Shown here in pieces: positions 1 to 64,000 of a stretch of 64,000 bases of DNA. The stretch lies in assembly GCF_000151205.2 (NCBI RefSeq), contig NC_016051.1, forward strand, positions 62,001-126,000, written 5' to 3'. Made by a program: the position numbers and the translations under genes. Under the pieces are notes generated by a model. It did no database searches. It was given only the letters and a program-made list of their open reading frames with translations, and had not been told where the DNA came from. Numbering within the stretch: position 1 is the stretch's first letter; each line of letters begins with the position of its first letter. The stretch is from Thermococcus sp. AM4. Lineage in GTDB: Archaea; Methanobacteriota_B; Thermococci; Thermococcales; Thermococcaceae.

Positions 1-2
1 AG

Positions 3-95
3 GGCGCGGTCATAGTCGATGCGAGGATTATCCTCAAGGAGCCGAAGGAGAAGAAGCCCGAGATAAGCTCGGAGTACAGGGAGAGGTGCGCCTGA
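3..95 (+). CDS. C-terminal end of an unidentified protein (partial)
   Basis: An open frame enters from the left edge and ends at TGA 93-95, leaving about 30 residues. The tail is charged (a KEPKEKKPE stretch) and ends in Cys-Ala. The upstream part is outside the window, so no family can be assigned. The next gene starts about 200 bases later behind its own TATA-like sequence, so this looks like the end of a separate transcription unit. Confidence 0.5.
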   Translation, partial: GAVIVDARIILKEPKEKKPEISSEYRERCA

Positions 96-201
96 GCCTT
101 TGTTTTACCATTTGCGATTATTTTTCCTTCAATATTCTCGTCTCTATCTGGCCTTGACTTCTTCTTCAGACCCTGGGATCGATCTGAGGTAGTGGAATCT
201 G

Positions 202-211
202 TTTTTATAAT
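202..211 (+). promoter_or_regulatory. TATA box of the first ABC cassette
   Basis: TTTTTATAAT lies about 100 bases before the first start codon in an otherwise empty 206-base gap. A second AT-rich element (AAAAGTTTTT, about 247-256) lies closer to the gene and could be the one used. Neither can be chosen from sequence alone. Confidence 0.35.
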
Positions 212-301
212 TTTTAGTAATCGAGACATTATGCACAACAAGCCGAAAAGTTTTTGAAATATGCCGGGTTACAGATTAATGTGCCCCTGGAGGTGAGGGC
301 C

Positions 302-1204
302 ATGGGAAGAAAAAGGACTTACCTCAAAGCGGGACTCATCATGCTGGCTCTTGCATTTCTGATAATCATTTATCCCGTAGCTTCATACTACTTTGGCATC
401 TACCTCGGATCAAATCACACAATTCATAAACCGGGGTCCTCTTTCACCTATGCCGGGGGATTGATGACAAAGAATTATGTCTATCACTTCGAGGTTCTCA
501 AGAACGGGAGCTATAACTTCACGGCTATTCTCTATGGAGGGAAGCCCCTCCCCGGCTACGGATTTGGCCACCATGGGAGACCTCCCAGGGACTGGAGGTG
601 GCCTTTCTTCGGGAAAATGAACTCCTCCGTTGTCAAGATCTGTGAGGTAAACCGCATACTCCCGCCCAACGATCCGCTTGTTCAGTTCCTGTTCCCCAAG
701 GATCGGGTTTACATATTCAACAAGACAAGGGACATAGTTAGGTTGCCCGGTCCCGATGAGGGCGTTTTAGTTGTGAACTGGTACTTCCTTCCCCACTACC
801 TCGGATTTCCCCGGCTTTATGCTCCACAGGGATTGGAGCGCTTTGACCGCAACCTGGCGATTAAGTTTGGAACTTCCCTTTACTTCCCGGTCGTTAAGTA
901 CGTGAAGGGAAGTGATGGCTATTATGCACTTGAGGTATACCCTAGGTTCTACGGAACAGTTGAGTTGCTTCAGCTGGAGCGCTTTTTCAACTCCTCCTGT
1001 CTTGGAAACGAAATTGAAATGTACGGAACGGAGCCCGGCGGTTTTCCGCCGTTAATGCTCGTCAAAACTAACGTACAGCCAGTCTCACAGGATTGGTTTA
1101 GGGCCATTAAATGGAGTGCAACACAGTATACAGCCCCGGTGGATTACGTCTTTGCTCTCGTTGGGCTCGTCTTACTGATACTTGCTGGGAGGGTGAAGAA
1201 TTAA
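302..1204 (+). CDS. membrane-anchored surface protein, first of a tandem pair
   Basis: This 300-residue protein belongs to no family I recognise. It has a hydrophobic N-terminal segment (about residues 8-30), a long presumably extracellular domain with several N-glycosylation sequons (NFT, NSS, NKT), and a C-terminal membrane helix (about 280-297) ending in RVKN. It probably sits on the outer face of the membrane. ATG 302 is chosen because GGAGGTGAG lies just upstream and because it aligns with the start of the paralogue that follows. An ABC ATPase and a permease come next in the same direction, so it is probably the surface partner of that transporter. Function unknown. Confidence 0.8.
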   Translation: MGRKRTYLKAGLIMLALAFLIIIYPVASYYFGIYLGSNHTIHKPGSSFTYAGGLMTKNYVYHFEVLKNGSYNFTAILYGGKPLPGYGFGHHGRPPRDWRWPFFGKMNSSVVKICEVNRILPPNDPLVQFLFPKDRVYIFNKTRDIVRLPGPDEGVLVVNWYFLPHYLGFPRLYAPQGLERFDRNLAIKFGTSLYFPVVKYVKGSDGYYALEVYPRFYGTVELLQLERFFNSSCLGNEIEMYGTEPGGFPPLMLVKTNVQPVSQDWFRAIKWSATQYTAPVDYVFALVGLVLLILAGRVKN

Positions 1205-1227
1205 TGAGATTAACCGGGGGTGCCGCA

Positions 1228-2124
1228 ATGAGAAAGAAAAAACTGTATCTCAAAGCCGGCCTGTTTTTCTTGGCGTTCTCCTTTCTCATCGTGATGTATC
1301 CCATAGCGTCATACTACTTCAGTATCTACCTCGGGTCAGATCATGCCGTTCACAAACCCGGATCATCCTTCACCTACGCCGGCAATTTAATAACACGGAA
1401 CTACGTCTATCACTTTGAAGTGCTCGAAAATGGGAGTTACAACTTTACGGCGATAATGTACAGGGGACTTCCCCTTCCCGGGTATGGCTACAGTCAGAGA
1501 AAAAGTCCCCCAAAGGACTGGAGATGGCCGTTCTTCGGCCCGAAGAATCAAAGTGTCATCAAGGTGTGTGAAATAAACCGCATACTCCCACCCAATGATT
1601 CACTTGTGCAGCTCCTCTTTCCAGCCGATGATAGTGTGTACATCTTCAACAAGACTCGCAGGATAGTTAAGCTTCGAGGCTTCAGCGAGGGGGGCTACAT
1701 AAACTGGTACTTCCTTCCCCACTACCTTGGTTTTCCCCAGCTTTATGCCCCAGAGGGTTTGGAGCGCTTCAACAGGACGCTGGCTCTCAAATTTAATACC
1801 ACCGAGTACTTCCCTGTAATCAGGTACCTCAAAGGAAGTGATGGCTACTATTCCATAGGTGTTGTTCCATCAACTCCGGAGAACCTCAAGCTTCTCCAGC
1901 TCCAGAGGTTCTTCAACCAGAGCTGTATTGGGGTTAACCTCTCAATGTACCTCCGCGGAGGCTTTCCGGAGATGATGCTCGTTAAGACCAACGTACAGCC
2001 AGTCTCGCAGGACTGGCTCAGGGCAATTAAGTGGAGCGCTACCCACTACACGGCCCCGGTGGATTATGTCTTCGCACTCGCGGGGATCGTGCTCCTAATC
2101 CTCGCCGGGAGGGTGAAGGGTTGA
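1228..2124 (+). CDS. membrane-anchored surface protein, second of a tandem pair
   Basis: A 298-residue paralogue of the preceding gene with the same plan: N-terminal hydrophobic segment, glycosylatable outer domain, C-terminal membrane helix. The two proteins align almost end to end. The last 50 residues, with the shared KTNVQPVSQDW block, are nearly identical in protein although the DNA differs at many third positions, which indicates an old duplication under selection. ATG 1228 aligns with the paralogue's start and follows GGGGGTG. Its TGA overlaps the TTG start of the ATPase gene, so translation is probably coupled. Function unknown. Confidence 0.8.
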   Translation: MRKKKLYLKAGLFFLAFSFLIVMYPIASYYFSIYLGSDHAVHKPGSSFTYAGNLITRNYVYHFEVLENGSYNFTAIMYRGLPLPGYGYSQRKSPPKDWRWPFFGPKNQSVIKVCEINRILPPNDSLVQLLFPADDSVYIFNKTRRIVKLRGFSEGGYINWYFLPHYLGFPQLYAPEGLERFNRTLALKFNTTEYFPVIRYLKGSDGYYSIGVVPSTPENLKLLQLQRFFNQSCIGVNLSMYLRGGFPEMMLVKTNVQPVSQDWLRAIKWSATHYTAPVDYVFALAGIVLLILAGRVKG

Positions 2125-2942
2125 GGCTCAGCGTTCAGAACCTCGGGGTAAACTACGGAAGGGTCTGGGGAGTTAGGGGGTTGAACTTTGAAGCCAAAGC
2201 CGACAGGATAGCGATAGTCGGCCACAACGGAAGCGGGAAAACTACCCTCCTTTCGGTTCTTTCTGGCCTCAGGAAGCCGACGGAAGGGAAAGCGTTCATA
2301 AACGAATGGGAACCGTACCGCAGGGACGACAGGTGGACGGTGATAAGGTACTCCTTTGAGAAGCCTCAGTTCTCAATTCCTGTCAAGGTCTCGGACCTCG
2401 TTGAGGTTTTGGAGGCCAATGAAAGCTGCGACCGTGTCGATGATCTCGTGGATATGCTGGGCATACGCGAATTCCTTGACCACCGTCTCGACGGACTTTC
2501 CAGCGGTCAGGCCCAGCTCTGCAACCTCCTAACTGCCCTCGCATGCGATTCGGAGGTGTTGATACTTGACGAACCCACAAGTCACCTCGACGCCTACCGC
2601 GCCGGACTTATCGACGAGATGCTGTCAAAGAGAAAGGGCCTCATCATAGCCACCCACGATCCAGAGGAAGGTGAGGCGGTCGCGGACTACTTCGTGATCC
2701 TCAAGGAGGGCCGGATCGTCTGGGAAGGGAGCAGGAGAAAGCTGTTTGCCGAGGGCATCTACGAGGTCACCCTGAGTGGAATCGACGAGCCCATGCCGGG
2801 CAACGTGGAGGTTCTCCATCGCTTTGGGGCAATTGTCGTCGTCAGGACGGGAGAAGACGAGCTGACCGAACTTATGAGGAGTGGAAAAATAGCGGGGTTT
2901 AAGAGGGCGGGGTTGCGCTATGCCTACGTGGAAAGCCGTTAA
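2121..2942 (+). CDS. ABC transporter ATP-binding protein
   Basis: A 273-residue ABC ATPase. Walker A GHNGSGKT is at residues 34-41, the signature LSSGQ at about 126-130, and Walker B VLILDEPTSHLD at about 146-157. The TTG start at 2121 is preferred: it forms a TTGA overlap with the previous stop and follows GGAGGGTGA. The sequence upstream in this frame lies inside the previous gene. The ATPase would energise the permease encoded next. The domain after Walker B (about 100 residues) looks like a short regulatory tail. The substrate is unknown; the linked surface proteins suggest export or handling of envelope material. Confidence 0.9.
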   Translation: MRLSVQNLGVNYGRVWGVRGLNFEAKADRIAIVGHNGSGKTTLLSVLSGLRKPTEGKAFINEWEPYRRDDRWTVIRYSFEKPQFSIPVKVSDLVEVLEANESCDRVDDLVDMLGIREFLDHRLDGLSSGQAQLCNLLTALACDSEVLILDEPTSHLDAYRAGLIDEMLSKRKGLIIATHDPEEGEAVADYFVILKEGRIVWEGSRRKLFAEGIYEVTLSGIDEPMPGNVEVLHRFGAIVVVRTGEDELTELMRSGKIAGFKRAGLRYAYVESR

Positions 2943-3597
2943 ATGGTACTTCCGGGGCCTGTTTCCCCCGGTTACCACGGCGGTCCTCTTCCTGTTCATG
3001 TTAGCGGCCGCTTACTCTTCCCTCGGCTCAATCAAAAATCAGGGCCCGGGTCAGTTCGTCACTCTCATGGAGTACATATTCCTCCCGGTTTACGGCGTCC
3101 TCATCGCGTCCCACATAATGAGGGACTCAAAGACGACGGTTTTTGAACTGTCGATATTCAACGGACCGAGAACTGTTTACTGGGTTAGGGTTTTCATCGT
3201 TGCTCTTGGCCTTGCACCGGGCATCGTTGGAATTGCAGCGATGACATGGCTCAGGGGATACCACAGCTTCGCTGTTTCACTTCTCCTCAAGCTTCCGGCT
3301 TACACGGCCTTTGCAGCGATCATAGCCGCTGTCCTCGACTCCCTCGCCGGCTCGATAACCTTCTTCATCCTGACCTCGGCCATCCCCATGTCCTTCAGGG
3401 TTCTTCTCCAGAGCAACGGGAGCACTGGAGGGATAATGGCCGCGCTCTCGTACGTCTTCGCCCCCATGACCACCGTGGAATTCAGGAAAGCAATTTTAAT
3501 GCCCAGAACAACCGGTTACGTCATCTTGATCAGCCTTTCGGCACTTCTGCTCCTTTTAGGATACGCGATGTTCGAGAGAAGGGAGTACTCGCCCTGA
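2920..3597 (+). CDS. ABC transporter permease-like membrane protein
   Basis: 225 residues with about six hydrophobic segments, as in ABC-2-type permeases. It overlaps the end of the ATPase gene by 23 bases, so the two are probably translated together and form one transporter. No binding-protein gene or signature of a known uptake system is present. This is the last gene of the 302-3597 cassette; beyond it lies a 218-base gap. Confidence 0.75.
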   Translation: MPTWKAVKWYFRGLFPPVTTAVLFLFMLAAAYSSLGSIKNQGPGQFVTLMEYIFLPVYGVLIASHIMRDSKTTVFELSIFNGPRTVYWVRVFIVALGLAPGIVGIAAMTWLRGYHSFAVSLLLKLPAYTAFAAIIAAVLDSLAGSITFFILTSAIPMSFRVLLQSNGSTGGIMAALSYVFAPMTTVEFRKAILMPRTTGYVILISLSALLLLLGYAMFERREYSP

Positions 3598-3815
3598 TCT
3601 CCTATCTTTCTGCATTTGAACGTGCCCTCCGTGGCCGATTTACTCGCCAAGATCACCACGATCTCCCTTGATACCGATCTTATCCCCTCGAACTTCCCGT
3701 GCTTCCTACCGATCCGGGCGTAGATGTATCGAACCCTCAAAAACCATTCCTCTCAAACTTTGGCATCTGGAGAAATAAGCCTTTCGAAGTCCAGCAGATT
3801 GGGGAAATTCAAAAG
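3598..3815. other. gap with a possible decayed reading frame
   Basis: This 218-base gap lies between convergent transcription units. A minus-strand frame over 3516-3740 has protein-like composition (an IGRKHGKFEG stretch) but no ribosome site or usual start codon, and it runs into the end of the permease gene. It may be a gene relic or chance. No promoter or repeat is evident. Confidence 0.25.
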
Positions 3816-4238
3816 CTATACAAGCTTCAGAGCCTCGTTCAGCGTGAGGATTTTTATTCTTCCCTCGAGGCGATCAATCAGCTTCTTATCTCCGGTTAAA
3901 AGCGGTGTGGCCGTCGCCATGGCGAGGGCAACGTAGGGGACGTCCTTTGGGTCGGGGCATATCCTTTGAGCCTCCGGCAGAAAGTCCCTGTAAACTCCAA
4001 TCTCAACGGTTGTTATCTGCCCCCCAATCTTCTCCAGGACGAACTCCATTTCCTCCGGGCTGAGTCGTGTTATCCGAACTAATTTGTCCTTTAATCTCTC
4101 CAGCTCCTCCCAGAAGTAAGCTGGTACGAGGAACTCGAACGTCCTCGACACGTGGTTCTTTACAAAGAGCTCTTGGGCGGTTCCCCTATTGTAGAGGGCG
4201 GAGAAAACGATGTTGTAGTCGAGGACTGCCTTCATCAC
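3816..4238 (-). CDS. PIN-domain RNase, toxin of a VapBC-like pair
   Basis: A 140-residue PIN-domain protein. Acidic residues expected at the metal site are visible: Asp7 in VLDYN, Glu in the FWEELERL helix, Asp in DPKDVPYVALA and Asp in TGDKKL. PIN toxins are metal-dependent RNases held inactive by a neighbouring antitoxin. The gene starts inside the end of the 78-residue gene upstream through an ATGA overlap, typical of such pairs. Its target cannot be read from sequence. Confidence 0.85.
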   Translation of the reverse strand: MMKAVLDYNIVFSALYNRGTAQELFVKNHVSRTFEFLVPAYFWEELERLKDKLVRITRLSPEEMEFVLEKIGGQITTVEIGVYRDFLPEAQRICPDPKDVPYVALAMATATPLLTGDKKLIDRLEGRIKILTLNEALKLV

Positions 4239-4471
4239 AACACCCCGTGTCTCCTCGCTACAGCCTCTGCTAGCTCCTCGGCCAGCTTTCTGCCTTCTTC
4301 CTCGGACATCCTGGACTTTTGGAGAATCTCCATGAGCCTCTCGGCTTCCTTTACCTTCTCCTCTATTCTTTCGGCTATCTCAGTGGCTATCATGCGTCTC
4401 ACGATTCCCTCGAAGTCCTTTCCAAGTCCTTCGGGAATCCTAACCTTGATAACAACCTCAACCTCCCCCAT
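4235..4471 (-). CDS. probable antitoxin partner of the PIN protein
   Basis: A 78-residue protein with a short beta-rich N-terminus (EVVIKVRIPEGL) followed by long charged helices, with no membrane segment. Size, position directly upstream of a PIN gene and the 4-base overlap mark it as the antitoxin. The family resembles other small helical VapB-like proteins of Thermococcales, but the DNA-binding part is not obvious. GGAGGTTA lies before ATG 4471. Confidence 0.7.
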   Translation of the reverse strand: MGEVEVVIKVRIPEGLGKDFEGIVRRMIATEIAERIEEKVKEAERLMEILQKSRMSEEEGRKLAEELAEAVARRHGVL

Positions 4472-4710
4472 GCCGTAACCTCCAGTGAGAAATCACAAGG
4501 CATACTCAAATACCTTTCCCCGTTTTCTCCAATAGAAGATAAGCCTTTTCGAAGTTCACCAAATCCCAGACCAGCCAAAACCCTCATTCCTTAAACTTCT
4601 CTTTCCTCTTGCGCCCTTCTCCACAATTCCATCTCCCTTCTCTCATCCTTCCAGCCCCACGAGCTCGGCTTTCCTCTCCAAAACTTCAAGCCCTTAAGTG
4701 TTGAAGGATT

Positions 4711-4725
4711 AAGAAAAAGAAAAGC
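4711..4725 (-). terminator. T-rich terminator after the SPFH operon
   Basis: Immediately after the SPFH stop the minus strand reads CTTTTCTTTTTCTTA. Archaeal RNA polymerase stops at such T-runs without needing a hairpin. This marks the end of the 8118-4727 operon. Confidence 0.5.
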
Positions 4726-4726
4726 C

Positions 4727-5722
4727 TCACTCGATCTTCGCGCCGCAGACTGGACAGAACTTCGCACCCTCCGGAACGATGTGGCCGTTGGGGCAGCGCT
4801 TGATTTCGTGCCCGCAGTAGGGGCAGAAGCGTGCCCCCGGCGGAATGGGCTTGCCACAGTAGGGGCAGATCTCCTGCTGCCCGGTCTGCGCAGGTGCCGC
4901 CTGCTGCGGGGCTGGCGGTGCGGCGTAGGGCTGTGCCGGGGCCTGCTGGACGGGTTGTGCTGGCTGTGCCGGTTGCTGGAAGAGCTGGGGGACGAGAACC
5001 ATCCCGGTTCCCATTCCGGCTCCTGGGCTTTTGCCGAGCTCCGCCGCGACCTGCTTCACCGTGTCCATCTGCATTACAGCTTGAGCGTTGCCCGTCTGCA
5101 TGAGCCAGAAGAGCCTCTGGCGCCACTCATCGGTGGTGTTGACACCTTCAATCTTGACATCGACCAGTTCTAGGCCCAATCTGCGGAAGTCCTCCATGAG
5201 CTTTACCTTAACCTGGGTGCTCACCATGTCGAGGTTCTGGAAGAGGTCGACGATGGAATAAGTCGAGAGGTGCTTCATCATGCCCTCGTTGAAGTAGGCC
5301 CTGATGAACTTCGTAACGTCCTGGGCGTCGTAGAGGCTCTGGCCCCCGACAACCTCGGTGATGAAGAGAACCGGATCGGCGACCTTGAACCAGTAGACGC
5401 CGTAGTACTTTATCGGTGCCAGCTCTCTCGTCTGAGTTTCTCCTCCGTAGCGACCCTGGAACTGCTTCATGCTGACGAAGATTACCGTCGCCTTGAATGG
5501 ACTGTTGCTCCCGCCGACCAGCTTGTAGAGGAGCGGCAAATTCTGCGTCGTCAGCGTGTGCCTTCCGGGGCCGAGAACGTCGTAGATTTTGCCGTCGCGC
5601 ATGAAGACGGCCACTTCGTACTCGTGGACTATTAACTGGGCGCCCCACTTTATGACCTCGTTCGGGTAGCGCCAGATTATCTCGTCCTCTCCGGGATTCA
5701 CCCATTCTATGACCTGCACCAT
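4727..5722 (-). CDS. SPFH-domain protein with two C-terminal zinc ribbons
   Basis: 331 residues. The first 215 or so form an SPFH/band-7-like domain (KWGAQLIVHEYEVAVFMRDG near the N-terminus). A Pro/Gln/Ala-rich linker follows (about 230-280), then two zinc ribbons (Cys286/289/300/303 and Cys310/323/326 with a nearby His). This is the architecture of the bacterial YdjI family ("virion core protein"), which acts at the membrane with PspA. ATG 5722 is chosen because GGTGGGTGA lies just upstream; a GTG at 5731 is possible. It ends a four-gene operon with a coiled-coil protein and two zinc-ribbon membrane proteins. Confidence 0.85.
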   Translation of the reverse strand: MVQVIEWVNPGEDEIIWRYPNEVIKWGAQLIVHEYEVAVFMRDGKIYDVLGPGRHTLTTQNLPLLYKLVGGSNSPFKATVIFVSMKQFQGRYGGETQTRELAPIKYYGVYWFKVADPVLFITEVVGGQSLYDAQDVTKFIRAYFNEGMMKHLSTYSIVDLFQNLDMVSTQVKVKLMEDFRRLGLELVDVKIEGVNTTDEWRQRLFWLMQTGNAQAVMQMDTVKQVAAELGKSPGAGMGTGMVLVPQLFQQPAQPAQPVQQAPAQPYAAPPAPQQAAPAQTGQQEICPYCGKPIPPGARFCPYCGHEIKRCPNGHIVPEGAKFCPVCGAKIE

Positions 5723-5723
5723 C

Positions 5724-6218
5724 TCACTCACCCACCGCGAAGCTCATCCTCTGGCCCAGAACCTCCTCGAAGTTCACGAGCTTGTCGTCAAGGCTTAAAA
5801 CAGCCATGCCCAGAGCTTGAGGATTGGCGATCTGGGAGTTTAAGGCCTTTGCCTCGTTGAGTATCTCCTCGGCGAGCTCGATCATCTTTGCGTCGTACTC
5901 TATCAGCCTCTTCAGTTCTTTCTCCTTGAACTTGATCCTGTCGAAGTAGCCGCGGTAGCCGGCCTCGGCGTGCCTGACCCTGCTCTCCAGCATCATGAGC
6001 TTCTTTCTCATGCCCTCTATCGCCATCAGCTGCTGGCAGTTCACCATGGCGCATCTCTGAAGGGCCCTTTCCAGCTCTCTCTTCGCCTGGCCCAGGAGGT
6101 CGGCCACCTTTCCCCTGATCAGCCTGTCGTCTTCCCTCAGGAGCTCCTTCTTCTTGTAGCCGTGGAAGCCCGGAACCAAAAGCTCGAGCTTTTCAACTAT
6201 CGACGTTTCCTTTCCCAT
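5724..6218 (-). CDS. helical coiled-coil protein of the SPFH operon
   Basis: 164 residues, almost entirely charged amphipathic helix, with a conserved-looking N-terminal PGFHGYKKKELLRE stretch. No membrane segment or catalytic motif is seen. Similar small helical proteins sit beside SPFH/zinc-ribbon genes in bacteria. It could serve as the soluble helical partner, by analogy with PspA in the YdjGHI module; this is inference from context, not homology. It starts at ATG 6218 behind GAGGTGAT and its stop precedes the SPFH start by a base or two. Confidence 0.75.
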   Translation of the reverse strand: MGKETSIVEKLELLVPGFHGYKKKELLREDDRLIRGKVADLLGQAKRELERALQRCAMVNCQQLMAIEGMRKKLMMLESRVRHAEAGYRGYFDRIKFKEKELKRLIEYDAKMIELAEEILNEAKALNSQIANPQALGMAVLSLDDKLVNFEEVLGQRMSFAVGE

Positions 6219-6227
6219 GCTATCACC

Positions 6228-7124
6228 TCAAACGGGCTGGAAATAAACGTTACCCCTACCAGCTTTCATAACCTCGCTGACGGTTCTCTTCTTGACAGAG
6301 CCCTTCATGAAGATTCCAATCCCTCCGGCGATTCCTCCTGCAAGGCCTCCGATGATGCCCCAGGGGGTGCTTCCCATCGCCGATGCGACGATTCCCAGCA
6401 CGAGGCCCGCCCCTATCACTCCGGAGCCGAGCATGGTTGCCTTTTTCCGGGCCTCGCTCATGAGTGGATACTCTCCCCTGATTACCCTTCCATCGGTTCC
6501 GTCCACGAAGTTAACGAACCTCTCGCCCCCGTACTCGTAGTGGATCTCCCAGAGGGGGTAGTGAACCAAACCCTGGAACTTCACGTTGAGCTCCAGCTCC
6601 CCGGCGTAGGCGCCCTCCTCGCTGGCCTCTTTCTTCAGCGCGCTTTCAAGCCTCGAACGCGCTATCCGCTCCGCTTCCTCCCGGCTCATGTCGGGCTCGT
6701 AGTACTTCCCCTTCTTCACGACGGCCTCATCGAAGAAGCGTTTCCCCCTGATCGGGAAGGGGTAATCCATGAGCAGGGTCTTGAAGGGTGAACCCGCCGG
6801 GATGCCGAGGAACTCGACCTCCTCGACCGTTTCCCTGCTCTTGCTCCTCCCGTGAAGGTAGAAGAAGTACACGGGAACCCAGTGGAGTTCCTTTTTCGTA
6901 ACCTTCGCATCGACGATGTCAGCTGGGGCTCCGTACTGCCTTGAGAGGAACTTCAAAAGCTTTCCGGCCGGGTCTTCCCTCATCGGCGGGAAGAAGAAGT
7001 GGTCGACCTCGCTCTCCTCGCCGGTGTGGACGTGGAACGTGGTGCCGCAGTAGGGACAGGTTGCTATGCTGACGGTGTCGGGAACCTTGAATTTGGCCGA
7101 GCACGTGGGACAGGTAACCTCCAT
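6228..7124 (-). CDS. zinc-ribbon membrane protein
   Basis: 298 residues. An N-terminal zinc ribbon (Cys5, Cys8, Cys23, Cys26) is followed by a mixed domain of about 200 residues, then a glycine-rich membrane region (about 230-275, two helices with GxxxG-like spacing) and a short basic tail. The layout matches the YdjG-like partner of SPFH proteins. It shares its plan with the next upstream gene and the two are probably old paralogues. GGGGTGAT lies before ATG 7124. The likely role is a membrane subunit of the complex; the ligand of the ribbon is unknown. Confidence 0.8.
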   Translation of the reverse strand: MEVTCPTCSAKFKVPDTVSIATCPYCGTTFHVHTGEESEVDHFFFPPMREDPAGKLLKFLSRQYGAPADIVDAKVTKKELHWVPVYFFYLHGRSKSRETVEEVEFLGIPAGSPFKTLLMDYPFPIRGKRFFDEAVVKKGKYYEPDMSREEAERIARSRLESALKKEASEEGAYAGELELNVKFQGLVHYPLWEIHYEYGGERFVNFVDGTDGRVIRGEYPLMSEARKKATMLGSGVIGAGLVLGIVASAMGSTPWGIIGGLAGGIAGGIGIFMKGSVKKRTVSEVMKAGRGNVYFQPV

Positions 7125-7128
7125 GCTA

Positions 7129-8118
7129 TCACCCCAGCAGACCCCTCTTTTCCCTCTCGATCCTCTGCCCTTCGAGCACCTTGCTTCCGGCCAGCCAGCT
7201 CACGGCCGAACCGCCGACGATGGCCAGAATGGCGAAGACCGGTGAACCCGAGAAGAACGCCGCGCCGAATGAGGCTATGGCCATGCCAACGCCGGCCCCT
7301 GCCAGGTACTGGGCCTGTCTCAGCACGTTCATCGGCTCTGTTGCGGCCACCCTCTTCCCGTCCCAGCCCGCAAAAACCGTCTGGAATATCGAGTTGCCGT
7401 AGCGGTAGTAAACCGTCCACATTGGCAGAAGGATCAGCCTGACGTTTTCGGGCTCGTCGGCGTGGATGTCAAAGAGCTCTATCCTGTCCGACTTGGCCAG
7501 GAAGCGGTTTCTGATAACGTCTATCGCGTCCTCGCGCATTATCAGCTTTGCCTGCCTCTCGTCCATCTCTGTGTTCAGGATCTCAAGTTTTATCCGCTCC
7601 CACTCACCCTCTTCCAGATCGAGCAGTCTCTTACCTTTGGGCCACGTCTTCGAGTAGTGGGTTATCAGGTCGTCGACGCCGAAGCTCTTCACCTGCCTTC
7701 TGGCCGATCCGAGCAGTCTCATGTTCTCATCGACCCTCTCGGTGTAGTGCCTCTCCACCGTGCGACAGCGGGTGTTTCCCTTTGAGTCCGTGTGGCACTC
7801 TTCTTCCCTTCTCATGTAGCGAACGGTTCCGTAAACGTGAACCAGACCGCTCCAGTAGGGGGCGTAGTGGCCCTCTATTCCGACTATCTCGATCTCGTCC
7901 TTTATTCTCTTGAGGTCGAAGTCGCTCTCAACGTTCTTCCAGAAGGCCTGGGCTATGGCGTTCTTGTCGAGGGAGGGGATGATGTGGATTTCATCGGTTT
8001 TGATGTTGCCGCTAACGTGGTTCGGAAAGCCGCAGTAGGGGCAGACCGCAACTATCGTCTCGGGCGACACCTCAAGGGGCGCGCCGCATCTTTCACACTT
8101 AAAGGCCAGGGCCTCCAT
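7129..8118 (-). CDS. zinc-ribbon membrane protein, first gene of the SPFH operon
   Basis: 329 residues. A zinc ribbon (Cys8, Cys11, Cys26, Cys29) precedes a long soluble domain and two hydrophobic helices near the C-terminus, followed by a basic tail (EREKRG). It resembles the downstream zinc-ribbon protein. ATG 8118 is preferred because GTGAT lies six bases upstream; in-frame ATG 8124 and GTG 8127 would overlap that site. The two CxxC pairs may bind zinc and report membrane or redox stress, but this is not shown by sequence. Confidence 0.8.
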   Translation of the reverse strand: MEALAFKCERCGAPLEVSPETIVAVCPYCGFPNHVSGNIKTDEIHIIPSLDKNAIAQAFWKNVESDFDLKRIKDEIEIVGIEGHYAPYWSGLVHVYGTVRYMRREEECHTDSKGNTRCRTVERHYTERVDENMRLLGSARRQVKSFGVDDLITHYSKTWPKGKRLLDLEEGEWERIKLEILNTEMDERQAKLIMREDAIDVIRNRFLAKSDRIELFDIHADEPENVRLILLPMWTVYYRYGNSIFQTVFAGWDGKRVAATEPMNVLRQAQYLAGAGVGMAIASFGAAFFSGSPVFAILAIVGGSAVSWLAGSKVLEGQRIEREKRGLLG

Positions 8119-8150
8119 CGGCATCACTCACAATTATTACGTTGTTTGAG

Positions 8151-8160
8151 TATTTAAGAG
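8151..8160 (-). promoter_or_regulatory. TATA box of the SPFH operon
   Basis: CTCTTAAATA on the minus strand lies about 35-40 bases before the first start codon of the operon, at the right distance for a short leader. Confidence 0.5.
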
Positions 8161-8252
8161 CTCTCCTCGTGTTTATTTATGAGGATCGTTCGACAATCGA
8201 TCTATACTTTATTTAAGGGACCATGATTACAAGGCACAACGGAATCTGAATA

Positions 8253-8293
8253 GCAAAATCAGAAGGTTTAAAAAGCGAACTTCCTGATTTTGC
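8253..8293 (+). promoter_or_regulatory. TATA box bracketed by an inverted repeat (candidate operator)
   Basis: GCAAAATCAGAAG (8253-8265) and CTTCCTGATTTTGC (8280-8293) pair over 13 bases with one extra C. The spacer carries GTTTAAAAAG (8266-8274), a TATA box for the operon starting at 8328. A dimeric repressor bound here would block TBP access. A second TATA-like element lies near 8205-8217. Confidence 0.6.
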
Positions 8294-8327
8294 ATAACAT
8301 TCCACAGGTTTGGTATGGTGATGGATA

Positions 8328-8642
8328 ATGATGGCGACTGAAATGAAATCGGCTGGGAAAGAGGCTTTCATCTGGAGCATCAACCCCTTTGAGAGTATTG
8401 CCGCAGTATGGAAAGACGTGGTTGCTGGCTCTAAACTTGCAATTCCTCATGTAGTGGGGGTTATGAAAATGCACCACAATACAATCGTTGAGCTGGAACT
8501 CGATGCGGTTCCTCACTCTTTCGAGAGTAGAGTCATAGTGAAAGATGTTGATTCGATTTACTTCCTGTTTCCTGTAGATCCCGCTGAGGGGCCAGAGGGT
8601 ATCTATGTGAAATTGATAGAGAGCCTGGGGATGGGAATATGA
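8328..8642 (+). CDS. uncharacterised 104-residue protein
   Basis: No family recognised. It is a soluble, beta-rich protein whose N-terminal FIWSINPFESIAAVWKDVVAG stretch and overall pattern hint at a short SRPBCC/START-like ligand-binding fold, as in the next gene. It starts at ATG 8328 after GGTGATGG; ATG 8331 is equally possible. It overlaps the next gene through ATGA. It is the first gene behind the bracketed promoter. Confidence 0.65.
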   Translation: MMATEMKSAGKEAFIWSINPFESIAAVWKDVVAGSKLAIPHVVGVMKMHHNTIVELELDAVPHSFESRVIVKDVDSIYFLFPVDPAEGPEGIYVKLIESLGMGI

Positions 8643-9430
8643 AAAGAAGGGAAACAACCATTGAAATTGGGACTGCGAGGAGGGCAGTTGAAACGATTCT
8701 CCAGGATCCCGCTCAGTTCATAACAAACTGGCCGTACGTGGTTAAGGTTAGGGGGAAGAGCCCCGTTGTGGCCGAGATAATGCTGCCCCGCTTTGTGTTC
8801 AAGTTCCGCGATACCTACGAGTTTGAATTTCACGAGGACTACAACAGCCATATCTACGAGGGAACGGGCAGGAGAGGAACACTTACCGTGGCCATAACCC
8901 TCAAAGAGTGGCAGAAGAAGACTGCGGTAAGCGTGGAGCTTTCGTATTCCGGCAAACGGGAGTTTCTGCTGGGAAAACCCCTGGAACTGCTGACCGAAGG
9001 GATAGCAAAGTCCCTTAAAGAACTTGCCGAGAGCTTCGGTGTTCACCGGCTCTCGGAGAAGACAGAAGAAGCTATCGTTGAGGTCGACTTCTCGGACCCC
9101 ATGAGCGTTGCAAACTTTCTCGCCAAGGCGAAGATGTTCCACAGCGGGCTTCACGTGATAGCCGAGGGCAGAATCTTTGAGTTGCTCCACGATCTCATGG
9201 AAAAAGCCGGCAGTGAAGTTCTGTACGTCTCGGGGGTTACCTCCGATGGAACTAAGGGGTTTAAGGTGCTCATGAGGGGCACCCAGATAATGGCCGTTGA
9301 GGTCCGCGGGGGCGAGGTCAGGACGATAAAGGTGGTTGATGAGAAGAGTGCCAGAGAAGCGGTGAGTCTTCTATCGGGCATCTCTGGTGCATACATGCTC
9401 AACGCTTGGATTCCTGCGGGAGGTGTTTGA
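8639..9430 (+). CDS. two-domain protein, SRPBCC-like N-terminus
   Basis: 263 residues. The first 130 or so look like an SRPBCC/START-like domain: an N-terminal strand, an AVETILQDPAQFI helix, several beta strands and a long C-terminal helix (LTEGIAKSLKELAESFGV). The second half begins at about residue 145 and has alternating helices and strands reminiscent of small regulatory domains in Thermococcales signalling proteins. I do not know its function. It overlaps its upstream neighbour by 4 bases and abuts the ODP-like gene, so the three form one operon. Confidence 0.7.
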   Translation: MKRRETTIEIGTARRAVETILQDPAQFITNWPYVVKVRGKSPVVAEIMLPRFVFKFRDTYEFEFHEDYNSHIYEGTGRRGTLTVAITLKEWQKKTAVSVELSYSGKREFLLGKPLELLTEGIAKSLKELAESFGVHRLSEKTEEAIVEVDFSDPMSVANFLAKAKMFHSGLHVIAEGRIFELLHDLMEKAGSEVLYVSGVTSDGTKGFKVLMRGTQIMAVEVRGGEVRTIKVVDEKSAREAVSLLSGISGAYMLNAWIPAGGV

Positions 9431-9431
9431 G

Positions 9432-10205
9432 TTGATCCGGAACATGAACAGCTATCCCCTCTACGATGACGGGGATCACAAGGTGTACTGGCTTGGGATA
9501 GAGGAGAGCGAAGACGAACGCGGAATACTGACGAACCAGTACCTTATCATCGATGGAGACGAGGGGGCTTTGGTGGAACCCGGGGGATTCTTCGTCTTTT
9601 CGAGGGTTCTGAAGAACGTGTCCTCCCTGATCCCTCCAACCCAGCTCAGATACCTACTCTACTCCCACCAGGATCCTGATGTTGTGGCCGGCTTGAACCT
9701 GTGGTTTGAGTACGCCCCTCTGGCAAAGGTCGTCATTTCCGACCTGTGGGTGCGGTTCATTCCCCACCTGGCCGTTATGAGCGCCGGCAGGACCTTGGGA
9801 ATACCAGATGAGGGCATGGAGCTCAAGCTGGGCGATTCAACCATACGGGCCGTTCCGTCCCACTACCTTCACAGCCCCGGAAACTTCTCGTTCTACGACG
9901 AGAAAAGCGGGATTCTATTCAGCTCGGACATAGGCGCCGCCGCGTTTTCAAAGGATGAGTGGTACCTTTTCGTAGAGGACTTCAACGAGCACACTGCTCA
10001 CATGGAGGCGTTTCACAGGCGCTACATGAGTTCGACGAAAGCCCTTCAGGCGTGGGTCCGCTCCGTTAGGCGGCTTAAGCCCAAGATTATAGCGCCCCAG
10101 CACGGCGCGATTTTCAGGGACGAACACGTTGGCAGATTCCTCGACTGGCTTGAGAACCTCGAGGTGGGGATAGACGTTTTTGAAAAGAAATTCTACGGGG
10201 ATTAG
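9432..10205 (+). CDS. ODP-type metallo-beta-lactamase-fold di-iron protein
   Basis: 257 residues with the fold of the N-terminal domain of flavodiiron proteins. Metal-site motifs are visible: His79-Gln-Asp81-Pro-Asp83 (SHQDPD), a His in [10 protein letters not shown], an Asp in SSDIGAAAF and a His in PQHGAIF. The HQDPD form matches oxygen-sensing ODP proteins rather than catalytic flavodiiron reductases. No flavodoxin domain follows, so it probably senses oxygen or redox state. TTG 9432 is chosen: GGGAGGTG lies seven bases before it, while ATG 9444 is too far from that site and ATG 9387 lies inside the previous gene. Its stop overlaps the end of purE on the other strand. Confidence 0.8.
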
Positions 10206-10633
10206 CCCCGCATTTTCTCCCTGTATTCTTTGAGCTTTTCCCTCAGTCCTTCATCCTTCAGCGCGAGGATCTCTATGGCCAGGAGGGCCGCGTTCTTTCC
10301 GTTGTCTATTCCCACCGTCGCCACGGGAACCCCCGGTGGAAGCTGTGCTATACTGAGGAGCGCGTCGAGGCCGCCCAACTTGGCCGAGACCGGAACGCCG
10401 ATGACGGGCTTAACCGTGTGGGCGGCGATGACCCCCGGTAACGCGGCACTCAGGCCGGCTATCGCTATGAACACGTCGTAGTCCTTCTTTGCCAGCTCCT
10501 CAACTTTTTTCGGGTTTCTGTGGGCAGATGCGACCTCAACGTCGTACTCCACGCCGAACTCATCGAGAACAGAGGTTACCTTCTCTGCGATGTGGCTATC
10601 GCTCCTGCTTCCCATAACCACCAGAACCTTCAC
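10202..10633 (-). CDS. purE: N5-carboxyaminoimidazole ribonucleotide mutase
   Basis: 143 residues. PurE converts N5-CAIR to CAIR in purine synthesis. The fingerprints GSRSDSH near the N-terminus, AHRNP and [15 protein letters not shown] are all present, and the length is normal for class I PurE. GTG 10633 is chosen because GGTGG lies upstream and [12 protein letters not shown] is the usual beginning; the more upstream ATG would add ten unlikely residues. No purK gene is present in this window, so the source of N5-CAIR is not visible here. It is transcribed away from purD with two unrelated genes between. Confidence 0.95.
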
Positions 10634-10641
10634 CGAAACCA

Positions 10642-10675
10642 CCGTTTGCAAAAACATGCTCAAAACTTAAAAAAT
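10642..10675 (-). promoter_or_regulatory. purE promoter with candidate purine-regulon element
   Basis: On the minus strand AATTTTTTAAG (TATA, about 10665-10675) is followed by TTTTTGCAAACGG (about 10643-10655). The TTTTTGCA block resembles elements at the same place in the purD and guaB-subunit promoters. Confidence 0.4.
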
Positions 10676-10706
10676 TTGCGAGTAAGTTGACGTAAAAGTG
10701 TTAAAA

Positions 10707-11456
10707 TCATCCGAAGCGAATCCGCCCGTTCTTGAACCTGTACTCCAGCGTTTTAACGTTTCCAAGCTCTGGGGCCTTGATGAGGTGGAGGTACCTCTTC
10801 GTCTCTCCGTCCTCAACTCTGCTCTCCGTCTTGAGAACGTAATCGGCCTTGCGGTAGAGGAGGGGCAGTACTATCGTATCCTCGCCGGTGTAGGTCCAAA
10901 CGTTCGTTCCGGCGGGGTACTTCCTGTACACCTCGGACCTGCTCCTCTGGAGATCAGAGATCTCAAGGTACCGCTGGGTTGCCTTGGGGGTGAATATCGA
11001 GAGGTAGTCGGACATGGAAACCGTAATCCCCCACAGTTCCCTTCCCTCGAACATTCCCATCTCCGCCCACTTCTGCTTGTGGGCGCCGATTACCTTGATG
11101 TACTTCTCGTTCAGGGTGTCGATGTCAATTGGCTTCCTTAGATACCACACGTTCTCAAGATCGCTCTTTATGTCGTAGATGCTCCCGAAGGTGTCGATGA
11201 TCATGAGCCTGCCCTCGTGGAGGTGCCTCCTCCAGTCGATCCCGGCCTTTTCCATAACGCTCAGGACAAGCGAGAGGGGCGTGCCTATGTTGAAGTATCC
11301 CACGAGGTTGTCGGAGTCGAGCTTCTCCCTCATGATCTCGAAGGCCAGAAACTTTCCCAGGGAGCGGGGATCGGCCTCGTGAATGAGAATAAGGCTCTTC
11401 TCGACCACACCCCCGAGGATCTCATCGAGTTCCTTAATTCCAAGCGCTAAGGTCAT
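10707..11456 (-). CDS. degenerate KaiC/RecA-like protein
   Basis: 249 residues. The opening (LGIKELDEILGGVVEKSLILI) follows the KaiC/RecA-family pattern, but the Walker A loop is replaced by HEADPRSLGK (26-35), so ATP binding is doubtful. A hydrophobic strand ending in Asp (LMIIDTFGS) may be a residual Walker B. It is paralogous to the gene upstream, with which it overlaps through ATGA. Such inactive KaiC-like proteins are common in Thermococcales signalling loci; the role is unknown. It lies between purE and purD without obvious metabolic connection. Confidence 0.75.
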   Translation of the reverse strand: MTLALGIKELDEILGGVVEKSLILIHEADPRSLGKFLAFEIMREKLDSDNLVGYFNIGTPLSLVLSVMEKAGIDWRRHLHEGRLMIIDTFGSIYDIKSDLENVWYLRKPIDIDTLNEKYIKVIGAHKQKWAEMGMFEGRELWGITVSMSDYLSIFTPKATQRYLEISDLQRSRSEVYRKYPAGTNVWTYTGEDTIVLPLLYRKADYVLKTESRVEDGETKRYLHLIKAPELGNVKTLEYRFKNGRIRFG

Positions 11457-12088
11457 TCCCCATCACCCTTTGTCATTATAACCCTTCTGAGGCCGTTCTC
11501 GATGACGCCCTCAAAGACGTAGTCGGAGTAGAGGTAGATGAACTCCTCGAGGGCTGGGCACTCGGACTTGATGTAGGTTATTATCCCCGCGGTCCTCACA
11601 CCAGACTCCTCCCGGAGGCTCCAGAGGAGTTTCTGAGTCCTCACTGGGTTGTCAAAGAGTCTGCACATCCCGGATTCGAGGTAGCCGACAACGATTACCT
11701 CCTCTGGACTCAGCTCCGCCAGCAGGTCCCTTATCAGCGTCCTGTACTTAAGGATGAACACCCTGTCATCAAGATACCCCGATAGAACGAACACTCCATC
11801 GACACCAGAATCTATGTGCCTCATCGATCCAAAAACGTCCAGAACGTAGAGGTTTTTGCCGAGATGGCCTTCGTAATCCAGTCCCGCCCTCCTGAAATCC
11901 CTGAAAAGGCTCTGAAGGGGTTCATAAGACACTATCCATACGTACTTGCCCTCCTCCAGCGGTTTTTCGAGGCTTCTAAGGGCCGGTACGTAGGTGAATG
12001 ATGAAAAATCCTGGTCCACGATGCCCACGATCTTACCTTTGAGAAATGATTCTGATATTATCGCCATTAGTTTCTCCTCGCCGTCCAT
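11453..12088 (-). CDS. KaiC-like protein lacking a P-loop
   Basis: 211 residues, paralogue of the preceding entry: AGLDYEGHLGKNLYVLDVFGS here matches AGIDWRRHLHEGRLMIIDTFGS there. The N-terminal P-loop region is missing altogether, so it cannot be a normal ATPase. The two genes are co-transcribed from a promoter that faces away from purD (minus-strand AT-rich region near 12115-12135). Possible roles are scaffolding or ligand sensing. Function unknown. Confidence 0.7.
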   Translation of the reverse strand: MDGEEKLMAIISESFLKGKIVGIVDQDFSSFTYVPALRSLEKPLEEGKYVWIVSYEPLQSLFRDFRRAGLDYEGHLGKNLYVLDVFGSMRHIDSGVDGVFVLSGYLDDRVFILKYRTLIRDLLAELSPEEVIVVGYLESGMCRLFDNPVRTQKLLWSLREESGVRTAGIITYIKSECPALEEFIYLYSDYVFEGVIENGLRRVIMTKGDGE

Positions 12089-12201
12089 AGTTTGTCCCTC
12101 CTGTAATGATCAGTCTAAATACCTAAATACTTTATGGTGGATGAAAAGATCTTTTGGTGTTGCTCCGGCCCCGTTAATTGACTATTTACTGTAAAAACAA
12201 A

Positions 12202-12234
12202 CCTTAAAAATCCAAATTTTTGACAAATAAATGG
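12202..12234 (+). promoter_or_regulatory. purD promoter with candidate purine-regulon element
   Basis: CCTTAAAAAT (TATA, from 12202) is followed by ATTTTTGACAAATAAATGG (12216-12234), which runs into the ribosome site. The second element matches the GMP synthase subunit B promoter at 15 of 19 positions. A short palindrome TTTACTGTAAA (12185-12195) lies just upstream. Confidence 0.5.
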
Positions 12235-12242
12235 TGAAGTTC

Positions 12243-13559
12243 ATGAGGGTTCTGCTCGTTGGTGGAGGAGGGAGGGAGCACGCGATTGGGGAGGCCCTCG
12301 TAAGGGGAGGCGCCGAACTCTACGTGGTTTCGAAGCACAGAAATCCGGGCCTCGCGAGGCTCGCGAAGGGCTATGGTCTGGCAAAGGAGACCGACGTCGA
12401 GAAGGTTCTGGACTACGCCGAAAAATTTGGCGTCGAGCTGGCGTTCATCGGCCCCGAGGCGCCCCTGGAGAAGGGCATCGTTGACACCCTCGAGGAAAAC
12501 GGGGTTCCAACCGTCGGCCCGAGCAAAGAGGCCTCTAAACTTGAAACCGACAAGGCCTTCGCGAGGGCCTTCATGGAGCGCAACGAAATCCCCGGAAGAA
12601 AGGCCTTCAGGGTCTTCACGGACGTTGAGGAGATGAAGCGCTGGATTGACGACTTCGGAAGGCCCGTCGTTGTTAAGCCCATCGGCCTGACCGGGGGAAA
12701 GGGCGTTAAGGTCGTCGGCCACCAGCTGAGGGACAACGAGGAGGCCAAGGCCTACGCCGCGGAGCTAATCAGGCGTGACGGCAGGGTTCTCATCGAGGAA
12801 AGGACAGACGGCGTCGAGTTCACGTTACAGGTCTTCAGCGACGGAAAAAGGGTTCTCCCCATGCCCCTCGTCCAGGACTACCCCCACGCCTATGAAGGTG
12901 ACGAAGGTCCGATAACCGGCGGAATGGGGAGCTACTCCTGTTCCAACGGCCTGCTTCCCTTCGTGACGCGGGAAGACTACGAGAAGGCCCTTGAGACGCT
13001 CAAGGCAACTGTCGAGGCCATGAGGAAGGAGGGAACGCCCTACAAGGGACTCCTCTACGGCCAGTTCATGCTCAGCAAGGACGGGCCCGTTCTCATAGAG
13101 TACAACGCCCGCTTCGGCGACCCTGAGGCGATAAACGTCCTCCCGCTCATCAGGACGAGCCTCGTTGAAATAGCCGAGGGAATAGTTGACGGCAACCTTC
13201 GGAGGGCAGAGTTCAAGGGCAAAGCGACGGTCGTCAAGTACCTCGCGCCGAAAGGTTATCCAACGAACCCCGTCAAGGGTGTGAAGGTAGAGGTCAACGA
13301 GAAGGCCGTTGAAGAGGCCGGTGCGAGGCTTTACTACGCTTCAATTGATGAGAACTACACGCTACTCGGCTCAAGGGCCATAGCGGTCGTTGGAATCGCC
13401 GATAGCCTTGAAGAAGCAGAGAGAATAGCGGAGAGCGCGGTTCCCCACATAAAGGGTGAGCTGTTCTACAGGCGCGACGTCGGAACCCGGGAGAGCGTTG
13501 AGAGGAGGATTGAGCTGATGCGGAAGCTTGGAAGGGACTTTGAGCCGAACCCGTGCTGA
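12243..13559 (+). CDS. purD: phosphoribosylamine-glycine ligase
   Basis: 438 residues, an ATP-grasp enzyme making glycinamide ribonucleotide. The N-terminal GGGGREHAIG loop, the central GLTGGKGVKVV motif and NARFGDPEA near residue 285 are diagnostic. ATG 12243 is chosen because GGTGA lies six bases upstream and MRVLLVGGGGREHA is the usual start; ATG 12231 lies within that ribosome site. It begins a run of purine genes (purD, purP and a Rossmann protein). Confidence 0.97.
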   Translation: MRVLLVGGGGREHAIGEALVRGGAELYVVSKHRNPGLARLAKGYGLAKETDVEKVLDYAEKFGVELAFIGPEAPLEKGIVDTLEENGVPTVGPSKEASKLETDKAFARAFMERNEIPGRKAFRVFTDVEEMKRWIDDFGRPVVVKPIGLTGGKGVKVVGHQLRDNEEAKAYAAELIRRDGRVLIEERTDGVEFTLQVFSDGKRVLPMPLVQDYPHAYEGDEGPITGGMGSYSCSNGLLPFVTREDYEKALETLKATVEAMRKEGTPYKGLLYGQFMLSKDGPVLIEYNARFGDPEAINVLPLIRTSLVEIAEGIVDGNLRRAEFKGKATVVKYLAPKGYPTNPVKGVKVEVNEKAVEEAGARLYYASIDENYTLLGSRAIAVVGIADSLEEAERIAESAVPHIKGELFYRRDVGTRESVERRIELMRKLGRDFEPNPC

Positions 13560-13569
13560 GGTGGTGGGA

Positions 13570-14712
13570 ATGATAAGCCGGAACGAGATTCTGGAAATCC
13601 TCGAGAGGTACGACCCCGAGAAGATAACCGTCGGCGTTCTCGGGAGCCACTCCGCCCTGGACATAGCCGACGGTGCCAAGGAGGAAGGTTTGCCCGTTCT
13701 CGTCGTTGCGCAGAGGGGCAGACACAGAACTTACGCCGAGTACTTCAGGCTGAGGAAGACGAAGGACGGCCTGACCAAGGGCTTCATCGACGAGGTCATC
13801 ATCCTTGAAAAGTTCGCCCAGATAATAGACGTTCAGGATGAGCTCGTTAGGAGGAACGTCATCTTCGTCCCCAACCGCTCCTTCGTGGTCTACACCGGCA
13901 TAGAGGGGGTTGAGAACGACTTTAAGGTTCCGCTCTTCGGGAGCAGGAACCTGCTCAGGAGCGAGGAGAGGAGCGAGGAGAAGAGCTACTACTGGCTCCT
14001 TGAGAAGGCTGGACTCCCCTATCCGGAGCCCGTCAAGCCGGAGGAGATTGACGAGGTCGGCCTCGTCATAGTCAAGCTTCCGCACGCCAAGAAGAGGCTC
14101 GAGCGTGGATTCTTCACGGCCGCGAGCTACAAGGAGTTCCGCGAGAAGGCCGAGAGGCTCATTAAACTCGGCGTAATCACGGAGGAGGACCTCGCGAGGG
14201 CCAGAATCGAGCGCTACATCATCGGGCCTGTGTTCAACTTCGACTTCTTCTACTCGCCGATTGACGGTGAGATTGAGCTTCTGGGAATAGACTGGCGCTT
14301 CGAAACGAGCCTTGACGGCCACGTAAGGCTTCCCGCTTCCCAGCAGTTGACCCTCCCCGAGTGGCAGTTCGAGCCGGAATACACCGTAACGGGCCACGCA
14401 TCATCGACCCTCCGCGAGTCGCTTTTGGAGAAGGTCTTCGACATGGCTGAGAAGTACGTTAAGGCGACGCAGGAGTATTACGAGCCCGGAATAATCGGGC
14501 CGTTCACGCTTCAGACGGCGGTTGACAAAGACCTCAACTTCTACATCTACGACGTCGCCCCGAGAACCGGCGGTGGAACGAACATTCACATGGCGATGGG
14601 ACACCCCTACGGCAACGCCCTCTGGAGGAAGCCCATGAGCACCGGACGGAGGGTCGCCCTCGAGATAAAGCGCGCTATCGAGCTGGACGAGCTTGAGAAG
14701 GTGGTAACCTGA
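13570..14712 (+). CDS. purP: FAICAR synthetase (formate-dependent), PurP
   Basis: 380 residues. PurP replaces bacterial PurH by making FAICAR from AICAR, formate and ATP in archaea. The N-terminal GSHSALDIADGAKEEG motif and the ATP-grasp C-terminal part with APRTGGGTNIHMAMGHPYG are typical. ATG 13570 follows GAGGTGGTGG and begins ten bases after purD. A second PurP copy lies at 19685-20680; this one keeps the GGG-rich C-terminal motif and is the better candidate for the canonical enzyme. Confidence 0.93.
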   Translation: MISRNEILEILERYDPEKITVGVLGSHSALDIADGAKEEGLPVLVVAQRGRHRTYAEYFRLRKTKDGLTKGFIDEVIILEKFAQIIDVQDELVRRNVIFVPNRSFVVYTGIEGVENDFKVPLFGSRNLLRSEERSEEKSYYWLLEKAGLPYPEPVKPEEIDEVGLVIVKLPHAKKRLERGFFTAASYKEFREKAERLIKLGVITEEDLARARIERYIIGPVFNFDFFYSPIDGEIELLGIDWRFETSLDGHVRLPASQQLTLPEWQFEPEYTVTGHASSTLRESLLEKVFDMAEKYVKATQEYYEPGIIGPFTLQTAVDKDLNFYIYDVAPRTGGGTNIHMAMGHPYGNALWRKPMSTGRRVALEIKRAIELDELEKVVT

Positions 14713-15221
14713 TGGTTCAGATAGCCGTTGCCGGTTCCGGCGACTCGGAGCTCATCCCAGAGGCCGAGAGGAAGGCGAGGGCCTTCGCCAGGGCCCTTCC
14801 CCTCGACGTCATACTCCTAACGGGTGGAAAAGGAGGAATAATGGCGGTCGTCTCGGAGGAGTTCAGGAAGCGCGGTGGGACGGTCGTGGGAATTCTCCCG
14901 GGGGACGAAGAGGGGAACCCGTACAGCTCGGTGAGGATAAAGACGGGCTTCAATCCGGTGGGCAGGAGCGTCGTCCTCGTTACCTCGGCCGACGTCCTCG
15001 TCGTTCTCGGCGGCGGCTCGGGAACGATGGTCGAGGCTCTTATGGCCTACAACCTCGGAATTCCGGTTGTTGTCCTTATCGGAACCGGCTACAGGAGCGA
15101 TGAGCTTAGGGCCCTCGCGAAGGACGGCTTCTTCGACCACAGGAAACGGGCGAAGGTTGCCTTCACAGGGAGCCCTGAGGAGGCAGTTAGGCTGGCGATG
15201 GATTTGGCTGGAAACCGTTAG
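14712..15221 (+). CDS. TIGR00725-like Rossmann protein
   Basis: 169 residues in the TIGR00725/LOG-like family of nucleotide-binding Rossmann proteins. It has an N-terminal VAGSG loop, LLTGGKGGIMAVV, and the family block GGGSGTMVEAL. LOG-type proteins cleave nucleoside monophosphates to free bases, but the TIGR00725 group itself has no settled activity. It starts at the last base of purP (overlapping stop and start), so it belongs to the purD-purP operon and may handle purine nucleotides. Confidence 0.8.
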   Translation: MVQIAVAGSGDSELIPEAERKARAFARALPLDVILLTGGKGGIMAVVSEEFRKRGGTVVGILPGDEEGNPYSSVRIKTGFNPVGRSVVLVTSADVLVVLGGGSGTMVEALMAYNLGIPVVVLIGTGYRSDELRALAKDGFFDHRKRAKVAFTGSPEEAVRLAMDLAGNR

Positions 15222-15246
15222 GTGTATCGGGACGAATTTCGAACCC

Positions 15247-15266
15247 ATTTCTGTTTTGTTATTTTA
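15247..15266 (+). terminator. possible T-rich terminator after the purD operon
   Basis: The run TTTCTGTTTTGTTATTTTAA shortly after the stop codon is T-rich enough to act as an archaeal terminator. The next gene has its own TATA box (GTTTTTAAGAG, about 15289-15299). Confidence 0.35.
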
Positions 15267-15346
15267 AACCGTACTGCCTTCGGGAAACGTTTTTAAGAGA
15301 GAAGAGGCCGCTTTTCCTGTCGATCAACGATCTGGGGGTTGAAACC

Positions 15347-16543
15347 ATGGATAACCGCTGGAGAACGGTCATTCTCAACACCCTCGTTGTTGCCTCCGGT
15401 TTTGGAACGATGCACATGCTCGAGAAGTTCAAGGACGTTGTTTTAACGCACTACGGTATTACAGAGGCAATGATGGGCTATCAGCAGACAGCCTACGTCG
15501 TCGGCCTCTTCGTCGCATTCCTCCTTGGCGGGACGAGCCTGTTCAAGGGCTCCTTCAAGAGGAGCGTTGCTTTGATCGTCAGCTTTGCCGCAATACCCCA
15601 GCTCCTGATTCCCTTCATGCCGAACTGGTGGGGAGTCGTTGCCTTGCGCTTCTTCCAGGGCTTCATCGTTGCTCTCATAGCGGTCTTCAGCAACCAGATT
15701 GGAAGGCTGTTCGTAGCTGAGAGGCCCTTTGCAAAGGGCATAATCCTGTCGGGAATCTTCTGGGGCGGAATCTACGGCATAAGCCTTGCCAAATGGGCCG
15801 GCGGAAACGAGGCGAACTGGTCATCGGTCAGGGAAGCTTTCGTGATCTCGGCGGTTCTTATGTACGTTATGCTCGCGATCTGGTGGCTCTTTACTGAAGA
15901 CTTTGAGATCCCCAAGGAGAAGCGCTCGTCCAGGGCCAACGTCTGGAAGATGCCCTTCACCTGGGTCTTCGGCTTCACGTTCTTCCCGGCCCTGTGGATC
16001 ATCTTCACCCTGGGTTCCTTCACGCTCCACAACGTGGACTTCAGTGATGCTCAGGTTTCCAACCTCGTCATGGCCCTCGAGGTCTCGATGGGCCTCTGGT
16101 CGATAATAATGGGCTACCTCGGCTACCGCCTCTCGGTTAAGAACACCAGCAACCGCGGTCTCTTCAGGGCCATCGTCAGCGTCATGACGCTCTCCTACGC
16201 GGTAACATTCCTCGGAATCTTCATCGTCTGGAAGGCGATACTCGCGAACGACTACACCCTCGCACTAATCGGCATAGCTGTAACGGGAATCGTCCAGGGA
16301 ACCGGCCCGGCCTTCTGGACGACGGCCCCAGCCGCCTATCCGAAGGAGATCTACCCGGAGGCCAGCTTTGCCCTCGGCCTAATCTCGAACTCCGCCAACG
16401 CCGTCGCTCCGAACGTCATGTTCGTCCTCGTTCACAGTGTGAACACGGGAATGATAATCTACCTGGTCATGGCGGCGCTCGGCATTGTAACACTCCTCGT
16501 CTCGAGCAGGATGAAGCTCCCGGTTGAAGAGCTCTCGGCATGA
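15347..16543 (+). CDS. major facilitator superfamily transporter
   Basis: 398 residues with about twelve hydrophobic segments, the normal length for MFS carriers. The loop between helices 2 and 3 carries a basic segment (KGSFKRS) where MFS motif A usually lies, in weak form. It stands alone between two purine operons behind its own promoter, so purine or nucleoside transport is a reasonable guess, but the sequence does not give the substrate. GGGGGTTG lies upstream of ATG 15347. Confidence 0.85.
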   Translation: MDNRWRTVILNTLVVASGFGTMHMLEKFKDVVLTHYGITEAMMGYQQTAYVVGLFVAFLLGGTSLFKGSFKRSVALIVSFAAIPQLLIPFMPNWWGVVALRFFQGFIVALIAVFSNQIGRLFVAERPFAKGIILSGIFWGGIYGISLAKWAGGNEANWSSVREAFVISAVLMYVMLAIWWLFTEDFEIPKEKRSSRANVWKMPFTWVFGFTFFPALWIIFTLGSFTLHNVDFSDAQVSNLVMALEVSMGLWSIIMGYLGYRLSVKNTSNRGLFRAIVSVMTLSYAVTFLGIFIVWKAILANDYTLALIGIAVTGIVQGTGPAFWTTAPAAYPKEIYPEASFALGLISNSANAVAPNVMFVLVHSVNTGMIIYLVMAALGIVTLLVSSRMKLPVEELSA

Positions 16544-16549
16544 GCGGTC

Positions 16550-16570
16550 TTTTGTTTTTCATTTTCTTGT
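16550..16570 (+). terminator. T-rich terminator after the MFS gene
   Basis: Within 30 bases of the stop codon the plus strand has three T-runs separated by single bases (TTTTGTTTTTCATTTTCTTG). This fits termination before the separate purS promoter. Confidence 0.5.
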
Positions 16571-16579
16571 CAAAATAAG

Positions 16580-16612
16580 CCTTAAAAACTCTCAATTTTT
16601 ACACTTTTCTGG
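16580..16612 (+). promoter_or_regulatory. purS-purQ-purL promoter
   Basis: CCTTAAAAAC (16580-16589) is a TATA box; ATTTTTACACTTTTCTGG (16595-16612) lies at the place of the element seen before purD. TTGTCAAAA (16569-16577) upstream of the TATA resembles the reverse complement of the purD element. Confidence 0.45.
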
Positions 16613-16626
16613 CAAGGGTGGTCGCT

Positions 16627-16869
16627 ATGAAGTGGAAGGTTACCGTCACCGTTCGCCTCAAGGAGGGACTCAACGACCCTGAAGGGAGGGTCATAGGGAA
16701 GGCCCTTAGAAACCTCGGCTACGCGGTTGAAGGCCTGCGTGTCCCGAAGTGCTTCGAGTTCGAGCTTGAGAGCGAAAAACCTGAGGAAGAGGTCGAGGAG
16801 ATGTGCCGGAAGCTCCTCGCCAACCCGCTCATCCACAGCTGGGAGTACAGGATAGAGCCGGTGAGCTGA
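16627..16869 (+). CDS. purS: FGAM synthase subunit PurS
   Basis: 80 residues, the small dimeric subunit that bridges PurQ and PurL in FGAM synthase. [20 protein letters not shown] is a typical PurS opening and length is normal. ATG 16627 is preferred because GGTGG lies just upstream; the GTG at 16618 is part of that ribosome site. It is immediately followed by purQ. Confidence 0.95.
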
Positions 16870-16870
16870 G

Positions 16871-17542
16871 ATGGTGCGCTTTGCCGTGGTGGTGTTCCCG
16901 GGAACCAACTGCGACTTCGAGACAGAGAGGGCCATAAGGAAGGCCGGAGCCGAGGCAGAGCGCGTCTGGTATAAAACGAGCCTCAAGGACTTCGACGGTG
17001 TCGTCCTTCCAGGGGGCTTCAGCTACGCCGATTACCTTCGCGCCGGTGCGATAGCCGCCCGTCAGGAGATAATGGAGGAAGTGAAGGAGTTCGCCGAGGA
17101 GGGACGGCCTGTCCTTGGAATCTGCAACGGCTTTCAAATCCTCACCGAGGCGGGCCTTCTGCCCGGGGCTTTGAGACCCAACAGGGTTCCGCGCTTCCTC
17201 TGCAGGTGGGTTCACCTCCGCGTAAACGACGCGGAAACACCGTTTACTTCCCTCTACGAGCCGGGAGAGGTCATAAGGATGCCGATTGCCCACGCCGAAG
17301 GAAATTACTACACAGACGACCCCTCGAAGGTCAGAATAGTCTTCCAGTACAGCGACGAAAAGGGAAACGTGAGCGAAGAAGCCAACCCCAACGGCTCGGT
17401 TCTGAACATAGCGGCGATAGCCAACGAGCGTGGCAACGTTCTCGGGACGATGCCCCATCCTGAGCGCGCGAGCGACCGCTTTCTGGGGAGTGAGGACGGC
17501 CTGAGGCTGTTCAGGAGCATGGTTGAGTGGGCGAGGAGGTGA
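16871..17542 (+). CDS. purQ: FGAM synthase glutaminase subunit PurQ
   Basis: 223 residues, a class I glutamine amidotransferase that feeds ammonia to PurL. The nucleophile is Cys85 in [10 protein letters not shown]; the His/Glu pair lies in MPHPERASD near the C-terminus. The N-terminal VVFPGTNCD is characteristic. It starts one base after purS ends. Confidence 0.97.
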
Positions 17543-17546
17543 GGAA

Positions 17547-21725
<4,179 letters not shown>

Positions 21726-21774
21726 CTTTGCCCCCGGGGATGTTGGAAGAACTGCCTTTAAAACCTTCCGCAAA

Positions 21775-23286
<1,512 letters not shown>

Positions 23287-23300
23287 ATGCTAAAATCGCC

Positions 23301-23332
23301 AAATTTTTAAGCCATTTTTGCCATTTAAATGC
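23301..23332 (+). promoter_or_regulatory. GMP synthase operon promoter
   Basis: AAATTTTTAAG (from 23301) is the TATA box and ATTTTTGCCATTTAAATGC (23314-23332) the candidate operator, alike in sequence and place to the purD element. Confidence 0.5.
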
Positions 23333-23346
23333 GAAAGGTGATGATC

Positions 23347-24270
23347 ATGTGGGAGGACTTCATCAGGGAGAAGGTTGAGGAGATAAGAGAAACCGTCGGC
23401 GATGGGAAGGCAATTATAGCGCTCAGCGGTGGTGTTGACAGTTCAACTGCCGCGATACTCGCTCACAAGGCAATAGGGGACAGGCTTCACGCGGTGTTCG
23501 TGAACACGGGCTTCATGAGGAAAGGCGAGCCGGAGTTCGTGGTGAAGACCTTCCGCGACGAGTTTGGCCTCAACCTGCACTACGTTGACGCGAGCGAGCG
23601 TTTTTTCAAGGCTTTGAAGGGTGTTACCGACCCGGAGGAGAAGAGGAAGATAATAGGGCGCGTTTTCATCGAGGTCTTTGAGGAAATAGCCAAGGAAATC
23701 AACGCCGACTTCCTGATTCAGGGAACCATCGCACCAGACTGGATTGAGAGCAGGGGGAAAATCAAGAGCCATCACAACGTCGGAGGCCTGCCGGAGAGGC
23801 TCAACCTCAAGCTCATCGAACCGCTCCGCGACCTCTACAAGGACGAGGTTCGGGAGCTGGCGAAGGAGCTCGGATTGCCTGAGAAGATTTACAACAGAAT
23901 GCCCTTCCCCGGACCGGGGCTGGCCGTTCGCGTCCTTGGGGAGGTCACGCCGGAGAAGATAGCGATAGTCAGGGAAGCCAACGCGATAGTCGAGGAAGAA
24001 ATCGAGAAAGCCGGCTTGAAACCCTGGCAGGCCTTTGCCGTGCTTTTAGGCGTCAAGACAGTTGGCGTTCAGGGCGACATAAGGGCCTACAAGGAAACGA
24101 TAGCGGTTAGGGTCGTCGAGAGCCTCGACGGAATGACCGCTAATGCCATGAACGTCCCCTTCGACGTCCTCCAGAGGATAGCGTTCCGCATAACCAGCGA
24201 GATTCCTGAGGTCGGAAGGGTTCTCTACGACATCACCAACAAGCCTCCGGCAACGATTGAGTTCGAGTGA
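23347..24270 (+). CDS. guaAB: GMP synthase subunit B (ATP pyrophosphatase)
   Basis: 307 residues. Activates XMP with ATP and accepts ammonia from subunit A. The PP-loop SGGVDSS is at residues 27-33 and the C-terminal [13 protein letters not shown] is the usual ending. In archaea this subunit and the glutaminase are separate proteins. ATG 23347 is chosen because GGTGAT lies just before it; upstream ATGs lie in the promoter element. A toxin-antitoxin pair separates it from the subunit A gene. Confidence 0.95.
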
Positions 24271-24311
24271 AGGCTTATTTACCTTCGTTTCCAACTTTAT
24301 GCGGTGGGAGC

Positions 24312-24521
24312 ATGGGCGAGATTATTGAGGTGGTTTACGAGAACGGCGTGCTGAAGCCTCTCAAGCCCCTCAAGCTGAAGGAGGGGCAGAAGCTCAGGGT
24401 GAGGATTTACCACGAGGACTTCCTTGAGCTGGCAAGGGAGATGAGGAAGAAGGTGACGCCCGAAAAGTTCAGGGAAGACCCGACGGACTATCTCCTTCGC
24501 TTAAGGGAGGAGGAAACATGA
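24312..24521 (+). CDS. AF2212/DUF104-type antitoxin
   Basis: 69 residues. The opening IEVVYENGVLKPLKPLKLKEGQKLRVRI is the hallmark of the AF2212/DUF104 family, small beta-barrel antitoxins paired with PIN toxins. ATG 24312 follows GGTGGGAG. It overlaps the PIN gene through ATGA and sits 41 bases after the GMP synthase B subunit, inside that operon. Confidence 0.85.
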   Translation: MGEIIEVVYENGVLKPLKPLKLKEGQKLRVRIYHEDFLELAREMRKKVTPEKFREDPTDYLLRLREEET

Positions 24522-24964
24522 GGGTCGTAGTTGATACCTCCGTTGTTTTCCACCTGTTTTCCAGCTTCTATCCTGAGAGAGCAGAAGTCGCTGAAAGAAT
24601 CATAGAGCATGCACAGTTGGGCTCGCTCGAGCTTTACGCTCCCCGCTTGGGGGAAGTTGAGTTCGTTGCTGTTCTCTCAAGGTATTTCGAGCGAGAGCAG
24701 GTTGAAAAGGCGCTAACCTACTACAGCGAAATAGTTGCGTGGGTTCCTGAGGAACTGCTCATCGAAGAGCTCCGAGAAGTGGCCTTTCAGACGCATCACA
24801 AGGCTTCTGATATCTATTTCATCGCGACCGCCCGTTACCTTGACGCGGGTCTTGTTACGAACGACAGGAAGATGGCCGAGCTGGCCAAGTCCCTCGGTTT
24901 GAGGGCTTTTTATCTCGTTGAGGAATCAGATGCCTTCTTCAAACTCCTGGAGGTGGGCTCATGA
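24518..24964 (+). CDS. vapC: PIN-domain RNase (VapC-like toxin)
   Basis: 148 residues. Metal-site acids are visible: Asp6 in VVDTSVV, Glu in EVEFVAVL, Asp in [10 protein letters not shown] and Asp in VTNDRKM. The family cuts RNA, often tRNA or rRNA, when free of antitoxin. It overlaps both the antitoxin upstream and the GMP synthase A subunit downstream by 4 bases each, so its translation is tied to an essential purine gene. Confidence 0.88.
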
Positions 24965-25527
24965 TAATTATAATGGACAACGGGGGCCAATACGTCCACA
25001 GGATTTGGAGAACGCTCCGCTATTTGGGAGTTGAAGCGAAGATAATCCCCAACACCACCCCGCTCAAGGAAATCAAGGCAATGGAGCCAAAGGGGATAAT
25101 CTTCTCCGGCGGGCCAGATATAACCAAAACGGGCAACTGTGAAGCCGTTTTGGAGCACTACGACGAGTTCAACGTCCCAATCCTCGGGATCTGCCTCGGC
25201 CACCAGCTCATAGCGAGGCACTTCGGCGGGAAGGTCGGCAGGGGCGAGAAGGCCGAGTACAGTCTTGTTGAGATTGAAATAATCGAGGAAAACGACCTCT
25301 TCTCCGGCTTTCCAAGGAAACTGAAGGTGTGGGAGAGCCACATGGACGAGGTGAAGGAGCTCCCGCCGGGCTTCAAACTGCTCGCGAGGAGCGAGACCTG
25401 CCCGGTTGAGGCCATGAAGCACGAGAGCCTTCCAATCTACGGCGTCCAGTTCCACCCGGAGGTTTCCCACACCGAGCGCGGGGCCGAGGTTTACAGGAAC
25501 TTTGCGAGGCTCTGCGGAGAGCTCTAG
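24961..25527 (+). CDS. guaAA: GMP synthase subunit A (glutaminase)
   Basis: 188 residues, a class I glutamine amidotransferase providing ammonia to subunit B. The nucleophile is Cys78 in GICLGHQL; His165 and Glu167 lie in FHPEVSH. The N-terminal [15 protein letters not shown] is typical of archaeal GuaA-A. Its start overlaps the VapC stop. The stop is followed by a short palindrome (25524-25536). Confidence 0.95.
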
Positions 25528-25601
25528 CTCAGCTAGTCGGTCCTCTCTTCACCTTTCCGCAACGGATTCACTCATCATCGCATCCCATGCTCCTGCGAAA
25601 A

Positions 25602-25610
25602 CTTTTTAAG
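25602..25610 (+). promoter_or_regulatory. TATA box before a small gene
   Basis: CTTTTTAAG lies 30 bases before a GGTGAT ribosome site at 25631-25636. The arrangement supports a real gene starting at 25640. Confidence 0.45.
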
Positions 25611-25639
25611 GTTTGCTAATTACTATTTTTGGTGATAGT

Positions 25640-25915
25640 TTGGGACACACTATCTACTATAAAACCTCGATCCATCGGTGGGAGGATTTCCTGGGTTTCA
25701 TGCGCAGGATCTGCTGGGGACTTGGGTACGAGCTGGTATCCCTGGGTGAGGCCGTTAGAGTACTTCCCTCCTGTCCCCTGGTCGAGCCCCTCTTCATCCC
25801 GCGACGTGGAGAAGGCTTCACAAAGACGAATCTCGTTGAGCCCTGCCACTCGATCTATCTCCTTATCCTTCACTCGGCCTCGTCCTTTGGCTCGGTCTCG
25901 GTGTGGGAGGACTGA
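25640..25915 (+). CDS. small uncharacterised protein (91 residues)
   Basis: No family recognised. The product has two cysteines in the second half, an aromatic-rich N-terminus (YYKTSIHRWEDFLGFMRR) and a C-terminus with TNLVEPCHSIYLLILHS. The protein-like composition, a TATA box and a GGTGAT site support it over the other frames in this stretch. The start is a TTG at 25640 four bases after GGTGAT; no ATG fits. It overlaps the end of the DUF2101 gene on the opposite strand by 46 bases. Confidence 0.55.
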   Translation: MGHTIYYKTSIHRWEDFLGFMRRICWGLGYELVSLGEAVRVLPSCPLVEPLFIPRRGEGFTKTNLVEPCHSIYLLILHSASSFGSVSVWED

Positions 25916-26625
25916 TCCAGGTAAACTTCGAGAACCCTAACCGGGACGGAGCCCTTCAATGTTCTCTCCTCAACCAGTAACTTCACGACCCTTCCGGGCA
26001 GGGCGTCGGGAACCGCGGGAACCCAGTACCTGCCGGGCTTTACGTTCGCCGCGAGATCGTCGTTCACGAAGACCCTTATGAGATCCCCTCTGATTTCCTC
26101 GACGATCCCATATGTGTACTCCCTTCCGTACCGCTCCTTAAAGTACCATCTGAAGAGCAGGACCACTATCAGAACGCCTATGAGGTAGCCATAGTAGTAG
26201 TAAACGCTCGTTGCAAGCTTTCTCAGGAGGAGGTATCCCAGAAACGAAAGAAACGATATCACTGAAATCACGCTGTAAAAGAAGTAGTACGGCTCGGCCT
26301 CAACGAAGAAGTTCCAGTTCCTCTTTATCAGGTACCTTACGTAGGCTATCTCTCCGATGAACAGAAGGACAAGGAGGTACGGACTCCGTGAGGTCAGGAC
26401 TATCAGGAGGGAGAGCAGGAGATACCCAACGAGCACGAGCTGGAGCTTGAGGCTGAGGAGCTCATGAACCGTTACCTCCCTCCTCACGAGCCGCCGTAGG
26501 ATTCTGAATTCCGGTGGTTTGGACTGGGGGGTCGGGCTTACAAGCTCTCTGATACTGTGAACGGCTTTTCTGGAAAGCCCCTCTACAGCCTCGCCGATTG
26601 AGTAAAAAAGATCCAGGGGGGACAT
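25870..26625 (-). CDS. DUF2101-family membrane protein
   Basis: 251 residues with four membrane helices (about 57-79, 82-100, 112-133, 140-160), a basic N-terminus and a soluble C-terminal part with EEIRGDLIRVFVNDDLA and a Ser/Thr/Glu-rich tail. It matches the archaeal DUF2101 pattern, which has no known role. GGTGAT precedes ATG 26625. It is the last gene of the pilin-like operon and might be its membrane platform or a pilus-associated protein, but it lacks recognisable TadC/FlaJ features. Confidence 0.75.
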   Translation of the reverse strand: MSPLDLFYSIGEAVEGLSRKAVHSIRELVSPTPQSKPPEFRILRRLVRREVTVHELLSLKLQLVLVGYLLLSLLIVLTSRSPYLLVLLFIGEIAYVRYLIKRNWNFFVEAEPYYFFYSVISVISFLSFLGYLLLRKLATSVYYYYGYLIGVLIVVLLFRWYFKERYGREYTYGIVEEIRGDLIRVFVNDDLAANVKPGRYWVPAVPDALPGRVVKLLVEERTLKGSVPVRVLEVYLDQSSHTETEPKDEAE

Positions 26626-26634
26626 TTGATCACC

Positions 26635-29016
26635 TCACGGACAGGTGTATCCTTCTAATAAATCACATGTTCCTTCCGTGCCGAGGATTTCTTGAGCAGT
26701 TTGGGGATCTATGTAAAAGTTCATATCGTTGGATATTCCGATAACTTTATATCCCTCTTTCTTTGGGGCGTTTTTGAAGTAATGGAGCATAAAGTAGTAG
26801 TCTGTGCTCGTTTGATTATCTTCAAGCCCTATCCCAAGTGATACCATCAGCGAGACAAGTTTTGGATCATACGTGGTTTGTGGTATCATGAAACTTACCA
26901 ATCCGATTGGCCTTCTTGAGTAACCCATTTGGTTTTGAATTGTATAGGAGACGTTGACGTATTCATCATGGTTTGTATTTGTCCCTTCCAATCTCTCAAA
27001 AAATGACCAGCCGTCTTCTATAGCAAAGTATCTCATTCCCTCAAGGCAATCTTTGAGTGGTTGTATATCATAGACGTGGGCAGTGGAACTTGAGCTTGGA
27101 GTGGGCGAGGAGCTTGATGATTGTGGTTTATTTTCGACTGTACTAGAGTATTCCAAAGTGGGGGTATTGGGGGAGTACTTTCTGATTCTCAAGGAGTCTA
27201 CATAGTAGACGTACCCTCCGTGGATTACCACCCTATCAAATGTGTTGTATGTTGTATCTGAAACACTTACACTGGCATCGGGTACAGCTCCTAGTTCATA
27301 TCTGTTCCATGTATTTTTATTATAGACTTCAAGTATGAGGTCACTTTGTTTGATTATCATTCTGAAGAAGTACCAATCGTCCTCGGGGGGATTCCAATAT
27401 TTCCTTGATGAAATTATGGTTGGGATTCCCTTGATTCTCTTATCTATCCAAATGTCATCCTTGCTGTGCCTAATAGATATGGAGTATCCATTAAAGTTGT
27501 CATCCTCTAAACCAATTCTGTCAACTGGTCCTCCCTCCCACTTTTTCGGCCGGTATACGTAGCCCTCTAAAATTATGTCACGTCCCATATTTTTGCCTAT
27601 GAGTTTATACCCTCCATTGGGGTCATTATATTCATCTTTTCTGAGTGAGTATCTACCAGTGTAAGCTACATCACTGGATTGTTGCACACTTCCATGGTTA
27701 TACTGGTTCCATCCTTTCCAATTTTCAAAATCCTCATAAAAATCAAACACAGTGTAGGGATCGCCTTTAGTCTCCGTACCCTGTGAATCAAAGTATATTT
27801 CCAATGTAATCTGAGAGTACTGCGGAATCGTGACTTTTACCCACAGCAAAGCCTGCATTGATTGAGTGTTCCAAGTTTCTACCCAGAAGCTCACGGGATT
27901 GCAATTCTGGTCATAGACTGCCAGTATTGGGATGTTATCCCCATCCGCATCTGCTGTGTTGAATAATTTGTTCAAAACGTCTGACGTCAGGTGGGAACTA
28001 TCCAAATAAATTGGAATCTGAAAATCAGTTAATTGCGGGCCGTTGTTCTTTATTGTTATGTTAAACCTGTACCTTAACGAGGAGCACCAGCCAGAGATTC
28101 CTCCAGAACTACCCCCATTATTGGAAGTGGTGTTGAACATAACTACCCCTAAGTCCCCGTCCTTGAGTACGATTGCATCAGTTGTCACGGGGGTTCCACC
28201 GATCGTGAAGTTGGTCACACTGAACTCACTGCTCCATATGTGAGTTAAATTATAGTTGAACTCCTGTCCAAACCTGCCGATGTAATATCCACTACCCGTA
28301 CCTGAAGCGTTTGCAAATGTTATGGGGCGTATTCCAAGCGTTGGAAACGCGAACTTACACGATCTTATTGAGCGATGATACCTTCCTCCTGTTATGGCCG
28401 AGAAGAATGGATCTTCAAGATCACGTATGTCCACTGTCGCATATATGTATCCACCGTTTGAGGGTAATGGCCCATCATAAACAACAGTCCTTGATGAGTC
28501 CATTATCCTGATCTTTGGAATACGAGCTTTGATAACTACAGTGAATGCATCAAGAAGGGCCACTTCTATGTCCATTGACTTTACGATATCATCAACAGAG
28601 GGTGAAATCGTAAATCCCTGTTCATTCAAGAGTTTGCTGACGTTGGATAACCAAGTTTTCATAGTTTGTTTGCCCATTACCCGTAGGGTATCATATCCCT
28701 CTGTTGATGGGGAAGTTCCTGTTTTCATGAAATCGCGGATGGTGTTGTTCGCCTTGTACGTTGGGCTTATGAAGTTGCCAGTAACGGCCACGTAATCGAC
28801 CGCGGCAACAACGGCCCTCTTTCCTGACAGCTCTAACGCCTTCTGGAATTCGAGGTTCAGGAAGTTGATGACGTCATAGGTTCTTTCAAACTGGGTTCTC
28901 TCACTCTGAGCTTTGATTATCGAGGAAGATACGTCCTCGTAAGTAGCTAGGAGAAGGAGGAGGGGAATAAGGAGCACAATGACAGCCGAATTAAGAAGGA
29001 ATCCTCTCCTTTTCAT
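26635..29016 (-). CDS. giant pilin-like protein with a DUF2341 domain
   Basis: 793 residues. A short basic start and one hydrophobic helix (about 5-24, FLLNSAVIVLLIPLLLLLA) anchor a very large outer part. The central region carries a DUF2341 domain (NGPQLTDFQIPIYLDSS) and then a LamG/concanavalin-like stretch with a bound-sugar look, suggesting binding to carbohydrate or surface polymer. A Ser/Pro-rich linker follows the lectin-like part. ATG 29016 is chosen because GGAGGG lies upstream. AT-rich codon use in the outer part contrasts with the anchor. Role: probable tip or minor pilin of a surface structure. Confidence 0.75.
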   Translation of the reverse strand: MKRRGFLLNSAVIVLLIPLLLLLATYEDVSSSIIKAQSERTQFERTYDVINFLNLEFQKALELSGKRAVVAAVDYVAVTGNFISPTYKANNTIRDFMKTGTSPSTEGYDTLRVMGKQTMKTWLSNVSKLLNEQGFTISPSVDDIVKSMDIEVALLDAFTVVIKARIPKIRIMDSSRTVVYDGPLPSNGGYIYATVDIRDLEDPFFSAITGGRYHRSIRSCKFAFPTLGIRPITFANASGTGSGYYIGRFGQEFNYNLTHIWSSEFSVTNFTIGGTPVTTDAIVLKDGDLGVVMFNTTSNNGGSSGGISGWCSSLRYRFNITIKNNGPQLTDFQIPIYLDSSHLTSDVLNKLFNTADADGDNIPILAVYDQNCNPVSFWVETWNTQSMQALLWVKVTIPQYSQITLEIYFDSQGTETKGDPYTVFDFYEDFENWKGWNQYNHGSVQQSSDVAYTGRYSLRKDEYNDPNGGYKLIGKNMGRDIILEGYVYRPKKWEGGPVDRIGLEDDNFNGYSISIRHSKDDIWIDKRIKGIPTIISSRKYWNPPEDDWYFFRMIIKQSDLILEVYNKNTWNRYELGAVPDASVSVSDTTYNTFDRVVIHGGYVYYVDSLRIRKYSPNTPTLEYSSTVENKPQSSSSSPTPSSSSTAHVYDIQPLKDCLEGMRYFAIEDGWSFFERLEGTNTNHDEYVNVSYTIQNQMGYSRRPIGLVSFMIPQTTYDPKLVSLMVSLGIGLEDNQTSTDYYFMLHYFKNAPKKEGYKVIGISNDMNFYIDPQTAQEILGTEGTCDLLEGYTCP

Positions 29017-31181
29017 TAACCCTCCCTCCACACGCGCAGGGTTATCTGAATCGGTTTAAAGAGACCCGGTATATTCCCCATTGATGCAAAGTCTATGTTG
29101 ACCGTTGAGGGAAGCTCCACAAGGATGGGATTGTCTTCGGTTCCATCCCCGCCAAGGTTGTTGAAAAGCCTTACTATAGCGTCATCAACAGCGTAGGTAG
29201 TTCTATTCTTCAGGAGATCCTCTGCAGTAACGTCGCAGTATGGGGGATCCCCTGCAGTGATGTAGTGTGGGTTCGAATCCCCAACCCAGTAGTAGGTTAT
29301 GTTGTACCCCTTGCACCCGTCGCGGATGTATTTGGGAAAGACGTCGCCGTAGCCGGCGTATGCCTGTATCAAGTAAGTGTACGATCCTTGGGAAAATTCC
29401 TTTGAAATGTCATAGCTCCCCGTTAGAGATACATCAATGTAATTATCGCCAGATGCGAATGTTGGAATTACAAGTCTCCCAGTGGTATCTCTTGTGGGGT
29501 TAGGTATTCCCATGTACCAAATTCTATAGTTTTCATTGAAAATTTCCGTCCATGGAATTTCGCTATTTTTAATCTTAACTTTCATGGTTCCTCCAGAATA
29601 ACCGGTGTATACATCGAAATACATCAGGGTCCAAACTGGGATCACATTTTTAGGAATATCATATCTCCAAGTTAAACCTGTACAAAGTGTTAATCCCCCA
29701 GATGGAGCCGAACATCCAGTGCTTGAAACGATATTATTTTGATTGATTTCTTTGGTTATGTCTATGGTGTAAGGTGTTAAAGTAGCCAACTTGTAAGTGT
29801 AATCTATCTTGATAAATGACAAAGTTTTGTCGTAAACTATCTGAACCGGAGGATTAATGGCTTTATCAGTGTAATCATGGGTGTTGCTATTAATGTAGAT
29901 TTCTACAAAAGCATAGTGTCCAGAGAGTGTGGAGTAATTCAAAACGTTCGCTATGGTACTGTTTGACCATGAGAACACACCATTTGAGTTAGGGGACACC
30001 ACAGATATCTTTTTATTGTTGATGTAAAGAGTGGCCTTGGCGTCAGAGGGTAAATTCTTTACATGAATACTAACCTCAAAATTTGTGAGGTTTCCCGGAA
30101 TGAAAACGTGCTTTCCAACGACTATTGGCAGATAGTAGGAGGAGAAGCTATCAAAATACGTTACTTTGGGGTACCTAAATGTGGAAAGCTTGGACGTGGT
30201 ATAAGTTAAAGTTATAAACTGAAAAACAGGACCTATATTTATATCGTCATAATAGGGTAAATATTCTTTAACTTCAAAGACATGATATCTCTGGCTGCTG
30301 TGTCTTTTTATTATGTCGAGCATGTTGCACGAGTTCGAAAGAGAATCATCGACAAGAATTTCTTGTTTCGTAACCTTAACCCATGTGTTTGCTTTATACT
30401 GCCCACATGTTACCCCCTCTCCGTCTATGTATAGTTGAACCTTACCTCCAAACATGGGATCAACGTAGGGCCACCATTTTACCTCGATTATGTTAGCATC
30501 GTCCGGTAGAAGTTTCTCGTTAGGAACAATCATTTTAACGTCAATTGGAGTGTTGGAGTTGGTATAGTATCCGTATCCCATATATTCCATGCCTGTGTAA
30601 ATATAGCTTGTTTCCTTGCTACCTAATTTTGTCAGATACGCCCTCGCCATATAGCCCCTAGGCGTTTGGTTGTAGGCGTAACCGCTCATCACCAGCGTCG
30701 CCGGGGAAACCTCCGGAACTTTCGAGGGATCCGCACCGACTTTTCTCAGGTAGGGACTTGTGTAATTGTTTATCAGCAGCTCGTAATCGTAGCCCTTAAG
30801 CGTGCTGTTCAGGATGTATCCAAGGATTATCTCCGCCTTATGCCTCAGGTCTCTCTTTGGATAAAGGGGCCCCGTTGCCCAGTAGGTTGCCACTATCTCA
30901 AGGGGGCTCATATCTGGGCTTACGAGATCGGAATAAAGAACGGCGCTTTTCTCATCTCCCGAAGACCAGTTCTCTATAATATCGGGGGGAACCAAATTGC
31001 GTAATGGGACCGTTCTAAGAATCTTGAGGGTATTCTCGGCGGTGTACTTGCTCTCCCCCCTAAGATACGTCCCGTAGACGTTCTGACTCTGATACAGAGA
31101 CGCAACGATCCCCACTAAAAAGAAAGATATCAGCACAAGTGATAGCAACGCATCCAATGTGAAGACGAATCCCCTCCTCAT
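29016..31181 (-). CDS. giant pilin-like surface protein (721 residues)
   Basis: One N-terminal helix after MRRG (FVFTLDALLSLVLISFFLVGIV) has the hydrophobic pattern and acidic residue of archaeal pilin-type N-termini, although the class III cleavage motif is only partly kept. The rest is extracellular, beta-rich, with many Asn-X-Ser/Thr sites and no domain I recognise. GGTGAT lies before ATG 31181. The anchor region has normal GC; the outer domain is AT-rich (22 G/C in 29701-29760, against 33 in 31021-31080). Likely a structural minor pilin. Confidence 0.75.
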   Translation of the reverse strand: MRRGFVFTLDALLSLVLISFFLVGIVASLYQSQNVYGTYLRGESKYTAENTLKILRTVPLRNLVPPDIIENWSSGDEKSAVLYSDLVSPDMSPLEIVATYWATGPLYPKRDLRHKAEIILGYILNSTLKGYDYELLINNYTSPYLRKVGADPSKVPEVSPATLVMSGYAYNQTPRGYMARAYLTKLGSKETSYIYTGMEYMGYGYYTNSNTPIDVKMIVPNEKLLPDDANIIEVKWWPYVDPMFGGKVQLYIDGEGVTCGQYKANTWVKVTKQEILVDDSLSNSCNMLDIIKRHSSQRYHVFEVKEYLPYYDDINIGPVFQFITLTYTTSKLSTFRYPKVTYFDSFSSYYLPIVVGKHVFIPGNLTNFEVSIHVKNLPSDAKATLYINNKKISVVSPNSNGVFSWSNSTIANVLNYSTLSGHYAFVEIYINSNTHDYTDKAINPPVQIVYDKTLSFIKIDYTYKLATLTPYTIDITKEINQNNIVSSTGCSAPSGGLTLCTGLTWRYDIPKNVIPVWTLMYFDVYTGYSGGTMKVKIKNSEIPWTEIFNENYRIWYMGIPNPTRDTTGRLVIPTFASGDNYIDVSLTGSYDISKEFSQGSYTYLIQAYAGYGDVFPKYIRDGCKGYNITYYWVGDSNPHYITAGDPPYCDVTAEDLLKNRTTYAVDDAIVRLFNNLGGDGTEDNPILVELPSTVNIDFASMGNIPGLFKPIQITLRVWREG

Positions 31182-31188
31182 AGTTTCA

Positions 31189-33294
31189 TCACCTCTCCCA
31201 CATTTTGAGATCAATCTCCATGACCGAATACCTACGGTCGAGAACCGCGTTGAGGTTGCTCTCGTCCTCTACCCTTACCCAGGAGAATCCATCAACGCTG
31301 TAAACCCACAGCGCGAACTGGATGGGGGGATTCACATCTGCGATCAAACAATCAATCGGGATTTCAATAACGCCGCCTCCTCTGAAGGCTACCCTGCATA
31401 CGCTTGGATATTCCGCGTATATTTCGCCGCTTTCGTTAACTAGGAACTGTTTGCTGACAACCTTTATCCTCTCTCCGTCTCTGACTATATAGACCGCAGT
31501 GATCCCGCTTTTCACTGATGAAAACGCAGATACTAGCAGAAGGTTTCCATCCCCTGTGGGGGGTAAGATTATTCTTAAATTGCCCTGAATGCGATCGGTT
31601 ATAGTACCGTCGTACAGTCTCAAAGGAAGTTCCTGATCGGGTGTCACTGTGTACGAACGGTTATAAATCCGTATCGAAGCTGTGACGATTCTCTTTGTGG
31701 TTTCAACCCATGATGCGTTTTTCATGGAGTTCTCCGCGATGGTCTCCGTTGCAATCTTTTCATTCACTATTATTATATCTCCTATGGAGGCAAAATCCGC
31801 TGGGTAGAAAATCTGAGAGAGGGAACTAGGGGAGGAGTTTATCTCGATTGTAGGTTCTCCCGATGCCGCTATGCACGGGGGCAACTTTATAGGTGGCATC
31901 TGAGCGTCAAAACTTGGTTTTGTTGCCCCTGATGGAATCGAATGAGATAGGTTTCCTCCAATTGAATAAAACCTATCGGGATTGCTGTTATCGGGTATAA
32001 TTATTGAGCCTGTTACGTACAAGTTGCCATCAACCTGAAGTTGTCCACTCCAAGTTATAGTTATGCTTCCTTCAACATAGAGATCGCCGTGGACTATCAT
32101 TTTCCCGTTGTTTATGTTCAAGTTTCCAACAATGTACGCGTCTCCATTGACTTCGAGAGTTTTCCCTTCATCTATAGTGAGCCCGTTCCCTACGTAGAGT
32201 TCACCAACTGTTGTGTCTCCTATCACCCTCATGCTATCCCCTACGTACATTAGTCTGTTTACGTTGACAGTTCCTCCGGGGAACATGTCATAGCTACCTT
32301 TCACGTAAAAGTCTCCGTTCAAAGTAAGTCCCTGTGTCCCAATTTTAGCATCACTGAACACGTATATTGAATCCTCAACCGAAACTGAGGATCCACCTTC
32401 CAGAGTGAGTTTTCCCCGTGAGTACAGGTTCCCCGATACGTAAAGGTGTCCACTATCATGGACATATGTTTGCCCACCAACGTAGAGGCTTCCATCAACG
32501 GTGTAGTAGCCGCTACGCTGAATCTCTAGGTCGCCTCCTATGTATGCGTTGCCGTGAGATGTGGCATAACCGCTATTGCCAATATTAGTGTCGCCTGTTA
32601 CATACCATTCTCCTGCGGTAACGTGACCGTCGCTTCCAACCGTTAGACTCCCGTTTACTCCAAAGTAATCTCCGATGTTTAGATAAAACTTGCTACCTAC
32701 GAAGGTATCTGATAGAACACAAACGAAGTACTGGTTCGAGTAATTATTCAACCACCATGGGGGTGGATTTAGGGGCTGATATCCCGAGAATTCGAATTCT
32801 CCATTTTCACATTTTACCGTTACAGGGCTGTCCGTTGGAAGACCTGCAGGGGAACAAGCGGGAACGTAACTGGGAGTCCCTGGATTTGTAACTACCTCAA
32901 CATTGGGAGGTTTCGATAACGTTCCCTTGACTCTGAACGAAAGCCACGAATTCTTTCCTCCAGTGAGGTTTATAAGGGACGAAAACACACTTTCTGAGTT
33001 CCTTTCGTGGAGAAGGGCCATGACCTTGTTGTACGACAGGAAGTTCCCAGTTTTTTCAGCCAGTCCAACAACTACTACTCTGCCTGGATTTTTATCCCAG
33101 TCCACCGGATCACCCGGACTTCTCGTGAGGACGTTGAGCATGTTGTCAGCTACGTTCGACCTCTCGTACCAGCCGATCATCGATGTTATCTCGCCCTTTA
33201 ACATGGTGGACGTGTTTATAACCGCGGCGAACACGAACATCATGATTATCAGCGACAGCATCGCGTCGAGGGATAACAGCTGGGCCCTCCTCAT
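31189..33294 (-). CDS. giant pilin-like protein with beta-helix repeats
   Basis: 701 residues. A pilin-like helix follows MRRAQLLSLDAMLSLII. From about residue 210 to 450 the protein is a string of short repeats built around YV-x-G-(D/N)-LYV, the pattern of bactofilin-like or polymer-forming beta-helices (for example YVGGDLEI, LYVGGQTYV, YVSGNLYS, HGDLYVEGS). A final 220 residues form a separate beta-rich domain. It would build a long rigid stalk outside the cell. GGTGAGAGC precedes ATG 33294 and the start overlaps the previous stop. Confidence 0.78.
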   Translation of the reverse strand: MRRAQLLSLDAMLSLIIMMFVFAAVINTSTMLKGEITSMIGWYERSNVADNMLNVLTRSPGDPVDWDKNPGRVVVVGLAEKTGNFLSYNKVMALLHERNSESVFSSLINLTGGKNSWLSFRVKGTLSKPPNVEVVTNPGTPSYVPACSPAGLPTDSPVTVKCENGEFEFSGYQPLNPPPWWLNNYSNQYFVCVLSDTFVGSKFYLNIGDYFGVNGSLTVGSDGHVTAGEWYVTGDTNIGNSGYATSHGNAYIGGDLEIQRSGYYTVDGSLYVGGQTYVHDSGHLYVSGNLYSRGKLTLEGGSSVSVEDSIYVFSDAKIGTQGLTLNGDFYVKGSYDMFPGGTVNVNRLMYVGDSMRVIGDTTVGELYVGNGLTIDEGKTLEVNGDAYIVGNLNINNGKMIVHGDLYVEGSITITWSGQLQVDGNLYVTGSIIIPDNSNPDRFYSIGGNLSHSIPSGATKPSFDAQMPPIKLPPCIAASGEPTIEINSSPSSLSQIFYPADFASIGDIIIVNEKIATETIAENSMKNASWVETTKRIVTASIRIYNRSYTVTPDQELPLRLYDGTITDRIQGNLRIILPPTGDGNLLLVSAFSSVKSGITAVYIVRDGERIKVVSKQFLVNESGEIYAEYPSVCRVAFRGGGVIEIPIDCLIADVNPPIQFALWVYSVDGFSWVRVEDESNLNAVLDRRYSVMEIDLKMWER

Positions 33295-33761
33295 GCTCTC
33301 ACCGCCTTCACGGTTATGCTCATGGTTTTACCCCCGTAGGTAAGGGCCCCTCCCACCAGAGAGAATCCCTCCGATTCAAGCCGGTTTTTAATGAACTCCG
33401 AGACCGCGCTCTCAACATCTGCCGCGCTCAGCGGTCCGGAGTAGATCACGGTAACGTTGAGGCTTATAGAGTCGCCCGTCGAGGAGACAATGAAAGTTCT
33501 CTCAACCCGGCACTGAATCGACGAGTAGTTGACCTCTTCTATCAGCGTGTTGAGGGGGGAATAAGCCGGATCCTCGACCTCGACGCCGGTTCCGAGGTAT
33601 GAGCAGGCGTTGTCGGCCGCGTTCTTGACGTGCATCAGGACAACCGTGTCGGTGTTGGTGTTCATGTACCCCGGAAGAATTATGGCCGCGCCGATGAGGA
33701 TGATCCCCGCTATGAACAGGACCTCAAGGGCCGTCTGGCCTTTAGCCCTGAAGGGTGACAT
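33291..33761 (-). CDS. class III signal-peptide pilin-like protein
   Basis: 156 residues. The start RAKGQTALEVLFIAGIILIG is a class III signal: the prepilin peptidase would cut before QTALE and the helix then packs into a pilus core. Conserved Cys residues occur at about 53 and 78. ATG 33761 is chosen because GGGGGTGAG lies just before it. A small globular outer domain follows. Confidence 0.82.
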   Translation of the reverse strand: MSPFRAKGQTALEVLFIAGIILIGAAIILPGYMNTNTDTVVLMHVKNAADNACSYLGTGVEVEDPAYSPLNTLIEEVNYSSIQCRVERTFIVSSTGDSISLNVTVIYSGPLSAADVESAVSEFIKNRLESEGFSLVGGALTYGGKTMSITVKAVRA

Positions 33762-34179
33762 AGATCTCACCCCCCACGCTCCGGGCGGTCACGTTGAAGG
33801 CCCTCTGGCCTGGCCCTAAGGTTATTGAGCTCGTTGTGTATAGCGGAACCTGCAACCTCTGCGCGACTTTGAAGGTCTTGCTCCCGAGCGTTGCCGTTAT
33901 CTCAACCCTGTTGGTCGTCGAGTTCAGGGTTATGGTTATGCTGTCTCCGGTTTTGAGCTCAAATGGGAGCTCCTTCCTCACCGTGAAGCCGTCGCCGGCC
34001 GCGTAGACCTGGGCGACTGTATCCCTCAGATCAACCGCGAGGATCTTCAGCTTGGCCGCGCTGTCGAAGGTTCTGGCGTTTGCAGTTTCTCCCGATGCAA
34101 CGGAGACAATACCGGCTACCGTGACGGTTATGAGCATTATTGCAATGAGGAAATCAAAGGTTATCTGGGCCGGCCTCAT
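33742..34179 (-). CDS. pilin-like protein with a variant class III signal
   Basis: 145 residues. The N-terminus AQITFDFLIAIMLITVTVAG keeps the spacing of class III signals but has Asp in place of the usual Glu and Thr in place of Ser. The outer part is a beta-rich domain of about 110 residues. It probably joins the pilus as a minor pilin. ATG 34179 follows a GGTG site; the stop overlaps the next gene's start. Confidence 0.75.
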   Translation of the reverse strand: MRPAQITFDFLIAIMLITVTVAGIVSVASGETANARTFDSAAKLKILAVDLRDTVAQVYAAGDGFTVRKELPFELKTGDSITITLNSTTNRVEITATLGSKTFKVAQRLQVPLYTTSSITLGPGQRAFNVTARSVGGEIYVTLQG

Positions 34180-34180
34180 C

Positions 34181-34822
34181 TCACCCACCGGGGTTTATGT
34201 TTATCCTGAGCTCTCCGGACGTCGAGTTGAACGCCCACGAGTTCGGAAGGTCAGGATTCCACTCCACCACAACCTTGATGACAGGGGGAATTGTTGAGGG
34301 GTTCAGCCTGAGGCCGTAGACGGTCGTTGCCCCGGTGCCAAAATCAACGCTGGCACTCGATCCGCCCCAGACCGTTGAGTTCCACATGAGATCCCTCTGG
34401 TAGAGCGCCCTCGTCCAGAAGGCGTTCTTGTCCCCACCGGTCAGGACTACGTTCGTTGTTCCCGTGCCGTTGATGACGATCACGTACGTTCCGTTTCCGT
34501 CGGTGAGGTGCTGGCCGTACGTTACGAAGACAACTGGATCGGTGACGCCCCACACCTTTTCCAGGTAATACGGCTTCCTGAGGTAGACGAGCTTCACGTA
34601 AACGGTCGTCTTGGAGCCCGGGCCCTGGGAGTACGCCTGGCTTATGGCCCCCGAGATGGTGTTGGCGAGTTCCTTTTCCTCGAGGGCGATCTGTACACTC
34701 AGGGTTTCGATCGACTGGGAACCCTGCTGGAACGTCGTGTTTCTGACGGAGTAGGCTAACAGGATGAGCAGGATTGCGAAGACGAACAGGAATTCGAGGG
34801 AAACCTGACCCTTCTTGCCCAT
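34181..34822 (-). CDS. class III signal-peptide pilin-like protein, first of the pilin operon
   Basis: 213 residues. MGKKGQVSLEFLFVFAILLI is a clear class III (Q-x-S-x-E) signal peptide, cut after Gly5. A soluble domain of about 185 residues follows, with a WNPDLPNSWAFNSTSGELRI ending. It heads an operon of six pilin-like genes and DUF2101. ATG 34822 follows AGTGAGGAC; a GTG at 34831 would start inside that site. Confidence 0.82.
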   Translation of the reverse strand: MGKKGQVSLEFLFVFAILLILLAYSVRNTTFQQGSQSIETLSVQIALEEKELANTISGAISQAYSQGPGSKTTVYVKLVYLRKPYYLEKVWGVTDPVVFVTYGQHLTDGNGTYVIVINGTGTTNVVLTGGDKNAFWTRALYQRDLMWNSTVWGGSSASVDFGTGATTVYGLRLNPSTIPPVIKVVVEWNPDLPNSWAFNSTSGELRININPGG

Positions 34823-34852
34823 AGTCCTCACTCTTAGTATGTTATGGATTTT

Positions 34853-34865
34853 GCCTATTTAACGC
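34853..34865 (-). promoter_or_regulatory. pilin operon TATA box
   Basis: GCGTTAAATAGGC on the minus strand, about 30 bases before the first start codon, gives the pilin genes a promoter separate from the CetZ group. Confidence 0.5.
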
Positions 34866-34886
34866 TTGCCCAACAAAAATGAGGGA

Positions 34887-35513
34887 TCATTCCACATCAT
34901 TGAGGGGTTCGGCCACGGCAAAGGACTCCCTGCCGATTTTAATCCGCCTAACGCCGAAATAATCATCGTTGAACAGCTTGAACCTGTACCTCTCTGGCTC
35001 GAGGTTGTACCTGCTCAGAAGGGCCCTCATCTCGTCGATGAAGAACTGGGTCAGCTGGTGGTATATCAGGTCGCTCTTCTCCCCCGCACGGTCAAGGACC
35101 CAGACAACTAAGGGCAGTATCGCCAGTCCGGGAATGGCAAAGTACCACGAGAGGAACGCCCCGGCCGCTATTGAGAGGACGACTCCAATTCCTATGAGTG
35201 ACAGGAGGAAGTACTTGGCCTTTCTGACGTCCTTCAGCTCCTCGACCTTGGCCTCCCATATGTCCAAGAGGGCCGGGTTGTAGAAATCGAAGGCGGTGTG
35301 CCTCTTTCCCTTCCTGATGCGCTCCCTTATCAGGTTGTCCCAATCGTCGTGGTAGTAGACGAAGAAGCCCCTCTTCTGGGCCCGTTCGGCGTCTATCGAC
35401 GAGATTATCCGCCTTATGTCCTCGGCGCTCTCGTGGGCTATGTGGGAGTACACCTCCCTTTCGTCGAGCTCCAGCGCAACCTCCACTGAGTCCCTTATCT
35501 CCTCAGTCGGCAT
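34887..35513 (-). CDS. membrane protein downstream of CetZ
   Basis: 208 residues. A charged soluble N-terminal part of about 95 residues, two adjacent membrane helices (about 105-150), and a C-terminal soluble part. No family recognised. ATG 35513 follows GGTGGTGAGG and overlaps the end of cetZ by 11 bases, so the two are co-translated. It could anchor CetZ to the membrane or connect it with the surface genes; this is inferred from position only. Confidence 0.7.
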   Translation of the reverse strand: MPTEEIRDSVEVALELDEREVYSHIAHESAEDIRRIISSIDAERAQKRGFFVYYHDDWDNLIRERIRKGKRHTAFDFYNPALLDIWEAKVEELKDVRKAKYFLLSLIGIGVVLSIAAGAFLSWYFAIPGLAILPLVVWVLDRAGEKSDLIYHQLTQFFIDEMRALLSRYNLEPERYRFKLFNDDYFGVRRIKIGRESFAVAEPLNDVE

Positions 35514-36600
35514 CCTCACCACCGGGGTAGAGGTCATCGAAGTCCGGAAGACCGGAGAGGAGCTCCTTCTTCTTCTCCTCGGCTTCCTTCTTTGCCCTCA
35601 TGAAGGAGCTCGCGTACTCCTTGGCGGTTCTGATGATGCGCTCAATGCTCTCGCTGTCGTAGATACCGCTGAGCAGGGTTACGACCTCAACCTCTCTCGT
35701 CCTCGGGTCCGGGTAAAAGCCCCTGAATATCTGCTTCCCCTTGATCCTGTCGGTGAGCTCGTCAAGGGCCTCGAAGATCTCCTTCGCCTTGAGAACCTCC
35801 GGCGGGCCGTGAACGGCAACGAGGCCGTAGAGGGCCGACTCGACGTTGGCCTCTAAGTAAAGCCCCTCGCTCTCGAACGACCGGACTATGAGCTTTGAGA
35901 GGCTCTTGAGCTGATCGGCTCTCGCTTTGGCGTAGCCAACCGTCGCGAAGCTCCCAAAGGCTTTGAGGACGAACTTCAGGTCGCTCGCGTCGAGCGTCTG
36001 CTCCCCGGGAACGTCGATCAGGGCGAGAAGGGACGCTATCCTCTCCACGATCGTGTAGTTTATCCTCTCGTAGGCCTGGGAGATGTCCAGATCGCCTTCT
36101 TTGAGCTTGTTGTTGTCTATCGCTATTATCGAATCGGCCACCTTGGAGAGCTTGTCTATGGTTATCGCCGCGTTGATCGTCGGTCTTATCCCCTCCTCCC
36201 TGAGGGGGAGCGCACCGATGGCAACGACGAGAGAATCCGGGTACTCTTCCGTGAGGGCCTCGGCAAGGACCGGCGTTCCGCCGGCACCGGTTCCGCCGCC
36301 GAAGCCGAAGGTCAGGAAAAAGATGTCAACGTCCTCGTAGCCGACCATCGAGGAGATCTTCCTCATGACCATTGGGAGGTCCCTCTTCATGGCCTCCCTG
36401 CCGAGAACCGGGTTCGCGTTGACGCCCTTTCCTCCCGTCAGGCTCTCCCCGATGAGGATCCTCCTGTCCGGGGGAATGTGCTTGAGGTAGTCGAGATCTC
36501 CCCGGGACGTGTTTATAGCTAAAGCCTCAAAATCGACGAGGGAAAAGAGGTCGGCTATCTTGGTTCCGCACTGGCCGACCCCTATGATTATAGCCCTCAC
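35503..36600 (-). CDS. cetZ: CetZ-type tubulin/FtsZ-superfamily GTPase
   Basis: 365 residues. The N-terminal IIIGVGQCGTKIADLF nucleotide loop, the T4 tubulin signature GGGTGAG (101-107) and the later DNNKLKEG region mark the tubulin/FtsZ fold. The CetZ-like opening (QCG rather than the FtsZ GGG) fits CetZ, which controls cell shape and motility in haloarchaea rather than division. The C-terminus is a charged helix. A secreted toroid protein lies upstream and a membrane protein downstream, then pilin genes. Confidence 0.88.
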   Translation of the reverse strand: MRAIIIGVGQCGTKIADLFSLVDFEALAINTSRGDLDYLKHIPPDRRILIGESLTGGKGVNANPVLGREAMKRDLPMVMRKISSMVGYEDVDIFFLTFGFGGGTGAGGTPVLAEALTEEYPDSLVVAIGALPLREEGIRPTINAAITIDKLSKVADSIIAIDNNKLKEGDLDISQAYERINYTIVERIASLLALIDVPGEQTLDASDLKFVLKAFGSFATVGYAKARADQLKSLSKLIVRSFESEGLYLEANVESALYGLVAVHGPPEVLKAKEIFEALDELTDRIKGKQIFRGFYPDPRTREVEVVTLLSGIYDSESIERIIRTAKEYASSFMRAKKEAEEKKKELLSGLPDFDDLYPGGEDAD

Positions 36601-36609
36601 GCTCTCACC

Positions 36610-38874
36610 TCATCCCACCGTCTCGGCGGTTACCTCGTTGAGCTCTATCTTTCCATCCCCGTTCCTGTCCTCGTAGTGGATCACTACAGCTGGCCCCTGC
36701 ATGTACTTGACGTAGCCTATCTTGAACACGAGCTTCGCGATCTCCGAGGAGTCCTCGTCGTACAGGACGAAGAGTATAACGCCCTTAGCGGTTCTTCCCG
36801 GGATCAGGAGGACCGTGTTCTGGCGCGGGTAGGTGGAGTTGTTGAGCTCCACGGTGTTTCCTGCCACGTCCAGGGCTATGTAGCGGTTGTAGCGGGAGAC
36901 GTTCACGTCGCTAAATCCGGCGAGCACTATGGCGTTGCCCTCTTCGATCAGCGAGAGGGGTCCGAGATCGAAGCGGTAGCCGAAGGTTTCGCGGAGGTAG
37001 TTCAGTATCTCCTTGGCGTCCCCAATCCTGTCCTCTGAACAGAGCACGTTGAAGGTCGACGTCTCAAGGGCGTTCCTGACGTCCGAGAGATCAACCATCG
37101 GCATCTTGTTGAAGCTTGAGAGGTATATCACCGCGAAGGCCGTCTCCAGGGTATCGTTGGCGATCAATCCTGAATCCCTGGCCTTCTTCACGAAGTCGAG
37201 CGTCTGCTGGCTGTAGTCAAAGCCGTAGTGCAGGAGGAGAAGGGTTGCCTCGACGGTCAAATCCACGCGGGGCCTGCCCATGAGTTCCGTCCCGTTGATG
37301 TCGGTGTACTCCTTCGCGTAGGGCCAGCCGCCATCGACCCTCTGGGATATGAGCCAGTTTAGATGGCTCTCAACCTCGGGTTTGGTCGCTATTGGCTCCA
37401 GCGCCTTCAGAACGGTAAGCGTGTCGAGGACGTTCACGTCGAGCATGAAGGGATATATCCCGCTCTGGTAGTAGAGGCCCCATCCCGTTGAGCTTATCGA
37501 GAGGAGCCAGTTCTTGGCGGCAACTACGTCGGGATCGGATTTATTGACGCCAAGGGCCAGTAGAGCGCTCAGGGCCATTGCCGTCTCGGCCGGCTGGGGA
37601 CCGAGGTCCTTGATCCCCCACTTCCCGGTGTCCATCCTGATGGACTTTATCACCTCTATCGCGTGCTCCCTCTCGCTCTCGTTGAGCCTGTTGAAGTGCA
37701 GGAGCGTCATCAGGGCGTAGTAATACCCAACCGTGAGCCTGCTCTCGTTCAGAACAACGCGTTCGTCTTCTTTAAACCTCTTCTCGGTCCAGTTCAGGGC
37801 TTTTTCAACCACATCCGGAGCAGGATAGCAGGCCTCGACGGCGAGGAGGGCGTAATAGGTTGCCTTTTCGTTGGACGGTGAGCCGCGGTAGATTCCCCAT
37901 CCACCGTCCGGGTTCTGGTAGGAGATAAGCTGGTCGCAGGGCATCTCGTTGGGGTTGACCCTAACCTCCCTTATTGGGGGCACGAGCTTGGAAACGGCAA
38001 GGAGCGCGTAGGCGGTCGGCGTTACGGTGTCGGTTACCGAGATCGGGTACTTTGGCGTGTCCGCCCAGAAAACCATGTTTGCCCCGGTGTGCTTTATCTG
38101 ATCGAGCCTCGCTATCGTCGCCACGACCTCGAAGGTCGGCTCGGAGTAAAGGGTCAGGGCGTAGGTCAGGAGCGCCCTCTGGGTCGGCGAAAGCTCTTCC
38201 CCGTTGAGGATCCCTATGAGCTCGCTTACCTCGGACCTGTCAACGGGCTCTCCCACTGCCTTGAAGGCTATGAGCCTGAGACCGAGGGCGGTGTAGTCGT
38301 CGATGTACCTCGGCAGGTCACCGAGGGATGAAATCGCGGACGAAACCACGGGGCTGGACGAGTTGTAGCCGTTCTCCCCCAGGGCCCAGAGTGCAAGAAC
38401 CGTCGGGTAGAACATGGGTGTGCTGTCCGGGATGTAGCCCCAGGCGTTGCCCGTCTTGGAGTTCAGCAGGAAGTTAATTCCCCTCTTACGGGCGTCGTCT
38501 ACCGTGAAGAGGTCGTCGGTTCCCTCAAAAAACTTCTCCGCCTTTGAGAGGGCTATCAGGGCGTAGGAGGTATCGAGGACGTTGCTCACGCTCTCCGGGA
38601 AGTAGCCCCATCCACCGTCCGGGTTCTGATAGGAGAGCAGTTCCCTCGTGAACTCCCTGATCTTCGGCGTCAGATCCTCGTTTACCTTGCCGCTCGCCTC
38701 GGCGAGGGCCACTATTGTCAAGCTTAGAGTTCTTACCTGCCCGCTGCTGTCTCCAAACTTCTTGAGAAAGTTCACGGACCCTTCCGTCATGGAAAGGGCC
38801 GCGGTGAGGGGGGCGAAGACGATCACACCGATGAGAATCAGGGGAATAATTTTCAGGGCCCACCGTTTCATCAT
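36610..38874 (-). CDS. secreted alpha/alpha-toroid protein with a calcium-loop motif
   Basis: 754 residues. A basic start and hydrophobic core (about 6-27) form an export signal or anchor. The body is built of prenyltransferase/terpene-cyclase-like toroid repeats: QNPDGGWG at 83-90 and 320-327, and a third SQRVDGGWP later. No catalytic Asp-Asp motif of cyclases is apparent, so it is likely a binding or structural toroid. Near the C-terminus DRNGDGKIELNE (about 736-747) is a canonical EF-hand-type calcium loop. It is the first gene of the CetZ unit. ATG 38874 follows a GGTG site. Confidence 0.78.
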   Translation of the reverse strand: MMKRWALKIIPLILIGVIVFAPLTAALSMTEGSVNFLKKFGDSSGQVRTLSLTIVALAEASGKVNEDLTPKIREFTRELLSYQNPDGGWGYFPESVSNVLDTSYALIALSKAEKFFEGTDDLFTVDDARKRGINFLLNSKTGNAWGYIPDSTPMFYPTVLALWALGENGYNSSSPVVSSAISSLGDLPRYIDDYTALGLRLIAFKAVGEPVDRSEVSELIGILNGEELSPTQRALLTYALTLYSEPTFEVVATIARLDQIKHTGANMVFWADTPKYPISVTDTVTPTAYALLAVSKLVPPIREVRVNPNEMPCDQLISYQNPDGGWGIYRGSPSNEKATYYALLAVEACYPAPDVVEKALNWTEKRFKEDERVVLNESRLTVGYYYALMTLLHFNRLNESEREHAIEVIKSIRMDTGKWGIKDLGPQPAETAMALSALLALGVNKSDPDVVAAKNWLLSISSTGWGLYYQSGIYPFMLDVNVLDTLTVLKALEPIATKPEVESHLNWLISQRVDGGWPYAKEYTDINGTELMGRPRVDLTVEATLLLLHYGFDYSQQTLDFVKKARDSGLIANDTLETAFAVIYLSSFNKMPMVDLSDVRNALETSTFNVLCSEDRIGDAKEILNYLRETFGYRFDLGPLSLIEEGNAIVLAGFSDVNVSRYNRYIALDVAGNTVELNNSTYPRQNTVLLIPGRTAKGVILFVLYDEDSSEIAKLVFKIGYVKYMQGPAVVIHYEDRNGDGKIELNEVTAETVG

Positions 38875-38909
38875 AGTCCACACCTCTAAAATCGCTAAAC
38901 GGCGGCGGA

Positions 38910-38922
38910 ATAAATAAAGTTT
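38910..38922 (-). promoter_or_regulatory. promoter of the toroid-CetZ unit
   Basis: AACTTTATTTATT on the minus strand, about 40 bases before the toroid start, fits a TATA box. No other gene lies between it and the Taw1 stop at 38946. Confidence 0.45.
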
Positions 38923-38945
38923 TCCTCGGGGCAAAAAATGGAGGT

Positions 38946-39947
38946 TCAATCGGCGATGAACCTTCCGGTCAATCCCCTTCCCCTTGGATCTACGTCGTCG
39001 CGCATGATTAACACGACCCTGCTCGGCTCGTACTCGTCCTCGATGTGGTAGCCGGGCAAATGCTTCACGAGCTCCTCGGCGAAAGCTTTGATTTCCTCGT
39101 GCCTCGGCATGTTGTTGATTGTGAGCCTGTTCCGCGAGAAGCCGACGAACATGTAGGCTTTGGCCTCGACGAACATCGGGTTGGCTATCTTAATCAGCTT
39201 GGCGTACTTTTCAGGACTGTGCATGTTCTCGCCCTTCACGAGGGTGAGCCTTATTACCGTCCTTGTTTCCGCGTCGCGCATGAGCTTGAGAGTCTCCTTT
39301 ATCTTCTCCCAGCCGTCGGGAATCATCGGGACGTTGACGCGGTTGTAGGTCTCGATGTCAGGAGCGGTCAGCGAGACGTAAAACTGCGTTGGAAGTTTGT
39401 CCTCCCTAATCATCTCCTCCAGCCTCTCCGGAACGGTTCCGTTGGTGACTATGAAGGTCGTGAAGCCCCTCTTGTGGAACTCCTCAACAAGGTCGCCCAT
39501 GTACGGATAGAGCATCGGCTCACCCGATAAGCTAATCGCCGCGTGCTTCGGGTTCCACGCTTCCTCGAACTTCTCCTTCGGAACTTTCGGGTTGCCCTTG
39601 TAGCCAACGAGAAGCTTCCTCTGGGCCTTTATGCTCTCCTCGACGATGAAAGCCGGGTCGTCCCAGGGCTGGGGCAGTTCAGTTCCGAGGAAGCCCTCCA
39701 TCGGGCGCCAGCAGAAGATGCAGTTGTGGGTGCACCAGGCCAAGACCGGCGTCATCTGAAGGCATCTGTGGCTCGCTATGCCGTAGAACTTCTGCTTGTA
39801 GCAGAAGCGGCCCTTGGTAAGGCTCTCCTTGAGCCAGTGGCAGAGCTTAACGCCGCTGTGCCTGCCGACGAGCTCGTAGTGCTGTTTCCTAAAGAGGAGC
39901 GCGATTTCCTCGGGCATGTTCGGGTTTGCCTTAACCACTATCGCCAT
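38946..39947 (-). CDS. taw1: tRNA 4-demethylwyosine synthase (TYW1/Taw1)
   Basis: 333 residues, a radical SAM enzyme forming the tricyclic base of wyosine at position 37 of tRNA-Phe. Two Fe-S clusters are predicted: Cys36, Cys49, Cys62, spaced 13 apart as in archaeal TYW1, and the radical SAM triad Cys72-x3-Cys76-x2-Cys79 (CTHNCIFC). Length fits archaeal TYW1. ATG 39947 follows GGTGAGACTA. Confidence 0.93.
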   Translation of the reverse strand: MAIVVKANPNMPEEIALLFRKQHYELVGRHSGVKLCHWLKESLTKGRFCYKQKFYGIASHRCLQMTPVLAWCTHNCIFCWRPMEGFLGTELPQPWDDPAFIVEESIKAQRKLLVGYKGNPKVPKEKFEEAWNPKHAAISLSGEPMLYPYMGDLVEEFHKRGFTTFIVTNGTVPERLEEMIREDKLPTQFYVSLTAPDIETYNRVNVPMIPDGWEKIKETLKLMRDAETRTVIRLTLVKGENMHSPEKYAKLIKIANPMFVEAKAYMFVGFSRNRLTINNMPRHEEIKAFAEELVKHLPGYHIEDEYEPSRVVLIMRDDVDPRGRGLTGRFIAD

Positions 39948-39990
39948 TAGTCTCACCTAATTCTCTTCTCTGGCCTAAGTGCGCGGAGCG

Positions 39991-39998
39991 TTTTAAAA
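39991..39998. promoter_or_regulatory. shared palindromic TATA box between taw1 and glycerate kinase
   Basis: TTTTAAAA lies about 45 bases from the taw1 start and about 35 from the glycerate kinase start. It is self-complementary, so one TATA could serve both directions. Confidence 0.45.
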
Positions 39999-40032
39999 AT
40001 CTGATTGGTCAGTATTGTTCAGGGTGTTACCA

Positions 40033-41388
40033 ATGGTCGTGAGCGAGCTCATCAGCGCCGCCCTTAAGGCTGCCGATCCCTATTTGGCCGTGATTGAGGC
40101 CCTCAGGTTTCGGAAAGGGACTCTCTCCATTGGCGGCGAGAGTTTTCCGGTGTGCGGAAGGGTCCACGTTCTCGCGGTTGGTAAGGCCTCCTGCAGGATG
40201 GCGAAAGCGGTCTTCGAGACCCTTCCCCGTGAGCTGATCGGAGAAACGCTTGTGGTTACAAAGCACGGCTACGCTATAGACTGCGAGGGAATTGAAGCGA
40301 GGATAATCGAAGCAGGTCACCCTATTCCGGATGAGAACTCCCTGTTGGCCGGAAAGCTGGGCCTTGAGCTCGCGGAGAAGGTTGGTAGAGACGATATCCT
40401 TCTCACCCTCATCTCGGGAGGTGGAAGCGCTCTCTTCGTTTACCCTGCTGAAGGGGTAAGCCTCGAAGACCTCATCAGGACGAACGAGCTCCTTTTGCGG
40501 AGCGGGGCGACGATAAGGGAAATCAACACCGTCAGAAAGCACCTGTCTAAGGTCAAGGGAGGAAGGCTTGCGAAGGCCGTGAAGGGAACCGTGGTAAGCC
40601 TAATCGTCTCGGACGTCGTTGGCGATGAAATCAGCTCGATAGCGTCCGGAATAACTTCCCCGGACCCGACAACTTACCGCGACGCCTACGAAGTCCTCGT
40701 GAGGCGCGGAATCTGGGACAGAGTCCCGGAGAGCGTGAGAAGAGTCATCGAGCGGGGCATGCGCGGGGAAATCGAGGAGACACCGAAGGAACTCGGCAAC
40801 GTCCACAACTTCCTAATCGCGGGCAACTCAAAGGCGTGTGAGGCCGTCGCAAGGAAAGCTGAAGAGCTCGGCTTCAACTCGACGGTGATAACAACCACAC
40901 TGGAAGGCGAAGCTAAGGAAGTCGCTTTGGCGGTCGGCTCGATAATAGAGGAGATAGTGAAGCGGGACAGGCCTCTCAAAAAGCCCGCCGTCCTTGTCTT
41001 CGGGGGCGAGTGGACGGTGACCGTTGGGGATGCGAAGGGCCTCGGCGGGCCCAATCAGGAGTTCGCGCTGAGCATCGCCCGGAAAATAGCGGGACTCAAC
41101 GTTACCGTTGTGGCCTTTGACACCGATGGAACGGACGGGCCGACCGACGCGGCCGGGGGAATAGTGGATGGAGGTACTTTGAAAAGGCTTGAGGAAGCGG
41201 GCGTTGACGTTGAGGAGGCCCTCAGAGACCACGACAGCTATCGCGCTCTCGAAAGGGCCGGCGCGCTTCTCAAGACCGGCCCGACCGGGACGAACGTGAA
41301 CTCGATGGTCATAGCGATTATACCAGATCCTTCCATTCCCTCTGGAGGTACAGGATTGCGAGGGCCAGAATTATCACAGGGCCGTTGA
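40033..41388 (+). CDS. glycerate 2-kinase (MOFRL family)
   Basis: 451 residues. Phosphorylates glycerate to 2-phosphoglycerate. LTLISGGGSALFVYPAEGVSL near residue 135 and the C-terminal MOFRL block with TDGTDGPTDAAGG and TGPTGTNVNSM are characteristic. ATG 40033 follows GGTGTTACCA. The last 23 or so residues after NSMVIAII (Pro/Ser/Gly-rich) look like a readthrough extension: they lie over the end of the convergent gene and are unlike the usual end of the family. Confidence 0.92.
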   Translation: MVVSELISAALKAADPYLAVIEALRFRKGTLSIGGESFPVCGRVHVLAVGKASCRMAKAVFETLPRELIGETLVVTKHGYAIDCEGIEARIIEAGHPIPDENSLLAGKLGLELAEKVGRDDILLTLISGGGSALFVYPAEGVSLEDLIRTNELLLRSGATIREINTVRKHLSKVKGGRLAKAVKGTVVSLIVSDVVGDEISSIASGITSPDPTTYRDAYEVLVRRGIWDRVPESVRRVIERGMRGEIEETPKELGNVHNFLIAGNSKACEAVARKAEELGFNSTVITTTLEGEAKEVALAVGSIIEEIVKRDRPLKKPAVLVFGGEWTVTVGDAKGLGGPNQEFALSIARKIAGLNVTVVAFDTDGTDGPTDAAGGIVDGGTLKRLEEAGVDVEEALRDHDSYRALERAGALLKTGPTGTNVNSMVIAIIPDPSIPSGGTGLRGPELSQGR

Positions 41389-42025
41389 GGATCAGAAGGA
41401 CTACCAAAAAGTCCCGGGGGTTCCCTGTATCGCGGTAGATTTTTTGGAATTCTGGGATCAGTGATGTAAGGTACAGGCCCGCCCAGATAAGCGATCCAAT
41501 TTGAACGGCCCGCTTGTTTCTTTTGAATACCGTGATCTTCTCGCCTTTCCTTAATACGAATTTTGTATCTCCCGGAATTGCCCCAAGAACTGTTAGTAGA
41601 ACGGTAATGCCGAAAAGGTAAGGGTTGATCCACAGAAGGGCTCCGGATAGAACCGCTACAATGGAAAGCCTGATGAGATCAACCCGGATGTTCTTCTGAA
41701 TGCCAATCCTTCTGTTCAGGGGGTCAATAAAATGGAGCTTTGTCCTCTTTGCAACGGATTCTCGGTTTCCCTTCAGGATCAAGAGTTTCCTGTTTAGTAG
41801 TGGAATTTTAAGCGGAACGGTCGAGGCCAGCAGAAAGCTCTCCCCATCGAAATCCACCAGATAAAAGTGTCCCTCGTAGCGCTCCCGGATAAAGTTTGGT
41901 GCAAGGTTCCATATCTCCCAGTTGGGTCCTTTAACCCAGTAGACGAAGCTGTTCTCTCCGAGGAACTTTTCGAGCTTTTCTGGACCTCCTTCGAGGACAA
42001 TCATGCGCTCAAATGTTACTCGCAT
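41318..42025 (-). CDS. uncharacterised membrane protein
   Basis: 235 residues, no family recognised. The first 110 residues are soluble with a mixed pattern; then three or four helices follow (about 115-130, 132-148, 172-190, 205-225). Its last 71 bases overlap the glycerate kinase end on the opposite strand. A TATA-like ACTATAAAAAGG (minus strand, about 42048-42058) lies only about 25 bases before ATG 42025, which suggests a leaderless transcript. Confidence 0.65.
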   Translation of the reverse strand: MRVTFERMIVLEGGPEKLEKFLGENSFVYWVKGPNWEIWNLAPNFIRERYEGHFYLVDFDGESFLLASTVPLKIPLLNRKLLILKGNRESVAKRTKLHFIDPLNRRIGIQKNIRVDLIRLSIVAVLSGALLWINPYLFGITVLLTVLGAIPGDTKFVLRKGEKITVFKRNKRAVQIGSLIWAGLYLTSLIPEFQKIYRDTGNPRDFLVVLLILNGPVIILALAILYLQREWKDLV

Positions 42026-42115
42026 ATGTGTCGATTTGATTATTCCTTTTTATAGTTAACGCCCAGCGAGAAAACCGATAAATACTCCAGCCCCGATTAT
42101 GGTGGGGTGCAATCA

Positions 42116-42745
42116 ATGGGATTGAGCAAGAGGGAGCTAATAAGAAAGCTCTGGCACGTTTCGCCCGGAATCCTCGGGGCGCCGATAATACTCTTCACGC
42201 CGAGATGGGTCACTTTACTCGTCGTCTGGTCGCTGGCTTTCCTCTACACGCTCCAGCACCTCAAGCTCCTCCGGGGATGGAAGTTCACCGTTCCGGTAGC
42301 TGACCTCAGCTATCGAACGATGGCGCGGGAAGACGAGCGTGACAACTTCCTCGGAAGCTTCCTCTTTTGGGTGACGATGGGAATCATCTGCACGGTCTTT
42401 CCAAAGGTTTCTGCCCTGGGAGCGCTCTGGGTCTCGACCTTCGGCGACTGCTTTAACGCCATAACCGGGCAGGCCCTCGGCGGACCGAGGATTCCTTGGA
42501 ACCCTCGGAAGACCCTAATCGGAAGCGCAACGATGTTCATTGTTTCAGTTCTGGCCCTCTGGGGTGCACACAGGGTCCTCTCGCTCGACCCGAGCTGGGG
42601 CATTATCGCAGGCGTCGCCCTCGTCGCCACTGCCCTTGAGAGCCTTCCCCTCCGCTCGGCCTACGACGAGTTCACGGTTCCCTTCGCGACAGCTCTCCTC
42701 CTGTGGCTCGCTTACGGCGGACCCCTGCTGTCGCCGGTGTGGTGA
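42116..42745 (+). CDS. CTP-dependent polyprenol/dolichol kinase-like membrane protein
   Basis: 209 residues with about six membrane helices. The KRELIRKLWHVSPG start and GDCFNAITGQALGGPRIPWNPRKTLIGS loop are characteristic of the polyprenol/diacylglycerol kinase-phosphatidate cytidylyltransferase superfamily. Archaeal members phosphorylate dolichol or polyprenol with CTP, or act on geranylgeraniol. The specific lipid is not shown by sequence. ATG 42116 follows GGGTGCAATCA; TATA at about 42080. Confidence 0.8.
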   Translation: MGLSKRELIRKLWHVSPGILGAPIILFTPRWVTLLVVWSLAFLYTLQHLKLLRGWKFTVPVADLSYRTMAREDERDNFLGSFLFWVTMGIICTVFPKVSALGALWVSTFGDCFNAITGQALGGPRIPWNPRKTLIGSATMFIVSVLALWGAHRVLSLDPSWGIIAGVALVATALESLPLRSAYDEFTVPFATALLLWLAYGGPLLSPVW

Positions 42746-42747
42746 TG

Positions 42748-42801
42748 TTTGTCCTCACGCAGGGACGGAATGCAAGCGTATCGTTCTTGTCAGAGGACAA
42801 A
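42748..42801. repeat. inverted repeat, 9-base arms
   Basis: TTTGTCCTC (42748-42756) and GAGGACAAA (42793-42801) are perfect inverted arms with a 36-base loop that itself can pair ACGC with GCGT. A second short palindrome ACCAAAGTTTGGT is at 42847-42859. The 170-base gap between converging genes is AT-rich. It could encode a small RNA, form a bidirectional stop signal, or be a scar of a mobile element; nothing more can be said. Confidence 0.4.
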
Positions 42802-42916
42802 CTTGCCATCAGACGCTCAAAATAGGAACAAAATTAGTCAATAATAACCAAAGTTTGGTAACGCTGTCTAAGAAAGAAGGAACTCAACGATGGAATGACC
42901 TCCTAACTATGTGCAT

Positions 42917-43717
42917 TCAAATTCTCACAAACCCCCAGCCCCTGAAGTGCGTCTCTATGCCCTCTGTTTTTATCCCCAGCGAACGAACCTCGTCGCGGAG
43001 CTCCGAGATGAAGGCCCTGAAGAGCTCCTCTCTGGTTAGGACGCTGTAGCTCTCGGGAAACTCGGAGCGGAGCGTTTCCCGAAATTCGTTTCCGGCATTT
43101 CGGAGGTTTAGCACCTCGAAGAAGTAGTAATCGACAAAACCTTTCGTTTCTTCAACAATCCGTGAAACGTCTGTGACTCCGGGAATTATCGGGCTGACGA
43201 AGGCGTACGTTCTTATTCCATCATCGTGAAGCCTCTGGAGGGCGTTAATGCGGGCCTTCATGGTTGGTGTCAGCGGTTCGAGTACGGTCTTTTCATGGTC
43301 CTCAAAGGAGTTGAGCGTCAAACCGACCTCAATCGAACGGAAGAGCTTGAAAAGGTCTATGTCCCTCGTCACGAGGGGCGATTTGGTGAGTATTGAGATC
43401 TCGTTCCTCTTGTCCATGAAGCGGAGCGTCGAGCGGGTGAGCTTCAGCCCGGCTTCAACCGGCTGGTAGGGGTCGCTGACGGTTGACATCACAACTTTCC
43501 CCTTCACGTGCTTCCTCGCAAGTTCGGGCGCGTTAATTTTGGCTATCACCCAGCTCCCCCATTCCCTCTCTCTGAACTCCCGAACGACGCTCTTGGCGTA
43601 GCAGTAGGGGCAGGCGAAGGAACAGCCAACGTACTGGTTGACGCTCCATGAAACGCCGGGAATCCGCGAGCGCGTGTAGAGGTATTTGGCCCTTCGCCTT
43701 ACGACCTCAACCTTCAT
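42917..43717 (-). CDS. radical SAM protein of the SPL-like group
   Basis: 266 residues. The radical SAM triad is Cys32-x3-Cys36-x2-Cys39 (CSFACPYC). The plan (cysteines near residue 35, STVSDPYQPVE, LTKSPLVTRDIDLF) fits the SplB-related family of archaeal proteins of unknown activity. The most probable start is ATG 43717; a GTG six bases upstream is possible. CCTTTTAAGG (minus, about 43738-43747) lies close to the start, so the transcript may be leaderless. Confidence 0.85.
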   Translation of the reverse strand: MKVEVVRRRAKYLYTRSRIPGVSWSVNQYVGCSFACPYCYAKSVVREFREREWGSWVIAKINAPELARKHVKGKVVMSTVSDPYQPVEAGLKLTRSTLRFMDKRNEISILTKSPLVTRDIDLFKLFRSIEVGLTLNSFEDHEKTVLEPLTPTMKARINALQRLHDDGIRTYAFVSPIIPGVTDVSRIVEETKGFVDYYFFEVLNLRNAGNEFRETLRSEFPESYSVLTREELFRAFISELRDEVRSLGIKTEGIETHFRGWGFVRI

Positions 43718-43754
43718 AAGCACGGGTAGGGACTACACCTTAAAAGGTGGTCCC

Positions 43755-44402
43755 ATGGAAGTCGAGGTTCGCCACAGGCCCGTCCGCTATGCGAGGCTCG
43801 AAATCAAGCCCGACGGGAGAATCGTCGTGACGGCGCCGAAGGGCTTTGACGTTAGCGCTTTCCTCAAAAAGCACGAGAGGTGGCTGAGCAACCGGCTGAG
43901 GGAGCTCGAGGAAGTCAGGAGGGAATCGGCGAGGGGCTTTCCATTCTTCGGCGAGTTCTATCGGCTCGAGCTGGGGAACGTTCGGAAAGTCACGCGCAGG
44001 GACGATAAGCTAATCCTCCCGGCCGAGCGTGAGCGGGCGCGGAAGGTCCTGAAGGAGCTCCTGCGGGGCAGGGTAACGGCGCTCGTCGCTCTATACTCTC
44101 CCCAGATGGGCCTTTCCCCCGGCAAAATCTACATCAGGAACCAGAAGACGAAGTGGGCGAGTTGCTCAAGCAGGGGAAACCTGAGCTTCAACCTCCGCCT
44201 CGCGGCCCTTCCTGAGAATCTGGTCGAGTACGTCGTAATCCACGAGCTCGCCCACCTGCGCTACCTCGACCACTCCAGGGCTTTCTGGAGGCTCGTGGGG
44301 AGATTTTATCCGGACTACAAAATGGCCAGACGAGAGTTGAGGCGCTGGTGGGGGATAATCGAGGTCAACGAGGGGTGGAGATGGCTGGAGGGAAGGGAGT
44401 AA
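43755..44402 (+). CDS. YgjP-like (DUF45) zinc metallopeptidase
   Basis: 215 residues. HELAHLRYLDHS gives the zinc ligands His163, His167 and probably His173, with catalytic Glu164. The preceding WASCSSRGNLSFNLRLAALP block is typical of the YgjP/WLM-type family. Activity and substrate are unknown. It starts at ATG 43755 after GGTGG and overlaps the NfeD-like gene downstream. Confidence 0.9.
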   Translation: MEVEVRHRPVRYARLEIKPDGRIVVTAPKGFDVSAFLKKHERWLSNRLRELEEVRRESARGFPFFGEFYRLELGNVRKVTRRDDKLILPAERERARKVLKELLRGRVTALVALYSPQMGLSPGKIYIRNQKTKWASCSSRGNLSFNLRLAALPENLVEYVVIHELAHLRYLDHSRAFWRLVGRFYPDYKMARRELRRWWGIIEVNEGWRWLEGRE

Positions 44403-44770
44403 GACTGCTTAAGCTCATCGCACTGATGGCGGACGAGATAATCGTTGCCATAGTTCTGCTCGCGGTTCTGCCCGCCCTTGGGATAGAGGTACCCATCTTT
44501 ATAACTGGCTTCATTCTGGGAGTTCTCATCGTCAAGGACGTTTTGGTTGCCCCCTACGTTCTCGGGGGAGGCCTCGAAAGGAAGCCATCGACGGGAGCCG
44601 AGGCGCTCGTTGGGCGGACAGCAGTCGTTGTCGAAGACCTATTACCGGAGGGCCTTGTGAAGCTCGACGGCGAACTCTGGCGCGCGAAATGCCTTCACGG
44701 GACGGCGAGGAGGGGCGAGAAAGTGAGGGTTGCGGGTGTTGAGGGGACTAAACTTATTGTCGAGCCCTGA
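44381..44770 (+). CDS. NfeD-like membrane protein
   Basis: 129 residues. Two adjacent membrane helices (about 16-55) are followed by a small OB-fold domain (about 68-129, GRTAVVVEDLLPEGLVKLDGELWRAK), as in short NfeD proteins, which usually pair with SPFH/stomatin proteins. No stomatin gene is adjacent; the SPFH operon at 4727 is far away. ATG 44381 follows GGGGTGG and lies inside the end of the metallopeptidase gene. Confidence 0.8.
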   Translation: MAGGKGVRLLKLIALMADEIIVAIVLLAVLPALGIEVPIFITGFILGVLIVKDVLVAPYVLGGGLERKPSTGAEALVGRTAVVVEDLLPEGLVKLDGELWRAKCLHGTARRGEKVRVAGVEGTKLIVEP

Positions 44771-44837
44771 ACTGTTGCTGTACTTCGGCATAACCCTGTT
44801 CGTCCTCTACGGAAAGCTCAGGTTGCTAACAGAATGA
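44757..44837 (+). CDS. possible 26-residue single-helix membrane peptide
   Basis: Starting at TTG 44757, inside the end of the NfeD-like gene in another frame, an open frame gives SSPELLLYFGITLFVLYGKL followed by RLLTE and TGA. It has the form of a small membrane helix with a basic end. GAGGGG lies about ten bases upstream. It could be a translationally coupled micropeptide or the remnant of a larger membrane gene. Confidence 0.4.
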   Translation: MSSPELLLYFGITLFVLYGKLRLLTE

Positions 44838-44885
44838 CAAATTATGAATCCAAACTTTAACAAAAGGTTAACAGCGACAACGGCA

Positions 44886-44899
44886 AGGTATATTTATTC
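44886..44899 (+). promoter_or_regulatory. TATA box of the DUF3800 gene
   Basis: AGGTATATTTATTC lies about 40 bases before the DUF3800 start in an AT-rich gap with no other gene of that direction. Confidence 0.5.
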
Positions 44900-44935
44900 C
44901 GCAGAAAACGGCGTTTGTACTGCGAGGGAAGGCTC

Positions 44936-45610
44936 ATGGTTCACCTTTACATCATCCTCGACGAAGCGGGCGACATGGGCTTCGCAAAAGGCAGTAGCAG
45001 GTACTTCGTTATGGGTGCCATCGTAGCTAAAGTGGAAGACGTTAAGAAAATCCGCAGGATTCCCAAAAAGGCCAGAAAGAAACTCGGCAAGAAGAAAAAG
45101 GACATACCTGAACTCAAGGCCTCAAAGAGCAATGACAAAATAAGGAAATTCGTTCTTGATGAGCTTTACAAGTGCCAGAGCGCTCACGTCTCGGCGGTTT
45201 ACATAAACAAGGCGAACACTTACGGCTACATCAGGGAAAACAGTTTCCAGAAGGCAGTTCACTACAACTATCTTGCGAGGGTTCTGATAGTCGAGTCGCT
45301 AAAGAGCTACCTCGAGAGCATCGGTTACACCTCTGACAAGGCCCTAACCGTTGAGATATTCCTTGACAGGTACCACACAACAAAATTCCGGAAGAAGAAT
45401 CTGGAGGAGTATATCAGAAAGATGATAAGGGACGCATTCCCCTACGAAGTTAACGTGCTCGTGCATCAGAAGGACTCCCAGGGAGAACCGCTGATTCAGG
45501 TTGCGGACTTCGTTGTCAACGCGTTTTACAGAAAGCTCAACGGAAAGGGAAACCTCCTCACAAAGTTCGAGAGTTCAGGAAGAGTCCTAAAGTTCAAGCA
45601 AATCTACTGA
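44936..45610 (+). CDS. DUF3800 protein
   Basis: 224 residues. LYIILDEAGDMGF at the N-terminus and QVADFVVNAFYRK near the C-terminus mark DUF3800, a family with an RNase H-like fold and conserved Asp/Glu residues that is scattered in mobile and defence contexts. The gene stands alone, is AT-rich compared with its neighbours, and lies next to a structured GC-rich sequence. A nuclease role is inferred, not shown. ATG 44936 follows GAGGGAAGG. Confidence 0.85.
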   Translation: MVHLYIILDEAGDMGFAKGSSRYFVMGAIVAKVEDVKKIRRIPKKARKKLGKKKKDIPELKASKSNDKIRKFVLDELYKCQSAHVSAVYINKANTYGYIRENSFQKAVHYNYLARVLIVESLKSYLESIGYTSDKALTVEIFLDRYHTTKFRKKNLEEYIRKMIRDAFPYEVNVLVHQKDSQGEPLIQVADFVVNAFYRKLNGKGNLLTKFESSGRVLKFKQIY

Positions 45611-45636
45611 AACCAAACGAGAAGCAGGAATCGGAC

Positions 45637-45684
45637 CCCGGGCCGCCGTTTGCGCGTACCTCAGGGTACGCGGCGGACACCGGG
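45637..45684. ncRNA. candidate structured RNA, triple-stacked hairpin
   Basis: Three nested helices can form: CCCGG 37-41 with CCGGG 80-84; CCGCC 43-47 with GGCGG 72-76; GCGTACC 54-60 with GGTACGC 65-71 (last two digits of 456xx positions), with a 4-base loop TCAG and a 6-base bulge GTTTGC. All pairs are Watson-Crick. GC-rich hairpins standing out in low-GC gaps are a known sign of archaeal non-coding RNAs. A TATA-like ATTTTAAAAG (minus strand, about 45723-45732) suggests a minus-strand transcript beginning near 45706. Confidence 0.4.
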
Positions 45685-45753
45685 ACTTACCCTCATCTCC
45701 ATACGTACTTTACGTGCACTTTCTTTTAAAATTTTGGGTGCAGGTTTGTGTAG

Positions 45754-46188
45754 CTACGCTCCTCGTTGAACGCCCAGCGAGCGGAGAATCTCGGTGATTT
45801 CCTCAGGCCGATTGGTCGAGAAAGAGACGTCCCAGCCCTTCCGCCTCTTGAGGTAGACGCAGGCTCTCGCAGGCAGGGTGAAATGAATCTTCGCCGGACA
45901 GCCCGTCCAGCCTTCCCTGACCGCGAACCACTCGATTTCGTCAATCCTGATGGTTTTTCTGATGAAGAGGCCGAGGAAACCGCTGAGAAAGATTACCTCC
46001 TCGTAAACCCTCACACGGAAGGCCATCGCCTCAAGGATTACCGCTATCGTGAGGGTCGTTGCAACGGTCATTATGAGGACGCCCTGGCCGGTGGCGAAGC
46101 TCTCGTAGAGGCCAATGGGCATGATGACCAACGGCGGGAGGAGCAGGAGGATTATCCACTTGGAATAGAGCGTTTCCTCGTAGAGCAT
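45754..46188 (-). CDS. small membrane protein
   Basis: 144 residues, no family recognised. Two or three membrane helices (about 9-30, 36-58, 63-78) then a soluble beta-rich tail with RRKGWDVSFSTN. This organisation resembles bacterial PH-like/YdbT-type membrane proteins in outline, not in detail. It shares a promoter region with the CoA-binding gene that diverges from it. Confidence 0.6.
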   Translation of the reverse strand: MLYEETLYSKWIILLLLPPLVIMPIGLYESFATGQGVLIMTVATTLTIAVILEAMAFRVRVYEEVIFLSGFLGLFIRKTIRIDEIEWFAVREGWTGCPAKIHFTLPARACVYLKRRKGWDVSFSTNRPEEITEILRSLGVQRGA

Positions 46189-46213
46189 GGCTCATCGGTA
46201 GAAGTTCCCGCCA

Positions 46214-46224
46214 ACGCTTTAAAC
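46214..46224. promoter_or_regulatory. shared TATA box of two divergent genes
   Basis: GCTTTAAACCC (plus) reads GGGTTTAAAGC on the other strand, and both divergent starts are 25-30 bases away. One element may serve both genes. Confidence 0.45.
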
Positions 46225-46252
46225 CCCTTCTCAAACCTATGGTGGTGATACG

Positions 46253-46681
46253 ATGGTTAGGGTAATGCCCGTTGACAGGCTGACCGACGATGACGTGAGG
46301 GAGATTCTGGCGAAGTACCGGAAGATAGCCCTCGTTGGAGCTTCTCCGAAGCCCGAGCGCGACGCGAACGAGGTCATGCGCTACCTCATCGAGAAGGGCT
46401 ACGAGGTCTATCCCGTCAACCCCCGCTACTCCGAGGTTCTCGGGCGGAAGTGCTACCCGAGCGTCCTCGACATTTCCGACGAGGTCGAGATAGTTGACCT
46501 CTTTGTAAGGCCGGAGTTCGCGAAGGACTACGTCGAGCAGGCGATAAAGAAGGGCGCGAAAGTTGTCTGGTTCCAGTTCGGGACCTACGATAGAGAGGCC
46601 TTCAGAAGGGCAAAGGAGGCGGGCCTTATCGCTGTCGCCCACCGCTGTATCAAGCAGGAGCACGCGAGGCTCATCGGTTAG
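46253..46681 (+). CDS. CoA-binding domain protein
   Basis: 142 residues, a one-domain member of the CoA_binding_2 family (Rossmann-like). The pattern KIALVGASPKPERDANEVMRYL and VYPVNPRYSEVLGRKCYPS matches the family, as does the normal length. These proteins bind CoA or related nucleotides; a catalytic role is unknown. GGTGGTGAT precedes ATG 46253. Its stop overlaps the methyltransferase gene on the opposite strand. Confidence 0.85.
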   Translation: MVRVMPVDRLTDDDVREILAKYRKIALVGASPKPERDANEVMRYLIEKGYEVYPVNPRYSEVLGRKCYPSVLDISDEVEIVDLFVRPEFAKDYVEQAIKKGAKVVWFQFGTYDREAFRRAKEAGLIAVAHRCIKQEHARLIG

Positions 46682-47778
46682 CTCCTCTTCCTTATCACGT
46701 AAATGTCCCTGACGAGCCTGTGCCTCTCCTCGTAGTCGAGGTATCTCCCCAGAACCTCGAAGCCCAGCTTCCCGAGCCACCTCCTCTCCTTCCGGTAGAT
46801 GCTCCCGTCCCTCAGCCTGTAGGCGGGGAAGACGAAGACTATCCTTCCGTTCCTCTTGAGCACATCGCTAAAGCTCTCGAAGACCGAAAAGTACAGCCTG
46901 TCCAGCTCGTTGGCCAGCTTTATTGCCTCACCCCTGCCAGGGTTCCTCTTCAGGGGCTTCCCGAGGTAGGGCTCGGTAACTATCGCGTCAAAGCGCTCGC
47001 GGAAACAGCGCTTCAGCTTCCTCGCGTCGCAGACCTCTATCCTCGCCGAGTTCCTGAGCCTGAACTCTTTTCTGAGCCACTCGATGTTCCGCCTCGCTTC
47101 CCTGACCCTCTCGGGGTCGCGGTCGCTCCCGTAAGCGGGCAACCCCTGCAGGACGAACTCCTGAAGGACCGTTCCGATACCGCAGAAGGGGTCGAGGAAG
47201 AGGCCCTTCCTTATCTCCGTGAGGTTCACCATTATTCGAGCGAGCCTCGGCGGAATCGAGAGGATTGGCCTCTGAACTGGCCTTTCCACGTCGAGCTTCT
47301 TCAGCTCGAAGGGGTTGGTAACCTTGACCGTCTCGCCCACGAGGAAGCTCCCGTCGTCCCTGAACAGGAAGACGATGTCCTTGACCTCGGGAAAACCCTT
47401 CAGAATCAGCTCTGCCGGCATGGAGTAGACCTTTGCCGGCTTGAAGAACTTGGCCGGGCCTGCCCTCTTGAACTCCCTCTTTACGGCGCTCCCCAGCTTC
47501 CGCCAGAGCCTCCAGTCGTCCCTTCCGTAGAGGCTGACCGTGAAGAGCTTAGCGTATTCGAGGTTCTTTATCGCTTCCTCTCCCTCGCCGACGATTCTCA
47601 CGAGCTTGAGCGACCCGCCGAGCCAGCGGAAGTGCCTCTCTATCGAGGGCTTCGCCTCGACGAGCAACCAGTTAGGGTGTTCCTCAAATGGTTTAACCTT
47701 TAGACCGAATCTCCTGCCGAAACTGTAAAATTCCGCCCTGCTCAGCTCTGGATTCTTGCCAAGAATTACCCCGTACAT
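46678..47778 (-). CDS. TRM11-family RNA methyltransferase with an altered motif IV
   Basis: 366 residues. An N-terminal region of about 170 residues precedes a Rossmann methyltransferase domain with motif I DPFCGIGT (196-203). It resembles archaeal Trm11/TrmG10, which methylate G10 of tRNA, but the expected NPPY or DPPY of motif IV is replaced by TEPYLG (268-273). It may be active on another target or inactive. Starts at ATG 47778. Confidence 0.75.
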   Translation of the reverse strand: MYGVILGKNPELSRAEFYSFGRRFGLKVKPFEEHPNWLLVEAKPSIERHFRWLGGSLKLVRIVGEGEEAIKNLEYAKLFTVSLYGRDDWRLWRKLGSAVKREFKRAGPAKFFKPAKVYSMPAELILKGFPEVKDIVFLFRDDGSFLVGETVKVTNPFELKKLDVERPVQRPILSIPPRLARIMVNLTEIRKGLFLDPFCGIGTVLQEFVLQGLPAYGSDRDPERVREARRNIEWLRKEFRLRNSARIEVCDARKLKRCFRERFDAIVTEPYLGKPLKRNPGRGEAIKLANELDRLYFSVFESFSDVLKRNGRIVFVFPAYRLRDGSIYRKERRWLGKLGFEVLGRYLDYEERHRLVRDIYVIRKRS

Positions 47779-47867
47779 GAAAAAGCCTTTACTCGGGCTT
47801 TTAAAAGCCTTTGGGCCGATAACGTTAAGAACCTTAACTCCGTAGGGATTTTACGGGGGTGTTTTGG

Positions 47868-49154
47868 TTGCTCATCCGTGAAATAATCGAGACCGTTGAA
47901 GTCATCCGCGATCCCTATCTCCGGGCAACCACCTACGCTAAAATCGGAGAGCGCCTCGCCCGGGTTAGGGACGCGAAATTCAAGCTCGTATTTCTCAAGG
48001 CAATCGAGACTACGAGAGAAATAGACGATCCCGTCAAGACCTTCAGGGCGCTTCTCTCGATAGGCTACTCCATGAAGAAGGCCGGCCTCCGTTCGGCGAA
48101 GAAAATCTACCAGCGGGTTCTTGAGGACTCCCGCGAGCTTCCCGATCCGGTTAGGGACGAGCTCATGGTTCTGGCTGCGAGGTACATGCTCGGCCTTGGC
48201 GAGATAAACGAGGCGATAATCTACGCGATGGAGGTCAAGAACCCCTCGCTCAGGGACACGGTTCTCCTCCAGATAATAAGGAGAAACACCTCCCTCATAG
48301 GCACCGAGAAGGTCAGGGTTGCCTACAGGATACGGAAGAGCAAGATGGCCCTCGAGAACATCTCCACTGAGCCACACCGCTCAAAGGCCCTCATCGAGAT
48401 AATGAAGTCCTACTTCCTCATGGGCAGCTACGAGAACGGTATAGCCACCATCAGGGAGATCGAGCAGAGGGAGTGGGCCAAGTACGCCTTTAAGGAGGCC
48501 CTCTTCTTCCTCAAGGAGAGGGGTGTGATAGAGAAGTACGTTCCGAACCTCAAGGAGCTCGCCAAGTACCTCGTCGAGAAGTTCGGGGACGAGTTCAAGA
48601 TAGAGCTGGGCGTTGCCTTCGCGCTGGCGGAGGAGCCGGTCGAGGCCGCCGACCTGCTGAGGAAGCTTGATGGGGACAAGGCCCTCGTTGAGGTTGCGAT
48701 AAGGCTCCTTGAGGTCGCTCCGAGGTATCTTCCAGCGTTCATCCGCGTTCTGAACGAGCGCGAGGCAACCGAGGTTGGAAGGGCAGTTATGAACCGCTTC
48801 CTTGAGAACCCCGATGAAGGTGACTGGGAAACGATCAGGGCGATATGGGAGCGCTCCCGGAGCGAGGAGGTCAGGGTTAAGATAGCGCGCTACTCACTTG
48901 TTAAGGGGGACATAGACGGGGCAATGAAGGTCGTTGAGCACATAGAGAACGAGAGGCTTCGCTCCATAGTCTTGGCGGATATAGCCCACAGGCTCCTCAA
49001 GATGGGGGACGTTTCAAGGGCCATCGACGTTGCCCTCGAGGTCAGGGATCCGAAGTTCTCCTCCATCCTGATAGCCGAGATTCTGATCGGTGCCCTCGAC
49101 AGGGAGATAGAGGCCAAGGTGGTAGTCAATGGAAAGGCTAAGAATCACTCTTAG
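47868..49154 (+). CDS. helical-repeat (TPR-like) protein
   Basis: 428 residues made of helical pairs: repeated motifs such as LRATTYAKIGERLARV, LRSIVLADIAHRLLKMGDVSRAIDVALEV and KYAFKEALFFLKERG. It forms an alpha-solenoid, probably a protein-binding platform. No enzymatic motif. The TTG at 47868 is preferred since GGGGGTG lies seven bases upstream; a GTG at 47859 is also open. Its last 26 bases overlap the next small gene. Confidence 0.7.
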   Translation: MLIREIIETVEVIRDPYLRATTYAKIGERLARVRDAKFKLVFLKAIETTREIDDPVKTFRALLSIGYSMKKAGLRSAKKIYQRVLEDSRELPDPVRDELMVLAARYMLGLGEINEAIIYAMEVKNPSLRDTVLLQIIRRNTSLIGTEKVRVAYRIRKSKMALENISTEPHRSKALIEIMKSYFLMGSYENGIATIREIEQREWAKYAFKEALFFLKERGVIEKYVPNLKELAKYLVEKFGDEFKIELGVAFALAEEPVEAADLLRKLDGDKALVEVAIRLLEVAPRYLPAFIRVLNEREATEVGRAVMNRFLENPDEGDWETIRAIWERSRSEEVRVKIARYSLVKGDIDGAMKVVEHIENERLRSIVLADIAHRLLKMGDVSRAIDVALEVRDPKFSSILIAEILIGALDREIEAKVVVNGKAKNHS

Positions 49155-49419
49155 GCGGAAAAAGAGCGATCCCGTTGATTACGTCAGGGACCTCGCGGCA
49201 GCTCTGCTCGAGGGGAGGGTCATCGGCGAGGACGTTCTCTTCAGGGACGCCGTAAACGAGATCTACACGACCCTTAGGGAGGTTCTCTTCAAGGGGAAGG
49301 GCGGAAGCGAGAACCTCATCAGGGCCTACGAGCTCGCCGTCATACTCCGCTACCTCGTGCAGGACGGTGTTAAGACTTCGAGGGAGATACTCGAGGAACT
49401 GGTTCAAACCCTCGAATGA
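49129..49419 (+). CDS. uncharacterised small helical protein
   Basis: 96 residues, mainly helical and charged, beginning MERLRITLRRKKSDPVDYVRDL. No family recognised. It begins inside the end of the helical-repeat gene and is co-oriented with it, so it is probably a partner of that protein. Confidence 0.6.
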   Translation: MERLRITLRRKKSDPVDYVRDLAAALLEGRVIGEDVLFRDAVNEIYTTLREVLFKGKGGSENLIRAYELAVILRYLVQDGVKTSREILEELVQTLE

Positions 49420-49457
49420 GTTTTAAGCTCTTTTTCCAAACTTCCCCCGGTGGTTCC

Positions 49458-49883
49458 ATGCTGCTGAGTTTCGAGGTGCCGACGAGCGAGAGGTTTCAGA
49501 TCGTAGACATCACCGACGAGGTTCAGCGGCTCGTGTGGAGGGGAAAGCTGAGGCACGGCATAGCGGTCGTGTTCACCAAGCACACGACGACGGGCCTGAT
49601 GATAAACGAATCCGAGGAGGGTCTTCTCGAGGACATAAAGGCCAAGATGAAGGAGCTCGTCCCCAAGGGGGCAGGTTACAGGCACGACAGAATAGACAGC
49701 AACGCCCATTCCCACCTCAGGGCGAGTCTGTTCCTCAACACCGAGCTTGTCGTCCCGGTTGATGAGGGCGAGCTGGTTCTCGGCACCTGGCAGAGGATAC
49801 TCTTCGTTGAACTCGACGGACCGAGGCACAGGAAGGTTATGGTGATGCTCTGCCCCTGTCCAGAGTATCCGGAGGAGGAGTGA
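49458..49883 (+). CDS. YjbQ-family protein (UPF0047)
   Basis: 141 residues. FTKHTTTGLMINESEEGLLEDI, HSHLRASLF and GTWQRILFVELDGPR are the conserved blocks of YjbQ/UPF0047. Members have a weak thiamine-phosphate synthase activity when tested in bacteria; the true function is unknown. ATG 49458 is chosen because GGTGG lies just before it and upstream residues are not conserved-looking. Confidence 0.9.
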   Translation: MLLSFEVPTSERFQIVDITDEVQRLVWRGKLRHGIAVVFTKHTTTGLMINESEEGLLEDIKAKMKELVPKGAGYRHDRIDSNAHSHLRASLFLNTELVVPVDEGELVLGTWQRILFVELDGPRHRKVMVMLCPCPEYPEEE

Positions 49884-49885
49884 AA

Positions 49886-50722
49886 ATGAGGGCGTTTATT
49901 TCGGTCGATCTTGAGGGTCTCCCGCATATCGTCAGCAGGGAGCACCTCTTCGTCAAGGGGGCACTCTACGGTGAGGCCCGCAGAATAGCGACGGAAATCG
50001 TCAGAACCGCCGCCGAAGCCCTCTACGAAAACGGTTTTGACGAGGTCGTTGTGGCCGACAGTCACGGCCCGATGGTGAACGTCATCCCGGAGGAGATGCC
50101 CGATTACGTGGAGCTCGTGAGGGGCTTTCCAAGGCCCCTGAGCATGGTGGCCTTCGCGAAGGGAAGTGACGCGGCGGTTTTTCTTGGCTATCACGCTAAG
50201 GCGGGAACCGGCTACGCGACCTTCGACCACACCTACAGCAGCTCGACCATAGATCGGCTCGAGATAAACGGAGTTGAGGTCAGCGAGTTCCTCCTCAACG
50301 CCTACCTCCTGGGAAGCTGGGACGTCCCGGTGATCCTCGTCGGAGGGGACGCGAGGCTCATGGGGGACGTCGGGAGGTTCACCCCCTGGGCGGTCGGGAT
50401 AACCTTCAAGGAGAGCCTCTCCCGCTACGCCGCCAAGAGCCCGAGCCTTGGAAGGGTGAAGGCCCTCCTCAGGGCCGGCGTCACCGAGGCGGTAATCAAA
50501 CTTGAGGAAGGTGAGGCGAAGCCCCTAAAGGCCAAAGAACCCGTTGAGGTTAAGCTTCGCTTCCTGAGCAGTGCCCTCGCCGATGCTGCCGAACTGTTGC
50601 CCCTCGTTGAGCGCCTCGATGGAAAGACCGTCAGGTTCGAGGCGGGGACGATCGAAGAGGCCTACAAGCTGGTCGAACTGCTCATCCTTGCCGGGGCGGG
50701 CGTCAACGCCATAGTGCGTTAG
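49886..50722 (+). CDS. M55-family D-aminopeptidase
   Basis: 278 residues. Zinc-site motifs of family M55 (DppA) are present: Asp8 and Glu10 in SVDLEGLPH, His60 in ADSHG, and His103 in FLGYHAKAGT. The family releases D-amino acids from D-peptides. It starts at ATG 49886 a few bases after YjbQ, probably in one operon. ATG is preceded by GGAGGAG. Confidence 0.9.
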   Translation: MRAFISVDLEGLPHIVSREHLFVKGALYGEARRIATEIVRTAAEALYENGFDEVVVADSHGPMVNVIPEEMPDYVELVRGFPRPLSMVAFAKGSDAAVFLGYHAKAGTGYATFDHTYSSSTIDRLEINGVEVSEFLLNAYLLGSWDVPVILVGGDARLMGDVGRFTPWAVGITFKESLSRYAAKSPSLGRVKALLRAGVTEAVIKLEEGEAKPLKAKEPVEVKLRFLSSALADAAELLPLVERLDGKTVRFEAGTIEEAYKLVELLILAGAGVNAIVR

Positions 50723-50759
50723 CGAAAAGCTTATGCGGTGAAGTGGGTAATTCGAACCG

Positions 50760-51122
50760 ATGAGGATAGTTAAGGTTCCGCGCGACGATCGGGTTGGTGT
50801 CATTCCCTACGGCTCCGTTCCGGAGGTCGAGCTGATCATCGACGTTCTTCCGAGGAAGGGTGAGCTGCTGATCCGAACAACGAACCCAAACACCGTGAAG
50901 GTCGAGATAACCAACGAGGTCGAGCTGTATTACTTCGGGGGCTTCTGGCAGAGGCTCGATCCCGGGATAGTTTTCATCGAGCGCAGAATAGTCCTCCTTC
51001 CCGGCGAGACCTACGAGCAGAGGCTTCCCGTCGATTTAAGCCCCGGCCGCTACAAGGTCGTCAAGTTCGCCTACGTGAACGGGGCCAAGGTCAGGGTCGA
51101 GAAGGAGTTCACCGTGAGGTGA
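50760..51122 (+). CDS. uncharacterised beta-rich protein
   Basis: 120 residues, no membrane helix. Alternating strands (VELIIDVLPRKGELLIRTTN, RIVLLPGETYEQRLPVDLSPGRYKVVKF) suggest an immunoglobulin-like beta-sandwich. A likely cytoplasmic protein since no signal is seen. A TATA-like AAAAGCTTATG at about 50725 and a ribosome site near 50740 suggest its own promoter. The last 14 bases overlap the ABC ATPase on the other strand. Confidence 0.65.
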   Translation: MRIVKVPRDDRVGVIPYGSVPEVELIIDVLPRKGELLIRTTNPNTVKVEITNEVELYYFGGFWQRLDPGIVFIERRIVLLPGETYEQRLPVDLSPGRYKVVKFAYVNGAKVRVEKEFTVR

Positions 51123-51780
51123 AGGAGAGGGAGTAGAGGTTCCTGAGCGTTTCCTCCATCTCATTAACCCCTCCCTCGGCCACCAGTTTCCCGCCGGCTA
51201 TCACGTAGACCCTGTCCACTAGGGGCAGGAGGGGCTCCCAGATGTGGCTTATCAGCAGGAAGTTGGTTTTCTTCCTCAGGGTTCTGATTATCTCGACGAC
51301 CCTGCCCATCGCCTCGAAGTCGAGGTTAGCGAGTGGTTCGTCGATCATAACGAGCTCTGGAGAGCCGATCAGAGCCTGAGCGAGGCTCAGCTTCTTCCTC
51401 ATTCCCGAGGAGTACTCCCTGATTCTTCTGTCGAGGAAGTCGATCCCGAGCAGTTCTGCCACCCCGTCGGGATCGCCGCCCCGATACTCCGCGAAGAGCT
51501 CCAGCCACTCCCTGCCGGTAACGAGCGGTGGAAAGCCTGCTGGATCGAAGGAAATGCCGACCTTTCTCTTGAATTCCGCGTCCTTCCAGGGATCCTTCCC
51601 GAGAACCAGTATTCTGCCGGAGGTCGGTCGGTAGATCCCGGCCGCTATCTTGAAGAAAGTGCTCTTTCCGCCGCCGTTCGGGCCGACGATGAGGTTAACT
51701 CCCTCCGGGATCTCAACGGTGATTCCATCGAGGGCCCGTATGCTCCCGAAGTACTTCTTCAGCTCAACCGCCTCGATCAA
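51109..51780 (-). CDS. ABC transporter ATP-binding protein, cassette A
   Basis: 223 residues. Walker A GPNGGGKS (33-40), signature YSSGMRKKLSLAQA and Walker B LVMIDEPLANLD are all intact. The TTG at 51780 overlaps the stop of the preceding gene in TTGA and follows GGAGGTGG, so translation is coupled. It is very close to the ATPase at 56818: two DNA blocks are nearly identical (67/68 and 90/93 bases). It is the last gene of cassette A. Confidence 0.92.
   Translation of the reverse strand: MIEAVELKKYFGSIRALDGITVEIPEGVNLIVGPNGGGKSTFFKIAAGIYRPTSGRILVLGKDPWKDAEFKRKVGISFDPAGFPPLVTGREWLELFAEYRGGDPDGVAELLGIDFLDRRIREYSSGMRKKLSLAQALIGSPELVMIDEPLANLDFEAMGRVVEIIRTLRKKTNFLLISHIWEPLLPLVDRVYVIAGGKLVAEGGVNEMEETLRNLYSLSFTSR
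51195..51262. repeat. direct repeat copy 1 between ABC ATPase genes
   Basis: This 68-base tract matches 56895-56962 at 67 positions, in the same orientation. A second pair, 51659-51751 and 57362-57454, matches 90 of 93 bases. They lie in the ATPase genes of cassettes A and B. Confidence 0.8.
51659..51751. repeat. second direct repeat tract, copy 1
   Basis: A 93-base tract covering the Walker A coding region, matching 57362-57454 at 90 positions. Confidence 0.8.
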
Positions 51781-52241
51781 CGGGACCACCTCCTTATTGC
51801 GACCGCGAGCAGGACCGAGGCAGTTATTCCGATAAGGGAGTAGCGCTCTTGGGTTCTTTCAGGCGCGTGGAAGTCGGTCACCACGAGACTGCACGTGGCA
51901 GAGCCGTTGCCCTCAATGCCGAGGGTGTAGGTGCCCTCATAGGGGACCGGGAAGCTGGCCTTCAGACTGCCGTGAACCGGGGCCTCGAAAACGACCCTTC
52001 CAGTGAAGGCGTTTTTGATGTAGATCCTGCCTTCCCCGTTTCCGCAGGTGAGGTTCACCCTCGACCACGCGGGGATGTGGAGGGAGAGCGTGCTCTTCAT
52101 GGTGTAGTTCCCGCCCTCGGCTCTGCTGATCCGAACAGGAGGGACCGTTATCACATCGCCCGACTTGAGGGGGTAAACGAGGGCAACCGCGAGGGCCGAG
52201 AGGATGAGCGTGAGGAGCAACCCTGCCAGAAACCGTTTCAA
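51777..52241 (-). CDS. small secreted protein of cassette A
   Basis: 154 residues. A hydrophobic start (about 3-22) exports the protein; a beta-rich outer domain of about 95 residues with two cysteines (CGNGEGR and ATCSLVV) follows, then a C-terminal hydrophobic helix (about 130-148) and a basic end. YPLKSGDVI is shared with the paralogue at 57480. Start TTG 52241 overlaps the permease stop in TTGA. The long in-frame upstream reading frame lies over the permease and is rejected. Function unknown. Confidence 0.75.
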   Translation of the reverse strand: MKRFLAGLLLTLILSALAVALVYPLKSGDVITVPPVRISRAEGGNYTMKSTLSLHIPAWSRVNLTCGNGEGRIYIKNAFTGRVVFEAPVHGSLKASFPVPYEGTYTLGIEGNGSATCSLVVTDFHAPERTQERYSLIGITASVLLAVAIRRWSR

Positions 52242-52996
52242 GTTACATCCCTCCTTTCGACCAGTGCCAGTGAGAGCGTTACAAAAACAGCGGGGATGAC
52301 GATCCCCTGGAGGAGGTAACCGGGGCTGAAGACCTCGTGGAGGTGCATGGGAATGGCGCTGACGAAACTGAAGGGTGGAACGTTGAGACCGAGGAAGCTG
52401 GGGAGGATGAGGAGTACGAACGAGGCCATTATTGCCTGGGAGGAGTTGGGGAGCACGAGCGAAACGAGGACCGAAAGGGAAGCCGAGTAGAGGACGAAGT
52501 AGAGGGCAAAGATCAGAAGGTACCTGAAGCTCCCCCAGCCAAAGAGCGCGGGGAAGAGATGAGGTACGCTGGCGAAGGCTGTCGCGAGGAACAGGAACAT
52601 GGGAAGGTATAGGAGAAGGAGCGAGTGCACGAGGAGAGCTAAGAACTTGGTTCCAAAGATCTTTTTCTTCGAGAGGGGAAGGGTGAAGACCGCCCCCGCG
52701 TAGCCGCCCTCTCTGTCGGCCCGGAAGATCATGGCGCTCATGACGATCACGAAGATCGAGAGGAGGACCCAGAAGTGGTCCAGCCCGAAGGTGGAGAGTA
52801 TGACGCTCCCGGTGGGGCTCTTGGGGAGTGATATGGCCTCGCTTCTCCCACCGAGATACCCGGTGGTTGAGTAGGAAAACGCCCCGCCGTGACTCAGCAG
52901 ATCTGAGATTAAAACCATGAGGAGGACCGGAACCCCGGCGACGAGCATTGAAACCCTCAGGTGCTCGGAGAGCTCCCACTTGAACAGTCCCTTCAA
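52238..52996 (-). CDS. ABC-2-type permease, cassette A
   Basis: 252 residues with six hydrophobic segments and the soluble RADREGGYAGAVFTLPLSKKKIF loop that is conserved in ABC-2 permeases. It pairs with the ATPase two genes downstream. The paralogue at 57935 has the same loop (YERDMGYAQSLYTLPLSKGRIF). The start overlaps nothing; the gene ends 4 bases into the secreted-protein gene. Confidence 0.85.
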   Translation of the reverse strand: MKGLFKWELSEHLRVSMLVAGVPVLLMVLISDLLSHGGAFSYSTTGYLGGRSEAISLPKSPTGSVILSTFGLDHFWVLLSIFVIVMSAMIFRADREGGYAGAVFTLPLSKKKIFGTKFLALLVHSLLLLYLPMFLFLATAFASVPHLFPALFGWGSFRYLLIFALYFVLYSASLSVLVSLVLPNSSQAIMASFVLLILPSFLGLNVPPFSFVSAIPMHLHEVFSPGYLLQGIVIPAVFVTLSLALVERRDVT

Positions 52997-53000
52997 GCTC

Positions 53001-53999
53001 TCACCTCCTCGTATAGGCCACGAGCGGAAGGATCATGGAGGCGAGGAAGATGTAAACCAGGGGCGTCCTCGGAGGTTTGCCGGGGATATAGAGGCTGCCG
53101 ATGTTGATGTTTGCGTCGTAGAGGCTCAGGCCCTGCGGTCTAATCGTCTTCAAAGTCCCCCTAGCGAGCTCGTTCCTGTGGAGATGGGCGTAGCGCTCCG
53201 CCTCGGCGTCGTTCGGGGATATTGAGACTATCCCGATGGCCCTGAGATCCGGGGAGGAGCCCATTATGACCTCCGTGATGTCGAGGGCCGGGTTGTAGTA
53301 GTAGATGTCCGCGAAGCTTGTCTTGTAAAAGGGCAGGGTGATGTGGGACCAGTTGGTTATGAGGTCGCCGTTGGGGCGCTGGAACGTCTTCCAGTAGGTT
53401 ATAACGTCGTAGTCGGTGTTGTCGTTTCTAACGACAGTCACGGCGCTTCCGTTGAGGATAGCGAAAACGTCCCCGGGTTTGAGCTCCCGCAGGCCCCAGA
53501 GGACGGTGTGGCCGAGGTATGTTCCCGAATGGCTGTAAACCTTCCCGTCGGGCGTCACGGTGTAGGTTCCCCTCAGAGTTAGTGCATGGTCCACTATCAC
53601 CGTCGTCATGTTTGTCGAGACGTTTTTCCCGTCTTTTTCAAGTGGAACCTGCCCGATTAGGGTCTCCCCGGATCCCCAGAAGTTGCAGTGCGCTTTTCCC
53701 GTTAGAAACGTAATGTGAAGACCCGGACTCCTGGTCGTTGAGTTTCTGGAGGGTCTGAGAAGAACGGTAATCCCTACTTCAACTCCCTTCTTGGAGACGT
53801 TCAAAACCGAGAAGTTCACGGTGATGCCCGAGATCCCAACTATCAGGAATTCCGTCCCGTTGCAGGAGTAGAGGAGCAAAGTCCCGCCGGCTGGATCCTC
53901 GGCGTGATAAACCAGGTAAGTTCCCGGTCTCAGCCATGAGGGATAGGCGAGAACCCCGGGAAGGAAGAGGAGGGGGAGGAGCAGGAGAAGGCGTTTCAT
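53001..53999 (-). CDS. surface protein of cassette A
   Basis: 332 residues. A classical signal peptide (about 1-18, ending VLAYPSW) is followed by an outer domain with many NxS/T sequons and a C-terminal membrane helix with a basic end (YTRR). Contains the paralogue-shared block GTYLGHTVLWGLRELKPGD. No family recognised. It heads cassette A. A TATA box lies at about 54029-54042. Confidence 0.78.
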   Translation of the reverse strand: MKRLLLLLPLLFLPGVLAYPSWLRPGTYLVYHAEDPAGGTLLLYSCNGTEFLIVGISGITVNFSVLNVSKKGVEVGITVLLRPSRNSTTRSPGLHITFLTGKAHCNFWGSGETLIGQVPLEKDGKNVSTNMTTVIVDHALTLRGTYTVTPDGKVYSHSGTYLGHTVLWGLRELKPGDVFAILNGSAVTVVRNDNTDYDVITYWKTFQRPNGDLITNWSHITLPFYKTSFADIYYYNPALDITEVIMGSSPDLRAIGIVSISPNDAEAERYAHLHRNELARGTLKTIRPQGLSLYDANINIGSLYIPGKPPRTPLVYIFLASMILPLVAYTRR

Positions 54000-54028
54000 A
54001 GGCTTCCCCGGACAACTTTGGAGAAAGT

Positions 54029-54042
54029 CCTTAAGTACTTTT
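54029..54042 (-). promoter_or_regulatory. cassette A promoter
   Basis: AAAAGTACTTAAGG on the minus strand, about 30-40 bases before the surface-protein start. The AGTACT core is also present before cassette B (59730-59744). Confidence 0.45.
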
Positions 54043-54057
54043 CCCCGGTTGAAGTAT

Positions 54058-55980
54058 TTAACCCTTCGCGGGGGTTCCCCAAAATCTTCTCAGGTAAAGC
54101 CGCATCCTCGCCAGATCGACGGGTTTCATCGTTTCTACCATCCAGTCGGGGAAGTCCTTTCTAACGTTCCTCCACAGAACCCTGTAGTCGAGGATTATTA
54201 TCGAGCCCTTCTCCTCCGCCGAGCGGTGAACCCTTCCGGCGGCCTGGACGAGCTTCCTGTGGGCCGGCAAGTAGTAGCCGTAGTATCGGCCCTTTCCCGG
54301 GAACTTCCGCTCGAAGTACCTTATCTGGGCCTGGACGCGCGGAGTTGGCCTCGCGTAGGGAATCCCGACCAGTATGACCCCGTTCATCTCGTCGCCTGAG
54401 TAATCCTGTCCCTCGCTGTTCCTCCCGCCCATGACGCCGAGCAAAACCGCTCCTCCGCTCCTCGCGTGGGCCTTGAACTGGGCAACGAGGAGGTCGTTCT
54501 CCCTTGAGCTCGCCCCCTGCTTCTCGATAAAGACCGCCTTTCCCGTCTCCTCAAGTCTGACCTGAAGGTTCGCCGAGAGCAGGCCCTGGAGAACCTCATA
54601 GGAGGCGGTGAAGACGCCGACGTTCTTGGGGATCAGCCGAACGGCCTCGACGATATAATCGCCCATCTTTCTGTAGAGCTCCATCGAGCGCTCCTCGCCG
54701 CGCGTCGAGACGTCCTTGGCCACCAGAACCTGCGCGTTTTCGCGCTTCACCATTCTTGGAAACTTCTTCAGCCTGGCTTTTTCGATGCCCATGACGTCGC
54801 GGAATGCTTCCAGAGGTGTCAGCGTGCCGGACATGAATATCGCGCTCTGAACGTCCCGGATGAAGCTCAATGCCCTTGAGGGATCCAGAGCAACGAGCTC
54901 AAGGCTTAAGCCCTTCTCCCTGCTGAGAAGGAAGAGGTAATCGTCCCTGCCGATGAGGGAGAGCCACAGCAGGAGGAACTCCCCGACCCTTCCTATGTAG
55001 CTCCTCGGCGGCTTGTTCTTGTTTATCCTGTCTTCCCTTATCGCATCCCCAACGGCCACCATCTCGTTCAGGGTTTTGACGAGCCACCTCGTATCGAGGC
55101 CGAGGACGTTCATGAGGTGGCCGAATATTAGCTCGGGCGCTATCGGTGTTTCCTCAACATCCCTGTTGCCGAGCTTCTCCGAGTAGAGGATCTCAAGGCC
55201 CTTCCCGAATATGCTGAGGAAGTTGGCTATCTCGTGCTCCCTGTACTCGTCGGCCTCTTTGATCGCCCTGTTCACCGTGTGGATGCTCATCCTGTCGCTT
55301 AAGGCCGAGATCGCCTGGTCGGGCAGGTTGTGGGCCTCGTCAAAGATCACTATCAGGTCGGAGTAATCGAGGTCGAGGTATGTCAGGAAGTTCTCCCTTA
55401 TTGTGGGGTTGAGGGCGTAGAGGTAGCTCGCGACGATTACATCGGCTTTGTAGGCTACCAGCCTGGTAACGTCGTAGGGGCATATCTCAAGCGTTTCCGA
55501 GTAGTTGAGCACCTCGACCGGACTGGCCGGGGTTTCGAGGAAGAAGTTAACCAGTTCATCGAGCTCGGCCTTTTTCTTCTTCTCGTTCTCGTAGAAGGGG
55601 CACTTCCCGCTCTTACGCAGGTTCTTGCAGACCACCATGGCGGTGTAGGCGTCGGTGGTGTACTCCCTCAGGTAGCTGTGAAGGCACAGCTCCTTCCTGC
55701 TCCTCATCTCGACGCCCGAAACCTTCGCCTTCCCGTTTATCGCCTTGAGCTCCTCTATAACCCTGTCCATCTGCCTGTGCGTCCTTGCCAGGTAGAGGAC
55801 CTTTAAACCGAGCTCTTTGGCGACCGGGAGGACGCCCGCCAGAACGCTGACGGTCTTTCCAAAGCCCGTCGGCGCCTCGATGATGGCGTTCTCGCCCCTC
55901 TCAACTGCGTCCCTAACCAGTTCGATGAACTCCAGCTGATGCGGCCGGGGCCTGTAGGGCAGGTACTCGAGTTCGGTCAT
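54058..55980 (-). CDS. xpd: XPD/Rad3-like Fe-S DNA helicase
   Basis: 640 residues. Walker A is APTGFGKT (36-43), the DEAH box lies at 214-217 (VIFDEAHN) and motif VI is QAAGRVHRS. Four cysteines of the Fe-S domain are Cys99, Cys118, Cys127 and Cys167. XPD helicases unwind DNA 5'-3' in repair. Length is normal for archaeal XPD. It has its own promoter (minus-strand AGGTTAAAAGCC near 56010-56022) and separates the two ABC cassettes. Confidence 0.95.
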   Translation of the reverse strand: MTELEYLPYRPRPHQLEFIELVRDAVERGENAIIEAPTGFGKTVSVLAGVLPVAKELGLKVLYLARTHRQMDRVIEELKAINGKAKVSGVEMRSRKELCLHSYLREYTTDAYTAMVVCKNLRKSGKCPFYENEKKKKAELDELVNFFLETPASPVEVLNYSETLEICPYDVTRLVAYKADVIVASYLYALNPTIRENFLTYLDLDYSDLIVIFDEAHNLPDQAISALSDRMSIHTVNRAIKEADEYREHEIANFLSIFGKGLEILYSEKLGNRDVEETPIAPELIFGHLMNVLGLDTRWLVKTLNEMVAVGDAIREDRINKNKPPRSYIGRVGEFLLLWLSLIGRDDYLFLLSREKGLSLELVALDPSRALSFIRDVQSAIFMSGTLTPLEAFRDVMGIEKARLKKFPRMVKRENAQVLVAKDVSTRGEERSMELYRKMGDYIVEAVRLIPKNVGVFTASYEVLQGLLSANLQVRLEETGKAVFIEKQGASSRENDLLVAQFKAHARSGGAVLLGVMGGRNSEGQDYSGDEMNGVILVGIPYARPTPRVQAQIRYFERKFPGKGRYYGYYLPAHRKLVQAAGRVHRSAEEKGSIIILDYRVLWRNVRKDFPDWMVETMKPVDLARMRLYLRRFWGTPAKG

Positions 55981-56024
55981 GGTTCTCCCGGGGAGTACGT
56001 CCGGCGGCTTTTAACCTTTCCCGC

Positions 56025-56453
56025 TCAGCCCTTCCATATGTAGAACCTTATCTCGCAGGGGAAATAGCTCTCGGGGACGGGAGTCCAGTAGTTGGCCCAG
56101 TAGTTGACGGGTTCGAGCGGCCCCTCGTGGGTGATGACCTGATAACCCGCCACGTCGGGGGGCTTGTTCATGCAGATCAGAGCGAGCTGGGCCTTTCTGA
56201 TCGGTGCCTTGAGCGCCCAGATCTTGTACTCGACCTTGTAGGTTCCGTCGCCGTTGTCAACGAGGTACGCGTCTATCCTCACGTCGCCGTAGTTCGCGGT
56301 GGCGTTCTTGAAGATCAGCGGATCGAGGACGAGCTGGTTGTAGTAGGGAACGTCCTTCGCGGTGCCCCTGAGGTAGTGAACGCCGATTCCTATGATTATC
56401 AGAACCGCAACCGCAACCAGGAGGTACTCGAGGGCCGACTGTCCCCTCCTCAA
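56025..56453 (-). CDS. class III signal-peptide pilin-like protein
   Basis: 142 residues. RRGQSALEYLLVAVAVLIIIGIG is a class III signal (Q-S-A-L-E), cut after the Gly. Cys residues near 95 and 134 occur in a small globular outer domain. The TTG at 56453 is chosen because it follows GGTGAG and gives RRGQ at the start; earlier codons overlap that site. It is not linked to the large pilin operon at 34822. Confidence 0.8.
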   Translation of the reverse strand: MRRGQSALEYLLVAVAVLIIIGIGVHYLRGTAKDVPYYNQLVLDPLIFKNATANYGDVRIDAYLVDNGDGTYKVEYKIWALKAPIRKAQLALICMNKPPDVAGYQVITHEGPLEPVNYWANYWTPVPESYFPCEIRFYIWKG

Positions 56454-56545
56454 GCCGCTCACCAATCGGAGTACGGTGAGGTGCCCTTAAATTTACCGGG
56501 GCCAAGTTTTTTAAGTGCCTGCCCCACTCAATACGGCGATCAAAA

Positions 56546-56833
56546 ATGGACGAGGAAAAGGCACTGGAGCTCGTTGAGTACGGGGTTGAGGCACTTCTCC
56601 TCGGGGCGTTCACATACCTCTTCGCCTACCAGAACTACCTCCTCTACCGCTGGCACAGGGGCCTTCCCCTTCCGGCTAAATGGCCCTTCATCCTCCTAGG
56701 ACTGGCGGTGGGCCTCGGGTTCTTCCTGTATAAATCGTGGCGCATCCTGGAGGAGAACGGAGAAAAGCCAGGAAAAGTGGAGCCAGAACCTGAAACCACG
56801 GACAGCGGGCAATCCCCTCAGGGGCCGGCGTAG
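56546..56833 (+). CDS. small two-helix membrane protein
   Basis: 95 residues. Two membrane helices (about 8-30 and 46-66) with a short loop and a Pro/Glu-rich tail. A TATA box (AAGTTTTTTAAGTG, about 56504-56517) supports it. It overlaps the end of the cassette B ATPase by 16 bases on the other strand. Function unknown. Confidence 0.65.
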   Translation: MDEEKALELVEYGVEALLLGAFTYLFAYQNYLLYRWHRGLPLPAKWPFILLGLAVGLGFFLYKSWRILEENGEKPGKVEPEPETTDSGQSPQGPA

Positions 56834-57483
56834 TAGAGGTTCCTCAGCACTTCTTCCATCTCATCGGCCTCGCCGTGGGTTACGAGCCTTCCATCGGCTA
56901 TCACGTAGACCCTGTCCACCAGGGGCAGGAGGGGCTCCCAGATGTGGCTTATCAGCAGGAAGCTCCGCTCGTCCCTCAGTTCTTTGAGGATCCTGACGAC
57001 GTCCCTTATCCCGTTGAAGTCAAGGTTTGCGAGTGGTTCATCGATCATAACGAGCTCGGGATCGCCGACCAGAGCTTGGGCGAGGCTCAGCCTCTTGAGC
57101 ATTCCGGATGAGTAGGAGAGAATCCTCCTGTCGAGGAAGTCGATGCCGAGAAGCTTGGCAACCTCGTCGACGTTCTCCTTTCCCCTTGCCCGGGCGAAAA
57201 GGGAAAGCCACTCCCTGCCCGTCACGAGGGGAGGGAACTTGGGAGGATCAAAGGAAACCCCGACGCGTTCTTTAACCGAGCCGTCTCTCCAGGGGTCTTT
57301 TCCGAGAACCCTCACGGTTCCGGCGGTGGGGCGGTAGACACCGGCAACTATCTTCAGGAAGGTGCTCTTTCCGCCGCCGTTCGGGCCGACGATGAGGTTA
57401 ACTCCCTCAGGAATCTCAACGGTGATTCCGTCGAGGGCCCGTATGCTCCCGAAGGTCTTGGTGAGGTTTCTAGCCTCTATCAC
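56818..57483 (-). CDS. ABC transporter ATP-binding protein, cassette B
   Basis: 221 residues. Walker A GPNGGGKS (33-40), signature YSSGMLKRLSLAQA and Walker B LVMIDEPLANLD are intact. The GTG at 57483 overlaps the preceding stop in GTGA and follows GGGGGTGGAGG. The paralogue is at 51109; shared DNA tracts suggest gene conversion. A longer upstream frame lies over the secreted-protein gene and is not real. Confidence 0.92.
   Translation of the reverse strand: MIEARNLTKTFGSIRALDGITVEIPEGVNLIVGPNGGGKSTFLKIVAGVYRPTAGTVRVLGKDPWRDGSVKERVGVSFDPPKFPPLVTGREWLSLFARARGKENVDEVAKLLGIDFLDRRILSYSSGMLKRLSLAQALVGDPELVMIDEPLANLDFNGIRDVVRILKELRDERSFLLISHIWEPLLPLVDRVYVIADGRLVTHGEADEMEEVLRNLYYAGP
56895..56962. 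repeat. direct repeat copy 2 between ABC ATPase genes
   Basis: Partner of 51195-51262. The copies are 5.7 kb apart, so recombination between them could delete the helicase and one cassette, or transfer sequence between the two ATPases. Confidence 0.8.
57362..57454. repeat. second direct repeat tract, copy 2
   Basis: Partner of 51659-51751. Three mismatches, all silent or conservative in the coding frame by inspection. Confidence 0.75.
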
Positions 57484-57938
57484 CACCTCCACCCCCTCAG
57501 GAGAAGGGCGGAGAGTAGCAGGCTCGATGCCACGCCAAGGGAGTAGTAAAACCTCTGGGTTCCGAGCGGCGCGTGGACGTTCCGCATAACGAGGGCGCAG
57601 GTCGGCGTTCCCGAGCCGTTGAAGGTGATTTCGTAGATGCCCGCGTGGGGGAAGGCGAACTCTGCTGTTAGCTGGCCGTCTATCGGCACTTCTAGGAGGG
57701 TTTTGTTCAACGCCTGGTCGGCGATTCTCATCGTTCCCGTCCCGCCGGAGCAGGTCATGTTTGCCGCCATCCACCCGGGGACGTAGAGTTCCAGGGCCTC
57801 ATAGTGGCCGGACCTCAGGCTTCCTATCGGCGTCGGGAACGTGTTTATCTCCACCCCGGACTTCAGGGGATAGGCCAGCATCGGGGCAATGGACGAGAGC
57901 AGGAGGGCGAGGACGGCGGTGAGGATGAACCTCCTCAT
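57480..57938 (-). CDS. small secreted protein of cassette B
   Basis: 152 residues with the same plan as the 154-residue protein of cassette A: hydrophobic start, beta-rich domain with two Cys (MTCSGGTG and PTCALV), and a C-terminal helix. YPLKSGVEI corresponds to YPLKSGDVI. The pattern of a 150-residue beta-sandwich between two hydrophobic ends has no named family to my knowledge. ATG 57938 overlaps the permease stop. Confidence 0.75.
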   Translation of the reverse strand: MRRFILTAVLALLLSSIAPMLAYPLKSGVEINTFPTPIGSLRSGHYEALELYVPGWMAANMTCSGGTGTMRIADQALNKTLLEVPIDGQLTAEFAFPHAGIYEITFNGSGTPTCALVMRNVHAPLGTQRFYYSLGVASSLLLSALLLRGWRW

Positions 57939-58693
57939 AGAACATCCCTCCTATCCATGAGGACGAACGCCGCCAGGAGAAGGAGCACCGGAAGGATCAT
58001 GCCCTCAAAAAAGTTGGCCTTCAGGGGCTCGTAGGGCCTGAAGTAGGTAACCGGCAGTTTCCTTATTGCGTCGGAGAAGCTGAAGGGCGGCGCGTTTATC
58101 CCGATGAACTTCGGGACGGCCAAAAGGAAGAAGGAAGCCATGAAATCGAGGAAGGCGTTCCGGAAGAGGAGCGAGACGAGTATCGAGACGGAAGCCGCGT
58201 ACAGAACGAAGTAGAGCGTCAGCACCATGGCCGAGATAAAGATCCCCCCGCTCATCGCCTCCCTGAGCGCCGGCCAGATGTCGGCGTGGGTTCCGGCGAT
58301 GGCAATGAGTATTGGGACATATGCAGTCAGGAGGCTCAGCAGGAGGACGACGGCGGTCTTGACGAGGAAGATCCGCCCCTTTGAGAGGGGAAGCGTGTAG
58401 AGGGACTGCGCGTAGCCCATATCCCTCTCGTACCTGAAGGTCAGGATTGCAAAGATCGGGATGAGAAGAGCCAGCATCGTCCAGGGGGAGGGATCGCCCA
58501 GGGGCGAGAGGATCGCGTGGGTTAGCAGGTTAGGGCCGAGGAACCTGCCCGTCCCGCTTGGCACGGCTGAGACCCTCGTTTCAAGAACTTTAGCCGTGAG
58601 GACGAGGGTCAGTCCAGAAACCGAGAGGGCAAAAACGATCAGGCGGACGTGGTCGCCGAGCTCCCACGCGAGCACGTCACGCAGCCTTCCCAT
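57935..58693 (-). CDS. ABC-2-type permease, cassette B
   Basis: 252 residues with six hydrophobic segments and the loop YERDMGYAQSLYTLPLSKGRIF. Paralogue of 52238-52996, at the same place in the cassette. The start at ATG 58693 is preferred after GGGAGGTG. It pairs with the ATPase of cassette B. Confidence 0.85.
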   Translation of the reverse strand: MGRLRDVLAWELGDHVRLIVFALSVSGLTLVLTAKVLETRVSAVPSGTGRFLGPNLLTHAILSPLGDPSPWTMLALLIPIFAILTFRYERDMGYAQSLYTLPLSKGRIFLVKTAVVLLLSLLTAYVPILIAIAGTHADIWPALREAMSGGIFISAMVLTLYFVLYAASVSILVSLLFRNAFLDFMASFFLLAVPKFIGINAPPFSFSDAIRKLPVTYFRPYEPLKANFFEGMILPVLLLLAAFVLMDRRDVL

Positions 58694-59711
58694 TGAGAAC
58701 ACCTCCCTTGAGCAAAGCTACACCGAGAACTATCAGTGAGACGAGGAAGGCAACTCTAAGGCCGCTCCTTGGCGGCCTGGCTGGAAAGACGGCCCTGTTC
58801 TCGCGGACGTTCGTGTCGTAGAGGGAAAGCCCCTGCATCCTCATGAGGGGTATCTTCGTGAGCTCGTTCTTGTGCTCCAGGTTGAACCTCCTTGCGGCCC
58901 CGTCCGATGGATCGACAAAGATAACCCCAACCGCTATCAGGTCCGGAACAGGCCCCAGAAAGGTCAGCGTGAGGTCGAGCTGGGGGTTGTAGAGGGCGAA
59001 GAACACCGCCTTCCATGCCGTCCAGAGTTCGTCGTGGCTGCAAAACTCACTAAAGAACATGCCGTTCGGTCTTTCAAAGCTCCCGTAGTAGGTCAGGACG
59101 GTCTTGTTGATTATCCGGTTTGAGGCGACCCTCACCGGCGTGCCGTTGAAGACGAAGAGCGTGTCGTTAACCTTCAGATCCCTGAGTCCCCAGAGGATGG
59201 TGTGGCCGATGTACCTTCCGTCAAGCGTGTAGACGCTCCCGTTGCCGAGCTTGATGAAGTATTCACCCTCTATCACGAGGGGCTTTTTCGTTCTCGCCAC
59301 GGCGCTCAGCAGGGAGACGTTTCCCTCGTGGATCCAACCCTTCCTCAGGCCGGAGTAGTTGAGCCACGAGAAGAGCGGCTCCGGGTCCTCCCCCCTGGTT
59401 GCAGTGTACACCATTACGGAATCGTTGACTCCCTTCCCGGGCAGGAAAACGAGCTTGACCCCAACCCGCGCCGTGTTTCCGGTAACCTCTAAAACAGTGA
59501 AGTTCACCAAGAGCCCGTCCGCCCCTATGGAGTAGTAGGTTCCGTTTCTGATGTAGTCCGCTATGGGCCCCTGGCTTTCATCATCGAAGGCGTAGTAGGA
59601 GAGATAAACCCCCTCCCTGAGCCAGAAGGGTTTTGAGGCGGTAACGGGGGACGATAGCAGAACGGCGAGCAGAGCTACGAATAGAAATCGCTTCGTCGGG
59701 CTCACCCCCAT
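58677..59711 (-). CDS. surface protein of cassette B
   Basis: 344 residues. Signal peptide (about 8-25), glycosylatable outer domain and C-terminal helix. Shares with 53001 the plan and blocks such as RYIGHTILWGLRDLKVNDT and LSLYDTN. Head gene of cassette B. The start may be ATG 59711 in a nearly leaderless transcript or GTG 59705. Function unknown; probably the surface sensor or substrate of the transporter. Confidence 0.75.
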   Translation of the reverse strand: MGVSPTKRFLFVALLAVLLSSPVTASKPFWLREGVYLSYYAFDDESQGPIADYIRNGTYYSIGADGLLVNFTVLEVTGNTARVGVKLVFLPGKGVNDSVMVYTATRGEDPEPLFSWLNYSGLRKGWIHEGNVSLLSAVARTKKPLVIEGEYFIKLGNGSVYTLDGRYIGHTILWGLRDLKVNDTLFVFNGTPVRVASNRIINKTVLTYYGSFERPNGMFFSEFCSHDELWTAWKAVFFALYNPQLDLTLTFLGPVPDLIAVGVIFVDPSDGAARRFNLEHKNELTKIPLMRMQGLSLYDTNVRENRAVFPARPPRSGLRVAFLVSLIVLGVALLKGGVLNGKAA

Positions 59712-59729
59712 ATCACGTTTGCTTTGCCA

Positions 59730-59744
59730 GTACTTAAAATTTTC
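59730..59744 (-). promoter_or_regulatory. cassette B promoter
   Basis: GAAAATTTTAAGTAC on the minus strand lies about 25 bases before ATG 59711, giving a very short leader. Confidence 0.45.
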
Positions 59745-59816
59745 GACAGGAGATAGTTATGAAGAAGAAAAGCCTGCATAGTTGGGGACAACAACGGCAA
59801 TGAGGAAAAAGAGGGA

Positions 59817-60875
<1,059 letters not shown>

Positions 60876-60899
60876 TTAGATAGTCATCGTAATGGGCTT

Positions 60900-62255
60900 T
60901 TAAGGGTTTAGGTGGGTGAGCAGTTCCTCAACCGTTACGCAGTCCTCGCACCTGCGCCGGAAGCCCCTCGCGATCAGCAGGTAATTCCTCTCACCTTTCC
61001 ACGGGGCCAAGCTGGCCTTGGCGATTAACCTGCCAAGCTCCCTCGGACCATCGACAGACGTTCCCCACTTGGTCTCTATGAAGGTCGCCCTCTTCTCCGC
61101 TCTATTGATTGCCACGAGGTCAATCTCGTAGTTCCTTCCCCACTGGGGACCGAGCTCGTCGAAGGTCAGGAACTTTCCGTTCAAATCCCACAGGACGTCG
61201 GCAACCGCCCTCTCAAAGACCCTTCCAAGGAAAGAGGCCAGGTTTTCATCGAGAAAGCGTTCGAAGGAACCGATGTCGCCGGCTTCAATGTTCTTGAGCT
61301 GGGGTTCAATCATGCTGAACCAGAAGTTAAGGAAGTTGTCCCGTATTACGTATCTCGAGCGCCTGCCCCCCAGCACCGGAACCTCGCGGGCAACGATGCC
61401 GTAGTAGCCGATGAGGGAGTCGAGGTACTTCGAGAGGCTACCCGGTTTTGTCCCGAGAACGTTTGCAATCTCCACGAGCCGGTTCTTTCCGCTCGCTATC
61501 GCCCGGAGTATCGAGTAGTAGGTCCTGTACGCCCGTCCGAACTCGTCCATCAGAAGGCCTTCACCCTCCGAAACAAGAAACGTGGAGTATCGAACCGCCT
61601 CAAGGAGGAGCCCCCGAAGGGTCTTCTTTCCGAGGAGCTCAACGAGCTCGTAATATTTGGGAACCCCTCCGAAGACCGAGTAGAACGCCAGCTTCTCCCC
61701 CGAATCCTCAACGCCGAGGTCGTCGAGCATCTGGAAAACGTGGCGCGGTCGAAGGGGCTTCAATTCCATGAAAACGGTGCTTCTCCCGTAGAGGGGCGCC
61801 TTCTTAGATGCAAAGAGGCGCTTCATCATGCCGATGTACGAACCGGAAATCACCATGAGTAACGGCTTGGACTCGTTGCGGTCTACGAACCTCTGGAGGT
61901 CAAAGGCCATCGCCGGGTTCACTCTGAGAACGTTCTGGAATTCGTCGAAGAAGACCGCCCTCACATCGAGGCGCTCTAAATATTTCAGGAACTCTCCAAA
62001 GTTCTCAAACCTCGGCGAATAGCCAGTTAGTCGCTCGACTTCACTGGCAAAGTCTTCCATAAGGAGCTTTTCGCTTTTAACGCTGACGAACAGGTCCAGG
62101 AAGTCTATCCCCTCCCGCCTGAAGAACTCCCTCACGAGCCTCGTCTTTCCAACCCTTCTCCTGCCCGTGAGGACGACGAGGACGAGCCTTGAATCCGAAA
62201 GTGCGAGGGCTTTCCTCAACGTTTCCATCTCGCTGGCCCTGTCGTAGAACCTCAT
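60900..62255 (-). CDS. archaeal ATPase with DUF234
   Basis: 451 residues. Arch_ATPase-type domain with P-loop TGRRRVGKT (30-38) and a Walker B-like RAVFFDEFQN, then a winged-helix region and a C-terminal DUF234 domain (ARFIETKWGTS in the nuclease-like part). Such proteins are common in hyperthermophile genomes, often near mobile sequences, with no established role. It stands alone. Confidence 0.85.
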   Translation of the reverse strand: MRFYDRASEMETLRKALALSDSRLVLVVLTGRRRVGKTRLVREFFRREGIDFLDLFVSVKSEKLLMEDFASEVERLTGYSPRFENFGEFLKYLERLDVRAVFFDEFQNVLRVNPAMAFDLQRFVDRNESKPLLMVISGSYIGMMKRLFASKKAPLYGRSTVFMELKPLRPRHVFQMLDDLGVEDSGEKLAFYSVFGGVPKYYELVELLGKKTLRGLLLEAVRYSTFLVSEGEGLLMDEFGRAYRTYYSILRAIASGKNRLVEIANVLGTKPGSLSKYLDSLIGYYGIVAREVPVLGGRRSRYVIRDNFLNFWFSMIEPQLKNIEAGDIGSFERFLDENLASFLGRVFERAVADVLWDLNGKFLTFDELGPQWGRNYEIDLVAINRAEKRATFIETKWGTSVDGPRELGRLIAKASLAPWKGERNYLLIARGFRRRCEDCVTVEELLTHLNP

Positions 62256-62338
62256 TATTATCCACCAACTGGATTATCCTGTTTCTGGATAAAAATGTAG
62301 CGGTCAAAGTTTATATCCCACCCCTCAAAGGTTGAAGC

Positions 62339-63049
62339 ATGAAAGGGGTCCTGCTGAAGCTCAATGTGGTTCCTTGTAAGTTTGTGGAGAGGCTCAACCG
62401 CTTCGTTGCTCTGGTCGAGGTGAACGGCGAAATCAGGAGGGCCCTCCTCACCAACACCGGTCGTCTGGAGGAGTTTATGATTCCGGGACGAAAGGCCTTC
62501 TGCACGCCTAAGAGCGGGGGAAAGACCGACTTCGTTCTGATAGCCTTCGAGGATTTAGACGGAAAGGGAGCGATAGTGGACACGCGGACTCAAGCTAAAG
62601 CCTTTGAAAGGGCGGTTGAGCTCGGCCTCGTTCCCTGGCTGAAGGACTGCTGGATAAAGCGGAAGGAAGTCCGCGTCGGCAACTCCCGCCTCGACTACCT
62701 CTTCGAGTGTCCCGGTGGAGAACTCTACGGCGAGATGAAGAGCGCCGTCTTGAGGGGAGGAGATAGGGGCGAATACGCGATGTATCCCGACTGCCCGACT
62801 TTACGCGGACAGAGGCACGTTAGGGAGCTAATCGAGCTCGTCAAAGCCGGAAGGGACGCGATAATCTTCTTCATCGGGGCGATGCCCGGCGTTGAGAAGT
62901 TCCGGCCCTACGAGAAAGGTGATCCCGAACTCGCGAAGCTTTTGAGGGAGGCGAAAAAGGTTGGAGTTAGAATCGAGGGCCTCTCGATTTCGCTCCTGGC
63001 CGACGGGAGGGTGATTTTAGAAAAGCCAGAGCTCGAGGTTGAGGTTTAG
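62339..63049 (+). CDS. sfsA: SfsA nuclease
   Basis: 236 residues. An OB-fold N-terminus with LLTNTGRLEEFMIPG is followed by a PD-(D/E)xK domain with Asp119, Glu132 and Lys134 (GEMKSAVLRG). The bacterial homologue was first linked to sugar fermentation control; archaeal members cut DNA and RNA in vitro. The gene ends on top of the rpoP stop. Confidence 0.92.
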   Translation: MKGVLLKLNVVPCKFVERLNRFVALVEVNGEIRRALLTNTGRLEEFMIPGRKAFCTPKSGGKTDFVLIAFEDLDGKGAIVDTRTQAKAFERAVELGLVPWLKDCWIKRKEVRVGNSRLDYLFECPGGELYGEMKSAVLRGGDRGEYAMYPDCPTLRGQRHVRELIELVKAGRDAIIFFIGAMPGVEKFRPYEKGDPELAKLLREAKKVGVRIEGLSISLLADGRVILEKPELEVEV

Positions 63050-63195
63050 ATCGCCTTAACCCTTCTCGCCACCCTCGGACGGGGCTTGTAGAGTATTTTG
63101 CTCCCGCAGTAGGGGCAGCGGACTTCCCTGGTCGTCTCGAGGTCGAGCTCGACCTCCCTACCGCACTTGGCGCAGCGGTATGTGGCCTTGACCAT
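63046..63195 (-). CDS. rpoP: RNA polymerase subunit P
   Basis: 49 residues, the Rpb12-like zinc subunit of archaeal RNA polymerase, with two CxxC pairs (CAKCGRE and CPYCGSK) and a basic end (RPRVARRVKAI). ATG 63195 follows GGGGTGAT. It lies just after the eL43 gene, the usual order in archaea. Confidence 0.95.
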   Translation of the reverse strand: MVKATYRCAKCGREVELDLETTREVRCPYCGSKILYKPRPRVARRVKAI

Positions 63196-63218
63196 TCTAT
63201 CACCCCAAAATGGGAGAA

Positions 63219-63479
63219 TCAGGCCTTGGAAGCGACGACGCGCTTCGCGACCTTTCCGGCCGGGGTGGTCGGGAGATAGGCACCTCCGGCGAAGGTGGCA
63301 CCGCACTTCTGGCACTGCCATATGCCCGTGCTTATCCTCCTGACGGCCTTCCTTCCGCAGACCGGGCAAACGTGCTTCTGCTTCATCTTGGCCTCAACGG
63401 CCGCGACCCTTCTTCTGATCTTGAGACCGTACCTCGGACCGAACCTTCCGGCTGAACCGACCTTAACAGTCCTTCCCAT
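63219..63479 (-). CDS. rpl37ae: 50S ribosomal protein eL43 (L37Ae)
   Basis: 86 residues. [24 protein letters not shown] opens the protein; the zinc ribbon is [25 protein letters not shown] 63479 follows GGGGTGATG; an earlier ATG is in the same leader. It is followed by rpoP in the same operon. Confidence 0.96.
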
Positions 63480-63532
63480 GAGCATCACCCCTGATTAACT
63501 CCACTCCTGAGACTGTTGGGTTTTTTAGGGGA

Positions 63533-63545
63533 CGTTTTATAAACC
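63533..63545 (-). promoter_or_regulatory. ribosomal gene promoter (TATA)
   Basis: GGTTTATAAAACG on the minus strand lies about 60 bases before the eL43 start, giving a leader of roughly 30 bases. A similar box on the plus strand (63571-63580) serves the neighbouring gene. Confidence 0.5.
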
Positions 63546-63570
63546 TTTGCATGATCCGAAACCGCCACTG

Positions 63571-63580
63571 GGTTTATAAA
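63571..63580 (+). promoter_or_regulatory. TATA box of the MoaD/SAMP-like gene
   Basis: GTTTATAAAT lies about 30-40 bases before ATG 63612, with GGTGAGCGGG in between. Confidence 0.5.
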
Positions 63581-63611
63581 TGCTCCAGAGCAGGGAGGGG
63601 AGGTGAGCGGG

Positions 63612-63815
63612 ATGATAAGGGTTAAAGTCCTCGGAAGGGGAATCGAGAGGGAGCTTGAGTGGAGGAAGGGGATCCTCGTTAAGGACGTTCTCAGGGAGGT
63701 TGGCTTCAACACGGAGAGCGCGATAGCGAGGGTAAACGGAAAGGTAGCCCTTGAGGACGATCCCGTTGAAGACGGGGACTACGTTGAGGTCATTCCCGTC
63801 GTTTCGGGCGGCTGA
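63612..63815 (+). CDS. ubiquitin-like/MoaD-ThiS-type small protein
   Basis: 67 residues in the beta-grasp family of sulfur carriers and archaeal ubiquitin-like modifiers (SAMP). The C-terminus ends in VVSGG, the activated Gly-Gly tail. It could donate sulfur to molybdopterin or thiolated tRNA, or be conjugated to proteins; the sequence cannot decide. ATG 63612 follows GGTGAGCGG. The last 37 bases overlap the Lrp-like gene on the opposite strand. Confidence 0.85.
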   Translation: MIRVKVLGRGIERELEWRKGILVKDVLREVGFNTESAIARVNGKVALEDDPVEDGDYVEVIPVVSGG

Positions 63816-64000
63816 TCGACGAGTTCCGAGAACAGCTTCGGGGTGTAGACGTTTGCCAGGATCGTGTAGTGGCTGACGACGTCGCTTCCTATCATGAACT
63901 CCTCTATTTTCTCCTTGAGGACCTTGTAGTTCCTTTCGAAGAACCTGAAGAGCAGATCGTACTCCCCGATGTACTCACTGACCTCGTATATCCTCGGCTC
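63779..64000 (-). CDS. Lrp/AsnC-like regulator, C-terminal part (partial)
   Basis: An open minus-strand frame enters from the right edge and ends at TAG 63781-63779. Its 73 residues have the beta-alpha-beta pattern of the Lrp/AsnC sensor domain (VSEYIGEYDLLFRFF near the left end, then SHYTILANVYTP). The DNA-binding half is outside the window, so the family call is tentative. Confidence 0.5.
   Translation of the reverse strand, partial: EPRIYEVSEYIGEYDLLFRFFERNYKVLKEKIEEFMIGSDVVSHYTILANVYTPKLFSELVDQPPETTGMTST

Follow-up and report, generated by a model that had tools for sequence, protein, structure and literature searches.

The Thermococcal loci of clade-1 type IV pili (T4P) have been described as containing an FtsZ-family GTPase, a 'squalene cyclase' and DUF2341 proteins, the last of which were proposed to be PilY-like tip adhesins (Makarova 2016, PMC4858521, citing Szabo 2007). 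According to Brown & Duggin 2023 (PMC9856176), 15 of 15 Thermococcales cetZ regions are associated with pili, their organisation is well conserved, and CetZ may scaffold the pilus. The statement in the initial annotation of the locus analysed here, that no description of such a combination was known, is thus wrong, as both papers describe it. What we did not find described in the open-access literature is the exchange of large pilin bodies and the proposed pairing of a conserved CetZ tail with a membrane protein, tm216. Compared with the pilus-linked cetZ neighbourhoods of Brown & Duggin, which contain the same CetZ group, the present analysis covers 60 islands and adds tm216, the tail peptide and two promoter-like sites, none of which was found in the available text of that paper.

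The locus lies in the 2.09-Mb, single-contig genome of Thermococcus sp. AM4, within a window of 64,000 nt (C1:62001-126000) to which the positions below refer unless marked C1. A sequence and Pfam check of the window recovered all ten named genes at their expected sizes, and all of them, like the motifs given below, are on the minus strand. For comparison, 60 islands were fetched from six genera, and orthologues were counted over 94 Thermococcales genomes. In the direction of transcription the island begins with the gene for an alpha-alpha toroid protein (754 aa, 36610-38874), continues with cetZ, tm216 and six pilin genes, and closes with the final operon gene, encoding a DUF2101 membrane protein (251 aa, 25870-26625; PF09874, 250.6 bits), which was found in 59/60 islands and gave zero matches in 14 control genomes. 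Family scans placed the start of the toroid one codon upstream and that of pil156 one codon downstream of the listed starts, with no consequence. The median gaps along the island in the 60 relatives are 7, -8, 40, 1, -20, -4, -4, -1 and 6 bases. The sole sizeable gap, between tm216 and pil213, houses an exact TTAAATA (34856-34862) in 58/60 relatives, against an expectation of 1.5 from shuffles, and the same sequence occurs before other island genes in 0-4 of 60. Upstream of the toroid gene, a TATA-like sequence (38909-38919) was present in 55 of 58 relatives, and it is rare before all other genes. The two conserved promoter-like sites indicate that the island consists of two adjacent transcription units, and hence that co-expression of the two is not given. 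These sites, together with the coordinates, bear out the proposed arrangement of a toroid-CetZ-membrane protein unit with an adjoining pilin operon on one strand.

CetZ (365 aa, 35503-36600) matches the Pfam families Tubulin (PF00091, 106.5 bits, cut-off 33) and CetZ_C (PF21011, 61.9 bits, cut-off 21.6), and its closest solved chains are 4b46, 4b45 and 3zid. The GTP-binding GGGTG and the T7-loop/catalytic LD..D pattern are intact in 61/61 sequences, and the conservation of the protein is on a par with that of housekeeping genes. Behind a variable linker lies a C-terminal peptide, LLSGLPDFDDLY (35524-35562), that is near-invariant in the 61 sequences: the stretch LLSGLPDFDDxY (L347-Y358) varies only at S349 and L357, with D355 at 0.97, and LPDFDDxY is exact in 59 of them. 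The frame of tm216, with its start as chosen, begins downstream of this motif in 36/60 relatives, so overlapping coding is not the cause of the tail's conservation. The C-terminal peptide of FtsZ binds membrane anchors, and the tail of CetZ is laid out alike; we regard it as a candidate docking motif for a membrane partner.

Our candidate for this partner is tm216 itself (216 aa, or 208 from an internal Met; 34887-35537). Its conservation profile, expressed as mean majority-residue frequency, reads 0.88-0.89 over residues 15-100, 0.47 in the membrane part and 0.68-0.74 over residues 154-200, so that a variable membrane segment separates a conserved N-terminal domain from a C-terminal part that is conserved as well. 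Because this segment is flanked on both sides by positive residues, both ends of the protein, including the conserved N-terminal domain, are probably cytoplasmic. No Pfam family matched tm216, and a fold search in the PDB gave no match with E<=0.001. We propose tm216 and the CetZ tail as a candidate anchor pair.

The initial annotation had ascribed the second unit to a surface appendage built from pilin-like proteins, and this agrees with our results. For each of the six pilins, class III cleavage motifs were legible in nearly every relative; pil213 alone passed the Pfam Class_IIIsignal cut-off. Three short minor pilins, pil213 (213 aa, 34181-34822), pil145 (145 aa, 33742-34179) and pil156 (156 aa, 33291-33761), precede the modular pil701 (701 aa, 31189-33294) and pil721 (721 aa, 29016-31181) and the last pilin, pil793 (793 aa, 26635-29016), which is also the largest in this genome. 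Counted from the class III cleavage site in about 60 genomes, the acidic residue of the mature proteins falls, in gene order, on Glu5 (61/61 sequences), Asp5 (58 sequences parsed), Glu5 (50 sequences, with the signal parsed at Q+1), Asp6 (60 sequences) and Asp6 (59 sequences). In pil793 there is none: mature positions 1-9 contained zero acidic residues in the 60 sequences parsed. This gene is the last of the pilins in 60/60 islands; its product has a median length of 830 aa and is the biggest pilin in most genomes, although it measures 356-480 aa in about nine of the 58 read, and DUF2341 was detected in 26 of 36 pil793 proteins.

The suggested likeness of the short-then-giant order to the minor pseudopilins of type II secretion was not only upheld but sharpened by this pattern, as the last gene, like GspK, is without an acidic residue at position 5. 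The resemblance extends to the tip complexes GspHIJK of type II secretion and PilHIJK of T4aP, each a minor (pseudo)pilin set whose last gene lacks this residue and is mostly the largest. The set described here differs in having six genes, two of them with Asp at +6, and huge beta-rich bodies, and the sequences were compared at the signal region only. On this basis, pil793 is a candidate GspK-like tip initiator or adhesin. As for the other two giants, pil701 combines a conserved N-terminus with a variable body that, in the source genome, gave a weak Bactofilin-like match below the cut-off. The AlphaFold model of pil721 (pLDDT 78) shows a helix over residues 9-57 followed by beta strands. Searched by sequence against the PDB, pil721 gave no meaningful match; for the model, Foldseek returned beta-rich and CBM-bearing proteins whose TM-scores did not exceed about 0.2, which amounts to no usable fold match.

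It had been pointed out that no secretion ATPase lies in the window. This is true of the window but misleading, since the same genome encodes one about 1.5 Mb away, at C1:1592297-1596732, where a T4P secretion ATPase (C1:1596130, apparently with an intein) accompanies a TadC platform pair (C1:1592297-1594056). Another ATPase, encoded at 0.83 Mb together with a TadC-like platform, we take for that of the archaellum. The TadC protein was found in 93/94 Thermococcales genomes; three other families of the same class gave matches, all of only 23-30% identity. The architecture of the TadC pair, together with the published statement on Thermococci (PMC4858521), supports assignment of the system to clade-1 T4P. 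It shares with the clade-1 (Epd-type) archaeal pili of that paper the class III minor pilins, the DUF2341 giants and an ATPase with two TadC proteins, but here ATPase and pilins occupy two distant loci. Moreover, in the published clade-1 model the minor pilins sit close to the base, whereas the position-5 pattern reported here argues for the tip.

The most conspicuous variation was seen in the three giant pilins. Their bodies fill a low-GC (about 43-46%) hypervariable stretch at 26652-33095, interrupted by two short conserved patches. The nearest relative examined, G019, has a CetZ 98% identical to that of the source genome, and the DNA of the two is 86-88% identical across the flanking DNA and the greater part of the island; over most of 26.65-33.10 kb, by contrast, no DNA similarity was detected apart from the two short patches, and the body of pil701 showed zero similarity. 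Among 53 genomes, the identity of backbone proteins correlated with that of the core protein GuaA (Spearman rho 0.31-0.78), while that of the giant bodies did not (-0.07 to -0.02). The closest relative ranked 2-3 by backbone proteins, the fast-evolving toroid and short pilins included, and 12-20 by giant bodies. A clear example is the body of pil721 in G090, which is 79% identical to that of G019, a member of a different genus with guaA at 85%, yet only 39% identical to that of its own close relative. Close pairs of genomes revealed single-gene replacements, of pil721 in G007/G011 and of pil793 in G086/G092, with DNA identity of about 90-97% on both sides, and in the pair G033/G044 all three giant genes were replaced between well-matched sides. 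In 58-59 of 60 genomes the giants have a lower GC content than cetZ; as the same holds for most island genes, low GC alone does not prove import. A search of the source genome for a second copy of pil793 or pil701 found none, hence no cassette-switching store was seen for these two. Judged by these sequence comparisons, the outer bodies of the giant pilins are swapped between species and genera, and the surrounding genes follow descent.

Such exchange is not mentioned in the available text of PMC4858521. Our search of the open-access literature for hypervariable pilins in Thermococcales returned only one directly relevant report, that of the VARTIG hypervariable Ig module (PMC8416519). It likewise concerns recombination-driven variability in a large surface protein of the same archaeal order, but the genes are others and not pilins, and CetZ, FtsZ and DUF2341 are absent from the paper's text. 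The modular T4 pilins PilB and PilC of Streptococcus sanguinis are tip-located and bear grafted adhesive domains (PMC10191384); these are bacterial, and exchange of bodies among species is not reported in the portion of that paper available to us.

One could argue that the giants merely evolve fast, with no exchange between species. Surface proteins often diverge quickly, and the toroid and the short pilins are fast as well (37-45% median identity). We nevertheless hold this to be very improbable, as the fast backbone proteins track descent and the giants do not, their bodies being closer to those of distant genera than to those of near relatives, and the replacements are sharp-edged within DNA that otherwise shares about 90-97% identity. 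The short-then-giant order and the GspK-like last pilin would also suit a pseudopilus-like secretion device exporting the toroid or other cargo. Against this speak the toroid's own secretory-type signal, its loss from two whole genomes (G020 and G072) that retain CetZ and the pilins, and the finding that in Methanococcus maripaludis an archaeal clade-1 system gives rise to genuine pili (PMC4858521); we therefore consider export an improbable function of the set. The toroid itself has been called a 'squalene cyclase' (arCOG03396, PMC4858521), and its Pfam families (SQHop_cyclase N/C, TED and Prenyltrans) as well as the arCOG name might suggest an active squalene/terpene cyclase producing membrane lipids for the island. 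This we regard as scarcely credible, given that the cyclase motif DDTA was found in 0/59 relatives and DxDD in only 3/59, and that the protein has a signal-peptide-like start. A thioester (complement/TED) protein was likewise considered and rejected, the CGEQ-type motif being absent in all 59 relatives. Its earlier description as a secreted calcium-loop toroid stands as regards the secretory-type N-terminus and the toroid families, but the strict calcium loop DRNGDGKIELNE occurs in only 33/59 relatives and is no defining trait. The toroid thus appears to be a secreted accessory.

A weightier alternative concerns CetZ. The initial annotation would have put the link between the CetZ unit and the pilins down to chance adjacency had the two been separated in related genomes, and they were not: CetZ, tm216 and the six pilins keep a single order in 60/60 islands. 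A CetZ orthologue is present in 89/94 Thermococcales genomes; the five without it, all fragmented assemblies, are also the ones that lack tm216. Outside Thermococcales, within the same class, CetZ searches gave only FtsZ-level matches (27-34% identity, best E 6e-28), and tm216 none apart from one marginal match. Toroid, CetZ and tm216 could still form a separate cell-shape or membrane-cytoskeleton module that borders the pilin operon by frozen ancestry, and we give this reading a substantial chance, though one short of even. Each unit has its own conserved promoter-like site; CetZ is conserved at housekeeping level and the pilins are not; and CetZ1 of Haloferax acts in both shape and motility (PMC11621097). 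The island's neighbours tyw1 and guaA, though unrelated to it, are likewise retained in 52-53 of the 60, so the region is generally stable and the linkage of CetZ to the pilins may be only historical. Clade-1 pilus loci of methanogens without CetZ, reported in PMC4858521, indicate further that such pili do not require it. On the other hand, glxK, the next gene past tyw1, accompanies the island in only 4/60, against 60/60 for CetZ, tm216 and the pilins, and an independent linkage of cetZ2 to T4P has been reported in haloarchaea (PMC9856176). The linkage is real but, taken alone, weak to moderate evidence for joint function.

We favour, as a fairly probable reading of these sequence data, that the pilin genes encode the minor pilins at the tip of a clade-1 T4P, that the adhesive modules of this tip are exchangeable, and that CetZ and tm216 may form a membrane scaffold at the base of the pilus or at a pole. 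The six class III proteins would be the minor pilins of a clade-1 (Epd-type) archaeal pilus, for whose assembly the locus 1.5 Mb away would supply the ATPase and the TadC pair. Together with the pilin portions of the giants, pil213, pil145 and pil156 would build the base of the tip, and pil793, which carries DUF2341 and has no acidic residue at +5, would be the first subunit at the tip, the place that GspK takes in type II secretion. The giants may expose adhesive bodies at the surface, and intragenic recombination would swap these between strains and genera, so that the machinery of the pilus stays constant and the binding target changes. CetZ, tethered by tm216 via its C-terminal peptide, would act as a scaffold bound to the membrane at the base or pole, or close to it, and the toroid a dispensable secreted accessory. 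That CetZ positions pilus assembly is plausible and already a published suggestion (PMC9856176). The identity and order of the genes, the promoter-like sites, the position-5 pattern, the exchange of the bodies and the distant ATPase can be read directly from the sequences, whereas the place at the tip, adhesion, the binding of CetZ to tm216 and any physical tie between CetZ and the pilus are inferred. A more specific proposal, that CetZ held by tm216 through its tail fixes the side of assembly and that the three giants make up a recognition head which can be exchanged and travels from one genus to another, we put forward only tentatively and think rather unlikely as a whole.

The question of whether a tubulin-like cytoskeleton positions an archaeal pilus becomes tractable in this island, which supplies a specific anchor candidate, tm216, and a specific peptide that can be mutated. 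It also suggests that the tip of an archaeal pilus can keep a fixed base while its large bodies pass from species to species, and recognition of surfaces, partners or viruses could be tested through natural alleles in Thermococcus. If the proposal is true, a lineage could change its binding target, be it a surface, a partner or a virus, and leave the pilus machine untouched.

As comparison of the related Thermococcales islands shows, the gene for the secreted alpha-alpha toroid protein has been cleanly lost from between tyw1 and cetZ in two genomes, G020 (island L089) and G072 (island L110), both of which retain CetZ and all of the pilins. Searches with CetZ also returned a tubulin/FtsZ-like match of about 200 residues, at 28–31% identity to CetZ, in 14 bacterial contigs (L029–L042), mostly from Sphingobium.

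The giant pilins were found to vary among the islands. A bactofilin-like match was detected in only 3 of the 37 pil701 proteins scanned from the window and islands L083–L142 (best E-value 7.9e-08), and the pil701 of the window (31189–33294, minus strand) is one of the three; the other pil701 proteins scanned, mostly about 480 aa long, matched no Pfam family. Orthologues of pil793, the last pilin of the operon, fall in the same islands into length classes of about 360, 460, 800, and 1100 aa, and the shortest of them probably lack DUF2341.

The type IV pilus secretion ATPase of this genome (locus L051, 12067–15684, minus strand) has an open frame of 1205 aa, in which a splicing- and homing-endonuclease-like insert appears to be an intein within the nucleotide-binding domain. 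At the flank of the island, GMP synthase is encoded by two subunit genes (window 23329–25527, plus strand), between which lie a small antitoxin-like gene and a gene for a VapC-like PIN toxin; a vapC relative is present in 22 of the 60 related islands.

What the first reader, a model, noticed from the sequence alone, without database searches (positions are those of the whole stretch)
51109..59711. Two copies of an uncharacterised four-gene ABC cassette
Surface protein, ABC-2 permease, 150-residue secreted beta protein and ATPase occur in the same order twice. The two non-transporter partners have no family I recognise, and each is duplicated along with the transporter. The third cassette at 302-3597 has the same logic with its own surface pair. 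Together they look like a lineage-specific envelope export or peptide-resistance system.
Basis: partly seen in the sequence, partly recalled or inferred. Interest (0 to 1): 0.75.

Follow-up and report, generated by a model that had tools for sequence, protein, structure and literature searches.

The report
Archaeal secreted-protein/ABC immunity-like gene cassette
Two neighbouring gene sets in a heat-loving archaeon are stripped-down copies of a system unique to its family, in which a small secreted protein and a partner on the cell surface are swapped between strains as a pair in front of a fixed ABC pump; this is the pattern expected of a weapon-and-immunity or ligand-and-receptor system, and it is not yet described as such in the papers I could read.

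Summary
The duplicated cassette is real: surface protein (S), ABC-2 permease (P), small β-domain membrane protein (B), ATPase (A), twice in the same order. It is not private to this genome. Profiles find P in 61 of 94 Thermococcaceae genomes; S was not convincingly found in 422 genomes of two other archaeal phyla. S and B match no Pfam, NCBIfam or PADLOC family.

In relatives the arrays begin with a small secreted protein, U (about 100 aa mature, no known family). Of 92 U hits in 94 genomes, 90 lie at these loci; none is in this genome. U and the adjacent S are exchanged together between strains, while P, B and A stay conserved. Unpaired S genes often match a U-paired S elsewhere. U is lost far more often than S-P-B-A.

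Best reading (0.55): U is a secreted effector, S its cognate membrane-anchored immunity or receptor protein, and P-B-A an ABC efflux module in the style of LanI/LanFEG, with an Asp in the Q-loop position (135 of 136 ATPases). The window cassettes would then be U-less immunity copies. Effector activity is untested. The cassette at 302-3597 has unrelated partners.

The parts
53001..53999 (-). S(A): membrane-anchored surface protein, 332 aa; signal peptide, large antiparallel beta-barrel-like ectodomain, C-terminal TM helix
   Evidence: ORF; 37.8% identical to S(B), z 29.6; family model pLDDT 88.6; no Pfam/NCBIfam match
52238..52996 (-). P(A): ABC-2 permease, 252 aa
   Evidence: PF12679 E=2.3e-5 and PF12730 E=1.5e-4, both below Pfam's cut-off; 38% identical to P(B)
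51777..52238 (-). B(A): 153-aa TM/beta-sandwich/TM protein, TTG start
   Evidence: family model pLDDT 87.2, GOLD/jelly-roll-like beta-sandwich
51109..51789 (-). A(A): ABC ATPase, 226 aa, Asp at the Q-loop Gln position
   Evidence: PF00005 E=3e-20; Q-loop position
58677..59711 (-). S(B): membrane-anchored surface protein, 344 aa
   Evidence: ORF; AlphaFold2 model with 56-row alignment, pLDDT 88.6, pTM 0.82; no Pfam/NCBIfam match
57935..58702 (-). P(B): ABC-2 permease, 255 aa
   Evidence: PF12730 E=7.3e-8, above the curated cut-off
57480..57938 (-). B(B): 152-aa TM/beta-sandwich/TM protein
   Evidence: model pLDDT 87.2, helices 2-26 and 125-151 flanking a beta domain
56818..57492 (-). A(B): ABC ATPase, 224 aa, Asp at the Q-loop Gln position
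   Evidence: PF00005 E=7e-22
59712..59816 (-). Site where relatives with the B-type cassette carry U between the M42 peptidase and S; here 105 bp with no U and no recognisable remnant; TATA-like ATTTTAAGTA at 59740-59731
   Evidence: sequence; orthologous loci L065/L066 carry U there; no U in the whole genome. Promoter reading is inference
54000..54057 (-). Intergenic stretch upstream of S(A), 58 bp, no room for U; TATA-like AAGTACTTAA at 54040-54031
   Evidence: sequence. Promoter reading is inference

Best explanation
The cassettes are the immunity/efflux half of a Thermococcales-specific, modular system U-S(1-4)-P-B-A. Shown here: U is a small secreted protein that occurs essentially only at these loci; U and the S gene behind it are exchanged as a unit; P-B-A stays conserved; S copies without a U accumulate; U is lost more often than the rest. 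Inferred: U is exported by Sec and acts at the envelope of related archaea (an archaeocin-like effector). S, a beta-barrel-like ectodomain on a single C-terminal membrane anchor, recognises its cognate U at the cell surface. P with B and A form an ABC-2 complex that uses ATP to dislodge or expel S-bound U, or the molecule it attacks, in the way LanFEG works with LanI. One conserved pump can serve several exchangeable S specificities. In the window both cassettes lack U, and so does the genome, so they would be U-less immunity (or, if U is a signal, receiver-only) copies.
For: Order S(1-4)-P-B-A is conserved over about 100 loci, some with an extra PEGA-domain surface protein. Of 102 permeases with at least one S upstream, 61 have U directly in front of an S; L082 has three U-S pairs and L072 two. 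92 U hits in 94 genomes: 88 lie within 1.5 kb of S/P, two more sit at multi-S loci farther out, and two are weak 49-column matches elsewhere. In one syntenic locus shared by 15 species, U distances follow the adjacent S (Mantel rho 0.45, p=0.0004) but not P (-0.19), B (-0.06) or A (0.08); S1 does not follow P (0.10, p=0.22), nor does the S that adjoins P (0.13, p=0.09). Among 138 locus pairs with permeases at least 75% identical, U and S are same or different together (42 and 71) rather than discordant (18 and 7), odds ratio 23.7, pairs not independent. dS of U and S is often above 1 or saturated where P dS is 0.07-0.5. Loci 91-95% identical in DNA on both sides are interrupted from inside U through S1. 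52 of 81 unpaired S genes have a U-paired relative elsewhere at 60-99% identity. U absent or remnant with S-P-B-A intact: 32 loci; U intact with S-P-B-A broken: 6. ATPase resembles lantibiotic-protection and drug-resistance exporters (TIGR03740 2e-29, TIGR01188 5e-34) and carries an acidic residue at the Q-loop Gln (135 Asp, 1 Glu of 136).
Against: No activity is known for U; it matches no bacteriocin or toxin family. Direct U-S binding is inferred from co-inheritance, which linkage also favours. In the PEGA locus U tracks P (0.91) as well as S (0.75). U is not cationic (median net charge -2) and has no second TM segment, unlike many pore-forming peptides. The window S genes are only 35-43% identical to any U-paired S, so their role may have drifted.
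Confidence: 0.55

Rival explanations
1. U-S is a secreted ligand and its surface receptor (self-recognition, signalling, or a surface complex), and P-B-A transmits or assembles rather than detoxifies, in the way NosFY works with surface NosD.
For: U-S co-exchange fits any matched pair; single-domain ATPase is related to NosF, E=2.6e-39; NosD-like logic of surface protein plus ABC-2 pump; VARTIG shows that Thermococcales keep variable surface modules of unknown purpose (PMC8416519).
Against: Loss of U with retention of S-P-B-A (32 against 6 loci) and accumulation of unpaired S genes are expected of immunity, less so of a ligand-receptor pair. S is not a NosD-type beta-helix in the model.
Confidence: 0.25
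2. S-P-B-A is a multidrug or envelope-lipid exporter whose S proteins bind hydrophobic small molecules or lipids; U is an accessory lid or cofactor of S.
For: Best structural neighbours of S are beta-barrel lipid-binding-type proteins (LmcA Z 8.7, rmsd 4.3, 180 residues; YmcC-like lipoproteins Z about 8); ATPase is nearest to ABCA phospholipid transporters; Makarova et al. 2014 proposed drug resistance for a diverged ABC ATPase/permease/binding-protein operon (arCOG00194; PMC4158269).
Against: Z near 8 can be a common arrangement only (note), and Foldseek gave no E below 0.001. Substrate diversity alone does not explain why U is replaced together with S while P, B and A are not.
Confidence: 0.15
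3. Ordinary ABC-2 export genes with fast-evolving neighbours; U-S linkage is only hitch-hiking at recombination hot spots.
For: U dN/dS of about 0.2 shows purifying, not positive, selection.
Against: U is confined to these loci across 94 genomes. The exchange tract ends at or near the start of an S gene or of P and not inside P-B-A, and this repeats in different locus pairs. L082 carries three U-S pairs.
Confidence: 0.05

Closest known systems
Lantibiotic immunity LanI + LanFEG (NisI/NisFEG, SpaI/SpaFEG)
   Same: Cell-surface protein plus ABC-2 permease and ATPase; acidic residue in place of the Q-loop Gln (LanF 'E loop', Okuda 2010, cited in PMC7038271); ATPase scores on TIGR03740
   Different: One permease instead of two; extra B protein; S is TM-anchored and unrelated in sequence; effector candidate U is a Sec-type protein with no modification enzymes nearby; Asp instead of Glu
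Lactococcin 972 / streptococcin loci (bacteriocin + LclB/ScbB + ABC ATPase ScbC)
   Same: Sec-secreted unmodified small protein directly upstream of membrane protein and ABC genes; strains that keep the B-C genes without the bacteriocin gene (PMC11796350)
   Different: No sequence match of U to the family; S, P and B are separate genes; no 1-to-4 S arrays known to me there
Polymorphic toxin / CDI systems
   Same: Conserved N-terminal part of the effector, exchanged C-terminal part plus adjacent immunity gene, orphan immunity copies
   Different: U is about 100 aa with no large delivery protein and no nuclease domain; an ABC pump is part of the unit
VARTIG modules of Thermococcales (PMC8416519)
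   Same: Thermococcales-only, variable surface genes exchanged by recombination
   Different: VARTIG is built on large immunoglobulin-domain proteins (arCOG07710); the paper text contains no mention of an ABC transporter or permease
NosDFY
   Same: Surface protein + ABC-2 permease + related ATPase (NosF E=2.6e-39)
   Different: S is not a NosD beta-helix; no nitrous-oxide reductase genes among the neighbours inspected
arCOG00194 ABC operons in archaeal 'dark matter islands' (Makarova 2014, PMC4158269)
   Same: ATPase with 6-TM permease and diverged putative binding protein, proposed as resistance exporters; may include some of these loci
   Different: The paper text gives no secreted partner, no B protein and no pairing; its organisms could not be read (figure not held)

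Membership tests
ABC-2 type exporters (ABC transporter superfamily) | ABC ATPase with Walker A, signature and Walker B motifs | tested here: met
   PF00005 E=7e-22 and 3e-20; GPNGGGKST, SSGM and LVMIDEP conserved
ABC-2 type exporters (ABC transporter superfamily) | ABC-2 permease | tested here: met
   PF12730 E=7.3e-8 above cut-off for P(B); P(A) below cut-off but homologous to P(B)
Lantibiotic immunity LanI/LanFEG | Acidic residue replacing Q-loop Gln (E loop) | tested here: inconclusive
   Acidic in all 136, but Asp (135) rather than the Glu of LanF; LanF detail from my knowledge, paper title confirmed
Lantibiotic immunity LanI/LanFEG | Curated LanF ATPase score (TIGR03740 cut-off 309.75) | tested here: not met
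   102.9 and 93.7 bits
Lantibiotic immunity LanI/LanFEG | Two permeases LanE and LanG | tested here: not met
   One permease per unit
Lantibiotic immunity LanI/LanFEG | Effector bound by the surface protein and released from the cell | not testable with these tools
   Needs biochemistry
Lactococcin 972 family | Bacteriocin matches the family model | tested here: not met
   None of 33 U proteins matches it in Pfam or NCBIfam at E<=1
NosDFY | NosD beta-helix surface protein | tested here: not met
   Model of S is antiparallel and barrel-like; no NosD-type Pfam hit in 56 members
Polymorphic toxin / CDI | Exchangeable effector C-terminus together with adjacent immunity gene | tested here: inconclusive
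   Exchange pattern met; toxicity untested and no delivery protein seen
VARTIG | Large Ig-domain protein arCOG07710 heads the module | tested here: not met
   No Ig-domain protein in the cassettes; S, P, B without Ig matches
LmcA/YmcC-like lipid-binding beta-barrel fold | Same fold as S | tested here: inconclusive
   VIA Z 8.7, rmsd 4.3, 180 aligned; Foldseek best E 0.014
GOLD / jelly-roll beta-sandwich | Same fold as the B ectodomain | tested here: inconclusive
   p24 GOLD Z 9.8, rmsd 2.2, 82 aligned, but many unrelated jelly-rolls tie

The most novel reading that the evidence does not exclude
A previously undescribed archaeal antagonism system: a polymorphic secreted protein effector with a cognate, membrane-anchored beta-barrel immunity protein, backed by a dedicated ABC-2 efflux module, confined to Thermococcales, evolving by CDI-like replacement of the effector C-terminus plus immunity gene, with arrays of orphan immunity genes. 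The window genome would carry only orphan immunity.
Probability: 0.42. Interest if true: 0.88.

Novelty: new variant of a known kind. Interest (0 to 1): 0.74.

Why it matters
Weapons and immunity of archaea are barely characterised, and I found no secreted antimicrobial protein described for Thermococcales in the papers held. Here is a compact, widespread system with a defined effector candidate, a defined partner and natural allele series in the genetically tractable T. kodakarensis and T. onnurineus, so the question of direct antagonism among hyperthermophiles becomes testable. It also adds two protein families without Pfam, NCBIfam or PADLOC matches (S, B), a third (U) without Pfam, NCBIfam or PDB matches, and an ABC ATPase group with an invariant acidic residue at the Q-loop.

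Tried and rejected
Curated-family identity of S, B and U: no match in Pfam or NCBIfam even when 33-56 members were scanned one by one (B: members in Pfam only); the single hits at E>0.003 are chance. PADLOC: only generic ATPase matches. Same system outside Thermococcales: non-Thermococcal ATPase relatives have no S, P or B nearby; S absent from 393 and 29 genomes of two other phyla, except one weak 60-residue hit, though no positive control exists there; two more distant members of the class have only generic permease relatives without S or B. Plasmids: no match. Recent tandem duplication: rejected, since each cassette has orthologues elsewhere and the tree separates A- and B-type clades with support 0.98-1.0. 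Operon partners: neighbours are unrelated housekeeping genes (ManC, PMM, LeuRS, HD hydrolase, XPD-like helicase, M42 peptidase), so context gives no pathway. Positive selection on U or S: dN/dS about 0.2, so variation comes from allele replacement, not rapid point change. Homology of U with S or B: none convincing. The S profile was too variable for the genome contigs pattern scan.
Full report
Observation. The window lies in a closed 2.09-Mb Thermococcaceae genome. On the minus strand two four-gene sets follow one another, separated by an XPD-like helicase and small genes: S-P-B-A at 53999-51109 and at 59711-56818. Corresponding proteins are 38% identical (S, P, B) and 72% (A), with shuffle z-scores of 26-56. 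Genes abut or overlap by 1-26 nt, which suggests translational coupling.

What the proteins are. P is an ABC-2 permease and A an ABC ATPase. S has a signal peptide, an ectodomain modelled with high confidence as a large antiparallel beta-barrel-like body, and one C-terminal TM helix (pLDDT 88.6). Its nearest solved structures are LmcA and YmcC-like lipoproteins (Z 8.7-8.2), a lead rather than a proof, because Foldseek's own best E-value is 0.014. LmcA is described as an elongated beta-barrel enclosing cavities, with possible lipid binding (PMC8972800 abstract). B is TM helix, beta-sandwich, TM helix; the sandwich is GOLD/jelly-roll-like (Z 9.8). No curated family covers S or B, even with every member scanned separately (S in Pfam and NCBIfam, B in Pfam).

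Distribution. Profiles from the two window copies find S, P and B across the family Thermococcaceae: 61 of 94 genomes carry P, up to five copies each. In about 100 loci fetched the order is S(1-4)-P-B-A. Some loci have two S-P-B sets and one ATPase; one clade inserts a PEGA-domain surface protein. Searches outside Thermococcales found only generic ABC relatives or nothing convincing.

The missing fifth gene. Upstream of most S arrays in relatives lies a small secreted protein, U, with a signal peptide, about 100 aa mature, 14.5% aromatic, and no second TM segment. Profiles for U give 92 hits in 94 genomes. 88 lie within 1.5 kb of S or P; two more belong to multi-S loci (G039, G042; the G042 assignment is inferred); two are weak 49-column matches. 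This genome has none, and the stretches in front of S(A) and S(B) (58 and 105 bp) have no room for it. At the orthologous site of cassette B in G026 and G040, U is present.

U and S travel together. In one syntenic locus (next to an HD-domain hydrolase) in 15 species, U distances follow the adjacent S (rho 0.45, p=0.0004) but not P, B or A, while P follows B (0.78); neither S1 nor the S next to P follows P. In a second locus U-S is 0.87 against U-P 0.68; in a third (PEGA) all are correlated. Over 138 locus pairs with similar permeases, U and S are same or different together, with odds ratio 23.7 (pairs are not independent). Synonymous divergence of U and S is often above 1 or saturated where that of P is 0.07-0.5. 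Alignments show 91-95% identical flanks interrupted from within U through S1. Hence allele replacement, not fast mutation (dN/dS about 0.2).

Immunity-like bookkeeping. Of 147 S genes, 81 have no detected U in front; 52 of these have a U-paired relative elsewhere at 60-99% identity. In 32 loci U is absent or a remnant while S-P-B-A is intact; in 6 U is intact while S-P-B-A is broken, several of them drafts or contig ends, one in the closed T. kodakarensis genome (G024 by length; L266). Some 'absent' cases may hide a U too diverged to detect. Unpaired S copies and preferential loss of U are what toxin-immunity systems show.

The pump. The ATPase profile is closest in the PDB to ABCA lipid exporters, with NosF among the nearest single-domain proteins, and in NCBIfam to drug-resistance and lantibiotic-protection exporters. 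The Q-loop glutamine is replaced by Asp in 135 and Glu in 1 of 136. LanF proteins carry Glu there (E loop; Okuda 2010 as cited in PMC7038271; the substitution itself from my knowledge). LanFEG pumps protect by releasing peptides from the cell (PMC7038271).

Mechanism proposed. U is secreted by Sec; S binds its cognate U at the surface; P-B-A, a shared module, ejects the S-bound U or clears its target; extra S genes widen the repertoire; loss of U leaves an immune-only cassette, as here. Shown: gene structure, distribution, restriction of U to these loci, co-exchange, loss bias. Inferred: toxicity, binding, direction of transport.

The two window cassettes. They are sister clades, each with its own orthologues (A-type in G019 and G020; B-type in G026 and G040), so the duplication is older than these species. 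Their ATPases are more alike (73%) than expected from the permeases (56 +/- 5%), with two DNA stretches at 95%, pointing to partial gene conversion. Their S genes are only 35-43% identical to any U-paired S, so what they now recognise is open.

The cassette at 302-3597 has unrelated partners, and its surface proteins occur in 13 of 94 genomes. It is a separate system.

Prior knowledge. Makarova et al. 2014 noted diverged ABC ATPase/permease/binding-protein operons (arCOG00194) in archaeal dark-matter islands and guessed resistance (PMC4158269); some may be these loci, and their figure could not be read. VARTIG (PMC8416519) is a different Thermococcales module. I found no description of U or of U-S pairing, but the 2019 mBio survey of archaeal antimicrobials is not held.

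Noticed in passing
51109-51789 and 56818-57492: The two ATPase genes are 73% identical in protein although their permeases share only 34%, against 56 +/- 5% expected; two 60-bp DNA blocks are 95% identical, suggesting partial gene conversion.
   Followed up: partly
302-3597: A separate ABC cassette with two 71% identical, twice-anchored surface proteins of no known family; the surface protein occurs in 13 of 94 Thermococcaceae genomes, also duplicated in at least one other.
   Followed up: partly
L069, L071, L074 (and L068): Two complete S-P-B sets share one ATPase gene, implying that one ATPase can energise two diverged permeases.
   Followed up: no
L082 11158-12771, L098 8135-9748, L131 8619-10250: In one clade a roughly 540-aa PEGA-domain surface protein with a C-terminal TM segment is inserted between S and P or follows the ATPase.
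   Followed up: partly
L266 (G024, genome length equal to T. kodakarensis KOD1): U is intact but S and P are each split into two frames; a natural test case for whether other S genes protect.
   Followed up: no
56025-56465: Short ORF with a weak class III signal peptide match (pilin-like) between the two cassettes.
   Followed up: no
50760-51122: A 120-aa protein weakly matching Big_14 (Ig-like), convergent with cassette A and conserved in the same place in L063 and L064.
   Followed up: no
A9 alignment (PEGA-clade U proteins): U has a conserved N-terminal half with two invariant cysteines and a variable C-terminal part, the layout of polymorphic effectors.
   Followed up: partly
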